From Metallosphaera yellowstonensis MK1 (GTDB lineage Archaea > Thermoproteota > Thermoprotei_A > Sulfolobales > Sulfolobaceae), in assembly GCF_000243315.1 (NCBI RefSeq), contig NZ_JH597761.1, positions 227,237 through 291,236 on the forward strand: a stretch of 64,000 bases of DNA, written 5' to 3'. The notes beneath the pieces are model-generated. The model saw only the letters and a list, made by a program, of their open reading frames with translations. It was not told where the DNA came from and ran no database searches. Shown in pieces: positions 1 through 64,000 of the stretch. Positions within the stretch are counted from its first letter, which is position 1, and each line of letters begins with the position of its first letter. A program made the translations under genes and the position numbers.

Positions 1-469
1 AGTAAATAGAAGAATCTTTAAAGAGTTAGGCGAGTTTGATAAGGATTTTTTTACGGCTATGGCGATACTGATTTTTCGTTTAGGGCTTTAAAGAGGGGTT
101 ATAAGGTAGTTTTTCCCTGCTACGGTAATTCATCATGAGCATGGTTCGTTTTCTAAGGATTTGAGAAGTAGGGAAATAAGGCTAACGTATTTTCTTGAGA
201 GTAGAAGGCTTTATTTCCTCTTAAAGAACTTCAGTAGGGGGTATTTGTTTAGGAAAATGCCTAAAGTCCTTTTCTACTTCTTCGGTTCAATGCTCATGGA
301 CTTAGTTAAGAGGAGGAAGACTTATTTGTTTAAAGCCAGGGTTAAGGCATTACTTTGGGTTATATCCAAATTACCAGAAATTTACAGAAAGAGGAAGAAT
401 GAAATTTTCATTAATGAGGAAGAATTAATCAGAAGGAGTTTAATAGTAAAACACCAATTAAAAATATAA
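1..469 (+). pseudogene. glycosyltransferase family 2, C-terminal remnant
   Basis: The window opens inside a decayed GT-A (family 2) glycosyltransferase. Three reading frames have to be joined. One gives RIFKELGEFDKDFF, the next GYGDTDFSFRALKRGYKVVF, and the third HHEHGSFSKDLRSRE, continuing open to the stop at 469. This order (G-x-FD-x-xFF, then D-x-D-x-S-R, then the H-x-HG motif) is the usual C-terminal half of these enzymes, which move a sugar from a nucleotide sugar to a surface glycan or N-glycan. The 5' part lies outside the window. The two frameshifts make it non-functional. With the FkbM remnant next to it, it suggests a former surface-glycan locus. Confidence 0.75.
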
Positions 470-525
470 AAACACTAATTTCGTGTAGACAAGATTATTC
501 CTTATCTAAACACTCTAGGTTTTAT

Positions 526-1314
526 TTATTTAATTTTATCACACCATAACAACCCTTGTTCTTCCTTAGAGACCCAAGGTGCTAATGAAGTTAATTCACA
601 GTGGAAGTCTTTAGATAATTTATCTATTAATTTTGTATATTCAATACCGGTAAACTTTGCATGGTGTTCCATAAGTAATTTCTCAAACATCCTAACGTGC
701 TCATAATCATTTAATATTACATCAAACTCACAACCTTCACAGTCCATTTTGAGAAGATATGGCTCAGTAATTTGTTTCATAACCTCAGTTAAGGTTACTA
801 TAGGAACCTCACAATCTCCATTAGACTTTAAAGTAGAAAAACCGTTTGACATAAGCGTTGACATATTACAAGGTACTTTAAGCTTTCCACGCTTAGAGCC
901 TATAGCAGCATTTATTAAAAATATTTTGCCCTCTAAGTGGTTAAGCTTGACATTCTCTATAGCTCGAGCGTACACGTTAGGTAAAGGCTCAACGCCTACA
1001 ACTTTCCTAGCTCCTTTTAATGCAAAATAGATTGATGAGTCACCAACATTAGCACCTATGTCAATAACCTCTTTATTTAAAACATTTATATTTCCATATA
1101 CATTTTCCTCAAAGACTTCCAAAACGGAATAACTTATATATTTAAATTTTACAGAACCATTTTCCATATACATTTTCCTCAAAGACTTCCAAAACGGAAT
1201 AACTTATATATTTAAATTTTACAGAACCATCGTTTTTCTCTATTATGCCGTCCTCATATTTCCATCCTCTTTTTATAAAAGAGTATAAAAGTCCAAATCC
1301 TTCGTGTAAAATCT
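526..1314 (-). pseudogene. FkbM-family methyltransferase, broken by a 70-bp tandem duplication and an IS end
   Basis: The conserved SAM-binding motif VIDIGANVGDSSIYF and the later LLKMDCEGCEFDVIL block identify an FkbM-type methyltransferase, typically acting on glycans or secondary metabolites. The open frame starts at 1182 inside a duplicated 70-bp unit. Upstream, from about 1314 down to 1231, an older frame reads LLYSFIKRGWKYEDGIIEKN and then enters the first repeat copy. That is the normal N-terminal extension of these enzymes. Because 70 is not a multiple of three, the duplication throws this frame into a stop. The extreme N-terminus is also replaced by an IS256-like end at 1316. The remaining 218 codons keep most of the catalytic core but start without a clear promoter. 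Confidence 0.8.
1091..1230. repeat. perfect 70-bp tandem duplication
   Basis: Positions 1091-1160 and 1161-1230 are identical, 70 bp each, head to tail. They lie inside the fkbM-like coding sequence and cause its frameshift. The absence of any mismatch between the copies suggests a recent event. Confidence 0.97.
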
Positions 1315-1315
1315 C

Positions 1316-1418
1316 GGGCGATTCAGGGCTCCATTGCGATTTCTATTTGTTTCTATAGAATGAAAGTGACTTAATTGATCCTACATCAGTAACACTAAAA
1401 AGGGGACGAGCGCTAGGT
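1316..1418 (+). mobile_element. IS256-like element, 5' end remnant
   Basis: This is the transposase-start end of the IS256-like family seen complete at 27401-28548. It begins with the terminal repeat GGGCGATTCAGGGCTCC and runs through the leader to the region just before the start codon. It is cut there and joined directly to the opposite end of another copy. Confidence 0.8.
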
Positions 1419-2283
1419 GGGCGATTCAGGGCTCCTTTGCAAATTGTAATATCTCTGTTGATTTGGACTTATTCAATGGAGGAATTATTGAATATATTTG
1501 ACCATTTTACGAAGAAATAAGGGATCCTGTAATATTATTACAATGATGAGATAACAGGTCGAGAGGTTGTAGTTGAGGGCTATGGCCCGGGCGATCTGGA
1601 GTATCCTCCAGGGGGAGTGGCACTTCCCGAACCTCCTCCTCTCCAGGAGGGAGTTGAAGGACTCGGCCAGGTTGTTTGACCTGAGGAGGGACCAGAGCTC
1701 CCTGGGGGCGAGGAGGTAGGAGAGGAGGGGAGAGCCACGGGTGGGGACGGACTCGGCGAGGGAGAGGAGGAGGTCCAGCAAGACCCTCACCCTCCTGCTT
1801 CGTTTGAGGTGGACCAGGCAGGTCTGCCTCGCGACCTTGATCCCGGAGCGGGAGATGGCCGTGTCTAGGGCCTTCACCCCGTCGGCTACGACCAGGGTGA
1901 GGTTGTACCTCCTCCACAGCCTCACCGGGAGGTCCCAGTAGCTCACGACGTCCTCCTCCCCGGTCAGGACCACGTCAAGCACGGCCCTCACACCGTGGTC
2001 AGTGAGTCCCAGCCCTAATAAGAGGACCCCCCTCCTCCCTCCCCTCAACTTCACGTACTTCCCGTCCACGACCACGTACTTGAAGTCCCCCCTCACCTCC
2101 AGCTCCTGGGTCCAGAGCTTGGCGTTCAACTTCCCTCCCAACACGGAGTAGAGCAGGAGGAGGGCCCTGAGCACCAGCCTCTCCTCCCTGAGCAACTCCT
2201 CCTCCACCCTCGTCCTCACCCTCTCTCCTCCCCTGTACATCACGGGCAACCTCACCGTGACCCACTCCAGCCCGTACACTACC
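1419..2283 (-). mobile_element. IS256-like element with truncated mutator-type transposase
   Basis: The 3' terminal repeat lies at 1419. The long minus-strand frame from 1485 carries IS256 (mutator) transposase signatures. It has VVVDGKYVKLRGG with the first catalytic Asp, a VVADGVKALDTAIS block with the second, a CLVHLKRSRRVR block, and NNLAESFNSLLERRRFG with the Glu region. The N-terminal part seen in the copy at 12199-13311 is missing. Homology stops near 2283, where an ISH3-like element has replaced the 5' end. It should be inactive. Confidence 0.8.
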
Positions 2284-2443
2284 CTCCTCCCCCGCGGTAG
2301 ACCCAAAATCGTATTATGAAAAATAATTCTGGCAGTATAATATCGACTCATGGCAGATAACAGGATTTATAAGGGTATTAAGAATTCAGTTGAAGAAAGG
2401 TTTAAGGTGAGGGAGATGTGGTATTACCACGTGAGTAAGCGAG

Positions 2444-3574
2444 ATGATAATACACTATCTCCCTCACCAAAACAACGTTCAACAAATAGGATATAAATTA
2501 CTTTCCATGCTGAACTTCAAGGGAAAGAGAGGGGAAGAGGTGGCGAGAACCCTCATCTCAGCGTGTTTATGGAACGATTCGGTGGAAAGTAAGTCGAGGG
2601 CGTACGGCGTGTCCCCACAGACCGTGAGGAATTACGTGGAGGAGCAAGGGGTGGAAGTGGTGGAAAAGCTGTTGGAACAAGTGAGGAAGATATCCTTGGA
2701 GACGCTGAAGGGAGTCAAGGAGATAGACGTCTCAATAGACTGGACGACCAAGACCTGGTACGGGAGACCGGTGGGAGGGGCTCGGGAGTTCGGAGGAGGG
2801 AAACTCTTGGAACTACGCAACTGCGACGACAAAGTTTGACGGGAAAGTGCTCCTACTAGCTTTCATCACACTAGTCAAGGGCAGCAGTTATGGGACTTTC
2901 CCTTAAATATCGCCCTGTAATCGAGGCAAAATCTAATAGCTGCTGTCAAGGGGATGACCAAGGATGAGGTCGTGAAGGCCCTCGTGGAGCAAGTCGTCGC
3001 CATGGGGTTCAAGGTAAGGTTGATGACTCTCGACGCTGGTTTCTACACTGTAGACGTGCTCAACTTCGTTTCGCAGTTCAAGTACGTAATTGCCGTCCCT
3101 GTTGGTGATGTTAAGGTCTACCAGGAGTTCGACGGCGAGTACGAGACGAACAGTAAGAGGCACAGGAAGGACGAGCAGGTCAAGTTCAGGCTCCTCGTGT
3201 ACAGCAAGGAGAAGGTCAGGAGAAAGAAGAGGACTCTAGTTTACTTCGCTAGGGCGACTAATCTAAACCTACCGAAGGGGGAGGTGTTGGACTTGTACAA
3301 CAAGGTGAGGGGTCCCATAGAGACCTCTTACCGGAACATCAAGGCCTTTCTCCCATTCACCAGTTCCACCAAGTTCGTCTTCCGCACGTTGATCTTCGTG
3401 CTGGCAATCGTACTCTACTCCCTGTACACCGTGTTCAAGGGGGAGGTGAGGAGGGAGCAGTTCAGGTTACTCCTAATACTCTTGTTTTCTGATGATTTAT
3501 TCTATCTAAGAGATTTTCTACTTAAATCAGTAGAACCGCTTATTAATAATATAGATTTATTTTCAAGGAGGTGA
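2444..3574 (+). pseudogene. IS4/ISH3-like DDE transposase, interrupted
   Basis: Two blocks, 2444-2839 and 2954-3574, match the N- and C-terminal parts of the intact 351-residue transposase at 61123-62178. The first covers the helix-turn-helix (VSPQTVRNYVEEQG) and the first Asp (SIDWTTKTWYG). The second has LDAGFYTVDVLNF and the motif Y-x3-R-x3-E-x6-K (YNKVRGPIETSYRNIK). A small frame error near 2784 and the MITE at 2882 separate them, so no active protein is expected. Confidence 0.85.
2882..2945 (+). repeat. 64-bp MITE (CAGCAG ends) inside a transposase gene
   Basis: This short element begins CAGCAGTTATGGGACTTT and ends AATAGCTGCTG. Comparison with the intact transposase at 61123 shows it as a clean insertion. 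The flanks TCAAGGG (2875-2881) and TCAAGGG (2946-2952) form a 7-bp target-site duplication. Confidence 0.9.
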
Positions 3575-3649
3575 TTTTGGGTCTACCGGTGAGGGTGGGG
3601 TAGATCACTATAGGGAAAAATTTAAAATTTGCCAAAACATTTGTTACTT

Positions 3650-4975
3650 ATGAGTCAGCAGAAATATGGTTATCTTATAGATTACGTTAACTATGTGGAA
3701 TATATAACTATTATGCAGCACATGAACTTTAGTACTTTTTGTAAATATGAAGATATTTATTATTGTGATGCAGATAGTGGAATACGTTTCTGGCAAAACG
3801 TAGAAAAAAGGATCTTTGTACAACTTCTAACTAGTGATGAAATAGCTTACCTCAGTGGTGATAATCCTCAAAAGATCAATTATTTCTTTAATAGTGCCCC
3901 AGAACAGATTATAAGGCAAAAGTGTCAACAATTTGCTAATACTATGGATGATATTAAAAATAACTTAATGAAGTATGAACTAGATAACTACAAGGAGTTG
4001 AAAAAGGCTTACATAGAGTTTATTAGATCCATGATCGATAAAAAATTAAGTGCTGCTACTTCTACGAGCCAAATAATGAACATTAAGCAGGCGTTAAGTC
4101 AGCTCTTAACCTTTGTTAAAATGAAGCAGGACGCTTTTAATGTTGTGAGATTTACAACTGATGTTGGAACTATATTTGTTTTAGATAAAGATCTAAAGCC
4201 AGGAGTACCAAAGCCTGACAGTTGGAGATATACAATAAGAGGTGTATCTATCATATTCGAGTGCAATATTAATGGAAAGGAAGAGTTTATGTATGCTTTT
4301 CCTGCTCCCATGTTTACTGATGACTTCGTAAACTTACTACAGGGATTCCTAAACAAAACCAGTTCCACTGGAGTCAATCAGACTATTCCTTCAGTCCCAC
4401 AGCCCCTACTTCCAGTTGTTTGCTCCTCAGAAGACATTAAGAAAACCTTTCCAAATGTTAGAGATCCCTTAGAGGCGGCTACTGCTTATGCTTTTAAGCT
4501 TCTAGGCTTCAACGTCAGTACTAACGTATATGAAGAAAATAGGGCAGGACAAGACGTGGAGATAGACGTAAAGGCCATTAAAGGAGGTCTTGAGATCTAC
4601 GCTTCTTGCAAGAACTTAGATAGTCCTGTAGATAGACCAACAGTTGAACAGGAAGTAGGCAGAGTTAACAGCCTAAAGAAGCTTCCGCATTTGAAAGTTC
4701 TGGTAGTCTCATCTCTAAACGATCAAGCTAGGGAAACAGCTAAGAGCGAGGGATTCCTTCTAGTTGAGCTTAATAGGAAAGTGACAATTAAAGACTTAGA
4801 TAATGCTTGTATAGAGATTAGTAAGCAATTAAGAGGATATTTTGAGACTTTAGCGCCACCCGAGCTTGTTTCTGCCTATACAGCCTTACAAGAAGCGTTG
4901 AATTCCTTAAAGGAGGTAGAGGAGGGACTTAAGAAAGCAATAACAGCTCTGCAGAAGGCTAGCAACAAGGAGTGA
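3650..4975 (+). CDS. restriction-endonuclease-like protein with PD-(D/E)xK domain
   Basis: Predicted 441-residue protein. I chose the ATG at 3650 over the upstream TTG at 3629 because a TATA-like stretch lies about 25 bases upstream, as for a leaderless Sulfolobales gene. The N-terminal 250 residues are not recognised. The C-terminal part contains AAAYAFKLLGFNVSTNVYEE, then GQDVEIDVKAIKGG and IYASCKNLD. This is the D-x(n)-(E/D)-x-K order of Mrr-like PD-(D/E)xK nucleases. A coiled-coil tail rich in Leu, Lys and Glu follows. It could act in DNA restriction or repair. No methyltransferase or other partner is adjacent, so its biological role is open. Confidence 0.6.
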   Translation: MSQQKYGYLIDYVNYVEYITIMQHMNFSTFCKYEDIYYCDADSGIRFWQNVEKRIFVQLLTSDEIAYLSGDNPQKINYFFNSAPEQIIRQKCQQFANTMDDIKNNLMKYELDNYKELKKAYIEFIRSMIDKKLSAATSTSQIMNIKQALSQLLTFVKMKQDAFNVVRFTTDVGTIFVLDKDLKPGVPKPDSWRYTIRGVSIIFECNINGKEEFMYAFPAPMFTDDFVNLLQGFLNKTSSTGVNQTIPSVPQPLLPVVCSSEDIKKTFPNVRDPLEAATAYAFKLLGFNVSTNVYEENRAGQDVEIDVKAIKGGLEIYASCKNLDSPVDRPTVEQEVGRVNSLKKLPHLKVLVVSSLNDQARETAKSEGFLLVELNRKVTIKDLDNACIEISKQLRGYFETLAPPELVSAYTALQEALNSLKEVEEGLKKAITALQKASNKE

Positions 4976-5051
4976 AAGCAGAACCTAGAATGTTTTCGAT
5001 AATCCCACAACTGGAAAAGCAAGATCGAAATTAACCCCGCAATACTTAAAA

Positions 5052-5236
5052 ATGTTTAATGCCATTTCGATTAAGATGAGGCTCATTCCAATTCTTTTTC
5101 TCGATTTCTCCATATCTCCAATAGTATCAATAGCCTTTGTATATCAATTCAATCTACAGGGAACGACACTTCCCCCCAACTATTCCGAGTATATCAAAGT
5201 GAACATTGTTAAAGGGCAAGCGTACATATTTAACAT
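5052..5236 (+). pseudogene. secreted or membrane protein fragment cut by an IS
   Basis: The frame starts with a signal-peptide-like hydrophobic stretch (MRLIPILFLDFSISPIVSIA) and continues with a polar extracellular-looking segment. It runs into the terminal repeat of the IS at 5237, and the last residues before the stop at 5261 are encoded by the IS. A TATA-like AATACTTAAAAA lies directly upstream. Family not recognised. Confidence 0.5.
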
Positions 5237-6368
5237 CAGCAGTTATGGGACTTTAACGTAACTTGAAGTTTTTCATCAGCCCCGGCGATCCGCCTAAATG
5301 ACGCTCGGGAACATGAGGAACGCCTCCACGCTCCTCAGGTTCAGCTCCCCCACCAGCTCCCTGACGACGTTGGTCATGATGGTGAAGATCGTGAGGTAGC
5401 CCTGGAGCCTCTCCCTCCTCCAGGATGAGGAGTCCTCCAGCCCAGGGCCTTGACGTCCCTTGGAGTTCCTCGATCTCCCACCTCATCCTCCAGGCCTCCT
5501 CGATCTCCTCGCTGAGCGAGAGGTCGGTCGTGTAGAGGTACCTGGCCTGTGTCCCAGAGTCACGTTTACGTTCCCGGACTAGCAACTTCACCGTAATCGC
5601 TCGGCCTCCCAGGGTCAGGTCGGCGTAGTAGACTCCAGGTTATCCCACTGGGAGGTGCCCCTCCTCGAGGGTCCCCTGCGCCGACTCTGAGCTCGGTTGG
5701 ACTTGAGCTCAGACACCACGTTGTCCGTCACGAGCTTCTCGGACAGTACGGGAGTCGAAGACGACCCTGGCCACCGGAAGGGCCCCTTGAGCACGTCCAA
5801 CATCTGGCCACGTTGATCTTGGTCTTGAACTCGGTGACCATCCTAAATCAACATCTTCCTCACGGCGTGGGGAAACCGTGAACGTCCTGCTTGAGGTCCA
5901 CTATCACAACCGTGAGGAGCTTGGCCCTCTCGAACCTCCCGCGGGTGTGAGAGTAGATCCAGTGGTTCTCAGGGGCTCACGTCCTCCCGGAGCGTCGTGG
6001 TCCACGGTGTCGTCCACGATGACGATCTGACCCTTCACCAGTCTGACAGGGCCTCCAGTCTTCACGCGTAGTCGAGTTCTCCCAACCCCTCCAGTAGGTT
6101 TGCGTAGTCCAACCCGAACGTCTCGGCCGTGTTCCTCACGCTGACCCTCCCACCTACCAGGACCATCAGGACAAGTGCCAGTTAACCTTCCTGCTCCTCC
6201 CGTTCCTCCCGACCACTCCCAGAGCCTGTTTACCGCCTTGACCAGCCTCTCCCTAGTGAGTTCGATCATTCCCTATCCGTTAAGCTTCTTTTCAGGGGGA
6301 CGTCGTCGAAAAACTTCTCACAATACCAAGTTCCTAGTATTACCTCCCTAAGATTCCCATAACTGCTG
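5237..6368 (-). mobile_element. degraded IS with CAGCAGTTATGGGA ends (full-length relative of the 64-bp MITE)
   Basis: Both ends carry the inverted repeat CAGCAGTTATGGGA. Inside, minus-strand pieces of one DDE transposase can be read in several frames. In N- to C-terminal order they are a stretch near 6269-5904 with IVIVDDTVDH, then SEKLVTDNVVSELKSNRAQ at 5803-5615, then YLYTTDLSLSEEIEEAWRMR followed by WEIEEL at 5591-5253. The last resembles the C-terminal Glu region of IS4/IS701-type transposases. Many frameshifts make it dead. Its ends equal those of the 64-bp MITE, so this IS family is the likely source of the enzyme that moved the MITE. Confidence 0.7.
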
Positions 6369-6369
6369 T

Positions 6370-6450
6370 AATTTAGATTCTTCGCTTATTGAGGAAGTTA
6401 AGAAAATAGAAGATAAGCTAAAATTGCACTCTTCAAAGCTATTAGAATAG
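6370..6450 (+). pseudogene. charged 3' gene tail after the IS
   Basis: Directly after the IS a short frame reads LDSSLIEEVKKIEDKLKLHS and stops at 6450. It looks like the coiled-coil C-terminus of a protein. It may be the rest of the gene begun at 5052, but I cannot show that the frames join. Confidence 0.3.
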
Positions 6451-6517
6451 CTATTAGAGAAAATGTGATCATGTATAATAATTGGGCGTTAATTTAATAG
6501 GCTCAGATAAGTTTATC

Positions 6518-6907
6518 TCAAGTTAACCAAAGTCTCTCTATTTCTTTAATTCGATCAAAATCCTTATCTTCACTTATAATTTTACTGATTGAGTTGTTTA
6601 ACATTATGGAGACGTGAAACGCGTCAGAGGGCTTTAGGTTATATTGTAGCATTATCTCTTTTGCTTTATCATAATCTTCTTTTCTTATAGGAAGGATTAG
6701 AGAATTGGGTAAAACAACTTCATCTAGAAAACTTATTGTATCATTAAAGTTGACGTTATATTTCTTCTTTGAAATATAAATTACTTCATCTATAACTAAT
6801 GAGTCTAAAGCTAATTGATCTTCTTGTAATACTTTAATATAAAAATTTTCTACTTTTTTAACATCTAAATTCAAGTATATGATAAAGTTTGCATCAAGAA
6901 AAATCAT
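6518..6907 (-). CDS. vapC: VapC-type PIN-domain toxin
   Basis: A 129-residue PIN-domain protein, the usual VapC size. The acidic and polar active-site pattern is visible: MIFLDANFIIYL at the start, an internal Glu (DEVIYIS), LKPSDAFHV and SEDKDFDRI. VapC toxins are Mg-dependent RNases that cleave tRNA or rRNA. I chose the ATG at 6907, not the upstream TTG at 6922, because GAGGAGGAG, a strong ribosome-binding site, precedes it. It overlaps the end of the antitoxin gene by 14 bases, which indicates translational coupling. Confidence 0.9.
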   Translation of the reverse strand: MIFLDANFIIYLNLDVKKVENFYIKVLQEDQLALDSLVIDEVIYISKKKYNVNFNDTISFLDEVVLPNSLILPIRKEDYDKAKEIMLQYNLKPSDAFHVSIMLNNSISKIISEDKDFDRIKEIERLWLT

Positions 6908-7163
6908 CGAACTCCTCCTCAAGGCTTGAGTAAAGTAAGTCTCCTAATTTAGCGCTCTTTGCATAAGAGGATATTTTAGCATGATGTTCTTCTAGTCTTT
7001 TTAAGATCTCATGGATGTCAACCTTCCTTTCAGGTTCAAGGATAATTTTACCGTCATAGACGTTAAGAATGAGCTTGTCACCTTCTTTTATGCCTAGAAG
7101 ATCTCTAATGCCCTTAGGAATAATTACGTAACCTTTCTTTCCAACTTCCACCTTTATAGTCAA
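6894..7163 (-). CDS. vapB: VapB antitoxin, AbrB/SpoVT type
   Basis: This 89-residue protein begins with the AbrB/MazE swapped-hairpin DNA-binding fold (KVEVGKKGYVIIPKGIRDLL, followed by GIKEGDKL). A charged C-terminal tail probably wraps the toxin. The TTG at 7161-7163 is the likely start, since the fold begins almost immediately. It is the first gene of a two-gene operon with vapC and should repress it through the palindrome just upstream. Confidence 0.9.
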   Translation of the reverse strand: MTIKVEVGKKGYVIIPKGIRDLLGIKEGDKLILNVYDGKIILEPERKVDIHEILKRLEEHHAKISSYAKSAKLGDLLYSSLEEEFDDFS

Positions 7164-7205
7164 GCTAGTTTCACTGTAGTTAAACTAGCTAAACCAATAT
7201 TTAAA
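7163..7205 (-). promoter_or_regulatory. vapBC promoter with inverted-repeat operator
   Basis: On the minus strand a TATA element (ATTTAAATA near 7196-7205) is followed by the inverted repeat AGCTAGTTT...AAACTAGCT, whose arms lie at 7163-7171 and 7182-7190. The repeat fills the space between the TATA box and the start codon, the expected place for autorepression. Confidence 0.6.
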
Positions 7206-7230
7206 TATCGCAGCACCACGAATATTTAAC

Positions 7231-7376
7231 TACTCCCAGCCTGTTGATCTCCCTGACCGGTCTCTCCCCAGCGAACCCCATGAATCCTTCCGCACCTTTT
7301 CAGCGGGACGACGTCGAGGAACTTCTTGCCAACACCGACTCTTCATATTACCTCCCTAGGATTCCCATAACCACTG
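7231..7376 (-). mobile_element. end fragment of the CAGCAGTTAT-type IS
   Basis: About 145 bp match the 5' end of the IS at 10233-11251 in reverse (CCTCCCTAGGATTCCCATAA and the preceding leader). The rest of the element is gone. It lies just upstream of the ring-nuclease gene. Confidence 0.7.
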
Positions 7377-7403
7377 TTTATTTAACTCCTCGAATAAATA
7401 TAG

Positions 7404-8688
<1,285 letters not shown>

Positions 8689-8693
8689 AACTG

Positions 8694-9089
8694 GGGGGAT
8701 TCAAGACTCCATCGCGACTTCTATTTGTTCCTTAAAACGAAAGTGACTTAATTGATCCTTCATCAGTACACGAAAAGGGGACGAACGCTAGGTCATACCG
8801 TGAGGTGCCCAATCACGTGGTGACCGCGCTCCTCCTTGAGGTAGTTGGGGAGGACGCGCCGTTAAACGAATGAGATGGAGAGGAGGGCCCTGGAGGAGAG
8901 GAGCAATAGTTGTGGGACTTTCCCTTAAATATCGCCCTGTAATAAAGGTAAAAACTGATAACTGCTGTAATAATGTTACAAGAACCCTTATTTCTTTGCG
9001 AAATGATCAAATATATTCAGTAATTCCTCCATTGAATAAGTCCAAATCAACAGAGATATTACAATTCGCAAAGGAGCCCTGAATAGCCC
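8694..9089 (+). mobile_element. internally deleted IS256-like element carrying a MITE
   Basis: Both terminal repeats of the IS256-like family are present (GGGGGATTCAAGACTCC and GGAGCCCTGAATAGCCC), but only about 400 bp remain. The 5' leader and first codons run to about 8900. A 64-bp MITE sits at 8904-8967, and the 3' end follows. The element could only move in trans. Confidence 0.75.
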
Positions 9090-9144
9090 CATCATACTAT
9101 AATCTCTTTCATCACCTCAAATATTCTAACTAAAACCCAGTTTA

Positions 9145-9208
9145 CAGCAGTTATGGGATTTCTCGTTAGGTTCGGCCTTGAAGTCAAGGCAAAATCTAAT
9201 AACTGCTG
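9145..9208 (+). repeat. 64-bp MITE with 8-bp target duplication
   Basis: It begins CAGCAGTTATGGGATTTCTC and ends AATAACTGCTG, exactly 64 bp. The flanks CCAGTTTA at 9137-9144 and 9209-9216 are identical, which shows transposition with duplication of the target. Confidence 0.93.
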
Positions 9209-9298
9209 CCAGTTTATAAATTTTTTAACTATCTTGCTGTAAAGAACAGTTAATAACATAGCAATTGTAATATAAATAAAAAATGGAAGTAATTAAGT

Positions 9299-10135
9299 TT
9301 AGAGATTTAATAAAGCGTTTTGTATGTAATCCTTAAGCTTGAACTGGAATGTATAGGCGTTTATGAAAGTAATTCCGTTTATTGTCATTTTAGGGGCCAC
9401 TGAATTTTCATGGAGATGCCCGTAAATGTAGTAGACTATCTTTTTGTTAGAATTAAAGATTATATTAGATAAGTCTTGCCCATCATAAGCGTTAAAGAAT
9501 GAATGTTCTTTCATGAAATCCTTAAGTGGTGCGTGATGTGTGACTATTATGGTTCGCCTCCCCCTCATGTTCCCTTCTATCTTCTCTTTATTTATCTTAG
9601 CGAAACTTCTTGATTCGAGCTTTGTATATATACAGTCGTTATGCCAACTAGGGCATGAACACCCACGCGTGGTATTAAGATAAATGCAATTACTCTTTAT
9701 GTACTCCTTACTAAACCCGTAGGGATTACAGTTTTCATAATCGAAATCGGTATAACCGGGGGCAAAAGAATAATCGTACCAACCTACATTGCCAACAACA
9801 TCGTAATCCCCTAACTCTACCCTATTTATAGTATCTAATAGTTCTACGTTATATTTTTCACTTAGCTTGTTTATTCTTTCTATCTTACTAATGCTGTCTA
9901 TGTCTCTCTCGTGTATCCATAAGTCATGGTTTCCTAAAACTGTAATTACTCTCATTTTCTGATTAGCTTTCTTTAACTTTATGAAAAGTTTTTCAATATC
10001 TCCCAGCTTTCCATCTACACTCAGATCTCCAGAAATTATAAGTGCGTCAGGTTTTACTTGTTTTATTCCCTCTAACATTGTAGCTAAGTAAGGTGATGGC
10101 ATGTGGATATCTGTCGCTACAAGTATTCTAGTCAT
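9299..10135 (-). CDS. calcineurin-like metallophosphoesterase
   Basis: A 278-residue protein with the full metal-binding order of this superfamily: ILVATDIHMP (D-x-H), IISGDLSV (GD), VLGNHDLW (GNHD), VTHHAPL and YGHLHEN (GHxH). It should be a dinuclear-metal phosphatase or phosphodiesterase. A Cys-rich insert (TRGCSCPSWHNDC) between GNHD and the later His motifs is unusual and may bind a further metal. It is a single gene between a MITE and an IS, with its own promoter region near 10150. The substrate cannot be inferred; nucleotide or cyclic-dinucleotide cleavage is possible. Confidence 0.85.
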   Translation of the reverse strand: MTRILVATDIHMPSPYLATMLEGIKQVKPDALIISGDLSVDGKLGDIEKLFIKLKKANQKMRVITVLGNHDLWIHERDIDSISKIERINKLSEKYNVELLDTINRVELGDYDVVGNVGWYDYSFAPGYTDFDYENCNPYGFSKEYIKSNCIYLNTTRGCSCPSWHNDCIYTKLESRSFAKINKEKIEGNMRGRRTIIVTHHAPLKDFMKEHSFFNAYDGQDLSNIIFNSNKKIVYYIYGHLHENSVAPKMTINGITFINAYTFQFKLKDYIQNALLNL

Positions 10136-10232
10136 TATTCATAAATAGTATTATCTAGCTTTTAAATAATTGATGGTTCTTCGGTTAGTGTCGTCATTGA
10201 CCTACAAATTCTGGAATTAATTTTCTCTCCCA

Positions 10233-11251
10233 CAGCAGTTATGGGAATCTTAGGGAGGTAATACGAAGAAGTCGGTATTGTGGGAAGTTTTCGACGTCTT
10301 CCTGCTGAAAAGGTGCGGAAAGGGACAGATCGAGTTCGCTAGGGAGAGGCTGGTCAGGAAGGTTAACAGGCTGGGAGTGGTCGGGAGGAACGGGAGGAGC
10401 AGGAAGGTTAACTGGCGCTAGTCCTCATGGTCCTGGTAGGTGGGAGGGCCAGAGTGAGGAACGCGGCCGAGACGTTCGGGTTGGACTACGCAAACCTGCT
10501 GGAGGCGTTGGGAGAACTCGACTACGCGTGAAGACTGGAGGCCCTGTCAGACTGGTGAAGGGTCAGGTCGTCATCATAGACGACACCGTGGACCATAACG
10601 CTCCAGGGGGAAGGACGTGAGCCCCTGAGAACTACTGGACCTACTGCCACACCCACGGGATGTTCGAGAGGGCCAGGCTCCTCACGGTCGCCGTAGTGGA
10701 CCTCAAGCAGGACGTTCACGGTTTCCCCCACGCCGTGAGGAAGATGTTGATTTAGGATGGTCACCGAGTTCAAGACCAAGATCAACGTGGCCAGATGTTG
10801 GACGTGCTCAAGGGGCGCTTCCGCGTGTCCAGGGTCGTCTTCGACTCCCGTACTGTCCAAGAAGCTCGTGACGGACAACGTGGTGTCTGAGCTCAAGTCC
10901 TATCGAGCTCAGGGTCTGCCCAGGGACCCTCGAGGAGGGGCACCTCCCAGTGGGATAACCTGGAGTCTACTACGCCGACCTGACCCTGGGAGGCCGACCC
11001 ATTACGGTGAAGCTGTGTGGGAGATCGAGGACCTCCAAGGGACGTCAAGGCCCTGGGACTCCTCATCCTGGAGGAGGGAGAGGCTTCAGGGCTACCTCAC
11101 GATCTTCACCATCAACAACGTCGTCAGGGAGATGGTGGGGGAGCTGGACCTGAGGAGCGTGGAGGCGTTCCTCAAGTTCTAGAACGTCATTTAGGTGGAC
11201 CACCCAGGCTGATGAAAATCTTTAAGTTACGTTAAAGTCCCATAACTGCTA
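10233..11251 (+). mobile_element. degraded IS with CAGCAGTTATGGGA ends
   Basis: A copy of the same family as 5237-6368 in the opposite orientation. Left end CAGCAGTTATGGGAATCTT, right end AAAGTCCCATAACTGCT. Transposase pieces are readable in several frames: an N-terminal GGRARVRNAAETFGLDYANL, TEFKTKINVAR at about 10760, KKLVTDNVVSELKS at 10860, and the WEIEDL-like segment at 11010. Frameshifts and stops are numerous, so it is inactive. Confidence 0.7.
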
Positions 11252-11372
11252 TACATTAAATCGTTTCCTTGACCTTTAGAGTCTAAGGAAGCATAGTTAT
11301 TTCATAGAAGCTTAAACTAACTCCAAAGCTAGTTCATGATAAAATATTAAGGGGTTATTCAAGTAATTAATC

Positions 11373-12110
11373 ATGGCATCACAAGGGAAATGCATGTTAT
11401 GTGAAAAAGAAATTACTACTTCTACAGCTTTAACACATTACAAATCATGTGATAAGGCTAAAGAAATATTGAATGGAAAAATAGATGGATATATAATAAA
11501 TGTGAAGGATAAAAACATTCCTGATTATTGGCTTTACATAGCAGTACCATCATCTTTTACATTAGAAGATTTAGATGATTTCCTTAGAGATATTTGGGTT
11601 GAGTGTTGCGATCATTTGAGCGAATTCGTGATTAAAGGTGCCCATTACGGTTCTTCGAATGCTATAGAGGCCAGTAGAGAACTACCTTTTGGACCCCGCT
11701 TATTATCGGCAAAAAAGAAACTTTCCAATATTTTATCTAAGGGACTCAAATTCGATTATATATATGATTTTGGTAGTAGTACAGAACTTATATTGACAGT
11801 AAAAGATAATGTTAAGTTAAAGGACGATCATATATATGTTTTAGGAAGAAATGATAGACCAGATCGCAAATGTGTTAAGTGCGGTAAACCTGCTGAGTAC
11901 ATTTGTTATGAATGTTTAGTCGATGCAGGTGAATTGGAATCTTCGACTTATTGTAAAGAATGTTTAATGACGCATGAACACGCTGACGAAGATGCTGGAT
12001 TCATTCCTAACTCTCCAAGAGTTGGAGTTTGCGGTTACACTGGTGATGAGGATATGGAGAAGCTAAAGCTATGGCCTATTGAGTCCAATGAATCACTTCG
12101 TCTATCTTAA
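11373..12110 (+). CDS. pRiA4b ORF-3-like protein with zinc-binding ends
   Basis: The central part of this 245-residue protein (YWLYIAVPSSFTLEDLDDFL through LKFDYIYDFGSSTELILTV) is the fold of plasmid pRiA4b ORF-3-like (IS1096 TnpR-like) proteins. It is framed by two metal-binding regions. The N-terminus has CMLCEKEI...THYKSC, a C2HC-type finger. The C-terminus has CVKCGKPAEYICYEC...YCKEC, two CxxC pairs plus His. A TATA-like AAATATTAAG lies about 30 bases before the ATG. Function unknown; nucleic-acid binding is a reasonable guess from the fingers. Confidence 0.7.
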   Translation: MASQGKCMLCEKEITTSTALTHYKSCDKAKEILNGKIDGYIINVKDKNIPDYWLYIAVPSSFTLEDLDDFLRDIWVECCDHLSEFVIKGAHYGSSNAIEASRELPFGPRLLSAKKKLSNILSKGLKFDYIYDFGSSTELILTVKDNVKLKDDHIYVLGRNDRPDRKCVKCGKPAEYICYECLVDAGELESSTYCKECLMTHEHADEDAGFIPNSPRVGVCGYTGDEDMEKLKLWPIESNESLRLS

Positions 12111-12198
12111 ATATTATTACTTTCCGCAGTTTTTTATCTTATCCTTATTTCTTTTATGCTGTAAAAGAATAAGAGCTTTAAGGAATCAGTGATGTGTC

Positions 12199-13311
12199 GG
12201 GCGATTCAGGGCTCCTTTGCAAATTGTAATATCTCTGTTGATTTGGACTTATTCAATTAAGGAGTTACTGAATATACTTGATTATTTCACGAAGAAATAA
12301 GAGTTCCTATAATATTATCAGGATGAGATAACAGGTCGAGAGGTTGTAGTTAAGGGCTATGGCCCGGGCGATCCTCCAGGGGGAGTGGCACTCACAGAAC
12401 TCTCCGGGAGGGAGTTGAAGGGTTGGTCGGGTTGTTTGAGGAGGGGCCTCCCTGGGGGCAAAGAGGTAGGAGAGGAGGGGAGAGCCCCGGGTGGGGCAGG
12501 GAGAGGAGGAGGTCCAGCGTGTCCCTCATCCTCCTGCTTCGTTTGAGGTGGACCAGGCAGGTCTGCCTCGCGACCTGGATCCAGGAGCGGGAGATGGCCT
12601 TCACGGCCTTCACACCGTCAGCTACAACGAGGGTGAGGTTGTACCTCCTCCACAGCCTCACCGGAGGTTTCAGTAGCTCACGACGTCCTCTTCCCCGGTC
12701 AGGACCACGTCAGGCACGGCTTCACACCGTCCTCCGTGAGTCCCAACGCGATCGGGAGCACCCCTTCCTTCCTCCCCTCAACTTTACGTACTTCCCGTCC
12801 ACGATCACGTACTTGAAGTCCCCCTCACCTTAGCTCCTGGGTCCAGAGCTTGGCGTTCCCAACACGGGCAGGAGGGGGGACCTGAGCACCAGCCCCTCCT
12901 CCCTGAGCAACTCCTCCACTCCAGTCCTCACCCTCTCCCCTGTACAGCACGGGCAACCTCACCGTGACCCGCTCCAGCCCGTACACGACCCCCCGGAGGG
13001 AGACCTTGAACCCCTTCAAGAACCTGTACCTGGCGTAACCCCTCCTCCTCACCTCCTTCCCCCTGGCGTACCTGGGGGAGGTCCTCTCCGCCTCCTCCAG
13101 GGCCCTCCTCTCGATCTCAGCCACCGTTTCATTTAATAGCGCGTCCTTCCCAAGTAACTCGGGGACGAGCGAGGTCACCACGTGATTGAATGAGTGTCTC
13201 ATGGTATGACCTAGCGCTCGTCACCTTTTTAGTGTTACTGATGTAGGATCAATTAAGTCACTTTCATTCTATAGAAACAAATAGAAATCGCAATGGAGCC
13301 CTGAATCGCCC
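12199..13311 (-). mobile_element. degraded IS256-like element with both ends
   Basis: Terminal repeats GGGCGATTCAGGGCTCC (12199) and its complement (ending 13311) bound 1113 bp. The minus strand encodes a mutator-type transposase in pieces. The N-terminal part lies at 13202-12825 (MRHSFNHVVTSLVPELLG), and the catalytic block with VVADGVKAVKAISRS lies at 12661-12392. Several small deletions break the frame. It has landed inside a PIN-domain gene, the 5' part of which remains at 13312-13422. Confidence 0.85.
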
Positions 13312-13422
13312 TGCAAGAACAAGATCCGAATATATTGGATCATAGCTCCCAAGTAAGTTAAATAGCTTATTTCTCTTTTCTATAATTATATTAGTATCAA
13401 CGAGTACTTTCAATTTCACCAC
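13312..13422 (-). pseudogene. PIN-domain (VapC-like) gene, 5' fragment cut by the IS256-like element
   Basis: From the GTG at 13422 the minus strand reads MVKLKVLVDTNIIIEKRNKL and continues to SDLVLA before entering the IS. VLVDTNIIIE is the N-terminal strand and first Asp of a PIN domain. The start overlaps the stop codon of the gene before it, so the three genes here were one operon. About three quarters of the protein is lost. I see no rest of it on the other side of the IS. Confidence 0.6.
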
Positions 13423-13934
13423 TACTTAGAAAGCCAATACAGTTGTTGTGAGAGGTGCTCCTTGTATTTATCCATCGTGAACTCTCCACATACTGGAATA
13501 ATTTCTTCCCCTAAGCCGTTAATCAGAGTCAATGAAAGAACAACGTACTCTACTCTCTTTACCAATCCACAGTCGCTTAAATAAAGGATCTTTGTCTCTC
13601 GGTCTACAGGAGTTAGGTTATGCTTTGTTTCTATTTTATATTCCCAACCAAGGTCTTTCATCACTTCTTCCAGGTCTAATGACTTAACGTCAGGTAAAAC
13701 TATCTCCTCTAAGTCGGAGTCCCTCACGTATTTCAACCAGTCCTCGAATGTAGTAAAATATATTGGATTCCCTTCATTATCACAATCTATACGCAACACA
13801 CTGAAAGGTGGAGCATATACACTACTAATAGGATATGAAGATTGTAAATATGTAGTAGCCATTAATAATATATGATGTAGTATTTCAGTTGTAGATCTTA
13901 AAGACTCTATCTCGCGCAACTTTTCTCTAGTCAA
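13422..13934 (-). CDS. hypothetical protein, middle gene of a broken three-gene cluster
   Basis: A 170-residue, mostly acidic protein that I do not recognise. It has no membrane segment and no obvious catalytic motif. It starts with TTG at 13934; a GAGGTGAT sequence lies about 20 bases upstream. It follows the broken gene 13977-14537 on the same strand and overlaps the PIN fragment downstream. The tight spacing suggests a former toxin-antitoxin-like or defence cassette, but nothing in this protein proves it. Confidence 0.5.
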   Translation of the reverse strand: MTREKLREIESLRSTTEILHHILLMATTYLQSSYPISSVYAPPFSVLRIDCDNEGNPIYFTTFEDWLKYVRDSDLEEIVLPDVKSLDLEEVMKDLGWEYKIETKHNLTPVDRETKILYLSDCGLVKRVEYVVLSLTLINGLGEEIIPVCGEFTMDKYKEHLSQQLYWLSK

Positions 13935-13976
13935 GCTTAAGCTAATTTTTCATCACCTCTTACTATCTTCTCTATC

Positions 13977-14537
13977 TCATTTATTAGACTTTTTAATTAC
14001 ATCTACGCTTACTTGCCTATTCCTATAAATTATTTCGACTAAGGATTTCCTCGAGTCGAGAACATAAGGCAAAACATATATTGACGATAAGTATTCTGAC
14101 TCTCTTAAGTCGCCTTCGTTACTATAGTCCAATAACACGTAGCCTGCCTTTTTATATTTAGATAATCCGCGTAATTCTACGTCCAAGACGTAAATTAACA
14201 TAACCTCAATTAAATAGTCTATATTTAACAATTTTCCTAGCTCAGATAACTTCAAAATAGCGTCCTCAACTTTCTCATCAGTAGTTTTACCTAATGCTGC
14301 CTGCAAAATAATTTTCTTCTCTATAAAGGAAACCTCATATTATATCAGTAATTGCAAGTCATCATAAGTTACGGTAGTAAGAAGGGAAGAAGGAACAGGG
14401 ACATTAGGATACAACGACTCACTTACAGAAATTAAAGGCAATTTTAGGTCTACTTTATCATTAGACAGTACCTTCAAAATCGCATCCTTACTAGAATTAG
14501 TAATAAGCGAGACGGAAGCGTAACGAAACTCAGTCAT
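13977..14537 (-). pseudogene. hypothetical gene with an in-frame stop codon
   Basis: Two frames, 14537-14340 (starting MTEFRYASVSLITNSS) and 14306-13977, lie in the same register with only the TAA near 14340 between them. The intervening codons YEVSFIEKKII are open. The simplest reading is one gene of about 187 codons stopped at codon 66. A restart at the TTG at 14306 could still give the C-terminal 109 residues. Not recognised. A TATA-like TTTATTA lies about 27 bases before the first ATG. Confidence 0.5.
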
Positions 14538-14700
14538 AACTAAAGTTTAGAGTCAATTCTAATAAAGGCTAATTAATAATTGGATCCTAGTGTCGTCATT
14601 TTAAATGAATTTGCCTTTACAAAAGATTGAAAGCCTCGAGAATGGGCGGGGATGATGCTATGTGGGCTACTTCAGAATTATACAAAAATTTATAAATAAT

Positions 14701-14763
14701 CAGCAGTTATTAGACTTTGCCTAGACTTCAGGCTACACCTAACGAGAAATCCCATAACTGCTG
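14701..14763 (-). repeat. MITE (CAGCAG ends), 63 bp
   Basis: Reads CAGCAGTTATTAGACTTTGC to CCCATAACTGCTG, the reverse orientation of the copy at 9145. It lies just upstream of the gene pair at 14780. Confidence 0.88.
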
Positions 14764-14779
14764 TCATGTTGTTTAATTC

Positions 14780-15178
14780 TTGGAAAATTTATTATTGTGG
14801 GATTTAGTAGAGTATCATATGAGGCTTGAGGAGCTGTATAATGTACAATCGTTAGATGAGTGGGAGCTTCTTATGGATGAGGCTATTAAGAATAAGGACA
14901 AGGTTGCTATTTTAGTACTCACTGATTATTTGAGGTGGATTCCTAAAGATTTTTCTCCTAAATTTCCGAATGTAAGGGAATACGTGCAGCACGTTAAGTA
15001 CCTAATTGATAATTGTAATGATTTGGTGGAGGATTGGCTGAACATTCATTCCTGTGAGGAATTAAGAGAATCGTGTAATTTTAATATTGAAGGAAAGAGA
15101 AGCTCCTTTATTCCAATAGATGATAAGGAATTAGTACGTTACATAGCTAAAGGGTGTGGAATCTTTTGGCTAGTATGA
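14780..15178 (+). CDS. hypothetical partner of a nucleotidyltransferase
   Basis: A 132-residue protein, acidic and probably helical (MRLEELYNVQSLDEWELLMD), not recognised. The TTG at 14780 and the ATG at 14819 are both possible starts. Its stop overlaps the next start as ATGA, so the two genes are translationally coupled. By position it could be the partner of a two-gene nucleotidyltransferase toxin-antitoxin module, but it lacks the HEPN RxxxxH motif common in such partners. Confidence 0.5.
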   Translation: MENLLLWDLVEYHMRLEELYNVQSLDEWELLMDEAIKNKDKVAILVLTDYLRWIPKDFSPKFPNVREYVQHVKYLIDNCNDLVEDWLNIHSCEELRESCNFNIEGKRSSFIPIDDKELVRYIAKGCGIFWLV

Positions 15179-15729
15179 AGTTCTCTCCATCTATATGGAT
15201 ACCAGTTTTACAAAAGTTCTATAAGTCCTTAGAGATACCAGTAGTCATTTATGGGTCTCAAATAATATATGTAAACTTAGGAATAGCATTTGAGAGTAAG
15301 GATATAGACTTACTCATATATGACGTTTATCCGCACACTGTTTTCGTTAATGCGTATAGGAAGGCATTTAGTGAGGAAAACGTAAGAATAGAAGTTTTTG
15401 TTAAAAATAGAGAAACAATTTATCACTTATTTACCAAATACGGAGTTTCAATAGAGATTTTTGCTCCACCTAAAGAGGAGTCGCCGTTAACTCTATTTGC
15501 TGACGAGATTTTATTTAAGGAAAGAGACGGTGTATCATACTGGACATTAAGTTTGGAAGCGTACGCTGTGATTCAAGCCAATAGAAAGGAAGGTATAAGA
15601 GATATTGATGTAAGTAGATTTAGGCTTATAAAAGACCAGATTAATTGGGATAAGGTAATTACTCTAGGAAGAAAAATGAATATAGAAAGAGTTAAAGAAT
15701 TTATTAAATTAGTTAATTCACCCACTTAA
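15175..15729 (+). CDS. nucleotidyltransferase-fold protein
   Basis: A 184-residue protein starting at the ATG at 15175, inside the ATGA overlap with the preceding gene. YGSQIIYVNLGIAFESKDID followed by LLIYD is the GS...DxD core of the minimal-nucleotidyltransferase (MNT/KNTase) superfamily. Proteins of this kind transfer a nucleotide to a protein, RNA or small molecule. Several are toxins or antitoxins (AbiEii, MenT, MNT). The upstream gene is the natural candidate partner. No terminator or further gene follows before the IS remnant at 15921. Confidence 0.6.
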   Translation: MKFSPSIWIPVLQKFYKSLEIPVVIYGSQIIYVNLGIAFESKDIDLLIYDVYPHTVFVNAYRKAFSEENVRIEVFVKNRETIYHLFTKYGVSIEIFAPPKEESPLTLFADEILFKERDGVSYWTLSLEAYAVIQANRKEGIRDIDVSRFRLIKDQINWDKVITLGRKMNIERVKEFIKLVNSPT

Positions 15730-15920
15730 AAACGAATTTTTCTTCTAGAAGGAATACAATAATTTTCTGACTTATTTTTATATAATATTAATATAATTGT
15801 ATTATTAGTGTTGGTATCTTTTAATTGAGCTAACTTGTTATAAGTTCAGTTTTTCTCTAGTACAGCTAAACATTTAATTTGATTGCATAGTTAAAGATCA
15901 TTTCCTTTTATTGATTCCAA

Positions 15921-16042
15921 GGGCGATTCAGGGCTCCTTTGCAAATTGTAATATCTCTGTTGATTTGGACTTATTCAATTAAGGAGTTACTGAATATACT
16001 TGATTATTTCACGAAGAAATAAGGGATCCTGTAATATTATTA
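15921..16042 (-). mobile_element. IS256-like element, 3' end fragment
   Basis: About 120 bp match the 3' end of the IS256-like family (GGGCGATTCAGGGCTCC and on), ending abruptly at a MITE pair. Confidence 0.75.
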
Positions 16043-16045
16043 TTT

Positions 16046-16177
16046 CAGTTATTTGATTTTGCCTTAATTGCAGGACGATATTTAAGGGACAGCAATTGTG
16101 GGATTTTTCCTTAGGTAGCGCCCTGTAATCAAGGTAAAATCTGATAACTGCTGTGAGGGAAAATCCGACAACTGCTG
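16046..16177. repeat. MITE inserted into an older MITE
   Basis: An outer, reverse-oriented MITE runs 16046-16089 plus 16154-16177. A complete 64-bp MITE sits inside it at 16090-16153. The inner copy is flanked by TAAGGGA and TGAGGGA, a nearly perfect 7-bp target duplication. Confidence 0.85.
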
Positions 16178-16266
16178 TTAATTATTAGTGCCCTTATGTA
16201 GATAAATTGAGTAAAATCTAGAACTACATTATGTTTAATTAATACGAAAATTAACAGAATATTAAG

Positions 16267-17329
16267 CTAATATTCTTCTAATACCGTGTACCTCACTATT
16301 GGGTCTGCAACCTTATACTCGTTTCCTTCTTTTTCTATGAAACCCATTTCAAGTAAATTCTTTAAATCTCTAGAGATGGTGGACGTTGTTACTTTCCTCC
16401 CTGTCTGAGCGATGACGTAATTTACAATATTCTTCCACCTAGCCTCACCTAAAGTAGCTATTGCCTTCATTATTAATGCGTAATATGGGCTCCTAGAGAA
16501 AGCCTCATCTAATTCCTTAAATTTTAGAGCCCAATGACTTTACCTCGTCAATTGCTTCCTCCCCTTTCTCCAAATATAACTTACCGAAATACACTAACCA
16601 ACCTACTATACCGTCAAGTTCAGAGACGGCTTTATCTAACACCGGATCTTCAACCCTAACTCCTAACTCCTTAAAACCTGCCCTCAAGAATTCCTTTGAT
16701 TTTACTTCGTCGAAAGGCTTTAATTCAACGCATACGTAATACCTACCATAAAAGTCCGAACTCGGGTCGTCTATTCCTATGAAATCGTGTAGTAAACCTA
16801 CTTCGCTTCCCATGAATATTAGAGTTACGTTTTTTAAGTAATCGTATACGTGAGCTAGAAGGGGTTTAACACCTATAGTGGAATATCTGAGGTATTGTGC
16901 TTCATCGAGTACTACAACTACTTTTCCTAACTCGTTTATGGCCTCAAAAATTTTACTTATGTTATTTCTTATCTCCTCTAAAGGTAATTTTACGTTTAAT
17001 GGATATTCTAATGATAGGTTAAATTTTGACAGTAAGTCCCTAATTCTTTCCTTTCTACTTAGTTTTAAAAGCCCAGAGTAGAGTTCCTCGTAAAGTTTTT
17101 CAGCGGGAACTTTCTTGGATATGTCGTCGTAGATTTTCCTTACGTCTATGAAAACGCAATTCGCGTTTAAAGAGTTGAGAGTTGACAGTACTAAACTGGA
17201 TTTTCCAGTTCTCTTTAAGCCTAGAACTACTATCATTCTCTCGTTTAAACTCCTTTTTAACCTATCTATTTCAGTTTCACGATCGAATAAGTCTTTAATG
17301 GAATCCTTAGGCTCTGTTGAAAATAGCAA
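16267..17329 (-). pseudogene. archaeal AAA+ ATPase, frameshifted by one base
   Basis: The N-terminal 270 codons hold a P-loop (VVLGLKRTGKSSLV), Walker B (VVVVLDEAQYLRY) and the GSEVGLLHDFIG block of the archaeal ATPase family. After SLGSKI the frame stops. The sequence continues in another frame as LKFKELDEAFSRSPYYALIM and the winged-helix end MKAIATLGEARW to 16267, which is the normal C-terminal part. One extra base in the GGG/CCC run at 16530-16532 explains the break. It may be a true mutation or a sequencing error. Such ATPases often belong to mobile or defence-like loci. TTG at 17329 is the likely leaderless start. Confidence 0.75.
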
Positions 17330-17339
17330 GTATCACCCC

Positions 17340-17372
17340 TGATACTTAGTATCACCCCCGCTAATAAAAACG
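17340..17372 (-). promoter_or_regulatory. promoter and palindromic operator of the ATPase gene
   Basis: On the minus strand a TATA-like TTTTTATTA (17363-17371) is followed by the palindrome TGATACTAAGTATCA (17340-17354). A direct repeat GGGGTGATACT flanks the start codon. The palindrome lies between the TATA box and the start, as a repressor site would. Confidence 0.5.
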
Positions 17373-17393
17373 TTTATGATTAGACTACTTTTA

Positions 17394-17457
17394 CAGCAGT
17401 TATCAGATTTTACCTTGATTACAGGGCAGTACCTAAGGGAAAATCCCGTAACTGCTG
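17394..17457 (-). repeat. 64-bp MITE
   Basis: Reads CAGCAGTTATCAGATTTTAC to CCCGTAACTGCTG, exactly 64 bp. Confidence 0.92.
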
Positions 17458-17631
17458 TCCTTTACTTTTACCAAATAGTTCCCAGGCAGAGTCAAGGTAT
17501 TTCTATCTCATCTGTAATGACGTTCTTGACTATTTTGAGAGAAGAGCTCCTATTGCTTGAGGTGCGCAGAGTTTATTCTGTAAGCAAATTCTCCAAAGGT
17601 TTATCTATCTATTGTATGTATGTATTATGTA

Positions 17632-17836
17632 TGAAAACGATAATGATAAGGGACGACGTCTACAGAAGATTGGTGGAAATAAAAGGAGATAAAAGCTTAG
17701 TGAAATAATTGAGGAACTTATAGAAGAATCTTTAACTGTGAGGAGAAGAAAATTAGAGAAATATTTCGGAATTCTTAGCGATAGGGAAGCTGAAGTGGTG
17801 ATGGACGAAATCAAGGAAGCGAGGAAAATACTTTAA
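17632..17836 (+). pseudogene. VapB-type antitoxin (DUF217 family), frameshifted, toxin lost
   Basis: The frame MKTIMIRDDVYRRLVEIKGD is the start of the DUF217/CopG-like VapB antitoxins of Sulfolobales. It hits a stop after KSLVK. One missing T near 17700 would restore SEIIEELIEESLTVRRRKLE and continue to the stop at 17836 (EAEVVMDEIKEARKIL). The vapC that should follow is absent; an IS remnant begins two bases after the stop. Confidence 0.75.
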
Positions 17837-17838
17837 CA

Positions 17839-18315
17839 CAGCAGTTATAAGACTTTAACGTAACTTAAAGATTTTCATCAGCCCAGGTGATCAGCCCAAA
17901 TGACGTTCGAGGACCTGGGGAACGTCTGCACGTTCCTCAGGTTCAGCTCCCCCACCAGCTCCCTGACTACGTTGGTCGCGTGAAGATGGTGAGATAACCC
18001 TAAAGCTTCTCCCTCCTCCAGGATGAGTCCCAGGGCCTTGACGTCCCTTGGAGCTCCCCCATCTCAGGCCAGGTAGTCACTCCATGCGTCCTCTAAGTTC
18101 TCTAGTGCTTTTAACAAGTTCGCGTAGTTTAACCCGAATGTGATGGATGCGTTTCTAATGCTGGCCCTCCCTCCTATCAAGGCCATGAGTGCTAAACCTA
18201 CTGCGACCTTTCTGCTCAATCCGTTCATCCTCAGTATTCCGACTAAGGAATTGAAGGACTTAATGAACTCACTCCTCGCAATGTTCAGCTCCCTCTCGAA
18301 TTTCACAGTTTTCAA
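17839..18315 (-). mobile_element. internally deleted CAGCAGTTAT-type IS with transposase N-terminus
   Basis: The 3' end (CAGCAGTTATAAGACTTTAA) is fused to a 5' part. The 83-codon frame 18315-18064 reads LSRKVAVGLALMALIGGRAS followed by IRNASITFGLNYANLLKALE. This matches the N-terminal domain seen in pieces at 10400 and so gives the best-preserved N-terminus of this transposase family. The catalytic middle is deleted and the 5' terminal repeat is missing. Confidence 0.7.
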
Positions 18316-18354
18316 TCAACTAAACGCAAATCTAAAAACTTTATCGATAGTACC

Positions 18355-18602
18355 GTGAACTTTGTATTACCGAGGAAAAGTAGAACAACTGCTATTCCTA
18401 GAATGGTGATGGTAAGTAGCGTCACCCAAGAAGTACTTACCGCAATCCCTACACAAATACCTCTGCCTACCCAAAGGCCTACCACACTTAACAACATGAT
18501 GAGAACCACAAGAGGGGCAAGAAACGTCTTGCCTAACTACAGCCTTCCTACCATATGTAATACTCGTTATACAAATATAAATAGCTTAATGACGACACTA
18601 TC
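18355..18602 (-). mobile_element. IS1-like element remnant with InsA-type zinc ribbon
   Basis: On the minus strand, after the end sequence AGTGTCGTCATT, a frame reads VVRQDVSCPSCGSHHVVKCG and then RPLGRQRYLCRDCGKYF. This is the C-x2-C...C-x2-C zinc ribbon that opens IS1-family transposases. The remainder is lost. The fragment directly abuts the hemerythrin gene at 18609. Confidence 0.7.
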
Positions 18603-18608
18603 GAGATA

Positions 18609-19109
18609 TTGAACGTTATAGATATGAACACAGATAATATGCAAGATATTAAAATAATTATAGATTTCATGAAGAATTTCGTTGATAATTGCCACCACGT
18701 TAAGGAAGAGAAACTACTGTTTGACTTTTTAGAACATAAAGGGATGGTAGGAGGTCCAATTTATGTTATGGCATATGAGCATAACAAGTTAAGGGATATA
18801 ATAAATAGGATAGAGGTTAAATACAATGAGCCCAAAGGCTTGCGAGAGGATTTGAATAACCTTATCGTGATGTTATCTAGCCATATCGATAAGGAAAATA
18901 ACGTTCTATTTCCAACTGCTGAAAATTTGCTATCTGATGATGAAGACAAAATAATTTATTATAAATTTGAGAGGATAGAAGAAGGTTTTGGTAAAGAAAG
19001 ACACAGGAAATATATAGAGCTAATTAACACGCTTTATAATAGATATACCAATAAAAATCAAATAAAAGATAAAAGAATAAATTACCCAACTAATTTTTCT
19101 ACTTTTTAG
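18609..19109 (+). CDS. hemerythrin-like protein, probably N-terminally truncated
   Basis: A 166-residue hemerythrin HHE-domain protein. Metal ligands are visible in NCHHVKEEKLLFDFL, AYEHNKLRDI and SSHIDKENNVLFP. These proteins bind a di-iron centre and carry or sense O2 or NO. The first helix, which normally supplies an EH motif before these blocks, is missing. The frame begins right at the IS1-like remnant, and TTG 18609 or ATG 18627 is the first available start. It may therefore be partly disabled. Its neighbours (copper protein, DUF2249-cupin, a second hemerythrin at 23419) fit a nitrogen-oxide or redox role. Confidence 0.75.
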   Translation: MNVIDMNTDNMQDIKIIIDFMKNFVDNCHHVKEEKLLFDFLEHKGMVGGPIYVMAYEHNKLRDIINRIEVKYNEPKGLREDLNNLIVMLSSHIDKENNVLFPTAENLLSDDEDKIIYYKFERIEEGFGKERHRKYIELINTLYNRYTNKNQIKDKRINYPTNFSTF

Positions 19110-19176
19110 ATTAACTTTTTAATTTCTAGGTCATATTAATCACAAAATTTTTTAACCTATGTACTAAGTAATACGT

Positions 19177-19941
19177 ATGGAAAGCAAAAAGTTACTATTA
19201 ATAGGCATAATAGTTGCAGTTGTGGTTGCGAGTGTAGTAGGATATGCTTACTATTATAATTACTATCTACCTGTCCAAAATTCTTTAACATACTATAACC
19301 AACAATTACAGTACATGGGATATTATTCACAAGGAAATTACGGAATGATGGGTAGAGGAATGATGGGAGGTGAAGGAATGTACCACATGATGGGATATTA
19401 TGGAGGTTATGCTACCTTATATGAGAATACTATTCCAATAAGCGAGGCAATATCCATGATGAGAAATATACCATCTTACGTTAAAGTGTTTCCCAATAAC
19501 AACACTTTACTTTTCACCTCTTCAAATATAGTATTAGTAGTTTTGGGAATGGGTCATGAGAGGGCAATAAACTTAACTGGACAACAACCGCCAGCCTATG
19601 CACAGCACGATGTCTTCGTAATTTATGGTTTGATTAACCCAACACTTATTATCCCGAGGGGAGCTACAGTTCAAGTTGTATTCATTAATCCAGATGATGA
19701 TATGTTACATAATATTGCAATTACACCAGTCCCACCACCTTACCCCTATTACCCTATGATGTACATTAGAATGAATACAATAGGAATGACGCCAATGTTA
19801 CCTTATGCGAACTATAATTCTGGACAAGCTTATGAGTTCAGCTTTACAACCACCTTGAGTCAGCCAAGTGTATATTATTACGTTTGCGAATATCCCGGTC
19901 ATGCAGAAATGGGAATGTATGGAGAGATAGTGGTGGCGTAA
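19177..19941 (+). CDS. rusticyanin/sulfocyanin-like blue copper protein, membrane anchored
   Basis: A 254-residue protein. Residues 6-28 form an N-terminal membrane anchor, so the copper domain should face the outside. A Met/Tyr/Gly-rich stretch (residues 55-75, with repeated MMG) follows; such stretches can bind Cu(I). The cupredoxin fold ends with the type 1 copper ligands His178 (MLHNIAIT), Cys237, His242 and Met247 (YVCEYPGHAEMGMYG), the C-x4-H-x4-M spacing of rusticyanin. It should shuttle electrons in an aerobic or denitrifying chain. A TATA-like TTTTTTAACC lies about 28 bases before the ATG. The next gene follows after three bases. Confidence 0.88.
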   Translation: MESKKLLLIGIIVAVVVASVVGYAYYYNYYLPVQNSLTYYNQQLQYMGYYSQGNYGMMGRGMMGGEGMYHMMGYYGGYATLYENTIPISEAISMMRNIPSYVKVFPNNNTLLFTSSNIVLVVLGMGHERAINLTGQQPPAYAQHDVFVIYGLINPTLIIPRGATVQVVFINPDDDMLHNIAITPVPPPYPYYPMMYIRMNTIGMTPMLPYANYNSGQAYEFSFTTTLSQPSVYYYVCEYPGHAEMGMYGEIVVA

Positions 19942-19944
19942 AAG

Positions 19945-20268
19945 ATGGAGAACTATCAAATTTTAGGATTGGTTGGCTCACTACTTTTAATTATTGGAAT
20001 AGCCTTTCCTTTCGCATTTTTCTACCCTAGATATGGAATGATGGGATATGGAGGAATGATGTTTTACGGCTTCATGGAATTTCTAGTTATATCTGCGTTT
20101 GTTTTGGGTATAATCGGTTCGTTAATTTCAGATAAGACAATAGCAGGTGTGTTATTAGTTTTAGCTGCAGTACTTTCAATACCTGCCATGGGATTTATCG
20201 GAATAATATCATTTATCCTATTACTGATTGCTGGAATTCTAGCTTTCACTAGTGGTAAGAAGACTTAA
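19945..20268 (+). CDS. small membrane protein cotranscribed with the copper protein
   Basis: 107 residues with about four hydrophobic segments (residues 7-27, 42-62, 65-82 and 85-102) and a Met/Gly-rich loop RYGMMGYGGMMFYG. That loop echoes the MMG repeats of the copper protein upstream, and the genes are three bases apart. A role in copper delivery or in holding the cupredoxin is plausible but not shown. Family not recognised. Confidence 0.6.
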   Translation: MENYQILGLVGSLLLIIGIAFPFAFFYPRYGMMGYGGMMFYGFMEFLVISAFVLGIIGSLISDKTIAGVLLVLAAVLSIPAMGFIGIISFILLLIAGILAFTSGKKT

Positions 20269-20476
20269 TCAGATATAATATCCAATTCTCTTTTTTATTT
20301 TTACTTACTATAATGTCAATACCCTTCTTAAGTTTCAGTCTTGCAAGTATCCTAGCTGGATCAACTTTGGAAATTACCACTATTATTTCACCCTCTACTA
20401 TCTCATTAATCCTTCTTTCAATTATCTTATGAGAGAAATACTCTAAAACTCTAGTATCAATTATATACCTTGTCAT
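20249..20476 (-). CDS. small basic hypothetical protein
   Basis: 75 residues, rich in Lys, Arg and Ile, with IIVVISKVDPARILARLKLK in the middle; not recognised. A good TATA sequence (TTTTATATCT near 20500) precedes the ATG by about 25 bases, typical of a leaderless gene. Its 3' end overlaps the end of the convergent membrane-protein gene by 20 bases. Confidence 0.45.
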   Translation of the reverse strand: MTRYIIDTRVLEYFSHKIIERRINEIVEGEIIVVISKVDPARILARLKLKKGIDIIVSKNKKENWILYLIKSSYH

Positions 20477-20724
20477 CTCATGGATTGTATGACCTCTTTA
20501 GATATAAAAGGAGGACCTAAAATATAAGGTGGTTAAATAGAGTGAATCGGAAAGTCTAAGAAAATTGTGCCGAGATTTTTGTATATTTAACGTGTCTCTC
20601 ATATGGTCGCTAAAGAGCTCTAGGCGTCCTCAACTCTCTACTTCTAACTGGCATTTTCAAAAAACGTAGTAACCCTAATGTTTTAGCGTACCATTTTTTA
20701 TAATATAAGGTAAAACACTATCCC

Positions 20725-21324
20725 ATGGAACTAGATCTAAGAAGTGTGGAACCAGAATATAGGCACAGACTAGTGTTAGAAAGCTTCGATAAGCTAAAAG
20801 AAGAAGAGGAGTTGACAGTAATAGCTGATCACTATCCATCTCACTTAATACAACTATTATCCGGTCATGTTGAGAAGTATAAGGTTGAGCAAACGGAAAA
20901 TGGTGATTTCGTATTAAGGTTGACAAAAAAGAAGGGAGAAAGTAATAAGGCGATAATTTCACACATTTCCGAGTTTAGAAAAACTGGAGAAGTTTTCACT
21001 CCAATTCCAGTACTTAGAAAAGAAGAGTATGGGGTTATTTTGGTCTTTTTCAAGCCAAGCCAATACATTCCAATACATGCACCAAATTCAGATTTAATAT
21101 TTTATGTACTGCAAGGACAGGGAAAAGTTACCATTGGCAATAAGGAATATGAAGTACGTGATGGATCAATCGTAATAGTACCTAAAGGAGTTAAGAGAGG
21201 AGTTAAGGCTGACACTTATATGGAGGCTTTACACATAGTTGTACCAAGCCCTTCACCAGAAGATCACGAGAAAGTAATGGGAGCAGCCAAAAAGGGTATT
21301 GCAGAGGTTAATCTAAAACACTAG
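20725..21324 (+). CDS. DUF2249-cupin fusion protein
   Basis: 199 residues in two domains. Residues 1-75 (MELDLRSVEPEYRHRLVLES, later ADHYPSHLIQLL) are a DUF2249 domain. Residues 100-185 are a cupin barrel (YIPIHAPNSDLIFYVLQGQG and DGSIVIVPKGVKRGV). DUF2249 proteins occur beside nitrite and NO metabolism and hemerythrin genes in many genomes. The first cupin motif has only one clear His, so metal binding is uncertain. TATA-like TTTTATAATATAAG lies about 25-30 bases upstream. Confidence 0.8.
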   Translation: MELDLRSVEPEYRHRLVLESFDKLKEEEELTVIADHYPSHLIQLLSGHVEKYKVEQTENGDFVLRLTKKKGESNKAIISHISEFRKTGEVFTPIPVLRKEEYGVILVFFKPSQYIPIHAPNSDLIFYVLQGQGKVTIGNKEYEVRDGSIVIVPKGVKRGVKADTYMEALHIVVPSPSPEDHEKVMGAAKKGIAEVNLKH

Positions 21325-21375
21325 ACAAACAACCTTCTCTCTTTTATATACTTTAATTTCCTATTTTTTAATAAG

Positions 21376-22566
21376 ATGATAACTCTCGTTGGAAAGATAT
21401 TCGACGGAGAAAGAATTATTGAACAAGGCACAGTAATTGTAGAAAATAATAAGATTGAAAGAATCGTAGAAGGAATCGAGATTCCTCAAGGAAGTAAGAT
21501 TATTCATGGCAATTTCATAATGCCAGGGTTAGTCGATTCCCATTTGCATTTCTTCGGAGTTGAAGAGGATAACGTTCTCTCTTGGAATATGGTTAACGAA
21601 ATTGACGCTGCAATAAGGAGTACTAGGGACATGGAAAGACTATTACGTTCAGGATTTACCCTAGTTAGGGATTTGGGAAGTAAGGTCGCAGTTAGGTTAG
21701 ATTACCTTCAGAGAAGAGGGGAAATATTAGGACCAACTGTGATCGCCTCTGGATACTCTTTAGCGATTACTGGCGGTAACGATGATCCTAAAGATTTACC
21801 AATAGACATTGCACAAAGACTTTCATACTCATTCTACTGTGATTCCCCTTATGAGTGCAGAAAGGTTGTAAGAATGGCAGTAAGGCAAGGTGCTAGGGTA
21901 ATAAAAGTTTACGCCTCTGGAGCATTTTCTCAAGGTGGAAAAATCTTACCGGGGTTAGCATTGGATGAGCTTAAGGCCATAGTTGACGAATCACATAGGT
22001 TTAGTTTGAAAGTGGCGTCTCACGCTTACGGAAAAGATGCAATCATGAACTCAATTTTAGCTGGTGTGGATACAATAGAACATGGCTTAGGATTGGATGA
22101 TGAAACTGCGAGCATGATTAAGGAAAGGGGAATTTGTTACATTCCGACGTTAGCTACTTATGAAATTCCATTTGAGGTAAGAGATCCTGAAGCTAAGGTT
22201 TACAGAGAAGAGTTAGTTAAGAGACATTTCAGCGAGGATATGAGTATCGCCGTTTCCCATAAATTGAAAATAGCCACTGGCACGGATTACGTGGGATCTA
22301 AGAGGAGACCTCATGGACGGAACTACAGAGAAGCTGTGTTGCTATCTAAATATATGAGCAATTTAGAGGTATTAAGGGCATCAACTTCAATAGCTTCCGA
22401 ATGCCTTGACGTTAAGGCCGGTTATATAAGAGAAGGGCATAGGGCTGACTTAATAGTATTAAAGGATGATCCCACTAAGGATATTGAGAACTTAAAGCCC
22501 ACTAACGTTTCATACGTTATTAAGGATGGCAGATTATATACTGGTTATGGATTGTATCAAGAATAA
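21376..22566 (+). CDS. amidohydrolase (imidazolonepropionase/prolidase-like)
   Basis: A 396-residue metal-dependent amidohydrolase. Ligands seen: His56-x-His58 (VDSHLHFF), the carboxylated Lys in ARVIKVYASG, His in KVASHAYGKDA and TIEHGLGLD, and Asp in IATGTDYVGS. A beta-sandwich is formed by the first and last 50 residues. This subgroup hydrolyses cyclic amides or Xaa-Pro dipeptides. The exact substrate cannot be read from the sequence. It starts about 50 bases after the cupin gene and may be cotranscribed. Confidence 0.85.
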   Translation: MITLVGKIFDGERIIEQGTVIVENNKIERIVEGIEIPQGSKIIHGNFIMPGLVDSHLHFFGVEEDNVLSWNMVNEIDAAIRSTRDMERLLRSGFTLVRDLGSKVAVRLDYLQRRGEILGPTVIASGYSLAITGGNDDPKDLPIDIAQRLSYSFYCDSPYECRKVVRMAVRQGARVIKVYASGAFSQGGKILPGLALDELKAIVDESHRFSLKVASHAYGKDAIMNSILAGVDTIEHGLGLDDETASMIKERGICYIPTLATYEIPFEVRDPEAKVYREELVKRHFSEDMSIAVSHKLKIATGTDYVGSKRRPHGRNYREAVLLSKYMSNLEVLRASTSIASECLDVKAGYIREGHRADLIVLKDDPTKDIENLKPTNVSYVIKDGRLYTGYGLYQE

Positions 22567-23290
22567 CTAATCTTTTCTAACCGCTTCTATAACGGTTAAT
22601 TTGGAGGCCTTCCATGCAGGATATATACCAGCTATAATACTCGTCACTAAGGCTATCACAATTGAGATTCCAACGTCAGACATTGAGAAAAGTGGACGTA
22701 TGACTATAAGTAAATTTGAACCATTGCTTGAACCTGCATTAAATGGTATACCATTTATGTCTAATAAATATGTACCCACAAAAGTTAATGTTAGTCCTAC
22801 TATTCCTCCGATTACTCCTATAATAAGTGCCTCTAATAAGAAGGCTAATAAGATTTGTCTAGTTGTTAGCCCTTAGGGTTTTCATTATTCCAATTTCCCT
22901 AGTTCTCTGATAAACTCTAGCTAAGGTTATCCCCATTATTCCAACGGCACCAACGAATAGTGATATAGATCCTATTAATATTACTAGAAACGAGAAGCTC
23001 GTTATTATAACTTGAACAGATGATACTGCTTGCTGTATTGTAGTTACCGTTAAGGAGTTTCCGTAAATGTAGCTTAATAGAGTGGTGATCGTGTTAATTT
23101 CACTTATACTACCAGCTTGCAATACTACTAGAAAATAGCCCGGAGGATTTATCAGCGCCCTGGCCTCACTTAATGAATGAAAATGGCATCTGAGGTATCA
23201 CCTATGACAATGGATTGGGTTGATTGTAATACACCATATACTGTTAAGGGAGCCGTATTTCCATTAAGAGGAAATTCTATGTTTTAATTG
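22567..23290 (-). pseudogene. FtsX/MacB-type ABC transporter permease, broken
   Basis: The C-terminus (IIAGIYPAWKASKLTVIEAV) and the segment GIMGITLARVYQRTREIGIM are hallmarks of MacB-like permeases. Between them the frame changes: TLRANN stops near 22860, while the other frame reads LTTRQILLAFLLEALIIGVI. One inserted base explains this. Further upstream, the periplasmic-domain piece PLTVYGVLQSTQSIVIGDTS near 23280-23200 is in yet another frame. The ATPase partner is absent. A dead gene. Confidence 0.75.
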
Positions 23291-23391
23291 GAGATAACAT
23301 AGAGATTGGCTTCTATTATAACCTTTATTTACCCGATGGAAAGAGAAATGGTATAGTAGAGATGATACCTTACTACAAGCAGTATAAATAA
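23286..23391 (+). pseudogene. 3' tail of an unknown gene
   Basis: A short open stretch IGDNIEIGFYYNLYLPDGKR ends in PYYKQYK and a stop at 23391, with nothing convincing upstream. It reads like a C-terminal remnant left when the permease pseudogene was joined here. Confidence 0.3.
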
Positions 23392-23418
23392 TAAGGCGTA
23401 AACGTTGATGATAATAAT

Positions 23419-23859
23419 ATGATATCACTTATTTTAACATTAGATCATAGGAGACTTGAGGGTTTGGTAGAGGATTTTTTAGCAAATCCTAGTCTTTCTC
23501 TTTATACCATGATGTGGAAAGCGTATACTAATCATATTTATTGGGAAGAGGAAATTCTATTTAAAAAGATTACAGATACTTCTTTTCTTGCCATCATAAG
23601 AAGCTTGGAGATAGAGCATGGAAGCATGTGGATCTTATTAAAACAAACAGAGGAGTTATTGAAATCTAATGAGATTGAAGGAGCGAAAGATAAAATAAGG
23701 GAGTTTATGAGAGTACTTTTAGAACACGATGGTGCTGAAGAGGGAAGTGTGTATCAGTTTCTTGAATCATTATCCGATGAGGAACAAGCTAAGTTAGTCT
23801 TGGAAGATATAGAGTTAGCGGAACCACCTAGTGATTGGAAATGTCACGCAATCACCTAA
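23419..23859 (+). CDS. hemerythrin-like protein
   Basis: 146 residues, a four-helix HHE-type protein. Likely di-iron ligands: LDHRRLE, NHIYWEEEILF, EIEHGSMW and LEHDGAEEGSVY. Unlike the copy at 18609 it is complete, with the N-terminal DH helix. It probably binds O2 or NO. The start ATG lies 27 bases after the preceding stub and directly upstream of an NnrS-like stub, which again places it in a nitrogen-oxide context. Confidence 0.75.
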   Translation: MISLILTLDHRRLEGLVEDFLANPSLSLYTMMWKAYTNHIYWEEEILFKKITDTSFLAIIRSLEIEHGSMWILLKQTEELLKSNEIEGAKDKIREFMRVLLEHDGAEEGSVYQFLESLSDEEQAKLVLEDIELAEPPSDWKCHAIT

Positions 23860-23906
23860 TGGCTTAGGTGTTTCGTATAAATCCTTAGTCTAAAAGCAAG
23901 AAACGT

Positions 23907-24041
23907 GTGAGATTACCACTTTTATTGATGATTACGGGAATATTACTGCTTTTACTTGGAGGAGTACCTGCAGTATTTGAGTTCATGAGCATGCAAGGGT
24001 TCTTCGTAGACCCCACGGAGTCATTATTCCCGGCTCACTGA
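23907..24041 (+). pseudogene. stump of a second NnrS-like membrane protein gene
   Basis: From a GTG the frame reads LLLMITGILLLLLGGVPAVF and then EFMSMQGFFVDPTESLFPAH. It is nearly the same as the first 44 residues of the protein at 38354 (LFLMIIGILLLLLGGIPAVF). It then meets TGA where the relative has Trp (SHWF), and homology fades. So a paralogue once stood next to the hemerythrin gene. Confidence 0.75.
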
Positions 24042-24732
24042 GTTTAAATGATACAACTTTAAGGAAATTTTAACCAAATTTCAAATGAACGAAATTGTTG
24101 TCCACACTCTGAACATGTGCCTGCTTTGTGGATTAGTTGAATTTTCTTAGATCTTAAGCTAGGAGAAGTAAAATAAATTCTAAATCTTATGTTGAGTTAA
24201 AATTTAGCTATACGTTCCTATTGAGAAAAACTGAAGAATTCCACAAAGCAACATGTGCCAAAATTGTTATAAGTTATTGTTTTTGCCATTTAAATTTACT
24301 AGTATTCATTATTTATAAAATCCCATATTCTGCTTTAAATCATCATTTAATTAATCTCATTTTGAACAACAATTTCATTCGTTTTATCGGAAATATAAAT
24401 GAATATAAAATAAAATCTTTAATGAAGGTCTCCTAAAATGACTATTAGTTTCTCATAAATATCATCGCTAATAATTTTACGCTCTTTTACCGTGTATGCA
24501 TAACTTACTATATACTATATATTTTCTAAATTTTCTATTGAAAGATATTTCTATCAGTTTTATCTTATATTTTACGAGCAGGCATTCACACACTATTTTC
24601 CTTCTATGCTTGTAGAAGGCGTATCTGAATAGCTGTTCGAATAAATTACGTCTCTTATGACTACTATTGAGATAATAAAGGAATAGGGAAAGAAACAGAA
24701 AAGTTTTAAATGAGTTTTATTTCTGTATTATT
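24042..24732. other. AT-rich stretch without a convincing gene
   Basis: About 690 bp, strongly AT-rich. A 71-codon frame at 24221-24436 has no recognisable feature and poor codon structure. At its end, TTTTAAAT near 24703 is a likely TATA box for the RelE gene at 24733. Confidence 0.5.
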
Positions 24733-25041
24733 GTGGTTTGTAAAGAATGGAAAATAAGGTTTAAGATGAGGAAAGCTGTAACTTTCGAAGAATTTGTAGA
24801 CTATATATCTAACGAATTTTCTAACATAAAAATTTTGAATAACATAAGGGAGAAGCTTAAATTGCTCAGAAATGACCCTTTCAAATACTCTAGGGAGAAG
24901 TTAGGTAAGGATAAATACGGTAATCCAATGTTCTCTATAAAAGTTACGGGAGATATAAGAATACTTTATAGCGTTGATCCAAAAAATTGTGTAGTTTTCA
25001 TTTGGGAGGTTGGGTCTCATAAGAAGGTTTACGGGCGTTAG
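24733..25041 (+). CDS. RelE/ParE-family toxin
   Basis: 102 residues. The C-terminal half has FSIKVTGDIRILYSVDPKNC and VVFIWEVGSHKKVYG, the RelE/YafQ fold signature with Arg and a C-terminal aromatic or basic residue. RelE toxins cut mRNA on the ribosome. The GTG at 24733 fits the TATA about 25 bases upstream. No antitoxin lies upstream on the same strand. A small acidic frame overlaps it from the other strand. Confidence 0.75.
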   Translation: MVCKEWKIRFKMRKAVTFEEFVDYISNEFSNIKILNNIREKLKLLRNDPFKYSREKLGKDKYGNPMFSIKVTGDIRILYSVDPKNCVVFIWEVGSHKKVYGR

Positions 25042-25147
25042 CTTTCTCCTTAACTTTCTTTATTACTTCATCAAATAATTTATCTATATCCTCATCATTC
25101 TCTAACTCAAGGAATCTTTCTCCATCTTCATCTTCAACAATTCTCAT
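24998..25147 (-). CDS. small acidic protein convergent with relE (possible antitoxin)
   Basis: A 49-codon frame, MRIVEDEDGERFLELENDED followed by IDKLFDEVIKKVKEK. It is very acidic and then helical, as expected for a toxin-neutralising peptide. It overlaps the last 44 bases of relE on the opposite strand. A TATATATATA tract lies just upstream. No family recognised; the antitoxin idea rests on charge, size and position. Confidence 0.4.
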   Translation of the reverse strand: MRIVEDEDGERFLELENDEDIDKLFDEVIKKVKEKANARKPSYETQPPK

Positions 25148-25199
25148 ATATATATAAACTACTCACAGGTGTTATTAAAGGAATGTGTTATAGTCTTTT

Positions 25200-26270
25200 T
25201 CATAATAGTTGCAACAGGCTTTTAACTTCTCTCAATACAAAATATAGAAAAACATTGAGAAAAGCTTGTATTATTGTGAAATAAAACTTGATAAAACTTG
25301 TTAACAGATAATAAATCAAATATGAGAAAAATTTTCCCATACTTATACCTTCCTCAAGATCCCCAAGCACGTCACGAAACTTATTAATCCAATACCTAGT
25401 ATAATTACCCTTAGAAACCAAATAATAGAACTCATCCTCAATTCTAGAGCATAACACGAGTAATAATAAGTATTAACCCAACGCTTCAAATCCTTCCAAA
25501 CCAACTCAATTGGGTTTAAATCCGGAGAATAGGGAGGCAAGAAAAGCAAAGTAATGTTAAGCCTAGAAGCAGTAGCGAAAACGTAAGAAGACTTGTGAAA
25601 CTTAGCATTATCAAGAATCAACACGACATTACCAGAATTCCTAACCCTAAGCAAGTAAAGAAAATTAACGAAAACCCTAGAATCAACATTGGAATAAATT
25701 AGCATAAAACAAGGCTTACCATCAAACAAGGGAATACAAGCTAGAATATTAACCTTAACACTTGGATAATCAACCCTAACAACATACAAACCCAACCTCC
25801 TAACCCTAGACGGATCATGACTAATACCAGACTCGTCCATGAAAAACACTTTTACGCCCTTCTTAATAACGCCCTTCAACCTCTCCCTAAGTATATTGTC
25901 GGCATCTATTGGTCTCTTCTTGTCGATCTTGTAGGGTTTTATGAAGGGAATTTTCAGTCTTTTTCTCGCTATTCTCCAAGCTGTTACGTAGCTTATTTTT
26001 ACGTTGAACTTCTCCTCTATGTAGGCCTTTGCTTCCCATATGGTTTTTCCTTGTATTTCTTCTACCTTTATTTCCCTCTCGTTTACCTTCTTTTTTCTTC
26101 CTTTTCTTTCCTTGTGGAATAGGCATTTTTCTCCCTCTCTCTGGAATTCGTTAATCCATCGAATGCCCTATTTGTCACGAAAAAGGAAAAGATTAGAACC
26201 CATGTTAACGCATATGGGCTTGCAACACCTAATTAACAACCCAATAAGGACTGAGATTGCACAGTAAGAT
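25200..26270 (-). mobile_element. degraded IS630-family element
   Basis: The minus strand encodes an IS630/Tc1-type transposase. The part with MDESGI, LILDNAKFHKSSYVF and LPPYSPDLNPIELVWKDLKR (25879-25343) carries the DDE residues. Upstream the same frame continues through KTIWEAKAYIEEKFNV and WINEFQREGEKCLFHK to an in-frame TAG near 26170. A frameshift near 25450 moves the C-terminus into the frame with EDEFYYLVSKGNY. At least two lesions make it inactive. I could not fix the terminal repeats. Confidence 0.8.
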
Positions 26271-26346
26271 GGGTAATGTACTTTAAAATTATTGCACCTA
26301 ATCTATTAGTCTCCCTATTTTTATTTTAGAGAGGATAAGTACTCAT

Positions 26347-26691
26347 ATGATAAAAGTTAAGAGAGTTTACGATCCTTTAGAAAAGGATGATGGGATTAGG
26401 ATTTTAGTAGACAGATTATGGCCTAGAGGTGTTAAGAAGGATCAAGTAGACGTTTGGCTTAAGGATATAGCACCTAGTGATGAACTAAGGAAATGGTATA
26501 ATCACGATCCTAACAAATGGGAGGAGTTTAAGAGGAAGTACTTTGAGGAACTCAGTAGAAATCCTAAGGTTGAAATACTCTTACAGTTAATTAAAAAGGG
26601 GAATAATGTAACCTTACTTTATGCCTCAAAATCTCCGTATAATAATGCGTTGGCATTAAAAGAGTATTTAGAGAAGGTATTAAAGGTTTGA
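26347..26691 (+). CDS. DUF488 family protein (YeaO-like)
   Basis: 114 residues. [20 protein letters not shown] followed by PRG, then [20 protein letters not shown] and [16 protein letters not shown], define the YeaO-type DUF488 family, whose function is not established. It lies 17 bases before the HTH_10 regulator gene and shares its strand, so they are probably one transcript. Confidence 0.88.
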
Positions 26692-26708
26692 ACACTATTT
26701 TATAGATC

Positions 26709-27320
26709 ATGTATAGATCTACCTTTGAAGTAACATTACTAATAGAGGATCACCCTTGTGAAGTAATGAAAATAATATCATTAACGGGACTTAAAGCAAG
26801 TGTGGAAAACGTTAAGTTAGGAGAACAAACTACGGACCATATAGTTAGCTTCGAAAAGGAGATAGAGAAGAGTGAAGTTCTAAAATTAAAGTCAAATAGC
26901 GTTAAAGTGTTAAAACTCAGTGAAACTAAAGTATGGGTGAGAACTAATGGATGTGCGGTATGCAGGATACTTTATACTTCTGATGTAGTTGCAGAGAAAA
27001 TTAAAGTACTAAAAGAGAGGACTTTACTTTATACTCTACTTGTACCTAATAGCTCATCGTTTAATGAATTTTTAACCAAATTATCGAAAGAAGGAGTGAA
27101 AGTAACAGTTTTAAACGTCTCAGAGATATCTAGCGCGGAACTTACTGAGAGGCAGATGGAAATACTACAATTAGCCTATAAGTTAGGTTATTTTAATGAT
27201 GATAGGGGTATTACATTATCTCAGCTAGCAGATAAATTGGGAATAAGTACGCCAACTCTGGAAGAGATATTAAGGAGAGCTCTCAGAAAAGTTGTTAAGT
27301 ATTATTTGGATAAGCATTAA
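26709..27320 (+). CDS. HTH_10 (bacterio-opsin activator-type) regulator with three cysteines
   Basis: 203 residues. Residues 145-200 are an HTH_10 domain ([20 protein letters not shown], then [20 protein letters not shown]). The N-terminal sensor part contains Cys17 (EDHPCEV) and Cys82-x2-Cys85 (NGCAVCRIL). Haloarchaeal NarO, which activates nitrate-reductase genes, is also an HTH_10 protein with a cysteine cluster before the helix-turn-helix. This gene is the last one before the nar operon, with only an IS256-like copy in between. A redox- or NO-responsive control of nar is therefore a reasonable inference, not shown by the sequence. Confidence 0.78.
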
Positions 27321-27400
27321 TATAATTGAAATTATAATATTAACTTAAAAAATTAAATTCATATAATACTATACGTATTAAAAATCCTTTTTAATATAAC

Positions 27401-28548
27401 GGGCGATTCAGGGCTCCTTTGCCAATTGTAATATCTCTGTTGATTTGGACTTATTCAATTGAGAAATTACTGAATATATTTGATCATTTCACGAAGAAAT
27501 AAGGGATCCTGTAATATTATTACAATGATGAGATAACAGGTCGAGAGGTTGTAGTTGATTGCTAAGGCCCAGGCGATCCGGTCCTCCAGGGGGAGTGGCA
27601 CTTGCCGAACTCTCCGGGAGGGAGTTGAAGGGCTGGTCGGGTCGTTGGACCTGAGGAGGGGCCAGAGCTCCCTGGGGGCAAGGAGGTAGGAGAGGAGGGG
27701 AGAGACCCGGGTGGGGACGGCGAGGGAGAGGAGGAGGTCCAGCGCGTCCCTCACCCTCCTGCTTCGTTTGAGGTGGACCGGGCAGGTCTGCCTCGCGACC
27801 TGGATCCCGGAGCGGGAGATGGCCTCGTCCAGGGCCTTCACCCCGTCAGCTACGACGAGAGTGAGGTTGTACCTCCATAGCCTCACCGGGAGGTCCCAGT
27901 AGCTCACGACGTCCTCTCCCCAGGTCAGGACCACAGCACTGCCCTCACACCGTCCTCCGTGAGTCCCAACGCGATCGGGAGCACCCCCTTCCTTCCTCCC
28001 CTCAACTTCACGTACTTCCCGTCCACGACCACGTACTTGAAGTCCCCCCTCACCTCCAGCTCCTGGGTCCAGAGCTTGGCGTTCAACTTCCCTCCCAACA
28101 CGGAGTAGAGCAGGAGGAGGGCCCTGAGCACCAGCCTCTCCTCCCTGAGCAACTCCTCCACTCCAGTCCTCACCCTCTCCCCTGTACAGCACGGGCAACC
28201 TCACCGTGACCCACTCCAGCCCGTACACGACCCCCAGGAGGGAGACCCTGAACCCCCTCAGGAACCTGTACCTGGCGTAACCCCTCCTCCTCACCTCCTT
28301 CCCCCTGACGTACCTGGGGGAGGTCCTCCTCTCCTCCAGGGCCCTCCTCTCGATCTCAGCCGTTTCATTTAATAGCGCGTCCTCCTCAACTACCTCGGGG
28401 ACGAGCGTGGTCATCACGTGATTGGATGAGCATCTCATGGTATGACCTAGCGCTCGTCCCCTTTTTAGTGTTACTGATGAAGGATCAATTAAGTCACTTT
28501 CATTCTATAGAAACAAACAGAAATCGCAAAGGAGCCCTGAATTGTCCC
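27401..28548 (-). mobile_element. IS256-like element, most complete copy
   Basis: 1148 bp between GGGCGATTCAGGGCTCC and GGAGCCCTGAATTGTCCC. The minus-strand transposase begins at 28438 (MRCSSNHVMTTLVPEVVEED) with the mutator family N-terminus. Small frameshifts in the middle separate it from LRVGREVERQ-type shadow frames, while the true frame reappears with KYVVVDGKYVKLRGGRKG (28173-27925) and VVADGVKALDEAISRS. So even this copy is probably inactive. It splits the regulator gene from the nar operon. Confidence 0.85.
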
Positions 28549-28564
28549 TAATGGATTAGGTTCA

Positions 28565-28604
28565 ATATTTTTAAATAAAGTAAACTAACTACTCTTGATG
28601 TGCG
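28565..28604 (+). promoter_or_regulatory. nar operon promoter
   Basis: TATTTTTAAATAAAG at 28567-28581 is a TATA box about 30 bases before the narK ATG at 28605. It lies outside the IS right end (28548), so the operon does not depend on the transposon for its promoter. Confidence 0.55.
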
Positions 28605-29921
28605 ATGAGTAAGGATATGCGTAAAGAGGGGAAGTTGGTCAAGTCATCTGACATTCTGGGTAATCCCGGCAGAGGCTTAATGGCCGGCACCATAGCCTTC
28701 TTTGCCGGCTATGCTGCTGTAGCACTCTTCGGCATCACCGTGCACAGCATCGCGCCTCTGCTTCATCTGACGATAGTTGAGATCGGTTGGCTGGTCGCGA
28801 TACCCCTGCTTACGGGCTCGCTACTCAGGATACCATTCGGGGCACTCGTGGACGCCGTCGGAGGGAGGAGGACAATCATGATTCAGTTGCTGGCCGCGTT
28901 GATCGGCATGGCCGGACTAATACTCACATTGCATTTAATATATTTAAATTCATTGACGGCATCGGTCGGTTACGCGTTGCTAATGCTATCCGGTGCGGTG
29001 GCTGGCATCGGAATCTCCACATTTGCCTCCGGCATAGCTTACGTATCGTACTGGTTCCCACAGCGCAGGCAGGGTTACGCGCTGGGAACTTTTGCCGGCG
29101 TCGGTAACGCGGCGCCCGGAATATTTACCGCGATATTGCCATTCGCCCTTGTCAGCATAGGCTTGATCGGGTCTTACATAGCATGGGCAATATTCTTGGC
29201 CATAATGATACTGGTATTCTTTCTCATCGGCCACGACGCCTACTACTTCCAGCTGGTGCGCAGGGGCCTCTTAAGGAGCGACGCCATCGACAAGGCCAAG
29301 GCTCTCGGGGAGGAGTTGGTGCCCTCCGGATCAACTGCGAGGAGCCTGGCGATAGCCGCCAGGGCGTGGAGGACATGGCCGCTGACGATCATGTATTTAA
29401 CTTCATTCGGCGGTTTTGAGGCGCTGACCGAATGGCTGCCGACGTACTGGACCAAATACCTCGGCATATCACTGGTCCTGGCGGGCATATTGACCGGGAT
29501 CGTTTACTCGCTCCTCACAGCGCTCATAAGGGTCCCAGGTGGATGGTGGAGCGACAGATGGAGTGGAGAGATGGTGGCCATAGTATCGTATTTAATACTG
29601 ATCCTCGGAAGCGTGTTGTTCATGACAAGCCATTCGCTGATCGCCGGCATCATATCCGAAGTCGTGATGGCGATGGGCATGGGCATCGCGAACGCCGCGG
29701 TCTTCAAGATGGTGCCTAAGTATGTGCCGGAGGCCGTCGGCGGCGCCACTGGCTGGGTCGGCGGGCTGGGTGCTGTAGGTGGGCTGTTGATACCGCCGAT
29801 CATGGCCTACATAGCGGCCGTGATGGGAAAGCCCGGCTACGCTTATGGCTTCATCATATTTGTAATTCTTGGTATATTATCGATGATCCTGGCGTTGATT
29901 CTGCGGAGCACATCGAGGTAG
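28605..29921 (+). CDS. narK: NarK-type nitrate/nitrite transporter
   Basis: A 438-residue major facilitator with about 12 membrane segments. IPLLTGSLLRIPFGALVDAV and GGRRT form the conserved loop between helices 2 and 3. GIGISTFASGIAYVSYWFPQ and LGTFAGVGNAAPG are the nitrate-signature region of NarK/NNP proteins. WSDRWSGEMV is the matching loop in the second half. It probably imports nitrate and may export nitrite, which fits the cytoplasmic NarG predicted downstream. It is the first gene of the operon; narI follows after seven bases. Its codons are GC-rich compared with the AT-rich genes on either side. Confidence 0.93.
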   Translation: MSKDMRKEGKLVKSSDILGNPGRGLMAGTIAFFAGYAAVALFGITVHSIAPLLHLTIVEIGWLVAIPLLTGSLLRIPFGALVDAVGGRRTIMIQLLAALIGMAGLILTLHLIYLNSLTASVGYALLMLSGAVAGIGISTFASGIAYVSYWFPQRRQGYALGTFAGVGNAAPGIFTAILPFALVSIGLIGSYIAWAIFLAIMILVFFLIGHDAYYFQLVRRGLLRSDAIDKAKALGEELVPSGSTARSLAIAARAWRTWPLTIMYLTSFGGFEALTEWLPTYWTKYLGISLVLAGILTGIVYSLLTALIRVPGGWWSDRWSGEMVAIVSYLILILGSVLFMTSHSLIAGIISEVVMAMGMGIANAAVFKMVPKYVPEAVGGATGWVGGLGAVGGLLIPPIMAYIAAVMGKPGYAYGFIIFVILGILSMILALILRSTSR

Positions 29922-29928
29922 ATAGCAC

Positions 29929-30639
29929 ATGATGATGGACGCGTTGGGCGACGTGCTATGGGCTTTCCTTCCGTACATCACCATCGCGGTATTCATTCTC
30001 GGCCATGTATACAAGTACGCCACGGATCAGTACGGCTGGTCGTCGAAGTCCAGCGAGATTCTGGATAGAAGGTGGCTCGGCGTCGGTAGCCAGCTGTTCC
30101 ATTGGGGTCTATTGATAGTTTTCCTAGGTCACATAATCGGGCTCCTGGTACCGCCGAGCATCACGCTTGCAATGGGCATAACGGATGAGGAGTACCACCG
30201 GATCGCCATAATCCTCGGTGGTGCTTCAGGTCTCGCCGCGTACGTTGGCGTGTGGATACTCCTCTTGAGGAGGTCATTGATCAACAGGGTCAGGGCTACT
30301 AGCGACGCCTCCGATTTCCTCGTGCTGGCCCTCTTGGTGGTAGTCATGAGCCTCGGTTTGTATAACACACTTTATTACGATATATTCATACATCCGTTCG
30401 ACTACAGGACAACTATAGGCGCGTGGGTCATGTCCGTGCTCACGCTGCACGCCAACCCGAACTATATGACCAACGTGCCAATATCCTTTCAGCTGCACAT
30501 AGTCTCCACATACGCGCTGTTCCTCGTGTGGCCATTCACGAGGCTCGTGCACATGTGGAGCTACCCGATATTCTACCTAAAAAGAGCCTGGATACTGTAT
30601 AGAGGGCAGGAAACCTCCGAGGTGGTGGCTAATGCCTAA
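29929..30639 (+). CDS. narI: nitrate reductase gamma subunit (cytochrome b, NarI)
   Basis: 236 residues, five membrane helices. Heme ligands match NarI: His58 (LFHWG), His68 (FLGHIIG), His190 (FQLHIVS) and His208 (RLVHMWS). The spacing is like the bacterial subunit. It takes electrons from quinol and passes them to NarH. Its place before narG is unusual, since in enterobacteria narI is last. The stop overlaps the narG start by eight bases, so translation is coupled. Confidence 0.92.
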   Translation: MMMDALGDVLWAFLPYITIAVFILGHVYKYATDQYGWSSKSSEILDRRWLGVGSQLFHWGLLIVFLGHIIGLLVPPSITLAMGITDEEYHRIAIILGGASGLAAYVGVWILLLRRSLINRVRATSDASDFLVLALLVVVMSLGLYNTLYYDIFIHPFDYRTTIGAWVMSVLTLHANPNYMTNVPISFQLHIVSTYALFLVWPFTRLVHMWSYPIFYLKRAWILYRGQETSEVVANA

Positions 30640-33600
30640 GGCAAACTTCCTCAAGGAGGTTTTCAGACACTTCTTGCCCAGCGAGAGGTTCAACGGGAAC
30701 TGGAGCGAAGTCGATAATGCCGACAGGTCCTGGGAGGAGCTGTACAGGCACCGGTGGCAATACGATAAGATGGTTAGGACGACCCACGGCGTCAACTGCA
30801 CGGGCTCCTGCAGCTGGAGGGTCTACGTCAAGGATGGCATCATAGTCTGGGAACACCAGGCCGTAGATTACCCGACCAACGGGCCCGGGATGCCGGAGTA
30901 TGAACCAAGGGGCTGCCCGAGGGGCGCCAGCTTTTCCTGGTACATTTACAGCCCGTTGCGCATAAAGCATCCCTACGTGAGGACCGAGCTGCTGAGACTA
31001 TGGAGGGACGCGTTGGGCAGGACCGGCGATCCAGTGGAGGCATGGGCGAGGATTGTTGAGGATGCTGAGTCGAGTGCCGGCTACAAGTCCAAGAGGGGCA
31101 TGGGCGGCTTCGTCAGGATCTCCTGGGATGAGGTGCTACAGATGATCTCCGCGGCGCTCACGTACACAATCAAAAAATACGGGCCAGATAGAATATTCGG
31201 CTTCACCCCGATACCGGCAATGCCAATGGTCAGTTTCTCAGCCGGCTCCAGATTCCTCGAGCTGTTAGGCGGCGTCATGCTGAGCTTCTACGACTGGTAC
31301 GCCGACCTGCCAACGGCGTCGCCGCAAGTCTGGGGCGAGCAGACAGACGTCCACGAGAGCGCCGATTGGTACAACTCTATGTACACGATCGTCTGGGGCA
31401 GTAACGTGGCAATGACTAGGACGCCAGATGCGCATTTCTTGGCGGAGGCCAGGTATAGGGGGTCCAAGCTGGTCGTCATCACGAGCGATTACACAGATGT
31501 AACTAAATTCGCAGATCTATGGGTATCCCCAAGGCCTGGGACTGATGCAGCGCTGGCCCTGTCCATGCTCCACGTGATCCTCAAGGAGTTCTATGCTGAA
31601 AGACGAGTTGATTATTTCGTGAATTATGTCAAGAAACACACGGATTTACCGTTCCTCGTGAAGCTCGAAAAACGGGGCGACGTTTACGTCCCCAGCAGAT
31701 TCCTGAGGGCCTCGGATCTGGGGCTTGACGTACCTAATGCCGGGTGGAAGACGACGGTGCTGGACATGAACTCCGGCGCGATTTCCGTGCCCAACGGCAG
31801 CATCGGCTTTAGATGGAGCGGAGAGAGGAGATGGAATCTGAAGCTCGAGGACTCAGTGACCGGTAAGGCCGTGGATCCCGCGCTGACGCTACTAGGCGCC
31901 CACGACGGCGTCGCAATGGTCGAGTTCTATACATTCGACGGCAACGGCACCCGGCGCATGATCAGGGGCGTTCCAGTCAAGACCATAAACACCCGGTCCG
32001 GTCCATCCGTGGTCGCCACGGTCTTCGATCTGCTCATGGCACACATGGGTGTCAGCAGAGGACTGCCTGGTGATTATCCGTCGTCATACGATGATCCCCG
32101 CCCCTTCACACCCGCTTGGCAGGAGGGTATAACGGGCGTGGACAAGCACGTCGTCATCCGGATAGCCAGGGAATTCGCCATGAACGCAGAGTCCACGCAC
32201 GGTAGGTCCATGGTGATAATAGGCGCGGGCGTCAACCACTGGTACAATTCGGACTTGTTGTACAGGGCCATAATAACCATGCTGATGCTCTTGGGCACCG
32301 TAGGCGTCAACGGCGGCGGCCTTGGCCATTATGTCGGCCAGGAGAAGATAAGGCCACTCGATTCGTGGTCGCAAATAGCGTTTGCGCAAGACTGGGTCAG
32401 GCCACCGAGGCTCCAGAACGGCACTTCTTGGGTCTACGTGCACTCCGATCAGTACAGATATGAGGATGTGGGAATGTCGAGGATGGGGGTCAACGTAAGT
32501 CACGAGCACCCCGTGGATTACAACGTCATTGCGGTGAAGAAGGGCTGGCTGCCATTTTATCCCCAGTTTAATGCAAATCCGATATCGCTATATAGGGATG
32601 GAACCACGAAGGTCGACGTCGCGAGACAAGTCGAAGAGAAGTTGGCCACCGGGGACCTCAAACTTTCCATTGAGGATCCGGACAGTCCTGAAAATTTCCC
32701 GAGGATACTCCTCATGTGGAGGGCAAACTTCCTGGCCTCCAGCGGTAAAGGCCACGAGTACATTCTTAAGCATCTACTGGGCACGGACAACTCCGTGCTC
32801 GCTAATGAGGGAATCTTGAAACCTCGCGAACTGACGCAGCGCGATAAGGTGCCGATCGGCAAGCTGGACCTTGTAGTCACCATCGACTTCAGGATGAGCA
32901 CTTCCGCACTGTACTCCGATATCGTGCTGCCCGCTGCCACGTGGTATGAGAAGTACGACTTGAGTACCACCGATCTGCACCCATTCATCCACCCGTTCAA
33001 CCCGGCCATAGCACCACCTTGGGAGGCCAAGACGGACTGGGACATATTCAAGGAGCTTGCGAGGGTTTTCTCGTCGATGGCATGTAAGCATCTCGGCAAG
33101 GTCAGAGACGTCCTGCTCACGCCGCAGTTGCACGATACACCCGGTGAGCTGAGCGGCGAATCCCCAAAGCCCAAAGTGACGGTGGTGGAGAGGGACTATT
33201 GTGAGGTCTACCATATGATGACGACGCTCGGGCCCCTGATTAAGGACTCGATTGGGACCAAGGGCATCAACTGGCGCGGCGAGGACGAGTACCTCGAGTT
33301 GGCCAAGCTGAATGGCGCGGATGAGCACAGCCATCCACTGATCACCAGTGATAAACAAGTCGCGGAGGCGATACTTCATTTGTCCAGCACGACCAATGGC
33401 AATGCCTCGTACAAGGCCTATGAGGCGCTCGAGAGGATCACCGGATTGAAGTTGACGCAATTGGCCGACGGTCAGAGGGATATCGTAATCCACTTCGATG
33501 ATCTAACGGCGCAGCCGAGGAGGGTTCTAAGGAGCCCCATCTGGAGCGGTCTGGAATCGGAGGGCAAGCCATACACGCCGTTCGCCCTGAATGTGGAGTA

Positions 33601-34195
33601 CCTGGTGCCGTGGAGAACGCTGACAGGTAGGCAACAAGTCTACATCGATCATGAATGGTTCAGGGAGTTCGGCGAGCACTTGCCCACGTACAAGCCGCCC
33701 GTCGTCAAATCGCCCTTCGCCCAGGGCGAGGACATACCTGTCAGCGGCAAGTACTTGGTAGCCAGGTACTTGACGCCCCACGGCAAGTGGCAGATCCACT
33801 CCACCTACATGGATAACCAGATAATGCTCACGCTTTTCAGGGGCGGCCCCGTAGTGTGGATCAATTACGAGGACGCGCGGGAGATCGGCATCAAGGACAA
33901 CGACTGGGTAGAGGTGATAAACAGGAACGGTGTAGTTGTGGCCAGGGCGGTAGTGAGCATCAGGGTGCCCAGAGGGACGGTGATCATGTACCATGCCCAA
34001 GAGAGGACGGTGTACGTCGGTAATTCAGAGTTGACGGGCAAGGTAGGCGGTACCCACAACAGTGTTACCAGGGTCATGGTGAAACCCTTGCATATGGTGG
34101 GCGGTTACGCGCAGCTGAGCTGGTCCTCCAACTATTATGGGCCGATCGGCACTCAGAGGGACACTCTGGTTATTGTCAGGAGGCGGTCGAAATGA
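30632..34195 (+). CDS. narG: nitrate reductase alpha subunit (molybdopterin, NarG)
   Basis: 1187 residues, normal NarG length. The FS0 cluster motif is His52-x3-Cys56-x3-Cys60-x34-Cys95 (HGVNCTGSCSW and EPRGCPRGASFSW). The Mo ligand is Asp221 (FYDWYADLP), followed by SPQVWGEQTDVHESADW. It reduces nitrate to nitrite at a bis-MGD cofactor. The N-terminus (MPKANFLKEVFRHFLPSERF) has no twin-arginine signal and no hydrophobic core. That predicts a cytoplasmic active site, as in bacterial NarG, whereas many archaeal NarG proteins are Tat-exported. The C-terminus (LSWSSNYYGPIGTQRDT) is complete. The stop overlaps the narH ATG as ATGA. Confidence 0.96.
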   Translation: MPKANFLKEVFRHFLPSERFNGNWSEVDNADRSWEELYRHRWQYDKMVRTTHGVNCTGSCSWRVYVKDGIIVWEHQAVDYPTNGPGMPEYEPRGCPRGASFSWYIYSPLRIKHPYVRTELLRLWRDALGRTGDPVEAWARIVEDAESSAGYKSKRGMGGFVRISWDEVLQMISAALTYTIKKYGPDRIFGFTPIPAMPMVSFSAGSRFLELLGGVMLSFYDWYADLPTASPQVWGEQTDVHESADWYNSMYTIVWGSNVAMTRTPDAHFLAEARYRGSKLVVITSDYTDVTKFADLWVSPRPGTDAALALSMLHVILKEFYAERRVDYFVNYVKKHTDLPFLVKLEKRGDVYVPSRFLRASDLGLDVPNAGWKTTVLDMNSGAISVPNGSIGFRWSGERRWNLKLEDSVTGKAVDPALTLLGAHDGVAMVEFYTFDGNGTRRMIRGVPVKTINTRSGPSVVATVFDLLMAHMGVSRGLPGDYPSSYDDPRPFTPAWQEGITGVDKHVVIRIAREFAMNAESTHGRSMVIIGAGVNHWYNSDLLYRAIITMLMLLGTVGVNGGGLGHYVGQEKIRPLDSWSQIAFAQDWVRPPRLQNGTSWVYVHSDQYRYEDVGMSRMGVNVSHEHPVDYNVIAVKKGWLPFYPQFNANPISLYRDGTTKVDVARQVEEKLATGDLKLSIEDPDSPENFPRILLMWRANFLASSGKGHEYILKHLLGTDNSVLANEGILKPRELTQRDKVPIGKLDLVVTIDFRMSTSALYSDIVLPAATWYEKYDLSTTDLHPFIHPFNPAIAPPWEAKTDWDIFKELARVFSSMACKHLGKVRDVLLTPQLHDTPGELSGESPKPKVTVVERDYCEVYHMMTTLGPLIKDSIGTKGINWRGEDEYLELAKLNGADEHSHPLITSDKQVAEAILHLSSTTNGNASYKAYEALERITGLKLTQLADGQRDIVIHFDDLTAQPRRVLRSPIWSGLESEGKPYTPFALNVEYLVPWRTLTGRQQVYIDHEWFREFGEHLPTYKPPVVKSPFAQGEDIPVSGKYLVARYLTPHGKWQIHSTYMDNQIMLTLFRGGPVVWINYEDAREIGIKDNDWVEVINRNGVVVARAVVSIRVPRGTVIMYHAQERTVYVGNSELTGKVGGTHNSVTRVMVKPLHMVGGYAQLSWSSNYYGPIGTQRDTLVIVRRRSK

Positions 34196-35733
34196 AGGTG
34201 CTTGCGAACGTATCCATGGTCATAAACTTGGATAAGTGCGTTGGATGTAACGCATGTAGCATAACTTGCAAGAACACATGGACCAACAGACCCGGAGTCG
34301 AGTATGCGTGGTTCAACAACGTGGAGACGAGGCCCGGGATCGGCTATCCCAAGAAATGGGAGGACCAAGTCAAATACAAGGGTGGTTGGGTACTCGATCA
34401 CGGGAAACTAAAGCTGAGGATCGACGGCAAGATATCGAGGTTGTTCAGGATATTTTACAATCCATACCTTCCAGAACTCGATGATTACTATGAACCTTGG
34501 ACCTATGACTATGCTAAGCTGATCGAGGACGAATCGGGGAAGCAACCCGTCGCGGAGCCCAAGTCACTCTTGGATGGCAGACGTATCGACTTAAACTGGG
34601 GTCCGAACTGGAATGACGACCTAGCGGGCTCCCCGGAAGTGGCCTCAATGGATCCCAACTTGGAGAAGGAGATAAAGCTCGAGTTCGAGAGGACTTTCAT
34701 GTTCTACTTGCCGAGAATCTGCAACCACTGCCTTAATCCGTCATGCGTGGCGGCGTGCCCATCTGGTGCAATCTACAAGAGGATGGAGGACGGCATTGTG
34801 CTGATTGATCAAGAGAGATGTCGTGGATGGAGATTTTGCGTGAGCGCGTGTCCATACAAGAAGATATACTTCAACTGGAGAACGTACAAGTCTGAGAAAT
34901 GCACCTTCTGTTATCCGAGGATTGAAAACGGTCTGCCGACCGTGTGCTCTGAGACTTGCGTAGGCAGGATCAGGTACATAGGCATTCTCTTGTACGACGC
35001 GGATTCCGTGTTGAGGGCCGCCTCTGTTCCCGACCAGAAGCGTTTGGTCGAGAGCCAGCTCTCCATCATAATGGATCCGAATGATCCGGAAGTCATCAAG
35101 TCCGCCAAGGAGAATAGCATCGCCGATGACTGGCTGGACGCCGCCAAGAAGTCGCCGGTCTATAAGTTCCTCGTGAAATGGAAGATAGCGTTCCCGCTGC
35201 ATCCCGAGTATAGGACGTTGCCGATGGTCTTCTACATACCGCCGCTGAGCCCCGTGCTCAAGCTGTTCAACGGTGTGGATGAGGGCAATTTGAGCCCCGA
35301 GGATGTATTCCCAAAGATAGACAACTTGAGGATACCCATCAAGTATCTAGCGAACATGTTCACGGCGGGCAATGAGGAACTGATCAGAGACGCCTTGAAG
35401 AGGTTGATGGCCATCAGGATCTACATGAGGAGCCTGGAGTTGGGAAGCCCGAACAAGGATGCGCTAAAGGAGGTCGGGTTAACTGAAAACGATGCCCTCG
35501 AGATGTACAAATTATTGTCGATTGCCAAGTATGAAGATAGATTCGTGATACCCAAATCACACAAGGAAAACGCGATGAACGCGTATGTGGAACGGGGAAT
35601 GTGTGGTTACGATGAGTTCAAGGATGCAGTCCCCGAGTTGAAACGATTTAGTAAGATGTCTCTCAGGATCAAAGATAAAAACACGAAGAACTACCAGCTC
35701 CAGCAAAAAGAAGGGGTAGAATTCAAGGATTAA
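34192..35733 (+). CDS. narH: nitrate reductase beta subunit (iron-sulfur, NarH)
   Basis: 513 residues carrying four Fe-S cluster motifs: Cys16-x2-Cys-x2-Cys-x3-Cys (CVGCNACSITC), CNHCLNPSCVAACP, CRGWRFCVSACPYKKIYFNW and CTFCYP...CSETCVGRIRY. The Trp in CRGW replaces a Cys, as in other NarH proteins, and gives a 3Fe-4S cluster. It wires NarI hemes to the NarG cofactor on the same side of the membrane. No signal peptide. Confidence 0.96.
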   Translation: MKVLANVSMVINLDKCVGCNACSITCKNTWTNRPGVEYAWFNNVETRPGIGYPKKWEDQVKYKGGWVLDHGKLKLRIDGKISRLFRIFYNPYLPELDDYYEPWTYDYAKLIEDESGKQPVAEPKSLLDGRRIDLNWGPNWNDDLAGSPEVASMDPNLEKEIKLEFERTFMFYLPRICNHCLNPSCVAACPSGAIYKRMEDGIVLIDQERCRGWRFCVSACPYKKIYFNWRTYKSEKCTFCYPRIENGLPTVCSETCVGRIRYIGILLYDADSVLRAASVPDQKRLVESQLSIIMDPNDPEVIKSAKENSIADDWLDAAKKSPVYKFLVKWKIAFPLHPEYRTLPMVFYIPPLSPVLKLFNGVDEGNLSPEDVFPKIDNLRIPIKYLANMFTAGNEELIRDALKRLMAIRIYMRSLELGSPNKDALKEVGLTENDALEMYKLLSIAKYEDRFVIPKSHKENAMNAYVERGMCGYDEFKDAVPELKRFSKMSLRIKDKNTKNYQLQQKEGVEFKD

Positions 35734-35757
35734 GTGGCGATGAGCTAGGCGATGTGA

Positions 35758-36255
35758 ATGGATCGCTGGGAGGCACTTGAACTGTTAGCAAAGTTGCTGG
35801 ATTATCCTGGGAATCAAATGGGTGGTATGGAGAATATGACTGGGGAGATCGGAGAATTCTTGGATAATATTATTAGGATGGATCCATATGAATTGCAAGA
35901 ATTATACGTGAACACGTTCGAAATATCCGAAAAAGTGAGCCTTTATGTGACGCACATAATATATGGAGATGATAATGATAAGAGGAGTGAATTGATGCTG
36001 AAATTAATTGACATTTACCGCAAGTATGGATTTAAATTTGATAGGCATGAATTGCCGGATTATTTGCCCACCATGCTGACCTTTATTTCGACACGTCACA
36101 ATTCTATCCCCATTGCTACGCTGCGGGAACTGTCGTCGCTGATATATAACGCATTCATAAATATAAAAGATAGAATACCGGACGATAATCCATATAAGCT
36201 CTTGATCAACGCGCTAGTGAAATTGATGGATGATATCATTAAACAATTAAAATGA
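35758..36255 (+). CDS. narJ: nitrate reductase assembly chaperone (NarJ)
   Basis: 165 residues of the TorD/NarJ helical chaperone family. LYVNTFEISEKVSLYVTHII, then YGDDNDKRSELML and HELPDYLPTMLTFI, are the NarJ core blocks. It should hold NarG while the molybdenum cofactor is inserted and the complex docks to NarI. It starts 24 bases after narH. Its codons look more AT-rich than those of narGHI, nearer to the surrounding genome. Confidence 0.9.
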   Translation: MDRWEALELLAKLLDYPGNQMGGMENMTGEIGEFLDNIIRMDPYELQELYVNTFEISEKVSLYVTHIIYGDDNDKRSELMLKLIDIYRKYGFKFDRHELPDYLPTMLTFISTRHNSIPIATLRELSSLIYNAFINIKDRIPDDNPYKLLINALVKLMDDIIKQLK

Positions 36256-36296
36256 TATTAATCATGGCTATATTATAACATCACACAATTAAACTT

Positions 36297-36381
36297 TGTA
36301 GAGTAGTAGTAGCGGATAGGAGCCCAGGTTCGAGGCCGTCGACTGCCCTGACGGCGGGGAGGAACCCCTCCTCCAGCTCGA
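36297..36381 (+). mobile_element. IS605 tnpB 3' end remnant
   Basis: The plus strand reads SPGSRPSTALTAGRNPSSSS before the next element. It aligns in layout with the tail of the intact TnpB at 59752 (SKFPGRSRKSSSRGGDAPS). The stretch has the GC-rich hairpin typical of an IS605 right end (GGCGGGGAGGAACCCCTCC). Confidence 0.5.
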
Positions 36382-36728
36382 TGGACCCAAAATCGTTCTA
36401 CAAATATAAATTCAATACTAAAACTCATATTTTTTCTTAATAAGTAAAAGAGTTTTTTTATCATACTCATAATAGAGGGCATTAAGGATAATGTATTAAA
36501 TAATCGATATGAATGAAACGGATTCTATCATACATACATATATCTCATCATTATTTTCTAATATTATAATAATATTCCCCAGTTAATCTTGTGGAAATAT
36601 AAAAGATCTAATACAATACTTAAAAATTCCCAAAAAATATTGTAGAATCAACTGTTTAATTTCATTAAATCTTCATGTTATTAATAACAAATAAAAATTA
36701 TTTTTACTATTCAGATTTTGGGTCTACC
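36382..36728. mobile_element. 347-bp non-autonomous element with IS4/ISH3-like ends
   Basis: The ends TGGACCCAAAATC and GATTTTGGGTCTACC match the terminal repeats of the element at 60975-62191, but the interior is unrelated AT-rich DNA without a gene. It sits at the same kind of place as the full copies: a tnpB tail on the left and CGCTAGGCGTGGGGAGG on the right. Confidence 0.6.
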
Positions 36729-36857
36729 GCTAGGCGTGGGGAGGAGAAGAGGAGTGATGAGGTGCTTTGTGGACCTCTTCAGTTTATTTCATAAACATAA
36801 TATGATACACTGAGGGTTTTTCAGTAATTAATATTTATTTCAACGTTGTTCACAAGC

Positions 36858-37766
36858 TCAAACCTTAATACCCGGAGCCCTACCGACTAAAGAATTAGCC
36901 AAGTGAACCATCCACGCGTAGGCCCAGAACTTGAGCTTAGCCTCAACCACTTGCCCTAGAAAACTTGTAGCCCCAACAGATTCACCAAAGGTGCGCTTCA
37001 CGGCAGAGAACAGGGACTCAACCAACCACCTAACACCGTAACCCCTCTCCTCCCTCCAACGATCGTAACCCAACTCCTTGAACTCCCTCACAGCCTTTCT
37101 CCTGGCGGGATGACCGCGTCTAGTGGAGGCGTTCTCCCTAGGTGGGACGACCTCAACCCCAGTATTGTAAACCTCGTTGGCGTCGTAAGCCTTATCCCCG
37201 TAAAACCTCTTGACCTTCTTCCCCTATCTTGTAAATCCCCTATCTTGTAAGTCCTTAGTCTTGACTGCAGTCTCGACCTCGTCGCTAGTCACCTCAGCGT
37301 CTATCACGTTGAGCTCGTCCTTATCCATTACTATCTCTATCTTGAGGAATTTTGAGTCCCTCCTTTTGCCCCACTTTGCAATGATGTATTGTCCTCCCCT
37401 TGTTGTGCTTATCCCCGTCGCGTCTGCTATTACTTCAAGTTGGTCACCCGCTTCAGGGAACGTTATGTCCATGTTCCTCACCCTTTCCCATATTGTCGAG
37501 TAGTCTAGGCTTGTCGGGACGATCTTCAGTCTCTCCAGTGCTCTCAATACTCCTTCCATTGCCCTGTAGGGTAAGAACAAGTGTAGGAATGCTAGGAACT
37601 CGTTGAACTCCTTCGGTGCCTTGTAGGTTTTCTTTGCATCCCTATTCTCCTCTGCTAGTAGATCCCACCAGTGTTGGAAGACGTAGAAGGGGAACATTAG
37701 CTTGTATCTCGTTATGACGTTCTCGTCGTACTTGCTCCAATCCCTCTTGTACTCACTCTTTCCCAT
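36858..37766 (-). mobile_element. IS5-family (ISC1058-like) element, transposase frameshifted by a 16-bp duplication
   Basis: The N-terminal frame (37766-37224) begins MGKSEYKRDWSKYDENVITR and holds IADATGISTTRGGQYIIAKW with the first Asp. The C-terminal frame (37091-36858) ends with VRWLVESLFSAVKRTFGESV, the Glu region. Between them CCCCTATCTTGTAAAT (37221-37236) is followed by the near copy CCCCTATCTTGTAAGT (37237-37252). This duplication throws the frame and ends the N-terminal half after KTKDLQDRGFTR. The middle segment with DKAYDANEVYNTG is present in the other frame. A recently inactivated element. Confidence 0.8.
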
Positions 37767-37961
37767 GGGTAATACACGATATATTAGTTATAAATTTTTG
37801 TATAATACTGAAGTAGCCCACAATACAGTGATGAGGACGAGTGATTAATAGTCATTAAAAGTGGCTATTAGTTACGATGAAGGCCGAACTCTTATCTCTC
37901 TCACTTTAACCTAATTATTAAGGGTATTTACTTTTTAATTTAACCTTAACGCTGTCTTATC

Positions 37962-38297
37962 ATGTTATTATTGTATTTAACGTTCATCATGATTATCATA
38001 CATATGTTAGGAGTCTTATTATCTTTTTCTAAAAGGACTTTCCCAAAGCTCATTGGTAATTTAATTGCGGTCTATGAAATGGTATTTTATTTTATAATCA
38101 TATTTTCACCAATTATATATAAAAATAAAATTATCCTTGTAATATCATATATTTATCTCATAATTCACCTTATAGGGGGAATAACTTATTTAAAGGGATA
38201 TCTAAACAGGCTATATTCCGCTGAAAGGCTAAAATATTATGGTTTTTATGAGCTGATTGAAATGTTATATCTAATTTCCATTTTATTTAAGATGTGA
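37962..38297 (+). CDS. small membrane protein upstream of the NnrS-like gene
   Basis: 111 residues with three to four membrane helices. His14 (IIIHMLG) and a later His (LIIHLIGG) lie inside hydrophobic segments, a position that could hold heme or metal. Not recognised. It lies 56 bases before the NnrS-like gene on the same strand, probably in the same transcript. Confidence 0.55.
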   Translation: MLLLYLTFIMIIIHMLGVLLSFSKRTFPKLIGNLIAVYEMVFYFIIIFSPIIYKNKIILVISYIYLIIHLIGGITYLKGYLNRLYSAERLKYYGFYELIEMLYLISILFKM

Positions 38298-38353
38298 GTA
38301 ACCTAAAACATTAGGTATATTCTATAAAAATATCCCGTTTCAAAGGATGGTGT

Positions 38354-39382
38354 ATGAAAGCAGCTTTATTTTTGATGATTATTGGTATTTTACTACTCTT
38401 ACTTGGTGGAATACCTGCTGTATTTGAATTTATGGGAATACAAGGCTTTCCTTTAGATCCTACTAGCTCACTGTTTCCTTCTCATTGGTTTCTAATGATT
38501 TACGGTTTCTTTGGAGCCCTTATAGGTAATGAAGTCTTGGTTGCGTTAAGTGTAGAATGGACAGGGAGAACTGCAGATAATAAACTGATAATCTTATTTA
38601 TAATTTTTACGTTAATTGGTTCCATATCATTTATTTATAATCAGCAATTAGGATTGGTTTTAATTTTAGTCGCCATGTCAATTTTACTATATTATTCTAA
38701 AGAATATTTAGGACGATCCAGAATAGGATTAAATCCAACCTTGTATAATTGGCTACTTTTCTTATCCTTAATGGTAACCGTAACTATAATCGATGTTCAG
38801 ATAAGTTTAGGTTATGTAATACCGTATCTAAATCTAATATTTCCAGTAAGTATGGTATTTGCAGTTATGGCTAGGGACATTAGTCTTGTAACGGGTGTTA
38901 AACCAACTAAAGGCTGGGAAATTTCTTTAGCCTTAGTTCTTCTAATTTTAGGTATGACTTTTCGATTAGATTTTTTAATGATTTTAGCATGGATTCTGTC
39001 TTTTCACACGTCTCGAATTTACAAATTTAAGGGAAGAAAATACCCAATAATTCATCTCTTTACTGCTTGGCTATATCTTTTAATCGGTTCGATATTCGTA
39101 TTCAATTACGACATTTTCATTCACTCTATCGCAGTTGGTTTCCTATTTAATACGGTATTCGGCGTGGATGTTGTCTTAATGGATCTATTTATTAATACTT
39201 TTCAAAAGAGGGTTTCAATTAAACCTTCTTATGCCCCATATTTTTTATTAAATTTAGGACTGCTGATGAGGTTTATATATGATCTTGGATTATCATTACC
39301 GTTTTTCTTATTATCTGCACCTCTTCAAGGTATAGGAATTTTATTGTTTTTTATACTTACTTTAAGGCAGGTGATTAAATGA
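38354..39382 (+). CDS. NnrS-like multi-pass membrane protein
   Basis: 342 residues, ten or more membrane helices. His257 in DIFIHSIAVGFLFNTVFGVD fits the NnrS signature (H...G......G). Further His residues sit at 44 (PSHWFLM), 218 (LSFHTSR) and 234 (PIIHLFT). NnrS proteins are heme- and copper-containing membrane proteins linked to NO stress in denitrifiers. The identity rests on the motif and topology, so it is moderate. A truncated relative lies at 23907. The stop overlaps the next start by four bases (ATGA). Confidence 0.6.
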   Translation: MKAALFLMIIGILLLLLGGIPAVFEFMGIQGFPLDPTSSLFPSHWFLMIYGFFGALIGNEVLVALSVEWTGRTADNKLIILFIIFTLIGSISFIYNQQLGLVLILVAMSILLYYSKEYLGRSRIGLNPTLYNWLLFLSLMVTVTIIDVQISLGYVIPYLNLIFPVSMVFAVMARDISLVTGVKPTKGWEISLALVLLILGMTFRLDFLMILAWILSFHTSRIYKFKGRKYPIIHLFTAWLYLLIGSIFVFNYDIFIHSIAVGFLFNTVFGVDVVLMDLFINTFQKRVSIKPSYAPYFLLNLGLLMRFIYDLGLSLPFFLLSAPLQGIGILLFFILTLRQVIK

Positions 39383-40083
39383 AAATGAGAGTGAGAAATC
39401 ACGCTTTATATTTCATAGGAATTTTATCTTATATCGTTTCACTAATTCCATTCTTTGGAATTAACGTAATCAGAGCCCTACTGTTAATCCCAGTAATAGC
39501 ATATACTTTGCCTATACTTGAATACTTACAGCCTAAAATTATGATTTTGAAAATTAACTATAAGGATATATTATTAATACTTTTAGCTACAATGCCCTAC
39601 ATTTTTATTAAAATTAATATATATATAATTATACCAATGGCATTATTAACAGTAACATTCATGTTCTATTTTAATAAAAATACAATGTGGGGAAATGTTC
39701 TAGGCACGACATTTATAGTCTCATTGTCCCTAGTTTGGGCTTTATTTGAGAGCAATTACTTTCTTATACCTGATATTTACTGGATATTATATATATTCAC
39801 GGGGGCCCTATATGTGGAATATAAGATACCTTATAGAAGACTTAACAAATCTATAGTCCAAGCTTCCTGGGTATTATCGTTAATAATACTTACATTGATT
39901 AGCTTAAACACTCCCCTATTATTAGTATCGCTAATAGAACCCTCAACGAGGTTTCTAAGACCTGGAGAAAAGTTAAAATCATCGAAAGAGATAGCACTCC
40001 TAGGTAGGAAGGGTTCTAGAAGGGATATAATCTTCGTGACCCTGTTGATATTACTGTCCTTGCTGTCCCTTCTTCACTATTAA
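39379..40083 (+). CDS. membrane protein coupled to the NnrS-like gene
   Basis: 234 residues with about seven hydrophobic segments and a basic loop (RFLRPGEKLKSSKEIALLGR) before the last helix. Family not recognised. The start codon overlaps the stop of the NnrS-like gene, so the two products are probably made together. A role in NO or copper handling is only inferred from that. Confidence 0.55.
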   Translation: MKMRVRNHALYFIGILSYIVSLIPFFGINVIRALLLIPVIAYTLPILEYLQPKIMILKINYKDILLILLATMPYIFIKINIYIIIPMALLTVTFMFYFNKNTMWGNVLGTTFIVSLSLVWALFESNYFLIPDIYWILYIFTGALYVEYKIPYRRLNKSIVQASWVLSLIILTLISLNTPLLLVSLIEPSTRFLRPGEKLKSSKEIALLGRKGSRRDIIFVTLLILLSLLSLLHY

Positions 40084-40100
40084 TCTGTTAAATACAAATA

Positions 40101-40211
40101 CAGCAGTTATGGAATTTCTCGTTAGGTATAGCCTTGAAGTCGAGGCAAAATCTGATGACTGCTGTTCCTTAGTTAGAGCCTTATAACCAAGGTAAAATCT
40201 GAGAACTGCTG
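40101..40211 (+). repeat. 64-bp MITE plus the right half of a second
   Basis: A complete copy at 40101-40164 (CAGCAGTTATGGAATTTCTC to ATGACTGCTG) is followed without a gap by a 47-bp right half of another copy, ending GAGAACTGCTG at 40211. Confidence 0.9.
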
Positions 40212-40277
40212 TAAAAATTCTTTGTAATAAAATTTTATATCATATAAAAATCCTTAAAAATTATTGTGAAAATTGTT

Positions 40278-41303
40278 TCACGGTAACAGAATTGCTCTAC
40301 CTAAGATCTTACCACTTTTTAACTCCTCTAATGCCTGATTAGCTTCGTTTAACGGAAAAGTCTTAACCTTCACCCTAACCTTACCTTGAGTATATAGTTC
40401 AACTAATTCGGTAAGTTCGTTATAAGTTCCCACTAAATTTCCAACAACGCTAATCTCTCTGCTAATGAAATCTACTGTGTGATCCCTAAACTCTCCACCG
40501 TATCCTACTATTGAATATGTTCCACCTTTTCTTATCATATGAAGCGAGTCCCTAGGGGTATTATGTTCTCCTACAAAATCGATTACAACGTCTACTCCCG
40601 TGTTATCAGTTATTTTCCCAATCTCGTCTACGGCGTCCTTTGCCAATACTGTGTAGTCAGCTCCAAATTCCTTTGCCATCCTCAGTTTACCTTCATCAAT
40701 ATCTATTGCAATAATCCTGGCTGAAGTTATAGCCTTAGCTACTTGTATGCCTATGTGTCCCAGGCCACCGACCCCGATTATAGCCAAGAGTGTACTGGGA
40801 TATAATTCTTTGGAAACCTTCTTAACTGCGTGATACGCAGTTAACCCAGCATCCGCTAAGGGGGCCATCGATATCAGATCAACTCCCTTAGGCACTTTAA
40901 TCGCGGAGAACGCCGACGTTTTTAGATATTCGGCGTAACCTCCGTCAGTACCGTCTAATCCCGGAAATTTACCGTTAGGGCAATGCATATCATTTCCAGC
41001 CCTACATGCTCTACATCTCCTGCAAGTCACGTAAGGATGAAGTATAACTTGATCGCCTCTCTGGAGCCAATCGACACTGCTACCCATATCTTCAACTATT
41101 CCCACATTCTCGTGTCCTATGATGAATGGAAGTTTAGGATTAAATATATCCTTCCATATTCCCTCCTGAATGTGCAAGTCGGTTCTACAGACTCCTGCGC
41201 CCTTGATCTTAATTATTATATCAAAAGGCGATGTAATCTTAGGCTCCGGAACATCGTCAACTCCCAACGGCTTATTATACTCATGAATTCTGACGGCCCT
41301 CAC
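40278..41303 (-). CDS. zinc-dependent alcohol dehydrogenase (MDR family)
   Basis: 341 residues. Catalytic zinc region GAGVCRTDLHIQEG and GHENVGIVEDMG; structural zinc cysteines CRRCRACRAGNDMHC; Rossmann motif GVGGLGHIGIQVAK with an acidic residue (IAIDID) that favours NAD. The four-cysteine lobe is complete. It should oxidise a primary or secondary alcohol. It is the last gene of a three-gene operon with an amidohydrolase and a DUF59 protein; the start overlaps the DUF59 stop (ATGA). Confidence 0.92.
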   Translation of the reverse strand: MRAVRIHEYNKPLGVDDVPEPKITSPFDIIIKIKGAGVCRTDLHIQEGIWKDIFNPKLPFIIGHENVGIVEDMGSSVDWLQRGDQVILHPYVTCRRCRACRAGNDMHCPNGKFPGLDGTDGGYAEYLKTSAFSAIKVPKGVDLISMAPLADAGLTAYHAVKKVSKELYPSTLLAIIGVGGLGHIGIQVAKAITSARIIAIDIDEGKLRMAKEFGADYTVLAKDAVDEIGKITDNTGVDVVIDFVGEHNTPRDSLHMIRKGGTYSIVGYGGEFRDHTVDFISREISVVGNLVGTYNELTELVELYTQGKVRVKVKTFPLNEANQALEELKSGKILGRAILLP

Positions 41304-41722
41304 TCATCCTTCGCCTCAGCTACAAGTTTACAAAACTCACCATTTACATTGAGAGAAAGTTGAGTTAAACTACCCTTTCCCTTTCTCTTGAAAGTAAACC
41401 TCTTCTTAACGTCCTCATATTCGGATGAAGCTTCACCTGAGTAACACTCGTGGAACTTTAACCCTTTATTTATACATTCGGTTAGCCTTTCAGCGTCGTG
41501 ATGGTTTACAAGGTTTATTGTGGAATTAGGTATTTTTTCCTTAACTTCTTCTAGGATCACATATAAAAATAACGGAGGGCAGAAGAAAGTTGGAGGGGAG
41601 AGTGTTATTTTCACTTTACCCTCTTTATTTTCACTATATCCCTTTAGAAACTTCAAATCGATTATGGAGTAGTTCGTCTCAGGATCTATGACTTCTCTTA
41701 ACATCTCCTCTATATTCAACAT
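41300..41722 (-). CDS. DUF59 (MIP18/PaaD-type) Fe-S assembly protein
   Basis: 140 residues. Residues 1-80 are a DUF59 domain (MLREVIDPETNYSIIDLKFL, then ITLSPPTFFCPP with the conserved T...CP, and VKEKIPNSTINLVN). A C-terminal extension has one Cys-His segment (KFHECYSG). DUF59 proteins mature Fe-S or metal centres in specific enzymes, for example phenylacetyl-CoA epoxidase. It sits between the amidohydrolase (one-base gap) and the alcohol dehydrogenase. Confidence 0.82.
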   Translation of the reverse strand: MLNIEEMLREVIDPETNYSIIDLKFLKGYSENKEGKVKITLSPPTFFCPPLFLYVILEEVKEKIPNSTINLVNHHDAERLTECINKGLKFHECYSGEASSEYEDVKKRFTFKRKGKGSLTQLSLNVNGEFCKLVAEAKDE

Positions 41723-41723
41723 C

Positions 41724-42800
41724 TCATTCCTCCAACTTCAGTGCAATTCTCCTTTTAGAAATTTCATCTTCTCTCTTGGCAATCTCTTCTATTGGTATTC
41801 CCCACAGTTTAGAAGCGTTCTCGTACAATATTTTTTTCTTTATATCAATTGTTAGTTCGATACCGTATTCTCTTCTTATGTCTTCCGGTAATTCGAATTT
41901 AATGAAGTCTTCTATTATCCATTTTGGGTTCCATATCGCGTAGTCTGTTCCGAATAGTATTCTATCCGGGCCTAGCCAGAATAGTAGCTCAGCCATCATT
42001 TGGGCGAAGTATCTGGGTCTTTTCCTTATGAACGCGGACGCTACAGCCAGGCCTGCATAAACGTTCTTATCTTGTACTCCGATCCAGCAAAAGTCATCAA
42101 ATCTGGGTAATCCAATATGTGTGACTACGAATTTCATGTCTGGAAATGATGAGGCTGCTGAATCGACGTCTTTAACGTCGAATGCGTCTTTATCTAAGGG
42201 CCATACTGTGGGGCCCTTGTGAGGAACTAATATGTTTATGCCTAGGGATTTACTATATTCTAAAAACTCAAACGCTTCCTTGCTATCCAGTCTCCATCCC
42301 CTGGACAACCTGTCGCCAGTTTCTTTCCATTCGGCTGTGTATAGTTTTACGTGTTTCATCTGCCAAGGCTTAACCCTATATTTTCTAACATCTTCCTCTA
42401 ATTGCCTTTTGCCCTCCTCACCATCCCTGGGATCCCACCTAGTACCAATGACGAATCTATAAGGATTTTCTAAGGCCAATTTTCCAAACTCCTCAGTATT
42501 TCCAAAAGGTTTTCTATAGAAATATGATAGATACTGTGGTTGAGTTATTGCAACATCAACATAACCCTTGACCATTACGTCCTCTATCATCCTATTTGGT
42601 CCATAATATTTGAAAGTATTATAATCCATGACATATTCTTCCGGACTTAATGACTTATGATAATCATAAAAACAATCTATCCAACCCTTTGCCAATTCAG
42701 GTCTTAGCCAATTATCCTCACTTGCTCTCCACACGTGGACGTGATAATCAACTACCGGAATTTCTTCCCTTCTACCGCTCTTACTCTCAACTGAAATCAT
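41724..42800 (-). CDS. amidohydrolase-2 family metalloenzyme
   Basis: 358 residues, ACMSD/amidohydrolase-2 type. Metal ligands: VVDYHVHVW (H-x-H), LVPHKGPT, VVTHIGLPRF and FGTDYAIW (Asp). It starts at ATG 42800 with GGTGTG about eight bases upstream and a TATATATAAAG-like box further up (about 42830). It is the first gene of the operon with DUF59 and the alcohol dehydrogenase. The same trio is found after propane-monooxygenase genes in actinobacteria, but no monooxygenase genes are in this window. Confidence 0.85.
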   Translation of the reverse strand: MISVESKSGRREEIPVVDYHVHVWRASEDNWLRPELAKGWIDCFYDYHKSLSPEEYVMDYNTFKYYGPNRMIEDVMVKGYVDVAITQPQYLSYFYRKPFGNTEEFGKLALENPYRFVIGTRWDPRDGEEGKRQLEEDVRKYRVKPWQMKHVKLYTAEWKETGDRLSRGWRLDSKEAFEFLEYSKSLGINILVPHKGPTVWPLDKDAFDVKDVDSAASSFPDMKFVVTHIGLPRFDDFCWIGVQDKNVYAGLAVASAFIRKRPRYFAQMMAELLFWLGPDRILFGTDYAIWNPKWIIEDFIKFELPEDIRREYGIELTIDIKKKILYENASKLWGIPIEEIAKREDEISKRRIALKLEE

Positions 42801-42952
42801 GATATCACACCTTAAAATTTTATTTACTGCTCTTATATATAAAGATTCTTATATAACACTAATTTTACGATTTTAGCTCAGCTGAAGCTTTCGTTAAACC
42901 AGGATCTACCTAAATGACCTTCGAGCACCGTTTGAAGCCAACTTTTTAGGTA

Positions 42953-43014
42953 CAGCCGTTGTGGGATTTTTCCGTAAAGTATGGCCTTGAAGTTAGGCAA
43001 GCTTAAAAGTGCTG
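42953..43014 (+). repeat. diverged MITE copy
   Basis: CAGCCGTTGTGGGATTTTTC to AAGTGCTG, 62 bp, recognisably the same element but with several substitutions. Confidence 0.7.
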
Positions 43015-43074
43015 TCCGACAAATACCGTACACCGGCTTTAATGGCCTCTTCTCACTCTAGTTGAGACTCTTTA

Positions 43075-43380
43075 AGGGTTTAAGGTCACTAGGACCAGGA
43101 GCGAGGGGCCTTCAGGACGACCAACCTCCTGTTCCTCGACCGGATAGGTGGTGAGCTCCTCTCGAGCCCAAGGGACTTGAGCGCTTTTATCACGACCTCC
43201 ACGTCCCACCGATGCTCCGAGATGCGAAGAGGACATTCCTCCATGAACAGCAATTATGGGACTTTCCCTTAAATATCGCTCTGTAATCAAGGCAAAATCT
43301 AATACCTGCTGCATGAAACCGGCGAGTTATGGCTGACCTTAAGATCCCCGGTGGAGGTGACCGATAGCTTAATGCGTCCA
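43075..43380 (-). mobile_element. transposase C-terminal remnant split by a MITE
   Basis: On the minus strand 43245-43090 reads SEHRWDVEVVIKALKSLGLE, like the Glu-containing C-terminal end of IS4-type transposases. Upstream of it a 64-bp MITE (43248-43311) is flanked by CATGAA on both sides. Beyond that is an older piece in another frame. No full gene remains. Confidence 0.45.
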
Positions 43381-43476
43381 GGCCAATCCATCGAGACGCC
43401 CTCTCGTCGGTGGAAGGGATGACTACAAGCTTGGGGTGTCAAATGAGCTTAAATTCTAAGACCTCACAAAATATAT

Positions 43477-44871
43477 ATGAAATCCTGTCTAATTTACGTC
43501 GCCGGGGACGTGACCAATTACGAGCTTGTGGACTACATCATAAACGACGGAAACGCGGGGATAAAGGTAAAGACTTTCTTCGCAGCCCACGCCTTACACA
43601 AGGTCTTCAGTCCGGAGGAGGTAGTCGCCTTACTCCCAGACAGCCTGATACACGACGATAACGAGGACTGGGAGAGCGTAAAGGAGGCTTACAAGGGGCT
43701 CGTGACCTCTCGTGCTAACGAGCTAGGAATGGAGAACCAGACCGGGGAGGCACTCGAGACCTTCCTGGATAAGTTGGACGTGAGACTTATACCCAACGTG
43801 GGAGTGGGGAGTGCTAAAAGGAGTAGTGGAGGGAAGATTGTCCTCGACTCTAATGGCACACCTCAGACTGTACAGTATCAGAGGAGTAGGACCCCGAGCT
43901 TCATCTTCAACGTCATCTACTCCGTGTTTGAGGACCTCTCCTGTGAAAAATACCTCGTCGACCTAACCCATGGGACTAACGTCCTGATTTCTGCTGTCTT
44001 GACTGCCGGTTCACTGTTTGACTCCAGGTTCTTCTCGGCCCCCATCATGGGGAGACCAGGAGTCCAGGCCGAGGTCGAAGTCGTGGAGCTGACGGGATTA
44101 GTTGAGGCAATGAAGAATTCCATGATGATCTCTGAATCCATAAAGAATCTGGACGAGAGGTACTTCAGGGACTTCAGCGGTCAGCTGGGACGTTTGAACC
44201 CGAAAGAGTTCAAGGACAAGGGTTTGATCGAACGGGTGAAGAAGACAGATACCAATAAGGTCAAGGACCTTCTCTGGAACATAAGGAACGGTTTCTCGGT
44301 AAAGGCAGTGAAGAGTATGGCCGATGTTAGGAATCACATGGATCAGATAAGGGGCGACGTGAACACCCTGAGGGCATATTTCCTGAATTGGTATGACCAT
44401 CAGGATCTGGACAAAGAGGAGTTAGTCCTTTCCAACTTGAGCTCGACGTTGAAGGTCGGGGACCTGATTCAGCCGGGGGACGACTTGACCTCAATGAAGC
44501 GTTTACTGAACCTCTACGTGAGGGCCTCCCTTTACGATAAGGCCCTTTCCCTAGCAAGGGAACTCCCAATAGCGTTCTGCCTGAAGGAGCAGGGAGGGGG
44601 AAAATTCGCCGATGATGATAATAATTACGATCAATGCAACAATGAGGTGGTCGAAGGTTACCAAAAAGAGAATAGTAACGTCCTGAGGCTTAGGAACGTT
44701 CTGATGCATGGAGGTCTGTCGAAAGATCTGAAAGTTCAGGTGGGACCAGACGGGACCGTTAAGGCTGACGAAGTTGAAAAGAAACAAATTGAGGACGTGG
44801 TCAATAAAGTGCCGGAATACGTGGACGAGATTATCGGCTTGTTGAGCCAGAAGAGGACTAAAGACCCGTGA
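43477..44871 (+). CDS. csx1: Csx1, CARF-HEPN CRISPR-associated ribonuclease
   Basis: 464 residues, close to the size and block order of Sulfolobus Sso1389. The CARF domain opens with CLIYVAGDVTNYELVDY and carries YLVDLTHGTNVLISAVLTAG (residues 159-178), which binds cyclic oligoadenylate. The HEPN domain has LRLRNVLMHGG, with R406-x4-H411 as the RNase site. When a type III effector makes cyclic tetra-adenylate, Csx1 degrades RNA unspecifically. The ATG follows a TATA-like TTAAATTC by about 25 bases. No effector genes lie beside it. A ring nuclease at 7407 and a shorter one at 49012 would be its off-switches. Confidence 0.95.
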   Translation: MKSCLIYVAGDVTNYELVDYIINDGNAGIKVKTFFAAHALHKVFSPEEVVALLPDSLIHDDNEDWESVKEAYKGLVTSRANELGMENQTGEALETFLDKLDVRLIPNVGVGSAKRSSGGKIVLDSNGTPQTVQYQRSRTPSFIFNVIYSVFEDLSCEKYLVDLTHGTNVLISAVLTAGSLFDSRFFSAPIMGRPGVQAEVEVVELTGLVEAMKNSMMISESIKNLDERYFRDFSGQLGRLNPKEFKDKGLIERVKKTDTNKVKDLLWNIRNGFSVKAVKSMADVRNHMDQIRGDVNTLRAYFLNWYDHQDLDKEELVLSNLSSTLKVGDLIQPGDDLTSMKRLLNLYVRASLYDKALSLARELPIAFCLKEQGGGKFADDDNNYDQCNNEVVEGYQKENSNVLRLRNVLMHGGLSKDLKVQVGPDGTVKADEVEKKQIEDVVNKVPEYVDEIIGLLSQKRTKDP

Positions 44872-44896
44872 CAACGAAGGGAAGATACCCTCTTCT

Positions 44897-45148
44897 GTTT
44901 GTCCCTACGCTCTCATTTCACTCACTTTGTGTTCAATCATGATGGAGTGCGGGGACTTAGCCCTCAGCCACTTACCAGCCTTAACGGTAGGTGGGTCATG
45001 GGACTCCTCGGAGCCGATGGGCACGAGGCTCAGATCCCAGATCACTCTTACCCTTTTGAGCAGAGCTCACATCGAGTGAGAGTTCATCTTTTATCAACGA
45101 AAATAAACAAATATAAAAAAATTTGTTAACGTGAAAAAGGATTCAGTC
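44897..45148 (-). repeat. R1 hairpin-rich repeat, copy a
   Basis: 252 bp, one of three copies (also 46430-46657 and 48010-48267), starting GTTTGTCCCTA and ending near AAAAAGGATTCAGTC. On the minus strand a TATA box (TTTTTATATTTG) lies about 30 bases before ACTCTCACTCGATGTGAG. Paired stretches are kept although the bases change between copies: ACTCTTA/TGAGAGT here against CTCCCAC/GTGGGAG in copy b. It starts 25 bases after the csx1 stop, on the opposite strand. Confidence 0.65.
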
Positions 45149-45293
45149 AACTAGGTCTTGCATTGGTTTTCCGCTGGCTTTCGGACGTGGAGGAGGCCCA
45201 CCACTCTGGGGGATAGCCCTGAGCTCATCAAGAAGAGGTCTGCTATTAAGTTAGGGGAGGAGCTCCAGGTTTATGGGGACCTCGGAAGGTTCT

Positions 45294-45571
45294 ACCCGTG
45301 GCGTAACTTATCCTTACTCTTAGTCACTTCCAATCACACCACGGGCATCCCTCTCAATGGCTCATAAAGGTCACCCTCAAGTCATTGGGACTAGTAGAGG
45401 GAAGCTTTAACACCCTCCTATCCAATCACTCCTACCCTCGTGAGCAGTGTCCGTCGCCAGTTGGGAGATCATCAGTAAAAACTATTTGTAATACTACACG
45501 AACATTACTTAATCAAAACGATGTTTAGAAGTAATTAAAATAACGAGTGGTTACGTAAAAGAGTTACAGTC
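45294..45571 (-). repeat. R2 repeat, copy a
   Basis: 278 bp matching 58764-59050 and, in reverse, 53294-53550. The ends are CCCGTGGCGTAAC and TTACGTAAAAGAGTTACAG. The small frame that is open in the copy at 58762 is broken here by frameshifts, but its tail can still be followed (RVTF..., LRHG). A stem CTCCCA...AGGAG is kept. Confidence 0.6.
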
Positions 45572-45583
45572 TACCGTTTGCCT

Positions 45584-46129
45584 TCACCTGGGCCTGTAGG
45601 CGCTCCCTCCCACGTAACTCCTGGTGTTCAAGGTTAAGAGGAGACCCACGAGGCCCACCATCTTGACCACGTCACCCACGATGGCTACAGGTCCTAAGTT
45701 CACGAGGTAGAGGGGCAGGCCTGCAGTGAACACTACAGCCCCCCAGAAGAAGAGGGAGGAGTAGGTGGGCCTGACCCTCTTGGCTGTCAGGTATATGGGT
45801 ATCCCAGCCACGGGCTCGAGGGTGTAGCCCAGTAGGATCAGCTCCACCCCCAGGAACTTCCCTAGGGTGAGGTACACGAGCCCTATCCCGGCGATCATCA
45901 CGGCCAGTGCTCCGAAGAAGTCCAACATCCATTGCCTCTCCAACTTGACCATGTGGTAGGTGAGAACTGAAGGGATGGCCATGGCCCAGATGACCCACAG
46001 TGTCAGGACTGAAGGGAGGGCAAAGATGAAGTTCAACCCCTCAAACTCCAGCAGGGTTAACTCGAGGAGAATGACTAGGGACGCGATCAGGCTTATCAGG
46101 TTTCCCCTGAACAAGTGTTTGACTTCCAT
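45584..46129 (-). CDS. hypothetical six-helix membrane protein
   Basis: 181 residues, about six hydrophobic helices (for example LISLIASLVILLELTLLEF and VVKMVGLVGLLLTL), not recognised. No signal peptide cleavage site and no conserved charged motif in the membrane. It is isolated between repeats R2a and R1c. A short AT-rich promoter-like stretch lies upstream at 46140-46180. Confidence 0.6.
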   Translation of the reverse strand: MEVKHLFRGNLISLIASLVILLELTLLEFEGLNFIFALPSVLTLWVIWAMAIPSVLTYHMVKLERQWMLDFFGALAVMIAGIGLVYLTLGKFLGVELILLGYTLEPVAGIPIYLTAKRVRPTYSSLFFWGAVVFTAGLPLYLVNLGPVAIVGDVVKMVGLVGLLLTLNTRSYVGGSAYRPR

Positions 46130-46429
46130 GTGATAATTAGGGCGGGGAGATCAAAAAACATTGGATTAAATTAATTTTAACAGGGCATCTCATGTCGTCC
46201 CGTTACAACATCGCCTCCCTCAGGCTAAGGGAGATACCTTGATGCAGTGATTGGATCTAACCTTGGTTGCAAGGTGATGTCCAACGGAAAGTCCCATAAC
46301 TGCTTTCCCTTGATTAGTATCAGGCACCTCTCAGGGAATAGGTGAGTCACAGTCTAGTGTCCTACTATCGTTGAGTCCCGACGGGGACGAAACTAAGAGC
46401 GAGTTGGGCTGATTTCTTTATGTTAGTGA

Positions 46430-46657
46430 AGGTATTTTTTATCCTTTTATTATGTCTTTACTGATAAAAGATGTCCTCCCACTAGATGCGGGCTCTCCCC
46501 AAAGGGGTGGGAGCGATCTGGGATCTGAGCCTAGTGCCGTTTGATTCCAAGGAGTCCCGTGACCCCCTACCTTGAGGTCGGGTAGGTGTTTAGGGCCTAA
46601 GTCCCTGTATTCCATCATGAATAAAGATAAAATTATTGAAAAGTGTTAGGGACAAAC
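46430..46657 (+). repeat. R1 hairpin-rich repeat, copy c
   Basis: Inverted relative to the other two copies. It keeps the stems CTCCCAC...GTGGGAG and CTACC...GGTAG and the end GGGACAAAC. Any reading frame is interrupted by stops. It points toward the 3' end of the permease gene. Confidence 0.6.
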
Positions 46658-46717
46658 GGAACAACTCTCGAACTAGTTCAAGGGAACTATCTAAAAAAGG
46701 GTTTTTAACCTAACCGC

Positions 46718-47992
46718 TCAAGTCCTGATCTCCTTCCTCAGGGCCCCGTAAATCGCTCCGATCACCATCCACACCACGAAGGTCGCGACTCCTATGAGCA
46801 CGTAGGAGTTGACCGAGGTGGTGACTATGTTGGCGAATATCACGAACCCCACTATGGCGTTTATGATCGCCGTTAGCAGTATGTTCCAGAGGTTCAACGC
46901 CTTGTGCTCCCTCAGGATGAAGAGCAGGCTTATGTTTGCGGTGAATATGGCAACCAGGAAACCGAATGTCGTGGTTATCCCAACAGCCAGGAACACGTTG
47001 GCCGGGCTCAGGAACACTGAGAAGACGACGGTGTATATCAGGGAGAACAGTAGGGCGAAAACGACTGCCACGTGGGGGGTCTTGTTGTTGTCGTGTACCC
47101 CCTCCAGCCTCCTGTCCAACACTCCGTCCCTGGCCATGGCGAAGACTACCCTGGACACTGTGTTGAAGAAGGTCACGGAGTCTGTAAGTCCGCTGTTGAT
47201 CAGGAGTACCGTGAGTATCACGCCGAGGATGAACCCCCCATATCGGACTCCCAGTACTATACCTGGAACCAGGTTGGTGAAGAACGAGGACATATCGTTG
47301 ACCCCCCAACCCACGGTGAAGGCCTCGCTCGCCAGGACGTAAGTTATCCCCACCAGGAGGGCACTGGTGAATACTCCCTTGGTTATGGTGTTCTTCGGGT
47401 CCACAGCCTCCTCTCCCAGGACCGAAGCGGTCTCGTAGCCGGCGAACGCTAAAAAGACGAAGGCCATCCCCACTCCCACGTTGAAGGCTGAGGGTGGAGG
47501 AGCGTAGGCCAGCGTGAAGGTTTTAGGGTCTGGAGGGACTCTGCTTAAGATCAGGAGCGAAGTCCCCACGATGAACAGTATCTCCACGATACTCATGGTC
47601 AGGATGAACTTCAGGGAAGGCCTTATCCCCAGGTAGGATAGGACTCCACCGAACAGGGCCACAGCGACCACGATGGGAGCCCAGATCCAGGAGGGTGTGT
47701 TGACTCCGAGGACCTGCAGTGCCCCAGGTAAGAAGACTCCCACAGAGAGGTATATGAACACCAGTGCCGTGAGAGCGTAGAGCACGTAGGCCCAACCTAT
47801 GAGGAAGCCCACCTTCTTCCCTAACCCTTCGGAGATGAAGGCGTAAATACCGCCGGCGCTCTGAACGTATCTGCTCGTGATAGAGAGCCTGGTAGCGTCC
47901 AGAAGGACGGCAAAGGTAGCTAGCGCTACGGCGAGAGGGAAAGAGCCGTATGCGTAGGCTGCAGCACCTGTCAGGGTCACTAGGCTGGCCAT
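46718..47992 (-). CDS. APC-family amino-acid permease, probably N-terminally truncated
   Basis: 424 residues, about eleven membrane helices. AGGIYAFISEGLGKKVGFLI, VFLAFAGYETASVLGEEAVD and PKNTITKG are typical of the amino acid-polyamine-organocation superfamily. Family members usually begin with a helix that ends in a G-x-S-x-APA segment. Here the sequence before the ATG still reads GAAPA and then runs into the end of repeat R1b at 48010. So about the first 20-25 residues seem to have been replaced. Translation from the ATG at 47992 would give a protein lacking most of helix 1. Function is therefore uncertain; substrate unknown. Confidence 0.8.
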   Translation of the reverse strand: MASLVTLTGAAAYAYGSFPLAVALATFAVLLDATRLSITSRYVQSAGGIYAFISEGLGKKVGFLIGWAYVLYALTALVFIYLSVGVFLPGALQVLGVNTPSWIWAPIVVAVALFGGVLSYLGIRPSLKFILTMSIVEILFIVGTSLLILSRVPPDPKTFTLAYAPPPSAFNVGVGMAFVFLAFAGYETASVLGEEAVDPKNTITKGVFTSALLVGITYVLASEAFTVGWGVNDMSSFFTNLVPGIVLGVRYGGFILGVILTVLLINSGLTDSVTFFNTVSRVVFAMARDGVLDRRLEGVHDNNKTPHVAVVFALLFSLIYTVVFSVFLSPANVFLAVGITTTFGFLVAIFTANISLLFILREHKALNLWNILLTAIINAIVGFVIFANIVTTSVNSYVLIGVATFVVWMVIGAIYGALRKEIRT

Positions 47993-48009
47993 AGCAGGCG
48001 CAGCTCCCC

Positions 48010-48267
48010 GTTTGTCCCTACACTTTCATTTCAATCATTTTATGTTCATTCATGATAGAGTGTAGGGACTTAGCCCTCAACCACCCACTTACTGTAGGTG
48101 GGTCATGGGACTCCTTCGAGCCCAACGGCACGGGGCTCACATCTCTGCAATCACTCCCACCCTTTTGGGCATAGCCCACATCGGTGTGGGAGGTCATTAT
48201 TTATCAACGAAAATTCGTTATAAACAGATATAAAAAGATTTCTATTAACGTGAAAAGGATTCAGTCC
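48010..48267 (-). repeat. R1 hairpin-rich repeat, copy b, at the permease 5' end
   Basis: 258 bp. On the minus strand a TATA box (TTTTATATCT near 48230, with TTTATAACG closer) is followed by CTCCCACACCGATGTGGG, GGGTGGGAG, GAGCCC...GGGCTC, and an 11-bp inverted repeat GTCCCTACACT...AGTGTAGGGAC close to the other end. A 59-codon frame (48197-48018, starting MTSHTDVGYAQKGGS) is open in this copy only. The repeat reads directly into the truncated permease gene, so it could act as its promoter and leader. Confidence 0.65.
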
Positions 48268-49011
48268 ACACCCTGAGCTACGACTTCCCTATAACTAACG
48301 GAGTTACGAGCCAACTCCTTCTTTTCTGTCATGTCAGGTCTTACTTTTAATGATTGGAGATCTTTTAAGCTTTTACCTGTTTGATTAAAAACTAATTAGA
48401 AGGCGAAGGAATCTTTATTTAAAGAAACTGCTAGTTTCTCAGAGGTGTAGAGACGTGGTCAGGGTAATTTCACGAGGAGTGTGATCTGTGACTCGTCATC
48501 GAGCAGGTCGTGGAGTATTACCGTGTTCTGGGACCTCGAGTGTCAAGCTCCCGCTCGCGTCGGTAATACTAACGTGTTCCAAGGTCCGATGGGGGACGTT
48601 AGGTCTCGCCTTGATGGTGAGGTGACACTTGAGGGAAACTCCCATAACTGCTCGTCTGATACTCACTTCTTGAATCAGCGTGGATGATCAACGTAGTCAA
48701 GTAGGTGGGAGGATTTGGAACTTTAGGATGAAGTAGGATCTGTACTGGTTGTAGAATTTCCTCGGGTGTTGACCACGTTGAGCCCACTCAAAGTCGAAAT
48801 TACAGATCAGTTTAAAACAAGATTCGTGTGAATGCTAAAAAGTATTTAAGAAGCCCACGAGGGCGTTGAAACTCCTCAGAGGGGAATCCGTGACTATCGA
48901 GGTTGAGCACCTCACGAAAGTCCTCAGAGGATCGTTCAGACCTTGGACGTTATTCCAGTTCTGGGGTTAACCCACGTTAGCGCTCACAACCGCACTCGTC
49001 TCGTTCCGGGC
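48268..49011. other. gene-poor spacer with a half MITE
   Basis: About 740 bp. A degraded MITE right half lies near 48600-48652 (ending CCCATAACTGCT). The inverted repeat GAAACTGCTAGTTTC is at 48425-48439. Nothing else shows a credible coding frame. CRISPR repeats were looked for and not found. Confidence 0.5.
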
Positions 49012-49563
49012 TCAAAAGAAAAGTATGGTTCTGGAGTTCTTAGAGATCAGGTCACATACCTCTTTCAACTGGTCGCACTTACCTTGGCCAGCCTCCTCCA
49101 CATCCCTCTCCTTGGCTTTCAGGGGCTTGAGGAGATTGTTCACCCTGGTGTACTCATCTGGAGATACTACGGTGGTGACGATGTGGGCCCTCTTGTGGAG
49201 GCCCTCCAGAGCTGCGGCCACACTCATGGCCTTCCTCCCCCCTGTGAAATCTACGTAGTCCCCCACGTTTATCCTCGAGCCTACCTCCTTCCTAAACTTC
49301 TTGAAGTCGTCTGCGCTGTTTATGTCATCCATGGGCAGGGGGATGTCTGCTATGATAATTTCCTTTGATCCGCAACACGCGAATATTGCTTTGACCAGCT
49401 TCCACGCAAAGGTTACGGCCTCGTTGTTTGTCCTGATCACGTACACTTCGTCCACCTTTACAGGCGTCGGGTTTTCGGCCTCGTATTTCCCTTGACTTAG
49501 GTTGATGAAGGTCTCGTAGATTCCACCGGGGGTAGTGCCCAGGACAGAGACGAGTTTTACCAT
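49012..49563 (-). CDS. CARF-domain protein, Sso1393-like ring nuclease, short form
   Basis: 183 residues. MVKLVSVLGTTPGGIYETFI at the N-terminus and GDYVDFTGGRKAMSVAAALE (residues 101-120) match the CARF core of the Sso1393 group of Crn1 ring nucleases. These cleave cyclic tetra-adenylate. Arg110 and Lys111 lie in the ligand loop. As I recall the family, members carry an additional C-terminal domain. Here the frame ends with SRTILFF at a junction with unrelated DNA, so the protein may be truncated just after the CARF domain. It stands near cas6 on the same strand, separated by a MITE. Confidence 0.78.
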   Translation of the reverse strand: MVKLVSVLGTTPGGIYETFINLSQGKYEAENPTPVKVDEVYVIRTNNEAVTFAWKLVKAIFACCGSKEIIIADIPLPMDDINSADDFKKFRKEVGSRINVGDYVDFTGGRKAMSVAAALEGLHKRAHIVTTVVSPDEYTRVNNLLKPLKAKERDVEEAGQGKCDQLKEVCDLISKNSRTILFF

Positions 49564-49757
49564 AATAGGGAACGGGAGACAAAGGATATAAGCGTAGGGG
49601 TCTCCTGAGTACTAGGGAAGGGGCGTACATGGGAGTCAACCCTGACCGGGACCTCCCCGGTTCTGATGAGGCTAGGCCTGAGCTCACCGCATGTGAGGGA
49701 GCTCGAGTGACCGGGGGGAGTTTGGGCTCTCCAAGGGGCGTTCAGAAGACTCAACCC

Positions 49758-49815
49758 CAGTTATTAGAATTCGCCTAGATTACAGGGCGATACTCAAGGG
49801 AAAATCCCGTAACTG
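49758..49815 (-). repeat. degraded MITE between cas6 and the ring-nuclease gene
   Basis: CAGTTATTAGAATTCGCCTA to CCCGTAACTG, 58 bp, with both ends shortened. Confidence 0.7.
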
Positions 49816-49930
49816 ATACTTAACTGACTTCGAGATTCAGGGGCCTTGGTTGCTGATCGAGGTTGAACAGTGAACTGAGTGTAAATCCTGCTCAATGCCC
49901 CAACACTTCTCCCACCTCAGCAATCTCCGG

Positions 49931-50746
49931 TCATGTCCGATCCGTCTCTTCTCCCTCCCCTCTGGCCCTCCATGGAAAGCACTCAATCTCGCCGAAGCCT
50001 ATGGACCTGGACTTCCCGACCCCCATGAAGTTGCCATACCCCAGGAGAGTCCTAACCTTCTCCCTGAACCCCGAGCTCCTCCTGGCGTCCAGGGAGAACT
50101 TGGTCCACCCCACGAATCCCCTGACCGTCCCTTGCTCATAGGGGACAGTTATTGGGGTGAGGTTGTAACCGACCTCCCTAAAGTAGTACAGGGCCCTGAG
50201 ACCCCCGACCCCGTTAACCTTCACGTGGGAGAAGGCGTTCCAGTGCACTGCCAGAGAAGTGAGGAGGAGCGGGGAGTAGGGGAAGAGTACATATCTGTTC
50301 CTCCTCCTCTTGAAGGACGGCCTTGGGGGTTGCAGGAGGGTAGGAGTGAGGAACCTGACCACGTACGTTCGGGAGTCCTCGAGGGCTAAGGACTCTACCT
50401 GCACATACTTCACTTGGTTCAGCTCCACCTTTCCCTCGGTGTGGTACACCCTCACAGTACCTGAAGGGTTCTTCAAGACCTCCTCTGCCAGGACCTGCTC
50501 CAGTGAGTTCAGGTAAAAGGTATACTCCTTCCCAGGGTAGAGGCGTAGAACGTTCTTCCCTGTGGAGAACAGAGGCCTGCGGTCCCTGAGGGCCGTCACC
50601 CTGTGGGGTTTAGGTCCCGGAGAGTCCGTGGACTTGAGATAGTGTGGGTAGAGTTGGGCGAGGATCATCCTCGAGACCTTGGAACTGAAGGGCTGGACTA
50701 TTACCTCGTCCTTCACCCTCAGGGAGAACGCGAGGGAGAAAATCAT
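49931..50746 (-). CDS. cas6: Cas6 CRISPR RNA endonuclease
   Basis: 271 residues of the RAMP superfamily. The C-terminus has the Gly-rich loop LLGYGNFMGVGKSRSIGFGE that defines Cas6, preceded by FVGWTKFSLD. The N-terminal ferredoxin-like half starts MIFSLAFSLRVKDEVIVQPF. It cuts pre-crRNA within the repeats and so serves both type I and type III systems. No array lies within the window. A promoter-like AT stretch is short here, and MITEs fill the upstream DNA. Confidence 0.9.
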   Translation of the reverse strand: MIFSLAFSLRVKDEVIVQPFSSKVSRMILAQLYPHYLKSTDSPGPKPHRVTALRDRRPLFSTGKNVLRLYPGKEYTFYLNSLEQVLAEEVLKNPSGTVRVYHTEGKVELNQVKYVQVESLALEDSRTYVVRFLTPTLLQPPRPSFKRRRNRYVLFPYSPLLLTSLAVHWNAFSHVKVNGVGGLRALYYFREVGYNLTPITVPYEQGTVRGFVGWTKFSLDARRSSGFREKVRTLLGYGNFMGVGKSRSIGFGEIECFPWRARGEGEETDRT

Positions 50747-50834
50747 TGAGATTTTAAGTCTTGATGGCTTATAACCTTTGAGGGAAACCCTCCCCTGGAG
50801 AACAGCTTGAGGAGAGAAAGGTGACGTGATTCCC

Positions 50835-50961
50835 GAGTAGTAGTTATTTGACTTTCCCTTAACTGACGTCCTGTTATCGAGGGAAACCTAATAACTACAG
50901 CAGTTACCAGATTTTGCCTCGACTTCAAGGCTACACCTAACGAGGAATCCCATAACTGCTG
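50835..50961. repeat. two MITEs, one inserted into the end of the other
   Basis: A plus-oriented older copy (50835-50897, AGTAGTTATTTGACTTTCCC and on) is cut near its right end by a reverse copy of exactly 64 bp (50898-50961). The flanks TAACTA at 50892-50897 and 50962-50967 are a 6-bp target duplication. Confidence 0.87.
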
Positions 50962-51152
50962 TAACTACACAAGCACATTGGAAAAAGGTCACGTCCGTGC
51001 AGTTATATGTCAGTTTCGTGGAATTTCGACGCTCTCAGGCGTTAGGCTCATTGGAAAACCTAAGTTCCAAATTATACCTCGATTTGGAAAAAGCTCCCGG
51101 AACTCTCTGATGAAAGTTGAGGGACCCGCGAACCGCGTCCTTAACCGAAAGT

Positions 51153-51181
51153 CTTATTATCTGGATAGGCTATCCAGCCCT
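51153..51181 (+). promoter_or_regulatory. promoter and operator of the nickel transporter gene
   Basis: A TATA-like CTTATTAT (51153-51160) is followed by the perfect inverted repeat TGGATAGGCTATCCA (51162-51176), five bases before the ATG. Its position over the transcription start suggests a repressor site, possibly metal-responsive. Confidence 0.55.
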
Positions 51182-52198
51182 ATGCTTCCAAAGAGGGTGA
51201 TCGTGGGGTTCTACGCCTCGATGCTAGTCCTGGTTTTTGCACTCTTCATTTGGTTGGCTGACCTTTCGGACAAACTGGGAGGGGCCATGACCGGTCTGGG
51301 CTCCCTGGCCTTCTTCTTCGGCCTCAGGCACGCCGTGGATGCAGACCACCTGGCTGCCATAGACAACTCTGTGAGGAAGCTCACCCAGGAGGGTAGGGAG
51401 TCCCTGTTCGCAGGTACCTTCTTTTCCCTGGGCCACTCGACCGTGGTGATCCTCCTCTCCGCGGCTCTAATATTCGTCTCCAGGGAGGTCGTGAAGAGTG
51501 TACCACAACTCCAAAGCCTCGGAGGACTCCTGGGTACGTTGATCAGTGGAGGTGTCCTATACCTCCTGGGTGCCCTCAACCTCATCGTCGCCCTGGAGAT
51601 CTACGCCCTCTTCAGGAGGGTCATAAAGGGGGAGGAAACTGACGTAGACCAGGTGTTACTGAGGAGGGGCCTCATGGGCAGGTTCTTCCGTAACCTCTTC
51701 AGACTTGTGGGTAACCAGTACTACCTCTATCCCATAGGTCTCCTGTTCGGCCTGGGTTTCGACACGGCCACCGAGACTGCCCTCCTCGCCATCTCGGCCT
51801 CAACCGCTTCCCTGTACACGGCAGTACCTCCCTACGAGCTCCTCGTGTTCCCACTCCTCTTCACTGCGGGCATGACGCTCGTGGACTCGAGCGACGGGTT
51901 CTTCATGAATTCAGCCTACAGGTGGGCCTTCTCGGGGGACGCAGTGAGGAAGGTCTGGTATAACCTCAGCATGACCGTGATCTCAGTGATCGTGGCGTTC
52001 CTGGTGGGCTCCCTGGAGTTACTGGGCCTATTGCAGGCTCAACTCAGACTGAGCGGGTGGCCCTGGTATCTCGTGGGGGAGATAAACAGTGAGAGCTATT
52101 GGAGCCTGGTCGGTTTAACCATAGTGGGGGTGTTTGCCGTGTCATGGATAATATCCTACCTGGTATACGTGCACAAGGTCGACGAGTGGAGATCCTGA
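51182..52198 (+). CDS. NicO/HoxN-family nickel (or cobalt) permease
   Basis: 338 residues, about eight membrane helices. RHAVDADHLAAIDN is the H-x4-DH nickel motif in helix 2. FSLGHSTVV and LGFDTATETALL are the other two signature blocks. I chose the ATG at 51182 because the open frame upstream to 50978 lies in non-conserved DNA and a TATA box with operator immediately precedes this ATG. It should supply Ni2+ for a hydrogenase, urease or similar enzyme not in view. Confidence 0.92.
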   Translation: MLPKRVIVGFYASMLVLVFALFIWLADLSDKLGGAMTGLGSLAFFFGLRHAVDADHLAAIDNSVRKLTQEGRESLFAGTFFSLGHSTVVILLSAALIFVSREVVKSVPQLQSLGGLLGTLISGGVLYLLGALNLIVALEIYALFRRVIKGEETDVDQVLLRRGLMGRFFRNLFRLVGNQYYLYPIGLLFGLGFDTATETALLAISASTASLYTAVPPYELLVFPLLFTAGMTLVDSSDGFFMNSAYRWAFSGDAVRKVWYNLSMTVISVIVAFLVGSLELLGLLQAQLRLSGWPWYLVGEINSESYWSLVGLTIVGVFAVSWIISYLVYVHKVDEWRS

Positions 52199-52264
52199 AT
52201 CACGATTAAAAGTGAGACCGGTAGAACTCGAAGGACTTTTAGCCCCTGTCTCTCTCCGTCTCTC

Positions 52265-53158
52265 ATGTCTCAGTTCACCCAGGGACTTGTGCTCCTCACC
52301 TCCGGAGTTCTGGGATACCTTCTCACCTCTACCCGGTCAGGTACAGTCAACGTCCTCAAGTTCCTCAACCCCCTGAACAGTTGGTTCATCATCCCCATGC
52401 TCTTCTTCATGGGAGTCATAGACAGGGGCCTCCTACCTGAGGACCTGGACCTCTTCCTCCTCCTAGTGGTCTACCTTTTGCTGATAGTCCCGGTGATACT
52501 CCTCATGGGTAAGGGGTTGAGTGGGCAGACCTTGGGCTCTGTGATCTTGGCCGGGGCACTCATGAACAGCGTGAACCTACCCTTCTCCCTTCTCCTGATA
52601 CTGCAGGGAAGTTACGGCTACGCTGCTACCTTCGCCTCAGGGGTGAGCTTCTTCAGGCCCATAGTTGCCCTGGTAGCTTACCAGTTGCTCATGGGGAGGA
52701 GTGGGAGAGCCTCCACTCAGACGTACGTTCAGGGTAGTCTCTCCATAGTGGGCCTGTTGACGGGAGGGATCCTCCATCCCTTCCTTCACTTGCCTCCTCT
52801 GGCGACCTCCTTGAGTACCGTTATAGGGCTCTCCGTGATAATATTCTCCTTTGGAGTCTCGTTGAGAGCGCTGGGCGTATCTGTGAACTCGGTGGAGAGG
52901 AAGGGGTTTACGCTGGTCGCCTTAACCAGGTGCGTACTCTCGCCCATCCTCATACTCGTCCTGAGTTTACTGTTCCTTAGGGGGAACACCGACGCCCTGA
53001 GACAGGTGGTGTTGGAGTCGGCCATGCCCCCAGCAGTCACCGACTCGGTGTTCGCCAGGATCTACGGCTTCGACCTGAAGTTCACCCTGGCTGTGACCCT
53101 AGCGCTGACCCCCGTGAACACGGTTGAGGGGGTGTTGCTCTACTACCTGGTGAGGTAG
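52265..53158 (+). CDS. auxin efflux carrier (AEC) family transporter
   Basis: 297 residues, ten membrane helices in two repeats of five. NSWFIIPMLFFMGVIDRGLL and AGALMNSVNLPFSLLLILQG in the first half, and VVLESAMPPAVTDSVFARIY in the second, are AEC features. Such carriers move organic anions. The substrate is unknown. It lies 67 bases after the nickel permease gene on the same strand, and a TCTCTCATG start without a clear promoter suggests possible read-through. Confidence 0.8.
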   Translation: MSQFTQGLVLLTSGVLGYLLTSTRSGTVNVLKFLNPLNSWFIIPMLFFMGVIDRGLLPEDLDLFLLLVVYLLLIVPVILLMGKGLSGQTLGSVILAGALMNSVNLPFSLLLILQGSYGYAATFASGVSFFRPIVALVAYQLLMGRSGRASTQTYVQGSLSIVGLLTGGILHPFLHLPPLATSLSTVIGLSVIIFSFGVSLRALGVSVNSVERKGFTLVALTRCVLSPILILVLSLLFLRGNTDALRQVVLESAMPPAVTDSVFARIYGFDLKFTLAVTLALTPVNTVEGVLLYYLVR

Positions 53159-53293
53159 AGTGTGGGTTAACTTCCTGCTATAGAGGCTCTAGTAGGGCAC
53201 CTGGAGTCGGTGACGGTCTAAAGGAGAGTCCCTACTTCCTAACCGACCTGGGCACTCACCTCGTAAAAGGGATCCATTAAACTATTACTCCCT

Positions 53294-53550
53294 CACGTAA
53301 GTGCTCGTTATTTTCAATTTTATAAATATCGTTTTGACGTCGGTCACGTTCGTGAAGCGTTACCCAGAAATCTCTCTCGATGACCTCCCAACCGATGACG
53401 GACACTGCTCATGAGGGTGGGAGAAGTTTCACGGGTATTGAAGTTTCCCTCGATTAGTCCAGCGACTTGTAGGGTGACCGTTACGATCCCTAGGATGGGT
53501 GCCCGTGGCGGAATTAAAAGTATTAAAGAAGGTAAGTTACGCCACGGGTA
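53294..53550 (+). repeat. R2 repeat, copy c
   Basis: Reverse orientation to the other two. TATA-like TTTATAAATATCG near 53320 is followed by CTCCCAACCGATGACGGACA and TGAGGGTGGGAG, a stem CTCCCA/TGGGAG. The end is GTTACGCCACGGGTA. A degenerate frame ending in KLRHG is visible. Confidence 0.6.
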
Positions 53551-53619
53551 AGCACCATACTTCTCGTTCTCCTTCTTGACTTACCTAAGGAAAAATCCCC
53601 ATGCTATAAAGGAGAAAAA

Positions 53620-54123
53620 TTAGACTTGCTTCACCTCGACCGGGATCGGGTTCCTCACAGCGTAGAGGGCGGGGCACTTCCTCTCTGCCCTCCTCAAGAC
53701 CTCCCCCAGCTCCTTGTCTGCCTTCACCTCGAGGACAACCTTCTTGATGATGGGATTATCGGACTCTCCAACTACCGGTGCGAGGTCGTAATATATGTGC
53801 CCAGATATCCTTAGCTCCTTGAGCTCCACGCCGGAACTGGCGGCCTCTATGGCCAGGGTGGAGGCGAAACAGGCCATGACACCGAACAGGGTGTAACTGA
53901 GGGGCGTGCCGTGGACTCCCTGACCCCCCAGAACCTTGGGCTCGTCTGCGGTGACTATCACCTTGGTGGTTTCAGTCCTCATCTCAGCCACGAACATGGG
54001 GGAACCGTCAAACCTGAACTCTCCCTGTATGTGTCTCTCCATGGGGATTGATCCTTCTCTCCTGGCCCTCTCCGAGAGTGCCTTAACTGCATCAAGGTCT
54101 ATGTTGTTTATTCTCATGCTCAT
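53620..54123 (-). CDS. OsmC-family protein
   Basis: 167 residues. The two reactive cysteines of OsmC/Ohr proteins are seen in LFGVMACFASTLAIEAAS and AERKCPALYAVRNPI. These proteins reduce organic peroxides or act as thiol-redox proteins. The start overlaps the stop of the cyclase gene upstream (ATGA), so the pair forms an operon. The N-terminal 50 residues include a charged helix and GEFRFDGSPMFVAEM. Confidence 0.9.
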   Translation of the reverse strand: MSMRINNIDLDAVKALSERARREGSIPMERHIQGEFRFDGSPMFVAEMRTETTKVIVTADEPKVLGGQGVHGTPLSYTLFGVMACFASTLAIEAASSGVELKELRISGHIYYDLAPVVGESDNPIIKKVVLEVKADKELGEVLRRAERKCPALYAVRNPIPVEVKQV

Positions 54124-54773
54124 TCCTCTATGGCAATGACTCTGGCCATGGCTCCTGATCCGTTCCCAACCTTCACCGGGAGGGCAACCACCAGGTATTC
54201 CTTACCCTCCTGCAGTTGATCCAAGTTTGCCAGGTCCTCTATCACAGTGACTCCTGCACCCAGGAGCCTCTTGTGCACGTGGAAGTCGGTGTGATGGTAG
54301 GGCTCTATGCCCAAGGTGTCTATTCCGACGAGCTTCACCTTGTGCTCCATGATGAACTCTGCTCCGTCCATGGAGAGTCCTGGGAACTCGTAGAGGAACT
54401 CCCTGGTGAAGGCCCTCTTCTTGCTCCACCCCGTGTCTATGAGTATGGTTTTCCCGTCGTATTCAGGTCTCCACACTGCCTTCAGGGCCTCAGCTGTGAT
54501 CTCCTGTTTGGAGTTATACTTCGGCCTTATACAGTAGCCCTTATTGACCAGGACATTCAGGTCTATCTTGTCCACCGTGGTTCCCCTCTCGTCGAAGTGA
54601 TACGGGGCGTCTATGTGTGTCCCTGTGTGGGTGGAGAAGTCCAGTTTCTCTACGTTGTACCCGTCCCTACTCACGATGCCTATGGGCACGATCTCTGGCA
54701 TGGGGTTAGTGGGCCATATGGGCATGTGGGGTAGGAGTGTCACGGAGAGGTCGTAAATCTTCTTCACGTTCAA
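54120..54773 (-). CDS. cyclase/kynurenine-formamidase-like hydrolase
   Basis: 217 residues. STHTGTHIDAPYHFDERG is the hallmark H-x-G-T-H-x-D metal motif of the cyclase family, and TGWSKKRAFTREFLYEFPGL the lid region. Members hydrolyse N-formylkynurenine or cyclise polyketides. The substrate here is unknown. It is the first gene of the operon with osmC. Confidence 0.88.
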   Translation of the reverse strand: MNVKKIYDLSVTLLPHMPIWPTNPMPEIVPIGIVSRDGYNVEKLDFSTHTGTHIDAPYHFDERGTTVDKIDLNVLVNKGYCIRPKYNSKQEITAEALKAVWRPEYDGKTILIDTGWSKKRAFTREFLYEFPGLSMDGAEFIMEHKVKLVGIDTLGIEPYHHTDFHVHKRLLGAGVTVIEDLANLDQLQEGKEYLVVALPVKVGNGSGAMARVIAIEE

Positions 54774-55224
54774 GCATGTTCACCGGGTTATTGTTGTCAT
54801 AATACAATTTAAAGTCTTATTCCCGAAAGGTAGGACTTTTCGTTGCGAGAGGTTGTGGGTTCACCCTAGATAGACAGCTGAACGCGTCCCTCAACATCTT
54901 CCTCAAGATGTGTGGGTTTCCCCACCTCTTTCTCACTCCCACCGGGATTAGGTGGGTTTAGGTTACCCCGCTGAGGGGCGGAGGGGTGTGAGCGGGTTTT
55001 CCCGTGAGCCCAATGAAGCCCAAGGGCCGAGGATTGGATATAAATTCACGAAAATTCAATGAAACCTGACCCCCATAAGAGTTCAACTGGAGAGGAGCAA
55101 AGCCTGGAGGGAGGAGCGGGAACATAACCTGAGGATCTAGACCTTTAGTACCCGAGATATTGGCTCGACCGGTTGTGGCTGGGGCTGAACCAATAAATTT
55201 TACTTACTACCGAGGATTTAAATC
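54774..55224. other. hairpin-rich spacer with the UbiB gene promoter
   Basis: About 450 bp without a gene. At 54890-55060 several GC stems are visible, for example CTCACTCCCACC paired with GGGGTGTGAG, behind a minus-strand TATA (GAATTTATATCC near 55045). This recalls the R1/R2 layout, but I cannot align it base by base. AATAAATTTTACTTAC at about 55190 is a likely TATA box for the gene at 55225. Confidence 0.45.
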
Positions 55225-56691
55225 ATGGCCAGGATCACAAGGGGTTTCACGATCCTCAGGAAGATTACTCCCAGACTACTCAAGTACAGGGAGTTCAGGA
55301 GGAAGATCTTGAGGGGTGAGAGCGTAAACAGGGAGGAAATGCGTGAGGAGGCCAAGAAGTTCGTGGATTCCCTCATAGAACTAGGTCCGACCTTCATAAA
55401 GCTCGGGCAGGTACTCTCGGTGAGAGCTGATGTGCTACCGGAGGAGTACATGAAGGAACTACAGCGACTCCAGGACGAGGTGACTCCAGCTCCCTTCTCC
55501 CAGGTCAGAGAGGTCATATTCTCAGAGGTGGGGGATCTAGTCCAGGAGGTGGAGGAAATCCCCATAGCTGCAGCAAGCCTTGGACAAGTTCACCTCGGGA
55601 AACTGAAGGACGGGACCCCAGTGGCCATAAAGGTCAACAGACCCAGAGTGGAGGAGATCCTCAAGGAGGACATATCCCTCATAAGGACTTTCCTCCCGCT
55701 CACTAGACTCTTCCTGGACTCCTCCCTTGTGGAGACACTCAAGATGATATTCAGGCAGTTTTCCTCCAGGATTTTCGAGGAGCTGAACTACGAGAAGGAA
55801 GCGTTCTACACCGAGAAGATCAGGGAGACATTGGAGGGGTTCAGGGTCAGGATACCCAGGACGGTCAAGGCAACCAGGAGGGTCCTGGTGATGGAGTACG
55901 TCCCCGGTATGAAAGTGACGTCACAGGAGGCCAAGTCCGTGGTGGACCCCAAGAACCTGGCGTGGAGGGTGTTCAAGGTCTTTGTCTACCCTGTCCTGAA
56001 GGGACAATACTTCCACGCAGATCCGCACCCGGGGAACATATCCGTGGATGAGGAGGGTAACTTGATCCTCTACGACTTCGGGATGGTCGGGACCATAGAT
56101 AGGGAGACCAGGCTGAAGCTCATAAGGATGTACCTGACGATTAGCAGGGGGGATCCGGTGATGTTGGTGAACGTACTGGAACAGTTGGGTGCGATCCAGC
56201 CCTTCGCCGACAGGATGGTGTTGGCCAAGGGTTTCGAACTCATGATCAAGGAGATCAAGGGAGTACCGGTGGACCAGCTGGAGCTGGAGGACTTCAATAG
56301 GATGGCCAGTGAGGCCTTCTTCAAGTTCCCCCTCAGGTTACCGGAGAAGTTGGCATTATACTTCAGGATGTCCGCAGTGTTGGAGGGAGTCTGCAGGATG
56401 ATAGACCCGGAGTTCGATTTCCTCCCGAACCTGGTCAGGTTGGTCGAGGAGGAGGGGCTCATGAGAGAGGCCATAAGGGACGAGATCATGGACTACGTGA
56501 ACGTCTTCACGGGGAGTCTCAAGGAGAGGATGCTCAAGAGACCGGAGCTTCCCAGAAACAGGTTGGCAGGGAAAAAGTGGGTTGGAGTGCCGGTAGTGGT
56601 CGCCTCGATACCCCTGTACTTCGTGGAGGGGGAGTTCCTCTCTCTCCTAGTGGCACTCCTGGGGATAACTATCACTCTATCTTTACCTTAG
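55225..56691 (+). CDS. ABC1/UbiB family protein kinase-like protein
   Basis: 488 residues. Family motifs in order: [20 protein letters not shown] (the K-x-G-Q motif), [20 protein letters not shown] with IKVNRP (Ala-rich loop and catalytic Lys), [11 protein letters not shown] (catalytic loop) and [10 protein letters not shown] (metal-binding DFG). Two hydrophobic stretches at the C-terminus ([16 protein letters not shown] and [13 protein letters not shown]) anchor it in the membrane. UbiB-like proteins support quinone or isoprenoid-lipid synthesis by ATP hydrolysis. The 3' end overlaps the convergent hsp20 gene by 20 bases. Confidence 0.92.
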
Positions 56692-57043
56692 CTGCCCCCT
56701 CTATGGGGATCTTCAGGGTCAGCACGCCGTTCTCGTACTTGCCCTCCACTTCGGCATCCTTGGGAACCTTCACCGGAAGCTTGAACTCCCTGGACAGCCT
56801 GGAGGGTCTCTGGGTCACGTGTTTGATCCCCGCCTGTTCCACATCCCTCCTGGCCTCGATCCTCAACACGCCCTCCGAGGTGAGCCTGACGCTTATGTCC
56901 TTCTTGTCGAAACCTGGGAGGTCTACCAACACCAGCAAGGTGTTGCCCTGTTCGTAGATGTCCACGGGAGGGAGGATCCTCTCATAGAACTCCTTGGTCA
57001 ACTCGTTCACTTGCCTGCTTATCTCCTTGAGGATTATCTCCAT
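56672..57043 (-). CDS. Hsp20-type small heat-shock protein
   Basis: 123 residues. The alpha-crystallin domain runs from [20 protein letters not shown] to [13 protein letters not shown], with the GVL-x-I signature ([10 protein letters not shown]) and a short C-terminal tail. It binds unfolding proteins as an oligomer. A TATA-like TTTTATTTTC lies about 25 bases before the ATG. Confidence 0.94.
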
Positions 57044-57283
57044 GAGTTTAAGTAGTTCACGGGAAAATAAAAACTTGACCTTAAAGGTTTAGTGCACGTC
57101 AGGAGGAGAAGCTGTTCAGACCTCCCATCATCTCCTCCTGAGTAATCTGCCCAACCTCAAGAGGAACCAGAGTATTCTCCACCACTTCATATAGTATAAT
57201 ATGACATATGAGGTAAAAAACCTTCAACCCTCAAGTTTCAGGAACTCGTGGGTGGAGTCCTTTTTAACCTTGAGAGTTAATGG

Positions 57284-58189
57284 TTGAACATGATAATCTC
57301 CACCAGGGAACTTCCTGAGGAGTGCCACTCCCTTCTGGACAGGTGGGGCCTTAAGGACAGGAACGTGGAGGAGTACCTGAAGGAAGGTGAAGCTCTCCTG
57401 GCGTGGCCCTCCCAGGTAAAGGATTACGTGGGCAAGATGCCTAAGCTGAAGGTGATTCAGACCTTCTCTGCAGGAGTTGACGACCTACCCTTCCAACTTA
57501 TACCTGCCCACGTCGAGGTGTTCTCAAACGCTGGGGCTTACTCGACGTCGGTCGCGGAGCACGCGTGGGCCCTGGCCTTAGCCCTGGCCAAGAACGTGAA
57601 CGTGAGGAGGAGGGAGGACACGGTACTCCTCCACGGAGGGACAGCCCTCGTCCTGGGAGGAGGAGGGATAGGGTCTGAGATAGCCAGGATAGCTAAGCAC
57701 GCCTTCGATATGTACGTGATTGGGGTCTCAAGATCCTTCAGGAGGCCCGAGCTCTTCTCAGAGAGGAGGGGACTTCAGGACCTGAAGGAACTCATGGGGA
57801 GGGCTGACGTCATATTCGATGCTCTCCCACTCAACAAGGAGACCGTGGGGTTATTGAACTACGATTTGCTCTCCAGGACCAAGGAGAGAGTGATCCTGGT
57901 GAACGTAGGTAGGGCCGAAACTGTGGTGGAGGAAGACGTCATCAGGATCATGAAGGAGAGGAAGGGATTCAAGTTCGGTACGGACGTCTTCTGGAGGAAG
58001 GGAGGTAAGGAGAACTTCGACTCGCCGCTCTGGGGGATGGAGAATTTCGCCGGTACCCCGCACACAGCAGGGGCTACTGCGAGCGGAGAGGTGCTCAAGA
58101 GGGCCCTGGTGAGGGCATGCGAGAACCTCAGGGACTACCTGAGTGAGGGACACGCTGAGAACCGAGTGAGAAAAGAAGATTACGAATGA
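57284..58189 (+). CDS. D-2-hydroxyacid dehydrogenase family protein
   Basis: 301 residues. The Rossmann motif LGGGGIGSEIARIAKHAFDM is followed by DVIFDALPLNKETVGLLNYD, LVNVGRAETVVEED (with the substrate Arg) and FAGTPHTAGATASGE (catalytic His). It reduces or oxidises a 2-keto or 2-hydroxy acid with NAD(P)H. The N-terminal substrate domain is short but complete. Which acid it acts on cannot be read. Confidence 0.88.
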   Translation: MNMIISTRELPEECHSLLDRWGLKDRNVEEYLKEGEALLAWPSQVKDYVGKMPKLKVIQTFSAGVDDLPFQLIPAHVEVFSNAGAYSTSVAEHAWALALALAKNVNVRRREDTVLLHGGTALVLGGGGIGSEIARIAKHAFDMYVIGVSRSFRRPELFSERRGLQDLKELMGRADVIFDALPLNKETVGLLNYDLLSRTKERVILVNVGRAETVVEEDVIRIMKERKGFKFGTDVFWRKGGKENFDSPLWGMENFAGTPHTAGATASGEVLKRALVRACENLRDYLSEGHAENRVRKEDYE

Positions 58190-58324
58190 GAAATGAGGGT
58201 TAGGGAATCATTTGCCCTCATGAGCGGGAGAGCCGTCCCTCTACTCTGTAATGTGGGGAGCACGAAAGGTAAGTCCTTGACCTTCCTCAGTAGTTTCTCG
58301 TCAACGGTGTAAACTCTCCCCCAA

Positions 58325-58482
58325 CAGTAGTTTCGTGACTTTCCCTTACAGCAGTTGTGGGATTTCTCGTTAGGTGTCGCCTTAAAGTCAAGGCAAAATC
58401 TGATAACTACTGTCCTTAAGTGGCGCCTTGTAATCAAGGCAAAAAGGGGGATTAGAACCTTGTCCTTCTCTGATAACTGCTG
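58325..58482. repeat. nested MITEs with an IS605-edge-like insert
   Basis: An outer MITE (CAGTAGTTTCGTGACTTTCC ... GATAACTGCTG, 58325-58482) carries a 64-bp inner copy at 58349-58412. It also holds a 22-bp stretch (about 58443-58464, AGGGGGATTAGAACCTTGTC) that is the reverse complement of the IS605 left border region at 59189-59210. Confidence 0.8.
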
Positions 58483-58636
58483 TGAAGACAATGTTATCAC
58501 CAGACCCCTTAAAGAGGCCCAGTAGTAAGGAAGTTACTGAATACCTAGTTCGTTTAATTACGTAGAGGACGTTAAATAAGGACTGTTACCTCCACCTTAC
58601 TCATCTTTACTCGTGAAGTATGTTACGGGACTGATT

Positions 58637-58763
58637 ATGATTTATGTGATAGATGAGACTAAGGTAGGGCTAACTAAGGACGAAAACTATCACTTATAGT
58701 CAATAAGAACTAAGGGAATATCTTATTACGTTGACGGGGCTTGAAACAAAGTTAATAGTGTTT
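58637..58763 (+). pseudogene. transposase-like remnant
   Basis: The frame MIYVIDETKVGLTKDENYHL stops and continues as SIRTKGISYYVDGA with a second stop. VIDET followed by YHL-x-S looks like the first Asp region of a DDE transposase. Upstream DNA from 58500 has no clear frame. Low confidence. Confidence 0.35.
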
Positions 58764-58953
58764 ACCCGTGGCGTAACTTTTCCTTTTTAATTACTTCTAA
58801 TTCCGCCACGGGCACCCCTCTTAAGGGATCATACAGGGTCACCCTTAACTCATTGGGGCTAGTCGAGGGAAACTTCAATACCCTCCCATCCACACCTTTA
58901 TAACTCCCCAAACCTCGTGAGCAGTGCCCGTCATCAGTTAGGGGGATCATCAA
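58762..58953 (-). CDS. small protein encoded in repeat R2b
   Basis: 63 codons, MMIPLTDDGHCSRGLGSYKG to LRVTLYDPLRGVPVAELEVI and KKEKLRHG. A TATA box (GTTTATATAG, about 58983) lies 30 bases upstream, so a leaderless transcript would start at this ATG. The other two R2 copies keep parts of this frame with frameshifts. The conserved tail hints at real coding, but the hairpins in the same DNA could equally mean an RNA. No family recognised. Confidence 0.4.
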   Translation of the reverse strand: MMIPLTDDGHCSRGLGSYKGVDGRVLKFPSTSPNELRVTLYDPLRGVPVAELEVIKKEKLRHG

Positions 58954-59050
58954 TAAAAACTACTTCGGTGATACTATATAAACACAACTTGTCAAAACGA
59001 TATTTAGATGATTAAAAATAACCAGTAGTTACGTAGAAGCGTTACAGTCT
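58764..59050 (-). repeat. R2 repeat, copy b (frame intact)
   Basis: 287 bp from CCCGTGGCGTAAC to TTACGTAGAAGCGTTACAG. It shows a stem CCCCTAAC/GTTTGGGG where copies a and c show CTCCCA/AGGAG and CTCCCA/TGGGAG, again pairing preserved with changed bases. A second inverted repeat CCCGTGGCG...CGCCACGGG lies at the other end. Confidence 0.6.
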
Positions 59051-59179
59051 TAGTATACTTTTCTACCATACTTTCAATAGTACCCGAGATTTGAGCAACA
59101 CGCTTTGTAATGGCTTCAGAGGACGATTTAAGTTTCTTATACCGTTCGCCTCGTTCAAATTTTTAAACCTGGTTCCTCT

Positions 59180-60974
59180 CAGTTGTGGAAGGACGAGGTT
59201 CTAATCCCCCTAACACTTCGCTTAGAGGGGTCCAGCTCACGCACCGTAAGTTCGCTTATCCTTTAACTTTCTATAGGGGTTAGGGGGGCGGAAGTCCCCC
59301 TCCGTGAGGTGGGGGATGGACAGCCCCCTTACGGAAACCCTTTATAGTTATTAAAAAATAGATGTAACTATGCGGTACAGATTGGAAAGAGGATCGCATT
59401 CAGTTTACGCTCTTTATTACCACTATGTCCAGGTGGTGAAGTACCGCAGGAAGGTGTTCGAAAATGAGGACATAATCAACTTCCTAAAGGAACAAATTCA
59501 AGAAATAAGCGAAACGTTCGAGGTTGAGGTCATAGACATAGGGGTGGATAAAGATCACTTCCACATGTTATTCAGGGCGAAACCGACCTTGAATATACCC
59601 AGATACATAAACGCGATCAAGACGATCACGTCTAGGGAAATACAGAGAAGGTTCCCACAAGTAAAGGAGAAACTGTGGAAAGGACACTTCTGGTCGCCTT
59701 CCTACTTCCTAGCAACAAGTGGACAGGTAACACTGGAGGTACTGAAAAAATATGTGGAGAGCCAGGGGAAAGAGTGACAAGATTCAGCTATCATTCAAGT
59801 ACAGGATTTACCCAACTAGGGAGGAAAAACTCCTCAGGGTGATGCAGGTTGAGGCTAAAGTGTACAATGCCCTGTTGGACGCAGTGAATAACGCGAGGAA
59901 AGAAGGGAGAAGGATGACACCTAAGGACACCCAAGACATGTTGAAAGACTTGAAAATAGAAGGGAAGGAACTGGTTTACTCCAAGGCCCTCCAAATGGTG
60001 AACAACCAATTGTGGTACAACATCAACTCTCTTCACGAACTGAAGAAGAGAGGGAGGAGAGTGGGGAAACTGAGGTACAAGAAGATCATGAAGATCATAA
60101 ACTACAATCAATCCGGTTTCAAGGTGGTCGGGGATAAACTAATTCTCTCAAAGATAGGGGAGATGAAAGTGCTCTTCCACAGACCGTTAGAAGGCGAGGT
60201 AAAAGGAGTGATAATAAAGAAGAGTGCAACTGGATGGTACGCTATCTTCCAGGTTGAGGTCGAAAAGAAACCTCTTGAAAAAACTGGAAAAGTGGTTGGG
60301 ATAGACTTAGGAGTGGAGAAACTCGTAACCACCACTGACGGTGCTGTGGTAGAGAACCCCAGGGTTTTTGATGAGGTCGAGAAGAGGATAAAGATTTTAC
60401 AACAATTATTATCAAGAAAAAAGAAAGGGTCTAGAAACTACGAGAAGGTCAGGGAAAAACTAGCCAAGATGCACGAGCATGTGAAGAATCTCATGAACGA
60501 TCATATTCACAAGGTAACTTCATGGCTCGTAGAACAGTATGATGAGATATGCGTGGAAGATCTCGATGTGAAGGAGATGGTTGAGGACAGTGAGAGCAAA
60601 GTTTTGAGAAAGCATATTCTTCACACTAACTTCTCCAAGTTCGTGAGCTACCTCTCCTACAAGGCTGAAAGAGCTGGTAGGAGGGTGGTGAAGGTAGATC
60701 CGAGGAATACTTCAAAAACATGTGCCAAGTGCGGACACGTTAAGAAGGATTTGACTTTGGCTGACCGTGTGTTTGTATGCCCCAAGTGCGGTTGGGTCGC
60801 TGATCGTGACTATAACGCTTCTCTAAATATTCTTCGTGCGGGGTCGGGACTGCCCTTAGAGCCTGTGGACAGGAAACCTCTGCTGTACATCCCCTTCTCA
60901 GAGGGGGTGTATAGTAAGTTTCCTGGAAGAAGCAGGAAATCCTCATCGCGAGGTGGGGATGCCCCGTCCGTGAC
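59180..60974 (+). mobile_element. IS200/IS605-family element with tnpA and tnpB
   Basis: The left end lies in the GC-rich hairpin region 59180-59345 (GGGGGCGGAAGTCCCCCTCC, then CTCCGTGAGGTGGGGG). tnpA and tnpB follow, overlapping. The right end is cut by the IS4/ISH3-like element at 60975. The rest of the right end, GGTGAGGGCGGGGTAGTTCA, lies beyond it at 62192. As the right-end hairpin is split, the element should not excise normally. Confidence 0.85.
59370..59777 (+). CDS. tnpA: TnpA, Y1 HUH transposase of IS200/IS605
   Basis: 135 residues. The HUH motif is His63-Phe-His65 (DKDHFHMLFRA), and the catalytic tyrosine Tyr128 lies in VLKKYVESQ. WSPSYFLATSG is the usual block between them. It cuts and rejoins single-stranded element ends as a dimer. 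All catalytic residues are present. The C-terminal codons overlap the start of tnpB by 26 bases. Confidence 0.94.
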   Translation: MRYRLERGSHSVYALYYHYVQVVKYRRKVFENEDIINFLKEQIQEISETFEVEVIDIGVDKDHFHMLFRAKPTLNIPRYINAIKTITSREIQRRFPQVKEKLWKGHFWSPSYFLATSGQVTLEVLKKYVESQGKE

Positions 60975-61005
60975 GGTAGACCCAAAATCATATTATGAAA
61001 AATAA
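59752..61005 (+). CDS. tnpB: TnpB, RNA-guided RuvC nuclease of IS605, with chimeric C-terminus
   Basis: 417 residues. RuvC residues are all present: Asp185 (VVGIDLGVEKL), Glu269 (ICVEDLDVKEM) and Asp353 (DRDYNASLNI). The zinc finger has Cys324, 327, 343 and 346 (CAKCGHVKKD, CPKCGW). TnpB uses an RNA from its own 3' end and the element's right end to cut DNA at the donor site. The last ten codons (VDPKSYYEK and stop) come from the terminal repeat of the inserted IS, and the right-end DNA that would encode the guide RNA 3' part is displaced by about 1.2 kb. The protein may be active but lack its own guide RNA. Confidence 0.94.
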   Translation: MWRARGKSDKIQLSFKYRIYPTREEKLLRVMQVEAKVYNALLDAVNNARKEGRRMTPKDTQDMLKDLKIEGKELVYSKALQMVNNQLWYNINSLHELKKRGRRVGKLRYKKIMKIINYNQSGFKVVGDKLILSKIGEMKVLFHRPLEGEVKGVIIKKSATGWYAIFQVEVEKKPLEKTGKVVGIDLGVEKLVTTTDGAVVENPRVFDEVEKRIKILQQLLSRKKKGSRNYEKVREKLAKMHEHVKNLMNDHIHKVTSWLVEQYDEICVEDLDVKEMVEDSESKVLRKHILHTNFSKFVSYLSYKAERAGRRVVKVDPRNTSKTCAKCGHVKKDLTLADRVFVCPKCGWVADRDYNASLNILRAGSGLPLEPVDRKPLLYIPFSEGVYSKFPGRSRKSSSRGGDAPSVTVDPKSYYEK

Positions 61006-62191
61006 TTCTGACAGAATAATATCGATTCACGATAGATAACAGGATTTATGTGAGTATTAAGAATTCAGTTGAAGAAAGGTTTAAGGTGAGGGAGATGTGG
61101 TATTACCACGTGAGCAAGTGAGATGGTAATACACCATCTCCCTCACCAAAACAACGTACAACAAATAGGATATAAATTACTTTCCATGCTGAACTTCAAG
61201 GGAAAGAGAGGGGAAGAGGTGGCGAGAACCCTCATCTCAGCGTGTTTATGGAACGATTCGGTGGAAAGCAAGTCGAGGGCGTATGGCGTGTCCCCACAGA
61301 CCGTGAGGAATTACGTGGAGGAGCAGGGGGTGGAAGTTATTGAGAAACTCTTGGAACAAGTGAGGAAAATATCCTTGGAGGTACTGAAGGGAGTAAGGGA
61401 GATAGACCTCTCAATAGACTGGACCACCAAGACCTGGTACGGGAGACCGGTGGGAGGGCTCGGGAGTTCAGAGGAGGGAAACTCTTGGAACTACGCAACT
61501 GCGACGACTAAAGATGGGAAAGTGCTCCTACTGGCCTTCGTCACTCAAGTGAACGGGATGACTAAGGATGAGGTCGTGAAGGCCCTCGTGGAGCAAGTCG
61601 TCGCCATGGGGTTCAAGGTGAGGTTGATAACTCTCGACGCGGGCTTCTACACTGTAGACGTGCTCAACTTCGTTTCGCAGTTCAAGTACATAATCGGAGT
61701 TCCTGTTGGGGACGTGAAGGTCTACCAGGAGTTCGACGGCGAGTACGAGACGAACAGTAAGAGGCACAGGAGGGACGAGCAGGTCGAGTTCAGGCTCCTC
61801 GTGTACAGCAAGGAGAAGGTTAAGAGAAAGAAGAGGACTCTAGTTTACTTCGCTAGGGCTACGAACCTCGACCTACCTAAGGGGGAGGTGTTGAAGTTGT
61901 ACAACAAGGTGAGGGGTCCCATAGAGACCTCTTACCGGAACATCAAGGCTTTTCTCCCCTTCACCAGTTCCACCAAGTTCGTCTTCCGCACGTTGATCTT
62001 CGTGCTGGCCGCGGTCCTCTACTCCCTGTACACCGTGTTCAAGGGGGAGGTGAGGAGGGAGCAGTTCAGGATACTCCTAATACTCTTGTTTTCTGATGAT
62101 TTATTCTATCTAAGAGATTTTCTACTTAAATCAGTAGAATCGCTTATTAATAATATAGATTTATTTTCAAGGAGGTGATTTTGGGTCTACC
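60975..62191 (+). mobile_element. intact IS4/ISH3-like insertion sequence
   Basis: 1217 bp bounded by GGTAGACCCAAAATC and GATTTTGGGTCTACC. It carries one complete transposase gene. It is inserted at the 3' end of tnpB. It serves as the reference for the copies at 2296-3587 and 36382-36728. Confidence 0.9.
61123..62178 (+). CDS. DDE transposase, IS4 superfamily (ISH3-like)
   Basis: 351 residues, full frame. Helix-turn-helix SRAYGVSPQTVRNYVEEQG at 50-70; first Asp in EIDLSIDWTTKTWYG; second Asp in RLITLDAGFYTVDVLNF; Glu in YNKVRGPIETSYRNIKAFLP (Y-x3-R-x3-E-x6-K). A hydrophobic C-terminal helix follows (RTLIFVLAAVLYSLYTVFKG). It appears functional and could also mobilise the short element at 36382. 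The family assignment is by motif only. Confidence 0.85.
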   Translation: MVIHHLPHQNNVQQIGYKLLSMLNFKGKRGEEVARTLISACLWNDSVESKSRAYGVSPQTVRNYVEEQGVEVIEKLLEQVRKISLEVLKGVREIDLSIDWTTKTWYGRPVGGLGSSEEGNSWNYATATTKDGKVLLLAFVTQVNGMTKDEVVKALVEQVVAMGFKVRLITLDAGFYTVDVLNFVSQFKYIIGVPVGDVKVYQEFDGEYETNSKRHRRDEQVEFRLLVYSKEKVKRKKRTLVYFARATNLDLPKGEVLKLYNKVRGPIETSYRNIKAFLPFTSSTKFVFRTLIFVLAAVLYSLYTVFKGEVRREQFRILLILLFSDDLFYLRDFLLKSVESLINNIDLFSRR

Positions 62192-62262
62192 GGTGAGGGC
62201 GGGGTAGTTCACTACAGTTCGTCCTACCTTTGTTTTCTCGTTTGCTGTCTTGACGTGCTAAT

Positions 62263-62293
62263 CTATAAATACTAGTCCTATAGGACTAGTCCT
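62263..62293 (+). promoter_or_regulatory. promoter and 20-bp palindrome before the ATPase gene
   Basis: TATA box CTATAAAT at 62263-62270 is followed directly by the perfect palindrome ACTAGTCCTATAGGACTAGT (62271-62290) and the GTG start at 62294. A partial second palindrome (TAGTCCTGTGGGACTA) overlaps the start codon. Confidence 0.7.
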
Positions 62294-63472
62294 GTGGGAC
62301 TATATATTAAAAGGCGAGAAGAGGAGGAGATAAGAAGAATAAAAAACTGGACTTTAATTTACGGCAGGAGGAAGACAGGAAAAAGTACCTTAGTAAAGAG
62401 AAACCTTAAGATGGATTATTACGTTTTAATAGCTGATTCAAATAACGCAATCACCTTAGATGACACGGTGGTAAAGATTGATGAGGCTATGAAAGAGGTC
62501 AAAGGGATCCTACGCAGAGGGGGCGTGGCGGTAATAGACGAGTTCCAAAGATTACCTGAGATCCATTGGGCTATGATAAGTAATTGGGATAAGGAAGGTA
62601 TTCTAGTAATAATAGGCTCTAGTTATGGTATAGTTAATAAAGTATTTGATAGGAATAGTCCATTACTCGGTTTATTCACCCCCCTTGAAATAGACATAAT
62701 ATCTTATGAAGATGTGCTAACTCAAATTAGAGACCCCGTACTTTCAACCTTATACAGAGACCCTTGGATAATTCCTTTCATAAATAGTTATGAGGAATTC
62801 GTTAGTAGAATAAGGGAATTCTCGTTAATTTCTAAGGGGCTGTTAGGGGAAGTGTTCAAAGAGGAGGAAAGGCAACTTACAGACACCTATTATAAAATCC
62901 TTTTACTTCTAGGGGAAGGAATATGGAAGACGTCTGAAATTGCCGGTATAATACAACCTAAAGGAGGGGAAGGAACGATATCCTCAATGGTCAATAAGTT
63001 AGCTAAGATGGGATTAGTACAAAAAATTCCCACGCTGTCTAGGGAAAATTATTACAGAATCAGGTCTCCTGCCCTTTCACTTACGCTTTACGCTGAATCC
63101 AAATATGCTATAAGTGAAACGGATTTGGAAGTCAAGGACTTACCTATTGGTAGGGAGGTTCAGTTCAGTCTAGGAGAAATGCTTTCGAAATATTTCGGAG
63201 GGGTACAGTATTATTCTCCGAAGGAAGACATAGACGTAATTATTGTAAAAAAGAAGAAACCTATTTGGGCTTTTGAGATCAAAATGGGTGAATTTTCGAG
63301 TTCTGAAGCGAGAGAAGCTGTTAAAAGGATGGATAAAATAGCTGAGAAGGTAGGATTAGTGAGTTTGAGGGAAAAACCACCGGATTACGGTGATTTAAGT
63401 ATAGGACCTGAGGAGTTAATAGAAATAGCAAACCAGTTAGTGAAATCACGTGATGAAGAAAGCGAGAGCTAG
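62294..63472 (+). CDS. archaeal AAA+ ATPase with winged helix and DUF234 nuclease-like domain
   Basis: 392 residues. P-loop YGRRKTGKSTLV, Walker B GGVAVIDEFQRLPEI and sensor VIIGSSYGIV. A winged helix lies at about 200-260 (IIQPKGGEGTISSMVNKLAK). The C-terminal DUF234 part has EDIDVIIVKKKKPIWAFEIK, a PD-(D/E)xK-like D...E-x-K. Such archaeal ATPases are often linked to mobile DNA or defence; function unproven. The GTG start, with TATA at about 28 bases, predicts a leaderless mRNA. The gene is followed by a MITE. Confidence 0.82.
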   Translation: MGLYIKRREEEEIRRIKNWTLIYGRRKTGKSTLVKRNLKMDYYVLIADSNNAITLDDTVVKIDEAMKEVKGILRRGGVAVIDEFQRLPEIHWAMISNWDKEGILVIIGSSYGIVNKVFDRNSPLLGLFTPLEIDIISYEDVLTQIRDPVLSTLYRDPWIIPFINSYEEFVSRIREFSLISKGLLGEVFKEEERQLTDTYYKILLLLGEGIWKTSEIAGIIQPKGGEGTISSMVNKLAKMGLVQKIPTLSRENYYRIRSPALSLTLYAESKYAISETDLEVKDLPIGREVQFSLGEMLSKYFGGVQYYSPKEDIDVIIVKKKKPIWAFEIKMGEFSSSEAREAVKRMDKIAEKVGLVSLREKPPDYGDLSIGPEELIEIANQLVKSRDEESES

Positions 63473-63481
63473 ATTAAAGTG

Positions 63482-63545
63482 CAGTAGTTATTAGATTTTG
63501 CCTTGACTTCGAGGCTAAACCTAACGAAAAATCCCATAACTGCTG
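63482..63545 (-). repeat. 64-bp MITE
   Basis: CAGTAGTTATTAGATTTTGC to CCCATAACTGCTG, 64 bp, ten bases after the ATPase stop. Immediately after it, 63549-63568 reads TGAAAAGGATTCAGCCCAGG, the end sequence of repeat R1 standing alone. Confidence 0.9.
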
Positions 63546-63717
63546 TAACATGAAAAGGATTCAGCCCAGGTCATAGTTGTACCTCAGTCCGTTCATCACT
63601 TCAAAGAGCGATGAGAGATCCTCCAAACATGTCACGTACGCCCCCTCAATCAGTAATGTATGTTCACTTCTTCCCTCCAAGGTCTTCTCGAGACTTTCCA
63701 AGATATGAAGTAAAAAA

Positions 63718-64000
63718 TTACGTTCTCTTTAACTCCTCCTTGAACTCCTGTAAGGCCTTCCTTATCTCCTCCACAGATGCCTCGTCTTCGAGGCTCGTGA
63801 TGTCTCCCACTTCGCTCCCGGTGGCCACGGCCCTGACCACCCTCCTCATTATCTTACCGCTCCTGGTCTTGGGTAACTTGTTCACGAAGTGGATCTCCCT
63901 GAATACGGCTATGGGTCCGTAGTTCTCCCTCACGAACTTGACTAACTCCTCCTTGAGCTCTGGCCTGACCGACGTACCTCCCCTGAGTATGACGAAGGCC
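63718..64000 (-). CDS. acetyl-CoA synthetase-like (AMP-forming) enzyme, C-terminal part
   Basis: The gene enters from the right edge; about 93 codons are in view. The C-terminal domain block LPKTRSGKIMRRVVRAVATG contains the catalytic Lys of AMP-forming acyl-CoA synthetases and is of the acetyl/propionyl-CoA synthetase type. It is preceded by VRENYGPIAVFREIHFVNKL. In Sulfolobales such enzymes serve acetate assimilation or the 3-hydroxypropionate cycle. The start and the adenylation domain lie outside the window. Confidence 0.88.
   Translation of the reverse strand, partial: AFVILRGGTSVRPELKEELVKFVRENYGPIAVFREIHFVNKLPKTRSGKIMRRVVRAVATGSEVGDITSLEDEASVEEIRKALQEFKEELKRT

Follow-up and report, generated by a model that had tools for sequence, protein, structure and literature searches.

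In TnpB systems, the scaffold of the omega-RNA (reRNA) overlaps the 3' end of tnpB and extends up to the right end of the transposon, where a guide derived from the flank follows (PMC8612924; PMC10278001). RAGATH-18-derived RNAs are guide RNAs of bacterial IS607 TnpBs; they lie downstream of tnpB and go along with the TAM AGGAG or GAGGG (PMC11061315), and the TAM of archaeal IS605 elements is TTTAA (PMC10640517). The published ends of IS607 elements comprise GG termini and a GG target without target-site duplication, and their transposition needs only tnpA (PMC6188088). For Sulfolobus, the MITEs SMN1, SM3A and SM1-SM4 are described as non-autonomous elements that are mobilised in trans, with ISC1733 and ISC1058 as parents (PMC3718332, PMC10969869).

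The window, i.e. the whole analysed stretch of 64,000 nucleotides of the Metallosphaera yellowstonensis MK1 genome, contains three copies of a hairpin-rich element (R1), all of which are real and far beyond chance (Table 1). An independent DNA search of the genome gave 42 matches with E down to 1e-129. While the three copies proposed in an earlier note were all recovered, the start of copy 2 had been set ~24 nt too late. By its sequence, R1 is MITE-SMN2, the mobile_element already annotated in Sulfolobus monocaudavirus SMV1 (HG322870), since an R1 copy showed 91.9% identity to it over 258/258 nt with GG at both ends.

Table 1. Features in the window. Element limits are corrected and include the left GG, and the strand given for the copies is that of the predicted RNA. 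R1 scores refer to a covariance model built partly from the three window copies, which therefore match by construction.
Feature	Position	Strand	Basis or remark
Copy 3, complete MITE, 258 nt including left GG core	48010-48267	-	R1 240.7 bits for 48010-48201; 92% identity to MITE-SMN2 of SMV1
Copy 3, right GG core	48008-48009	-	sequence
Copy 3, TATA-like box in left end	48228-48236	-	sequence; spacing to stem P1 in the family; homologous left end of parents
Copy 3, P1/P2 two-stem hairpin	48154-48192	-	local parent match (MITE nt 79-111); fold; covariation
Copy 3, right end, 136 nt: C-terminal tnpB codons and predicted omega-RNA 3' scaffold	48010-48145	-	parent identity; pair counts
Copy 3, right-end stem P3	48118-48138	-	
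Copy 3, right-end stems P4/P5		-	
Copy 3, right-end stem P6	48014-48069	-	
Copy 1, older	44897-45149	-	R1 197.5 bits; sequence and ends
Copy 1, P1/P2	45045-45082	-	
Copy 2, most diverged of the three	46406-46657	+	R1 148.8 bits for 46467-46657; sequence
Copy 2, P1/P2	46476-46513	+	
Copy 2, right GG	46658-46659	+	
Family-2 copy, decayed	45289-45572	-	R1 23.9 bits, E 5e-4; sequence comparison
Family-2 MITE, 291 nt	58760-59050	-	R1 37.4 bits, E 2e-7; parent match
Permease gene	46718-47992	-	first ~22 codons (ATG at 48332, minus strand, to 48268) cut off by copy 3 insertion

The origin of the element can be read from full-length relatives, which carry a serine-recombinase TnpA and a TnpB between the same ends as the MITE. 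In these elements the left and right ends of the MITE match separately, ~1.8 kb apart. The parent ends comprise GG followed by GCTGAATCC on the left and GGGACAAAC followed by GG on the right, and the left ends of the elements read GGGCTGAATCC. The parental TnpA matched NF033518 at 249 bits and the catalytic domain structure of ISC1926 TnpA (6dgc) with an E of 6e-84, and the parental TnpB matched NF040570 and PF07282. Among 92 right junctions, 98-99% showed GG after the right end; terminal inverted repeats and target-site duplications were absent, and no extended TAM could be read in the flanks beyond WGG, with a weak W at -1. Altogether, it is very probable that MITE-SMN2 is, in anatomy and origin jointly, a non-autonomous IS607-family element whose parent was an ISC1926-like transposon encoding a serine-recombinase TnpA and a TnpB. 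The earlier note had suggested a non-autonomous IS605 derivative keeping its guide RNA; this was right as to the kind of element and gives its identity, not a rival to the functional RNA, while the family has to be changed to IS607. An IS200/IS605 parentage was ruled out, as TnpA is a serine recombinase and not a Y1 tyrosine transposase and the left flank offers only the weak W.

What the MITE keeps of the parent amounts to three modules: a left end with the TATA box, the two-stem hairpin P1/P2, and the 136 nt at the right terminus. In the parent, P1/P2 lies inside tnpB, ~80 nt before a conserved 3' block, and the last 136 nt comprise the tnpB end together with the predicted omega-RNA 3' scaffold. 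The right end of the MITE showed 86-98% identity to the 3' end of tnpB in full-length IS607 copies. The catalytic coding stretch between the modules is deleted, and from P1/P2 to the right end the MITE is ~80 nt shorter than the parent RNA. The TATA box, noted before as shared by the copies, was confirmed as a TATA-like box: of 53 family copies checked, 48 have both the box and the first stem, and in 45 of these the box precedes the stem by 33-36 nt; in the parents, the counterpart of the box of copy 3 lies upstream of tnpA.

Copy 3 ends with GGACTGAATCC...GTAGGGACAAAC, then GG, and its right end directly abuts the flank at the would-be guide position. The flanks of this copy encode MTEKKELARNSVSYREVVAQG upstream and GAAPAMASLV downstream, and uninterrupted homologues of the permease with 450-452 aa were found in three congeners. 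A scan of related loci with the permease gene gave distant homologues only. In copy 1 the end dinucleotides have decayed to TG (left) and AG (right) in place of GG, and in copy 2 stem P3 is damaged.

Within the M. yellowstonensis MK1 genome, the miniature copies of this family (family 1) amount to ~64, for which 11 further matches were set aside as full or partial parents. Copies also occur in many relatives as well as on virus SMV1 and plasmid pMGB1. They lie at unrelated sites with freely varying flanks, and no conserved orthologous positions across species were seen. A second IS607 lineage, whose TnpB is ~32% identical to that of family 1, has given rise to a second family of at least 41 MITEs in the genome with the same layout. 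Here, P1/P2 was also kept and ~91 nt were removed at the same position.

Among the MITE copies, selection is seen at the level of RNA. For the MITEs alone, 14 concerted pair-keeping double substitutions were counted compared to 2.35 expected under a tree-based null (maximum of 7 in 200 simulations; P ~0.005). Under the same kind of null, the IS copies alone showed 3 compared to 0.21, and MITEs and IS copies together 29 compared to 3.66. A shuffle control agreed, with 11 doubly changed pairs compared to 3.3 in shuffled data (0/500), and paired cells amounted to 96.0% compared to 34.8-49.1% for slid versions of the structure. The earlier suggestion of a functional RNA whose pairing is kept through base changes is thereby supported. 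An R-scape-like G-test of the MITEs gave no single significant base pair, with an alignment that carried few changes. Since many of the changes probably date from source copies, prior to insertion, the covariation speaks for active lineages and not for each copy. In one relative (G022), fresh stems of unrelated sequence were found at the same place.

Looking at single stems, P1/P2 of copy 3 folds with -24.3 kcal/mol (z of -4.5). The outer stems were found as reported earlier, with CTCCCAC/GTGGGAG in copies 2 and 3 and ACTCTTA/TGAGAGT in copy 1, although full pairing of the latter (with wobble) holds only on the non-RNA strand, whereas on the RNA strand it comprises one C-A mismatch. The shortening of GAGCCC/GGGCTC to GAGCC/GGCTC was likewise found, namely in copy 1. 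An alternative hairpin, GGGCUC/GAGUCC, obtained with RNAalifold from an unweighted alignment, was rejected, as compensatory changes in L043, L044 and L063 favour P3 (GAGCCC/GGGCUC). At gathering scores the window gave no Rfam match, including omega-RNA and RAGATH-18, and with E up to 1 just a chance-level snoRNA was found elsewhere, in L028.

Judging from their motifs, the TnpB catalytic residues are intact in the same genome: six full-length copies of the family-1 lineage keep Asp, Glu and Asp (DLNE, LEDL, RDVVALYNL), and the dN/dS among them is 0.14-0.30. In family 2, whose TnpB occurs in Lys and Glu forms, the RuvC-II glutamate is lost in most TnpB copies, yet the protein is under purifying selection. 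A PDB sequence search with the TnpB of either lineage gave no match.

Each copy most likely represents an omega-RNA gene standing on its own, which TnpA would mobilise and TnpB would read in trans. The predicted scaffold shares its sequence with the 3' end of tnpB and directly borders the flank at the right end, its structure covaries, and a cognate TnpB is encoded in the genome. Since all that is left of the elements is a promoter, a guide-RNA scaffold and the two transposon ends, the genome seems to hold dozens of guide-RNA genes that stand alone. The TATA box would drive a short transcript starting just before P1, whose 3' part would copy the right flank of each insertion as the guide. TnpA, of which intact gene copies are present in the same genome, would move the MITE in trans, and TnpB encoded elsewhere would load the MITE RNA and cut the unoccupied site, which could help the MITE to persist or spread, in the way TnpB benefits the transposon that encodes it. 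As a whole, a guide-RNA MITE using TnpA and TnpB in trans is the best explanation and is considered probable. Regarding its parts, the balance tips slightly towards an RNA that is made and loaded onto TnpB in trans, while target cutting as the reason for which the MITE is kept is put forward tentatively.

Among the other explanations, a decaying small gene had been considered earlier, based on the open 59-codon frame of one copy. The frame does exist, but it is a leftover tnpB C-terminus, inherited as the TnpB tail and read across the in-frame deletion. In favour of a small protein encoded by these 59-60 codons, 41 of 63 MITE rows and 23 of 29 parents keep the frame open as far as the right end. 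The substitution rates by codon position, however, showed only a weak gradient overall (3.0, 3.8 and 4.5) and were flat in the paired columns of the MITEs (3.31, 3.61 and 3.17), which argues against a coding gene, though some residual inheritance from tnpB may persist. With the frame lost in copy 2 and others and no Pfam match, the small protein gene was set aside as very improbable. Similarly improbable is a host regulatory RNA unrelated to TnpB. Although the own promoter and the stable fold would fit it, this fold corresponds to the one at the 3' end of tnpB, no Rfam family matched, and copies at unrelated sites with varying flanks, also on a virus and a plasmid, behave as a mobile element does.

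A stronger rival, though still rather unlikely, is an ordinary MITE that is copied only via recognition of its ends by TnpA, with the stems being a passive remainder of tnpB or DNA features for TnpA. Sulfolobales commonly carry MITEs of other IS families (PMC3718332, PMC10969869), and tnpA suffices for IS607 transposition (PMC6188088). Moreover, the genomes G022, G013 and G017 have kept family MITEs without a full-length close TnpB, so that the MITE RNA there cannot now work with its own TnpB. Retention of the right end alone proves nothing about an RNA, because part of it is needed for transposition. P1/P2, however, lies far from the parental right end and was kept while the intervening coding sequence was lost, which happened independently in two IS607 lineages and likewise, with different junctions, in G022; together with the concerted changes within the MITEs, which exceed the tree-based null, this speaks against a passive remainder. 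The RNA could also act as a decoy that binds TnpB to titrate or blunt it and thereby protects cells with many insertions. The ratio of ~64 MITEs to six intact TnpB genes of the family-1 lineage would suit such a role, and the ~80-nt shortening could alter activity. Since the flank junction and hence the guide position is exactly preserved, and the family-2 TnpB, mostly missing one catalytic residue, leaves less for a decoy to blunt, this explanation is regarded as improbable.

If the guide-RNA MITE is real, the elements could hijack not only the parental transposase but also the homing nuclease. This would explain the high copy number and the retention of gene-less elements. TnpB would then be served by a large scattered guide set, no longer by one guide beside its gene, a possible step toward RNA-guided systems with many guides. 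The natural MITEs would also reveal that ~80-90 nt of the IS607 omega-RNA, located after P1/P2 and before the right end, are dispensable, and the SMV1 and pMGB1 copies are direct places to ask whether the element drives through virus and plasmid populations. In the widest reading, which is less likely than not, >100 stand-alone guide-RNA genes in one genome, belonging to two MITE families that arose separately from different IS607 lineages, would be parasites of both parental proteins, moved by TnpA and retained through RNA-guided TnpB. In this reading, the RNAs of family 2 may direct TnpB to bind or repress and not to cut, as suggested by a TnpB that mostly lacks the RuvC-II glutamate under purifying selection.

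IscB is a nuclease family other than TnpB, and its stand-alone omega-RNAs, reportedly described by Altae-Tran et al. in 2021, are said to be encoded away from the nuclease gene; they are not known to have been described as TnpA-mobilised IS607 MITEs. They resemble the MITE in the proposed separation of guide and nuclease gene and differ in the nuclease family. A literature search that covered few subscription papers found neither stand-alone guide RNAs nor IS607 MITEs described for archaea. The HG322870 record shares element family and ends with R1 and names only a 'miniature non-inverted-repeat element', with parent family and guide-RNA content unstated there. SMN1, SM3A and SM1-SM4 are likewise non-autonomous Sulfolobales elements, with other parents and no guide-RNA content described in the accessible text. 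Compared to ISC1926 and the IS607 family (Chen et al. 2018, PMC6188088), GG termini, GG target and the missing target-site duplication are shared, whereas MITE-SMN2 carries neither of the two genes. RAGATH-18-derived RNAs (PMC11061315) are guides of IS607 TnpBs, as proposed for the MITE, which in contrast shows no RAGATH-18 or other Rfam match and only WGG as flank motif. The predicted scaffold is placed as in TnpB omega-RNAs (Karvelis et al. 2021, PMC8612924; Nety et al. 2023, PMC10278001), but in the MITE, known here from sequence, it would have a promoter to itself and no tnpB beside it, and would be repeated dozens of times in the genome.

R1, the three-copy hairpin-rich element of the window, is a real structured RNA element. 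When its pairing was examined with a six-helix model (P1 to P6), 96.0% of the cells in the MITE alignment were found to pair, compared to 29-49% with the partners slid by 1-3 columns, and 11 pairs showed changes on both sides compared to 3.3 in shuffles, a value reached in 0 of 500 shuffles. Since shuffles ignore relatedness, substitutions were also simulated on the tree with the column rates kept. Among the MITEs (n=62), 14 concerted double substitutions kept the pairing, compared to 2.35 on average, and never more than 7, across 200 tree simulations, and 56% of the substitution events in paired columns kept it, compared to 41% simulated. The parent transposons alone showed 3 pair-keeping double substitutions compared to 0.21, with pairing kept in 74% compared to 39%, and for MITEs and parents combined 29 were determined compared to 3.66 under the tree null. 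The strongest helices in this simulation were P1, P2, P3 and P5; P4 and P6 showed no significance individually. That the per-pair G-test found no individually significant pair in the MITEs fits the few changes per column (about 4). The remnant tnpB frame shows 3.0, 3.8 and 4.5 changes per site by codon position, with a flat distribution in paired columns. Altogether, the structural part of the earlier note's claim, a functional RNA whose pairing is kept despite base changes, is borne out by the double substitutions among the MITEs, while its transcription is predicted from sequence.

A stronger argument for a required shape than the point changes are the replaced stems in genome G022, in which several MITE variants carry stems of the same shape but unrelated sequence immediately upstream of the conserved block. 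These comprise CCUGCAGGG/CCCUGCAGG with GUGGC/GCCAC, UACGGGG/CCCCGUA with GGGGC/GCCCC, and a replaced P5, CUUGUGGAC/GUCCACAAG, each folding at least 4.5 standard deviations below shuffles. Some of the variants with new P1 and P5 (L289-L297) keep a decayed old P1/P2 further upstream.

The whole-genome DNA search gave 42 R1 matches in the own genome. With the R1 covariance model, for which 45 copies were used, the same genome shows 117 matches at E <0.001, and 75 of these score at least 112 bits; by our count, 64 of the 75 are miniature copies and the other 11 are the 3' ends of parent transposons, full or partial. Since the model was seeded with the window copies, their model scores are not independent, and the DNA search is the independent evidence. 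Beyond this genome, 19 of 40 relatives gave DNA matches, and model matches were obtained for 21 of the 30 other members of the family. Both the transposons and the relatives place the organism within the Sulfolobales. In other families of the order, the right end can still be recognised by a 45-nt core with 84-90% identity (L051-L055). A copy on contig C4 (C4:46520; L056/L076) has a left flank shared with one R1 copy and a right flank shared with another (L026, C10:1033104; L016, C10:890988); it lies beside an N run and reflects either recombination or an assembly artefact.

Positions of the elements discussed (window positions unless a contig is named)
Feature	Position	Strand	Remark
R1 copy 1	44897-45149	-	
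R1 copy 2	46406-46657	+	
R1 copy 3	48010-48267	-	
Permease gene	46718-47992		interrupted by copy 3; region 48010-48332
Family-2 MITE	45289-45572	-	decayed
Family-2 MITE	58760-59050	-	
Family-2 tnpB	C10:1071416, 77474, 571301		own genome, L269, L270, L271; others L319, L339, L341
ACAGCAGTTAT repeat	40099-40213, 43247-43311, 46244-46313, 48599-48652, 49756-49817, 50896-50963		
Frames of CRISPR-associated look, by eye	43477-44871, 49012-49563, 49931-50746		

In several relatives, nt 1-136 and nt 211-258 of the R1 query match separately, about 1.8 kb apart, and these loci are full-length two-gene transposons. Gene 1 encodes a 225-aa serine recombinase, an IS607 transposase (NF033518, 249 bits) with ISC1926 TnpA as best solved-structure match (6dgc, E 6e-84), and gene 2 a 412-aa TnpB (NF040570, PF07282). 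The ends read GG|GCTGAATCC (left) and GGGACAAAC|GG (right); of the 92 right junctions, 98-99% carry GG, and there is no other strong flank signal. This is the IS607 pattern reported for ISC1926 and relatives (PMC6188088). Because both the TnpA type and the ends match IS607, R1 is a derivative of IS607 and IS605 parentage is ruled out. The earlier suggestion of a non-autonomous IS605 derivative keeping its guide-RNA part thus holds for the non-autonomous nature and the predicted guide-RNA part, and fails for the parentage.

The MITE comprises a left end of about 58 nt with a TATA box, the 39-nt P1/P2 hairpin and the 136 nt with which the parent ends. P1/P2 (CCAACCCGATGGGGGCAATGCCCCAAGGGTTGG and variants) is located inside the parental tnpB, in the loop of its C-terminal domain; between the hairpin and the 136-nt block, the parent codes for the last RuvC motif (HRDVVALYNL). 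This stretch, tnpA and most of tnpB are absent from the MITE. The kept modules would be those needed by a TnpB guide RNA, namely a structured scaffold running to the right end, followed by the flank as guide. Most copies carry a TATA-like box 33-36 nt upstream of P1; by the usual TATA-to-start spacing of archaeal promoters, the transcript would start about 10 nt before P1.

Weak matches of the R1 model led to family 2 (L231-L260), another MITE family, with copies about 291 nt long; the genome contains at least 41 of them, 40 being 93-100% identical. At its right end, family 2 matches the 3' end of a different IS607-type tnpB with 94-95% identity, and the 441-442-aa protein encoded by this gene shares about 31-32% identity with the family-1 (R1) TnpB. 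P1/P2 is retained at 88-90% identity to a stretch within family-2 tnpB, about 91 nt are missing between it and the right-end block, and the first 24 nt of the left end resemble the parents' left end. Two IS607 lineages have thus been reduced to an identical three-module layout. Several family-2 copies (L327, L328, L330, L331; G042, G019) contain, at one site around nt 185-188, an inserted element that, judged by eye, encodes an IS110-like product.

The three RuvC motifs are intact in all six full-length TnpBs of family 1, which differ from each other with a dN/dS of 0.14-0.30. In family-2 TnpB (dN/dS 0.10-0.22), Lys replaces the RuvC-II Glu in 7 of 8 copies examined, three other genera included, and the usual cysteines are absent. 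Several of these genes are still open while adjacent tnpA copies carry stops. The predicted structure, of modest quality (pLDDT 64), best matches Cas12f and TnpB structures, and the protein is possibly a guided binder or repressor.

Copy 3 interrupts a permease gene that is uninterrupted in congeners. Its upstream flank codes MTEKKELARNSVSYREVVAQG and its downstream flank GAAPAMASLV; about 22 N-terminal codons are severed, and the MITE promoter is directed into the remaining frame. The copy is embedded in a G run, the joined flanks being two bases short compared to congeners, and its right-end flank, the putative guide, reads into the permease gene. Another repeat of about 50-67 nt, which starts with ACAGCAGTTAT, ends in its inverse and is sometimes tandem, also occurs in the window, and elsewhere interrupts R1 copies (L212, L220).

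From this anatomy, it is plausible that R1 is moved by TnpA encoded elsewhere and that transcription from the left end yields a short scaffold, extended at its 3' end by a copy of the right flank. TnpB would then load this RNA and cut the allele lacking the element, with the result that repair or selection would favour the allele that carries it; these steps we infer by analogy, as TnpB acting for the retention of its own transposon was shown in other families (PMC8612924, PMC11870625). In G022, G013 and G017, MITEs are present and a close TnpB is absent. These copies show that R1 outlasts the loss of its partner, and the function is therefore not needed for short-term persistence.

Virus SMV1 (L348) carries an R1 copy of 92% identity, annotated in its record as MITE-SMN2, and plasmid pMGB1 (L349) also carries a copy; both originate from Yellowstone samples. 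No statement on an IS607 parent or guide-RNA content of MITE-SMN2 was found in the literature covered, which did not include the SMV1 genome paper. R1 is hence already known by name as a MITE, and is reinterpreted here as a candidate stand-alone guide-RNA gene of IS607 origin.
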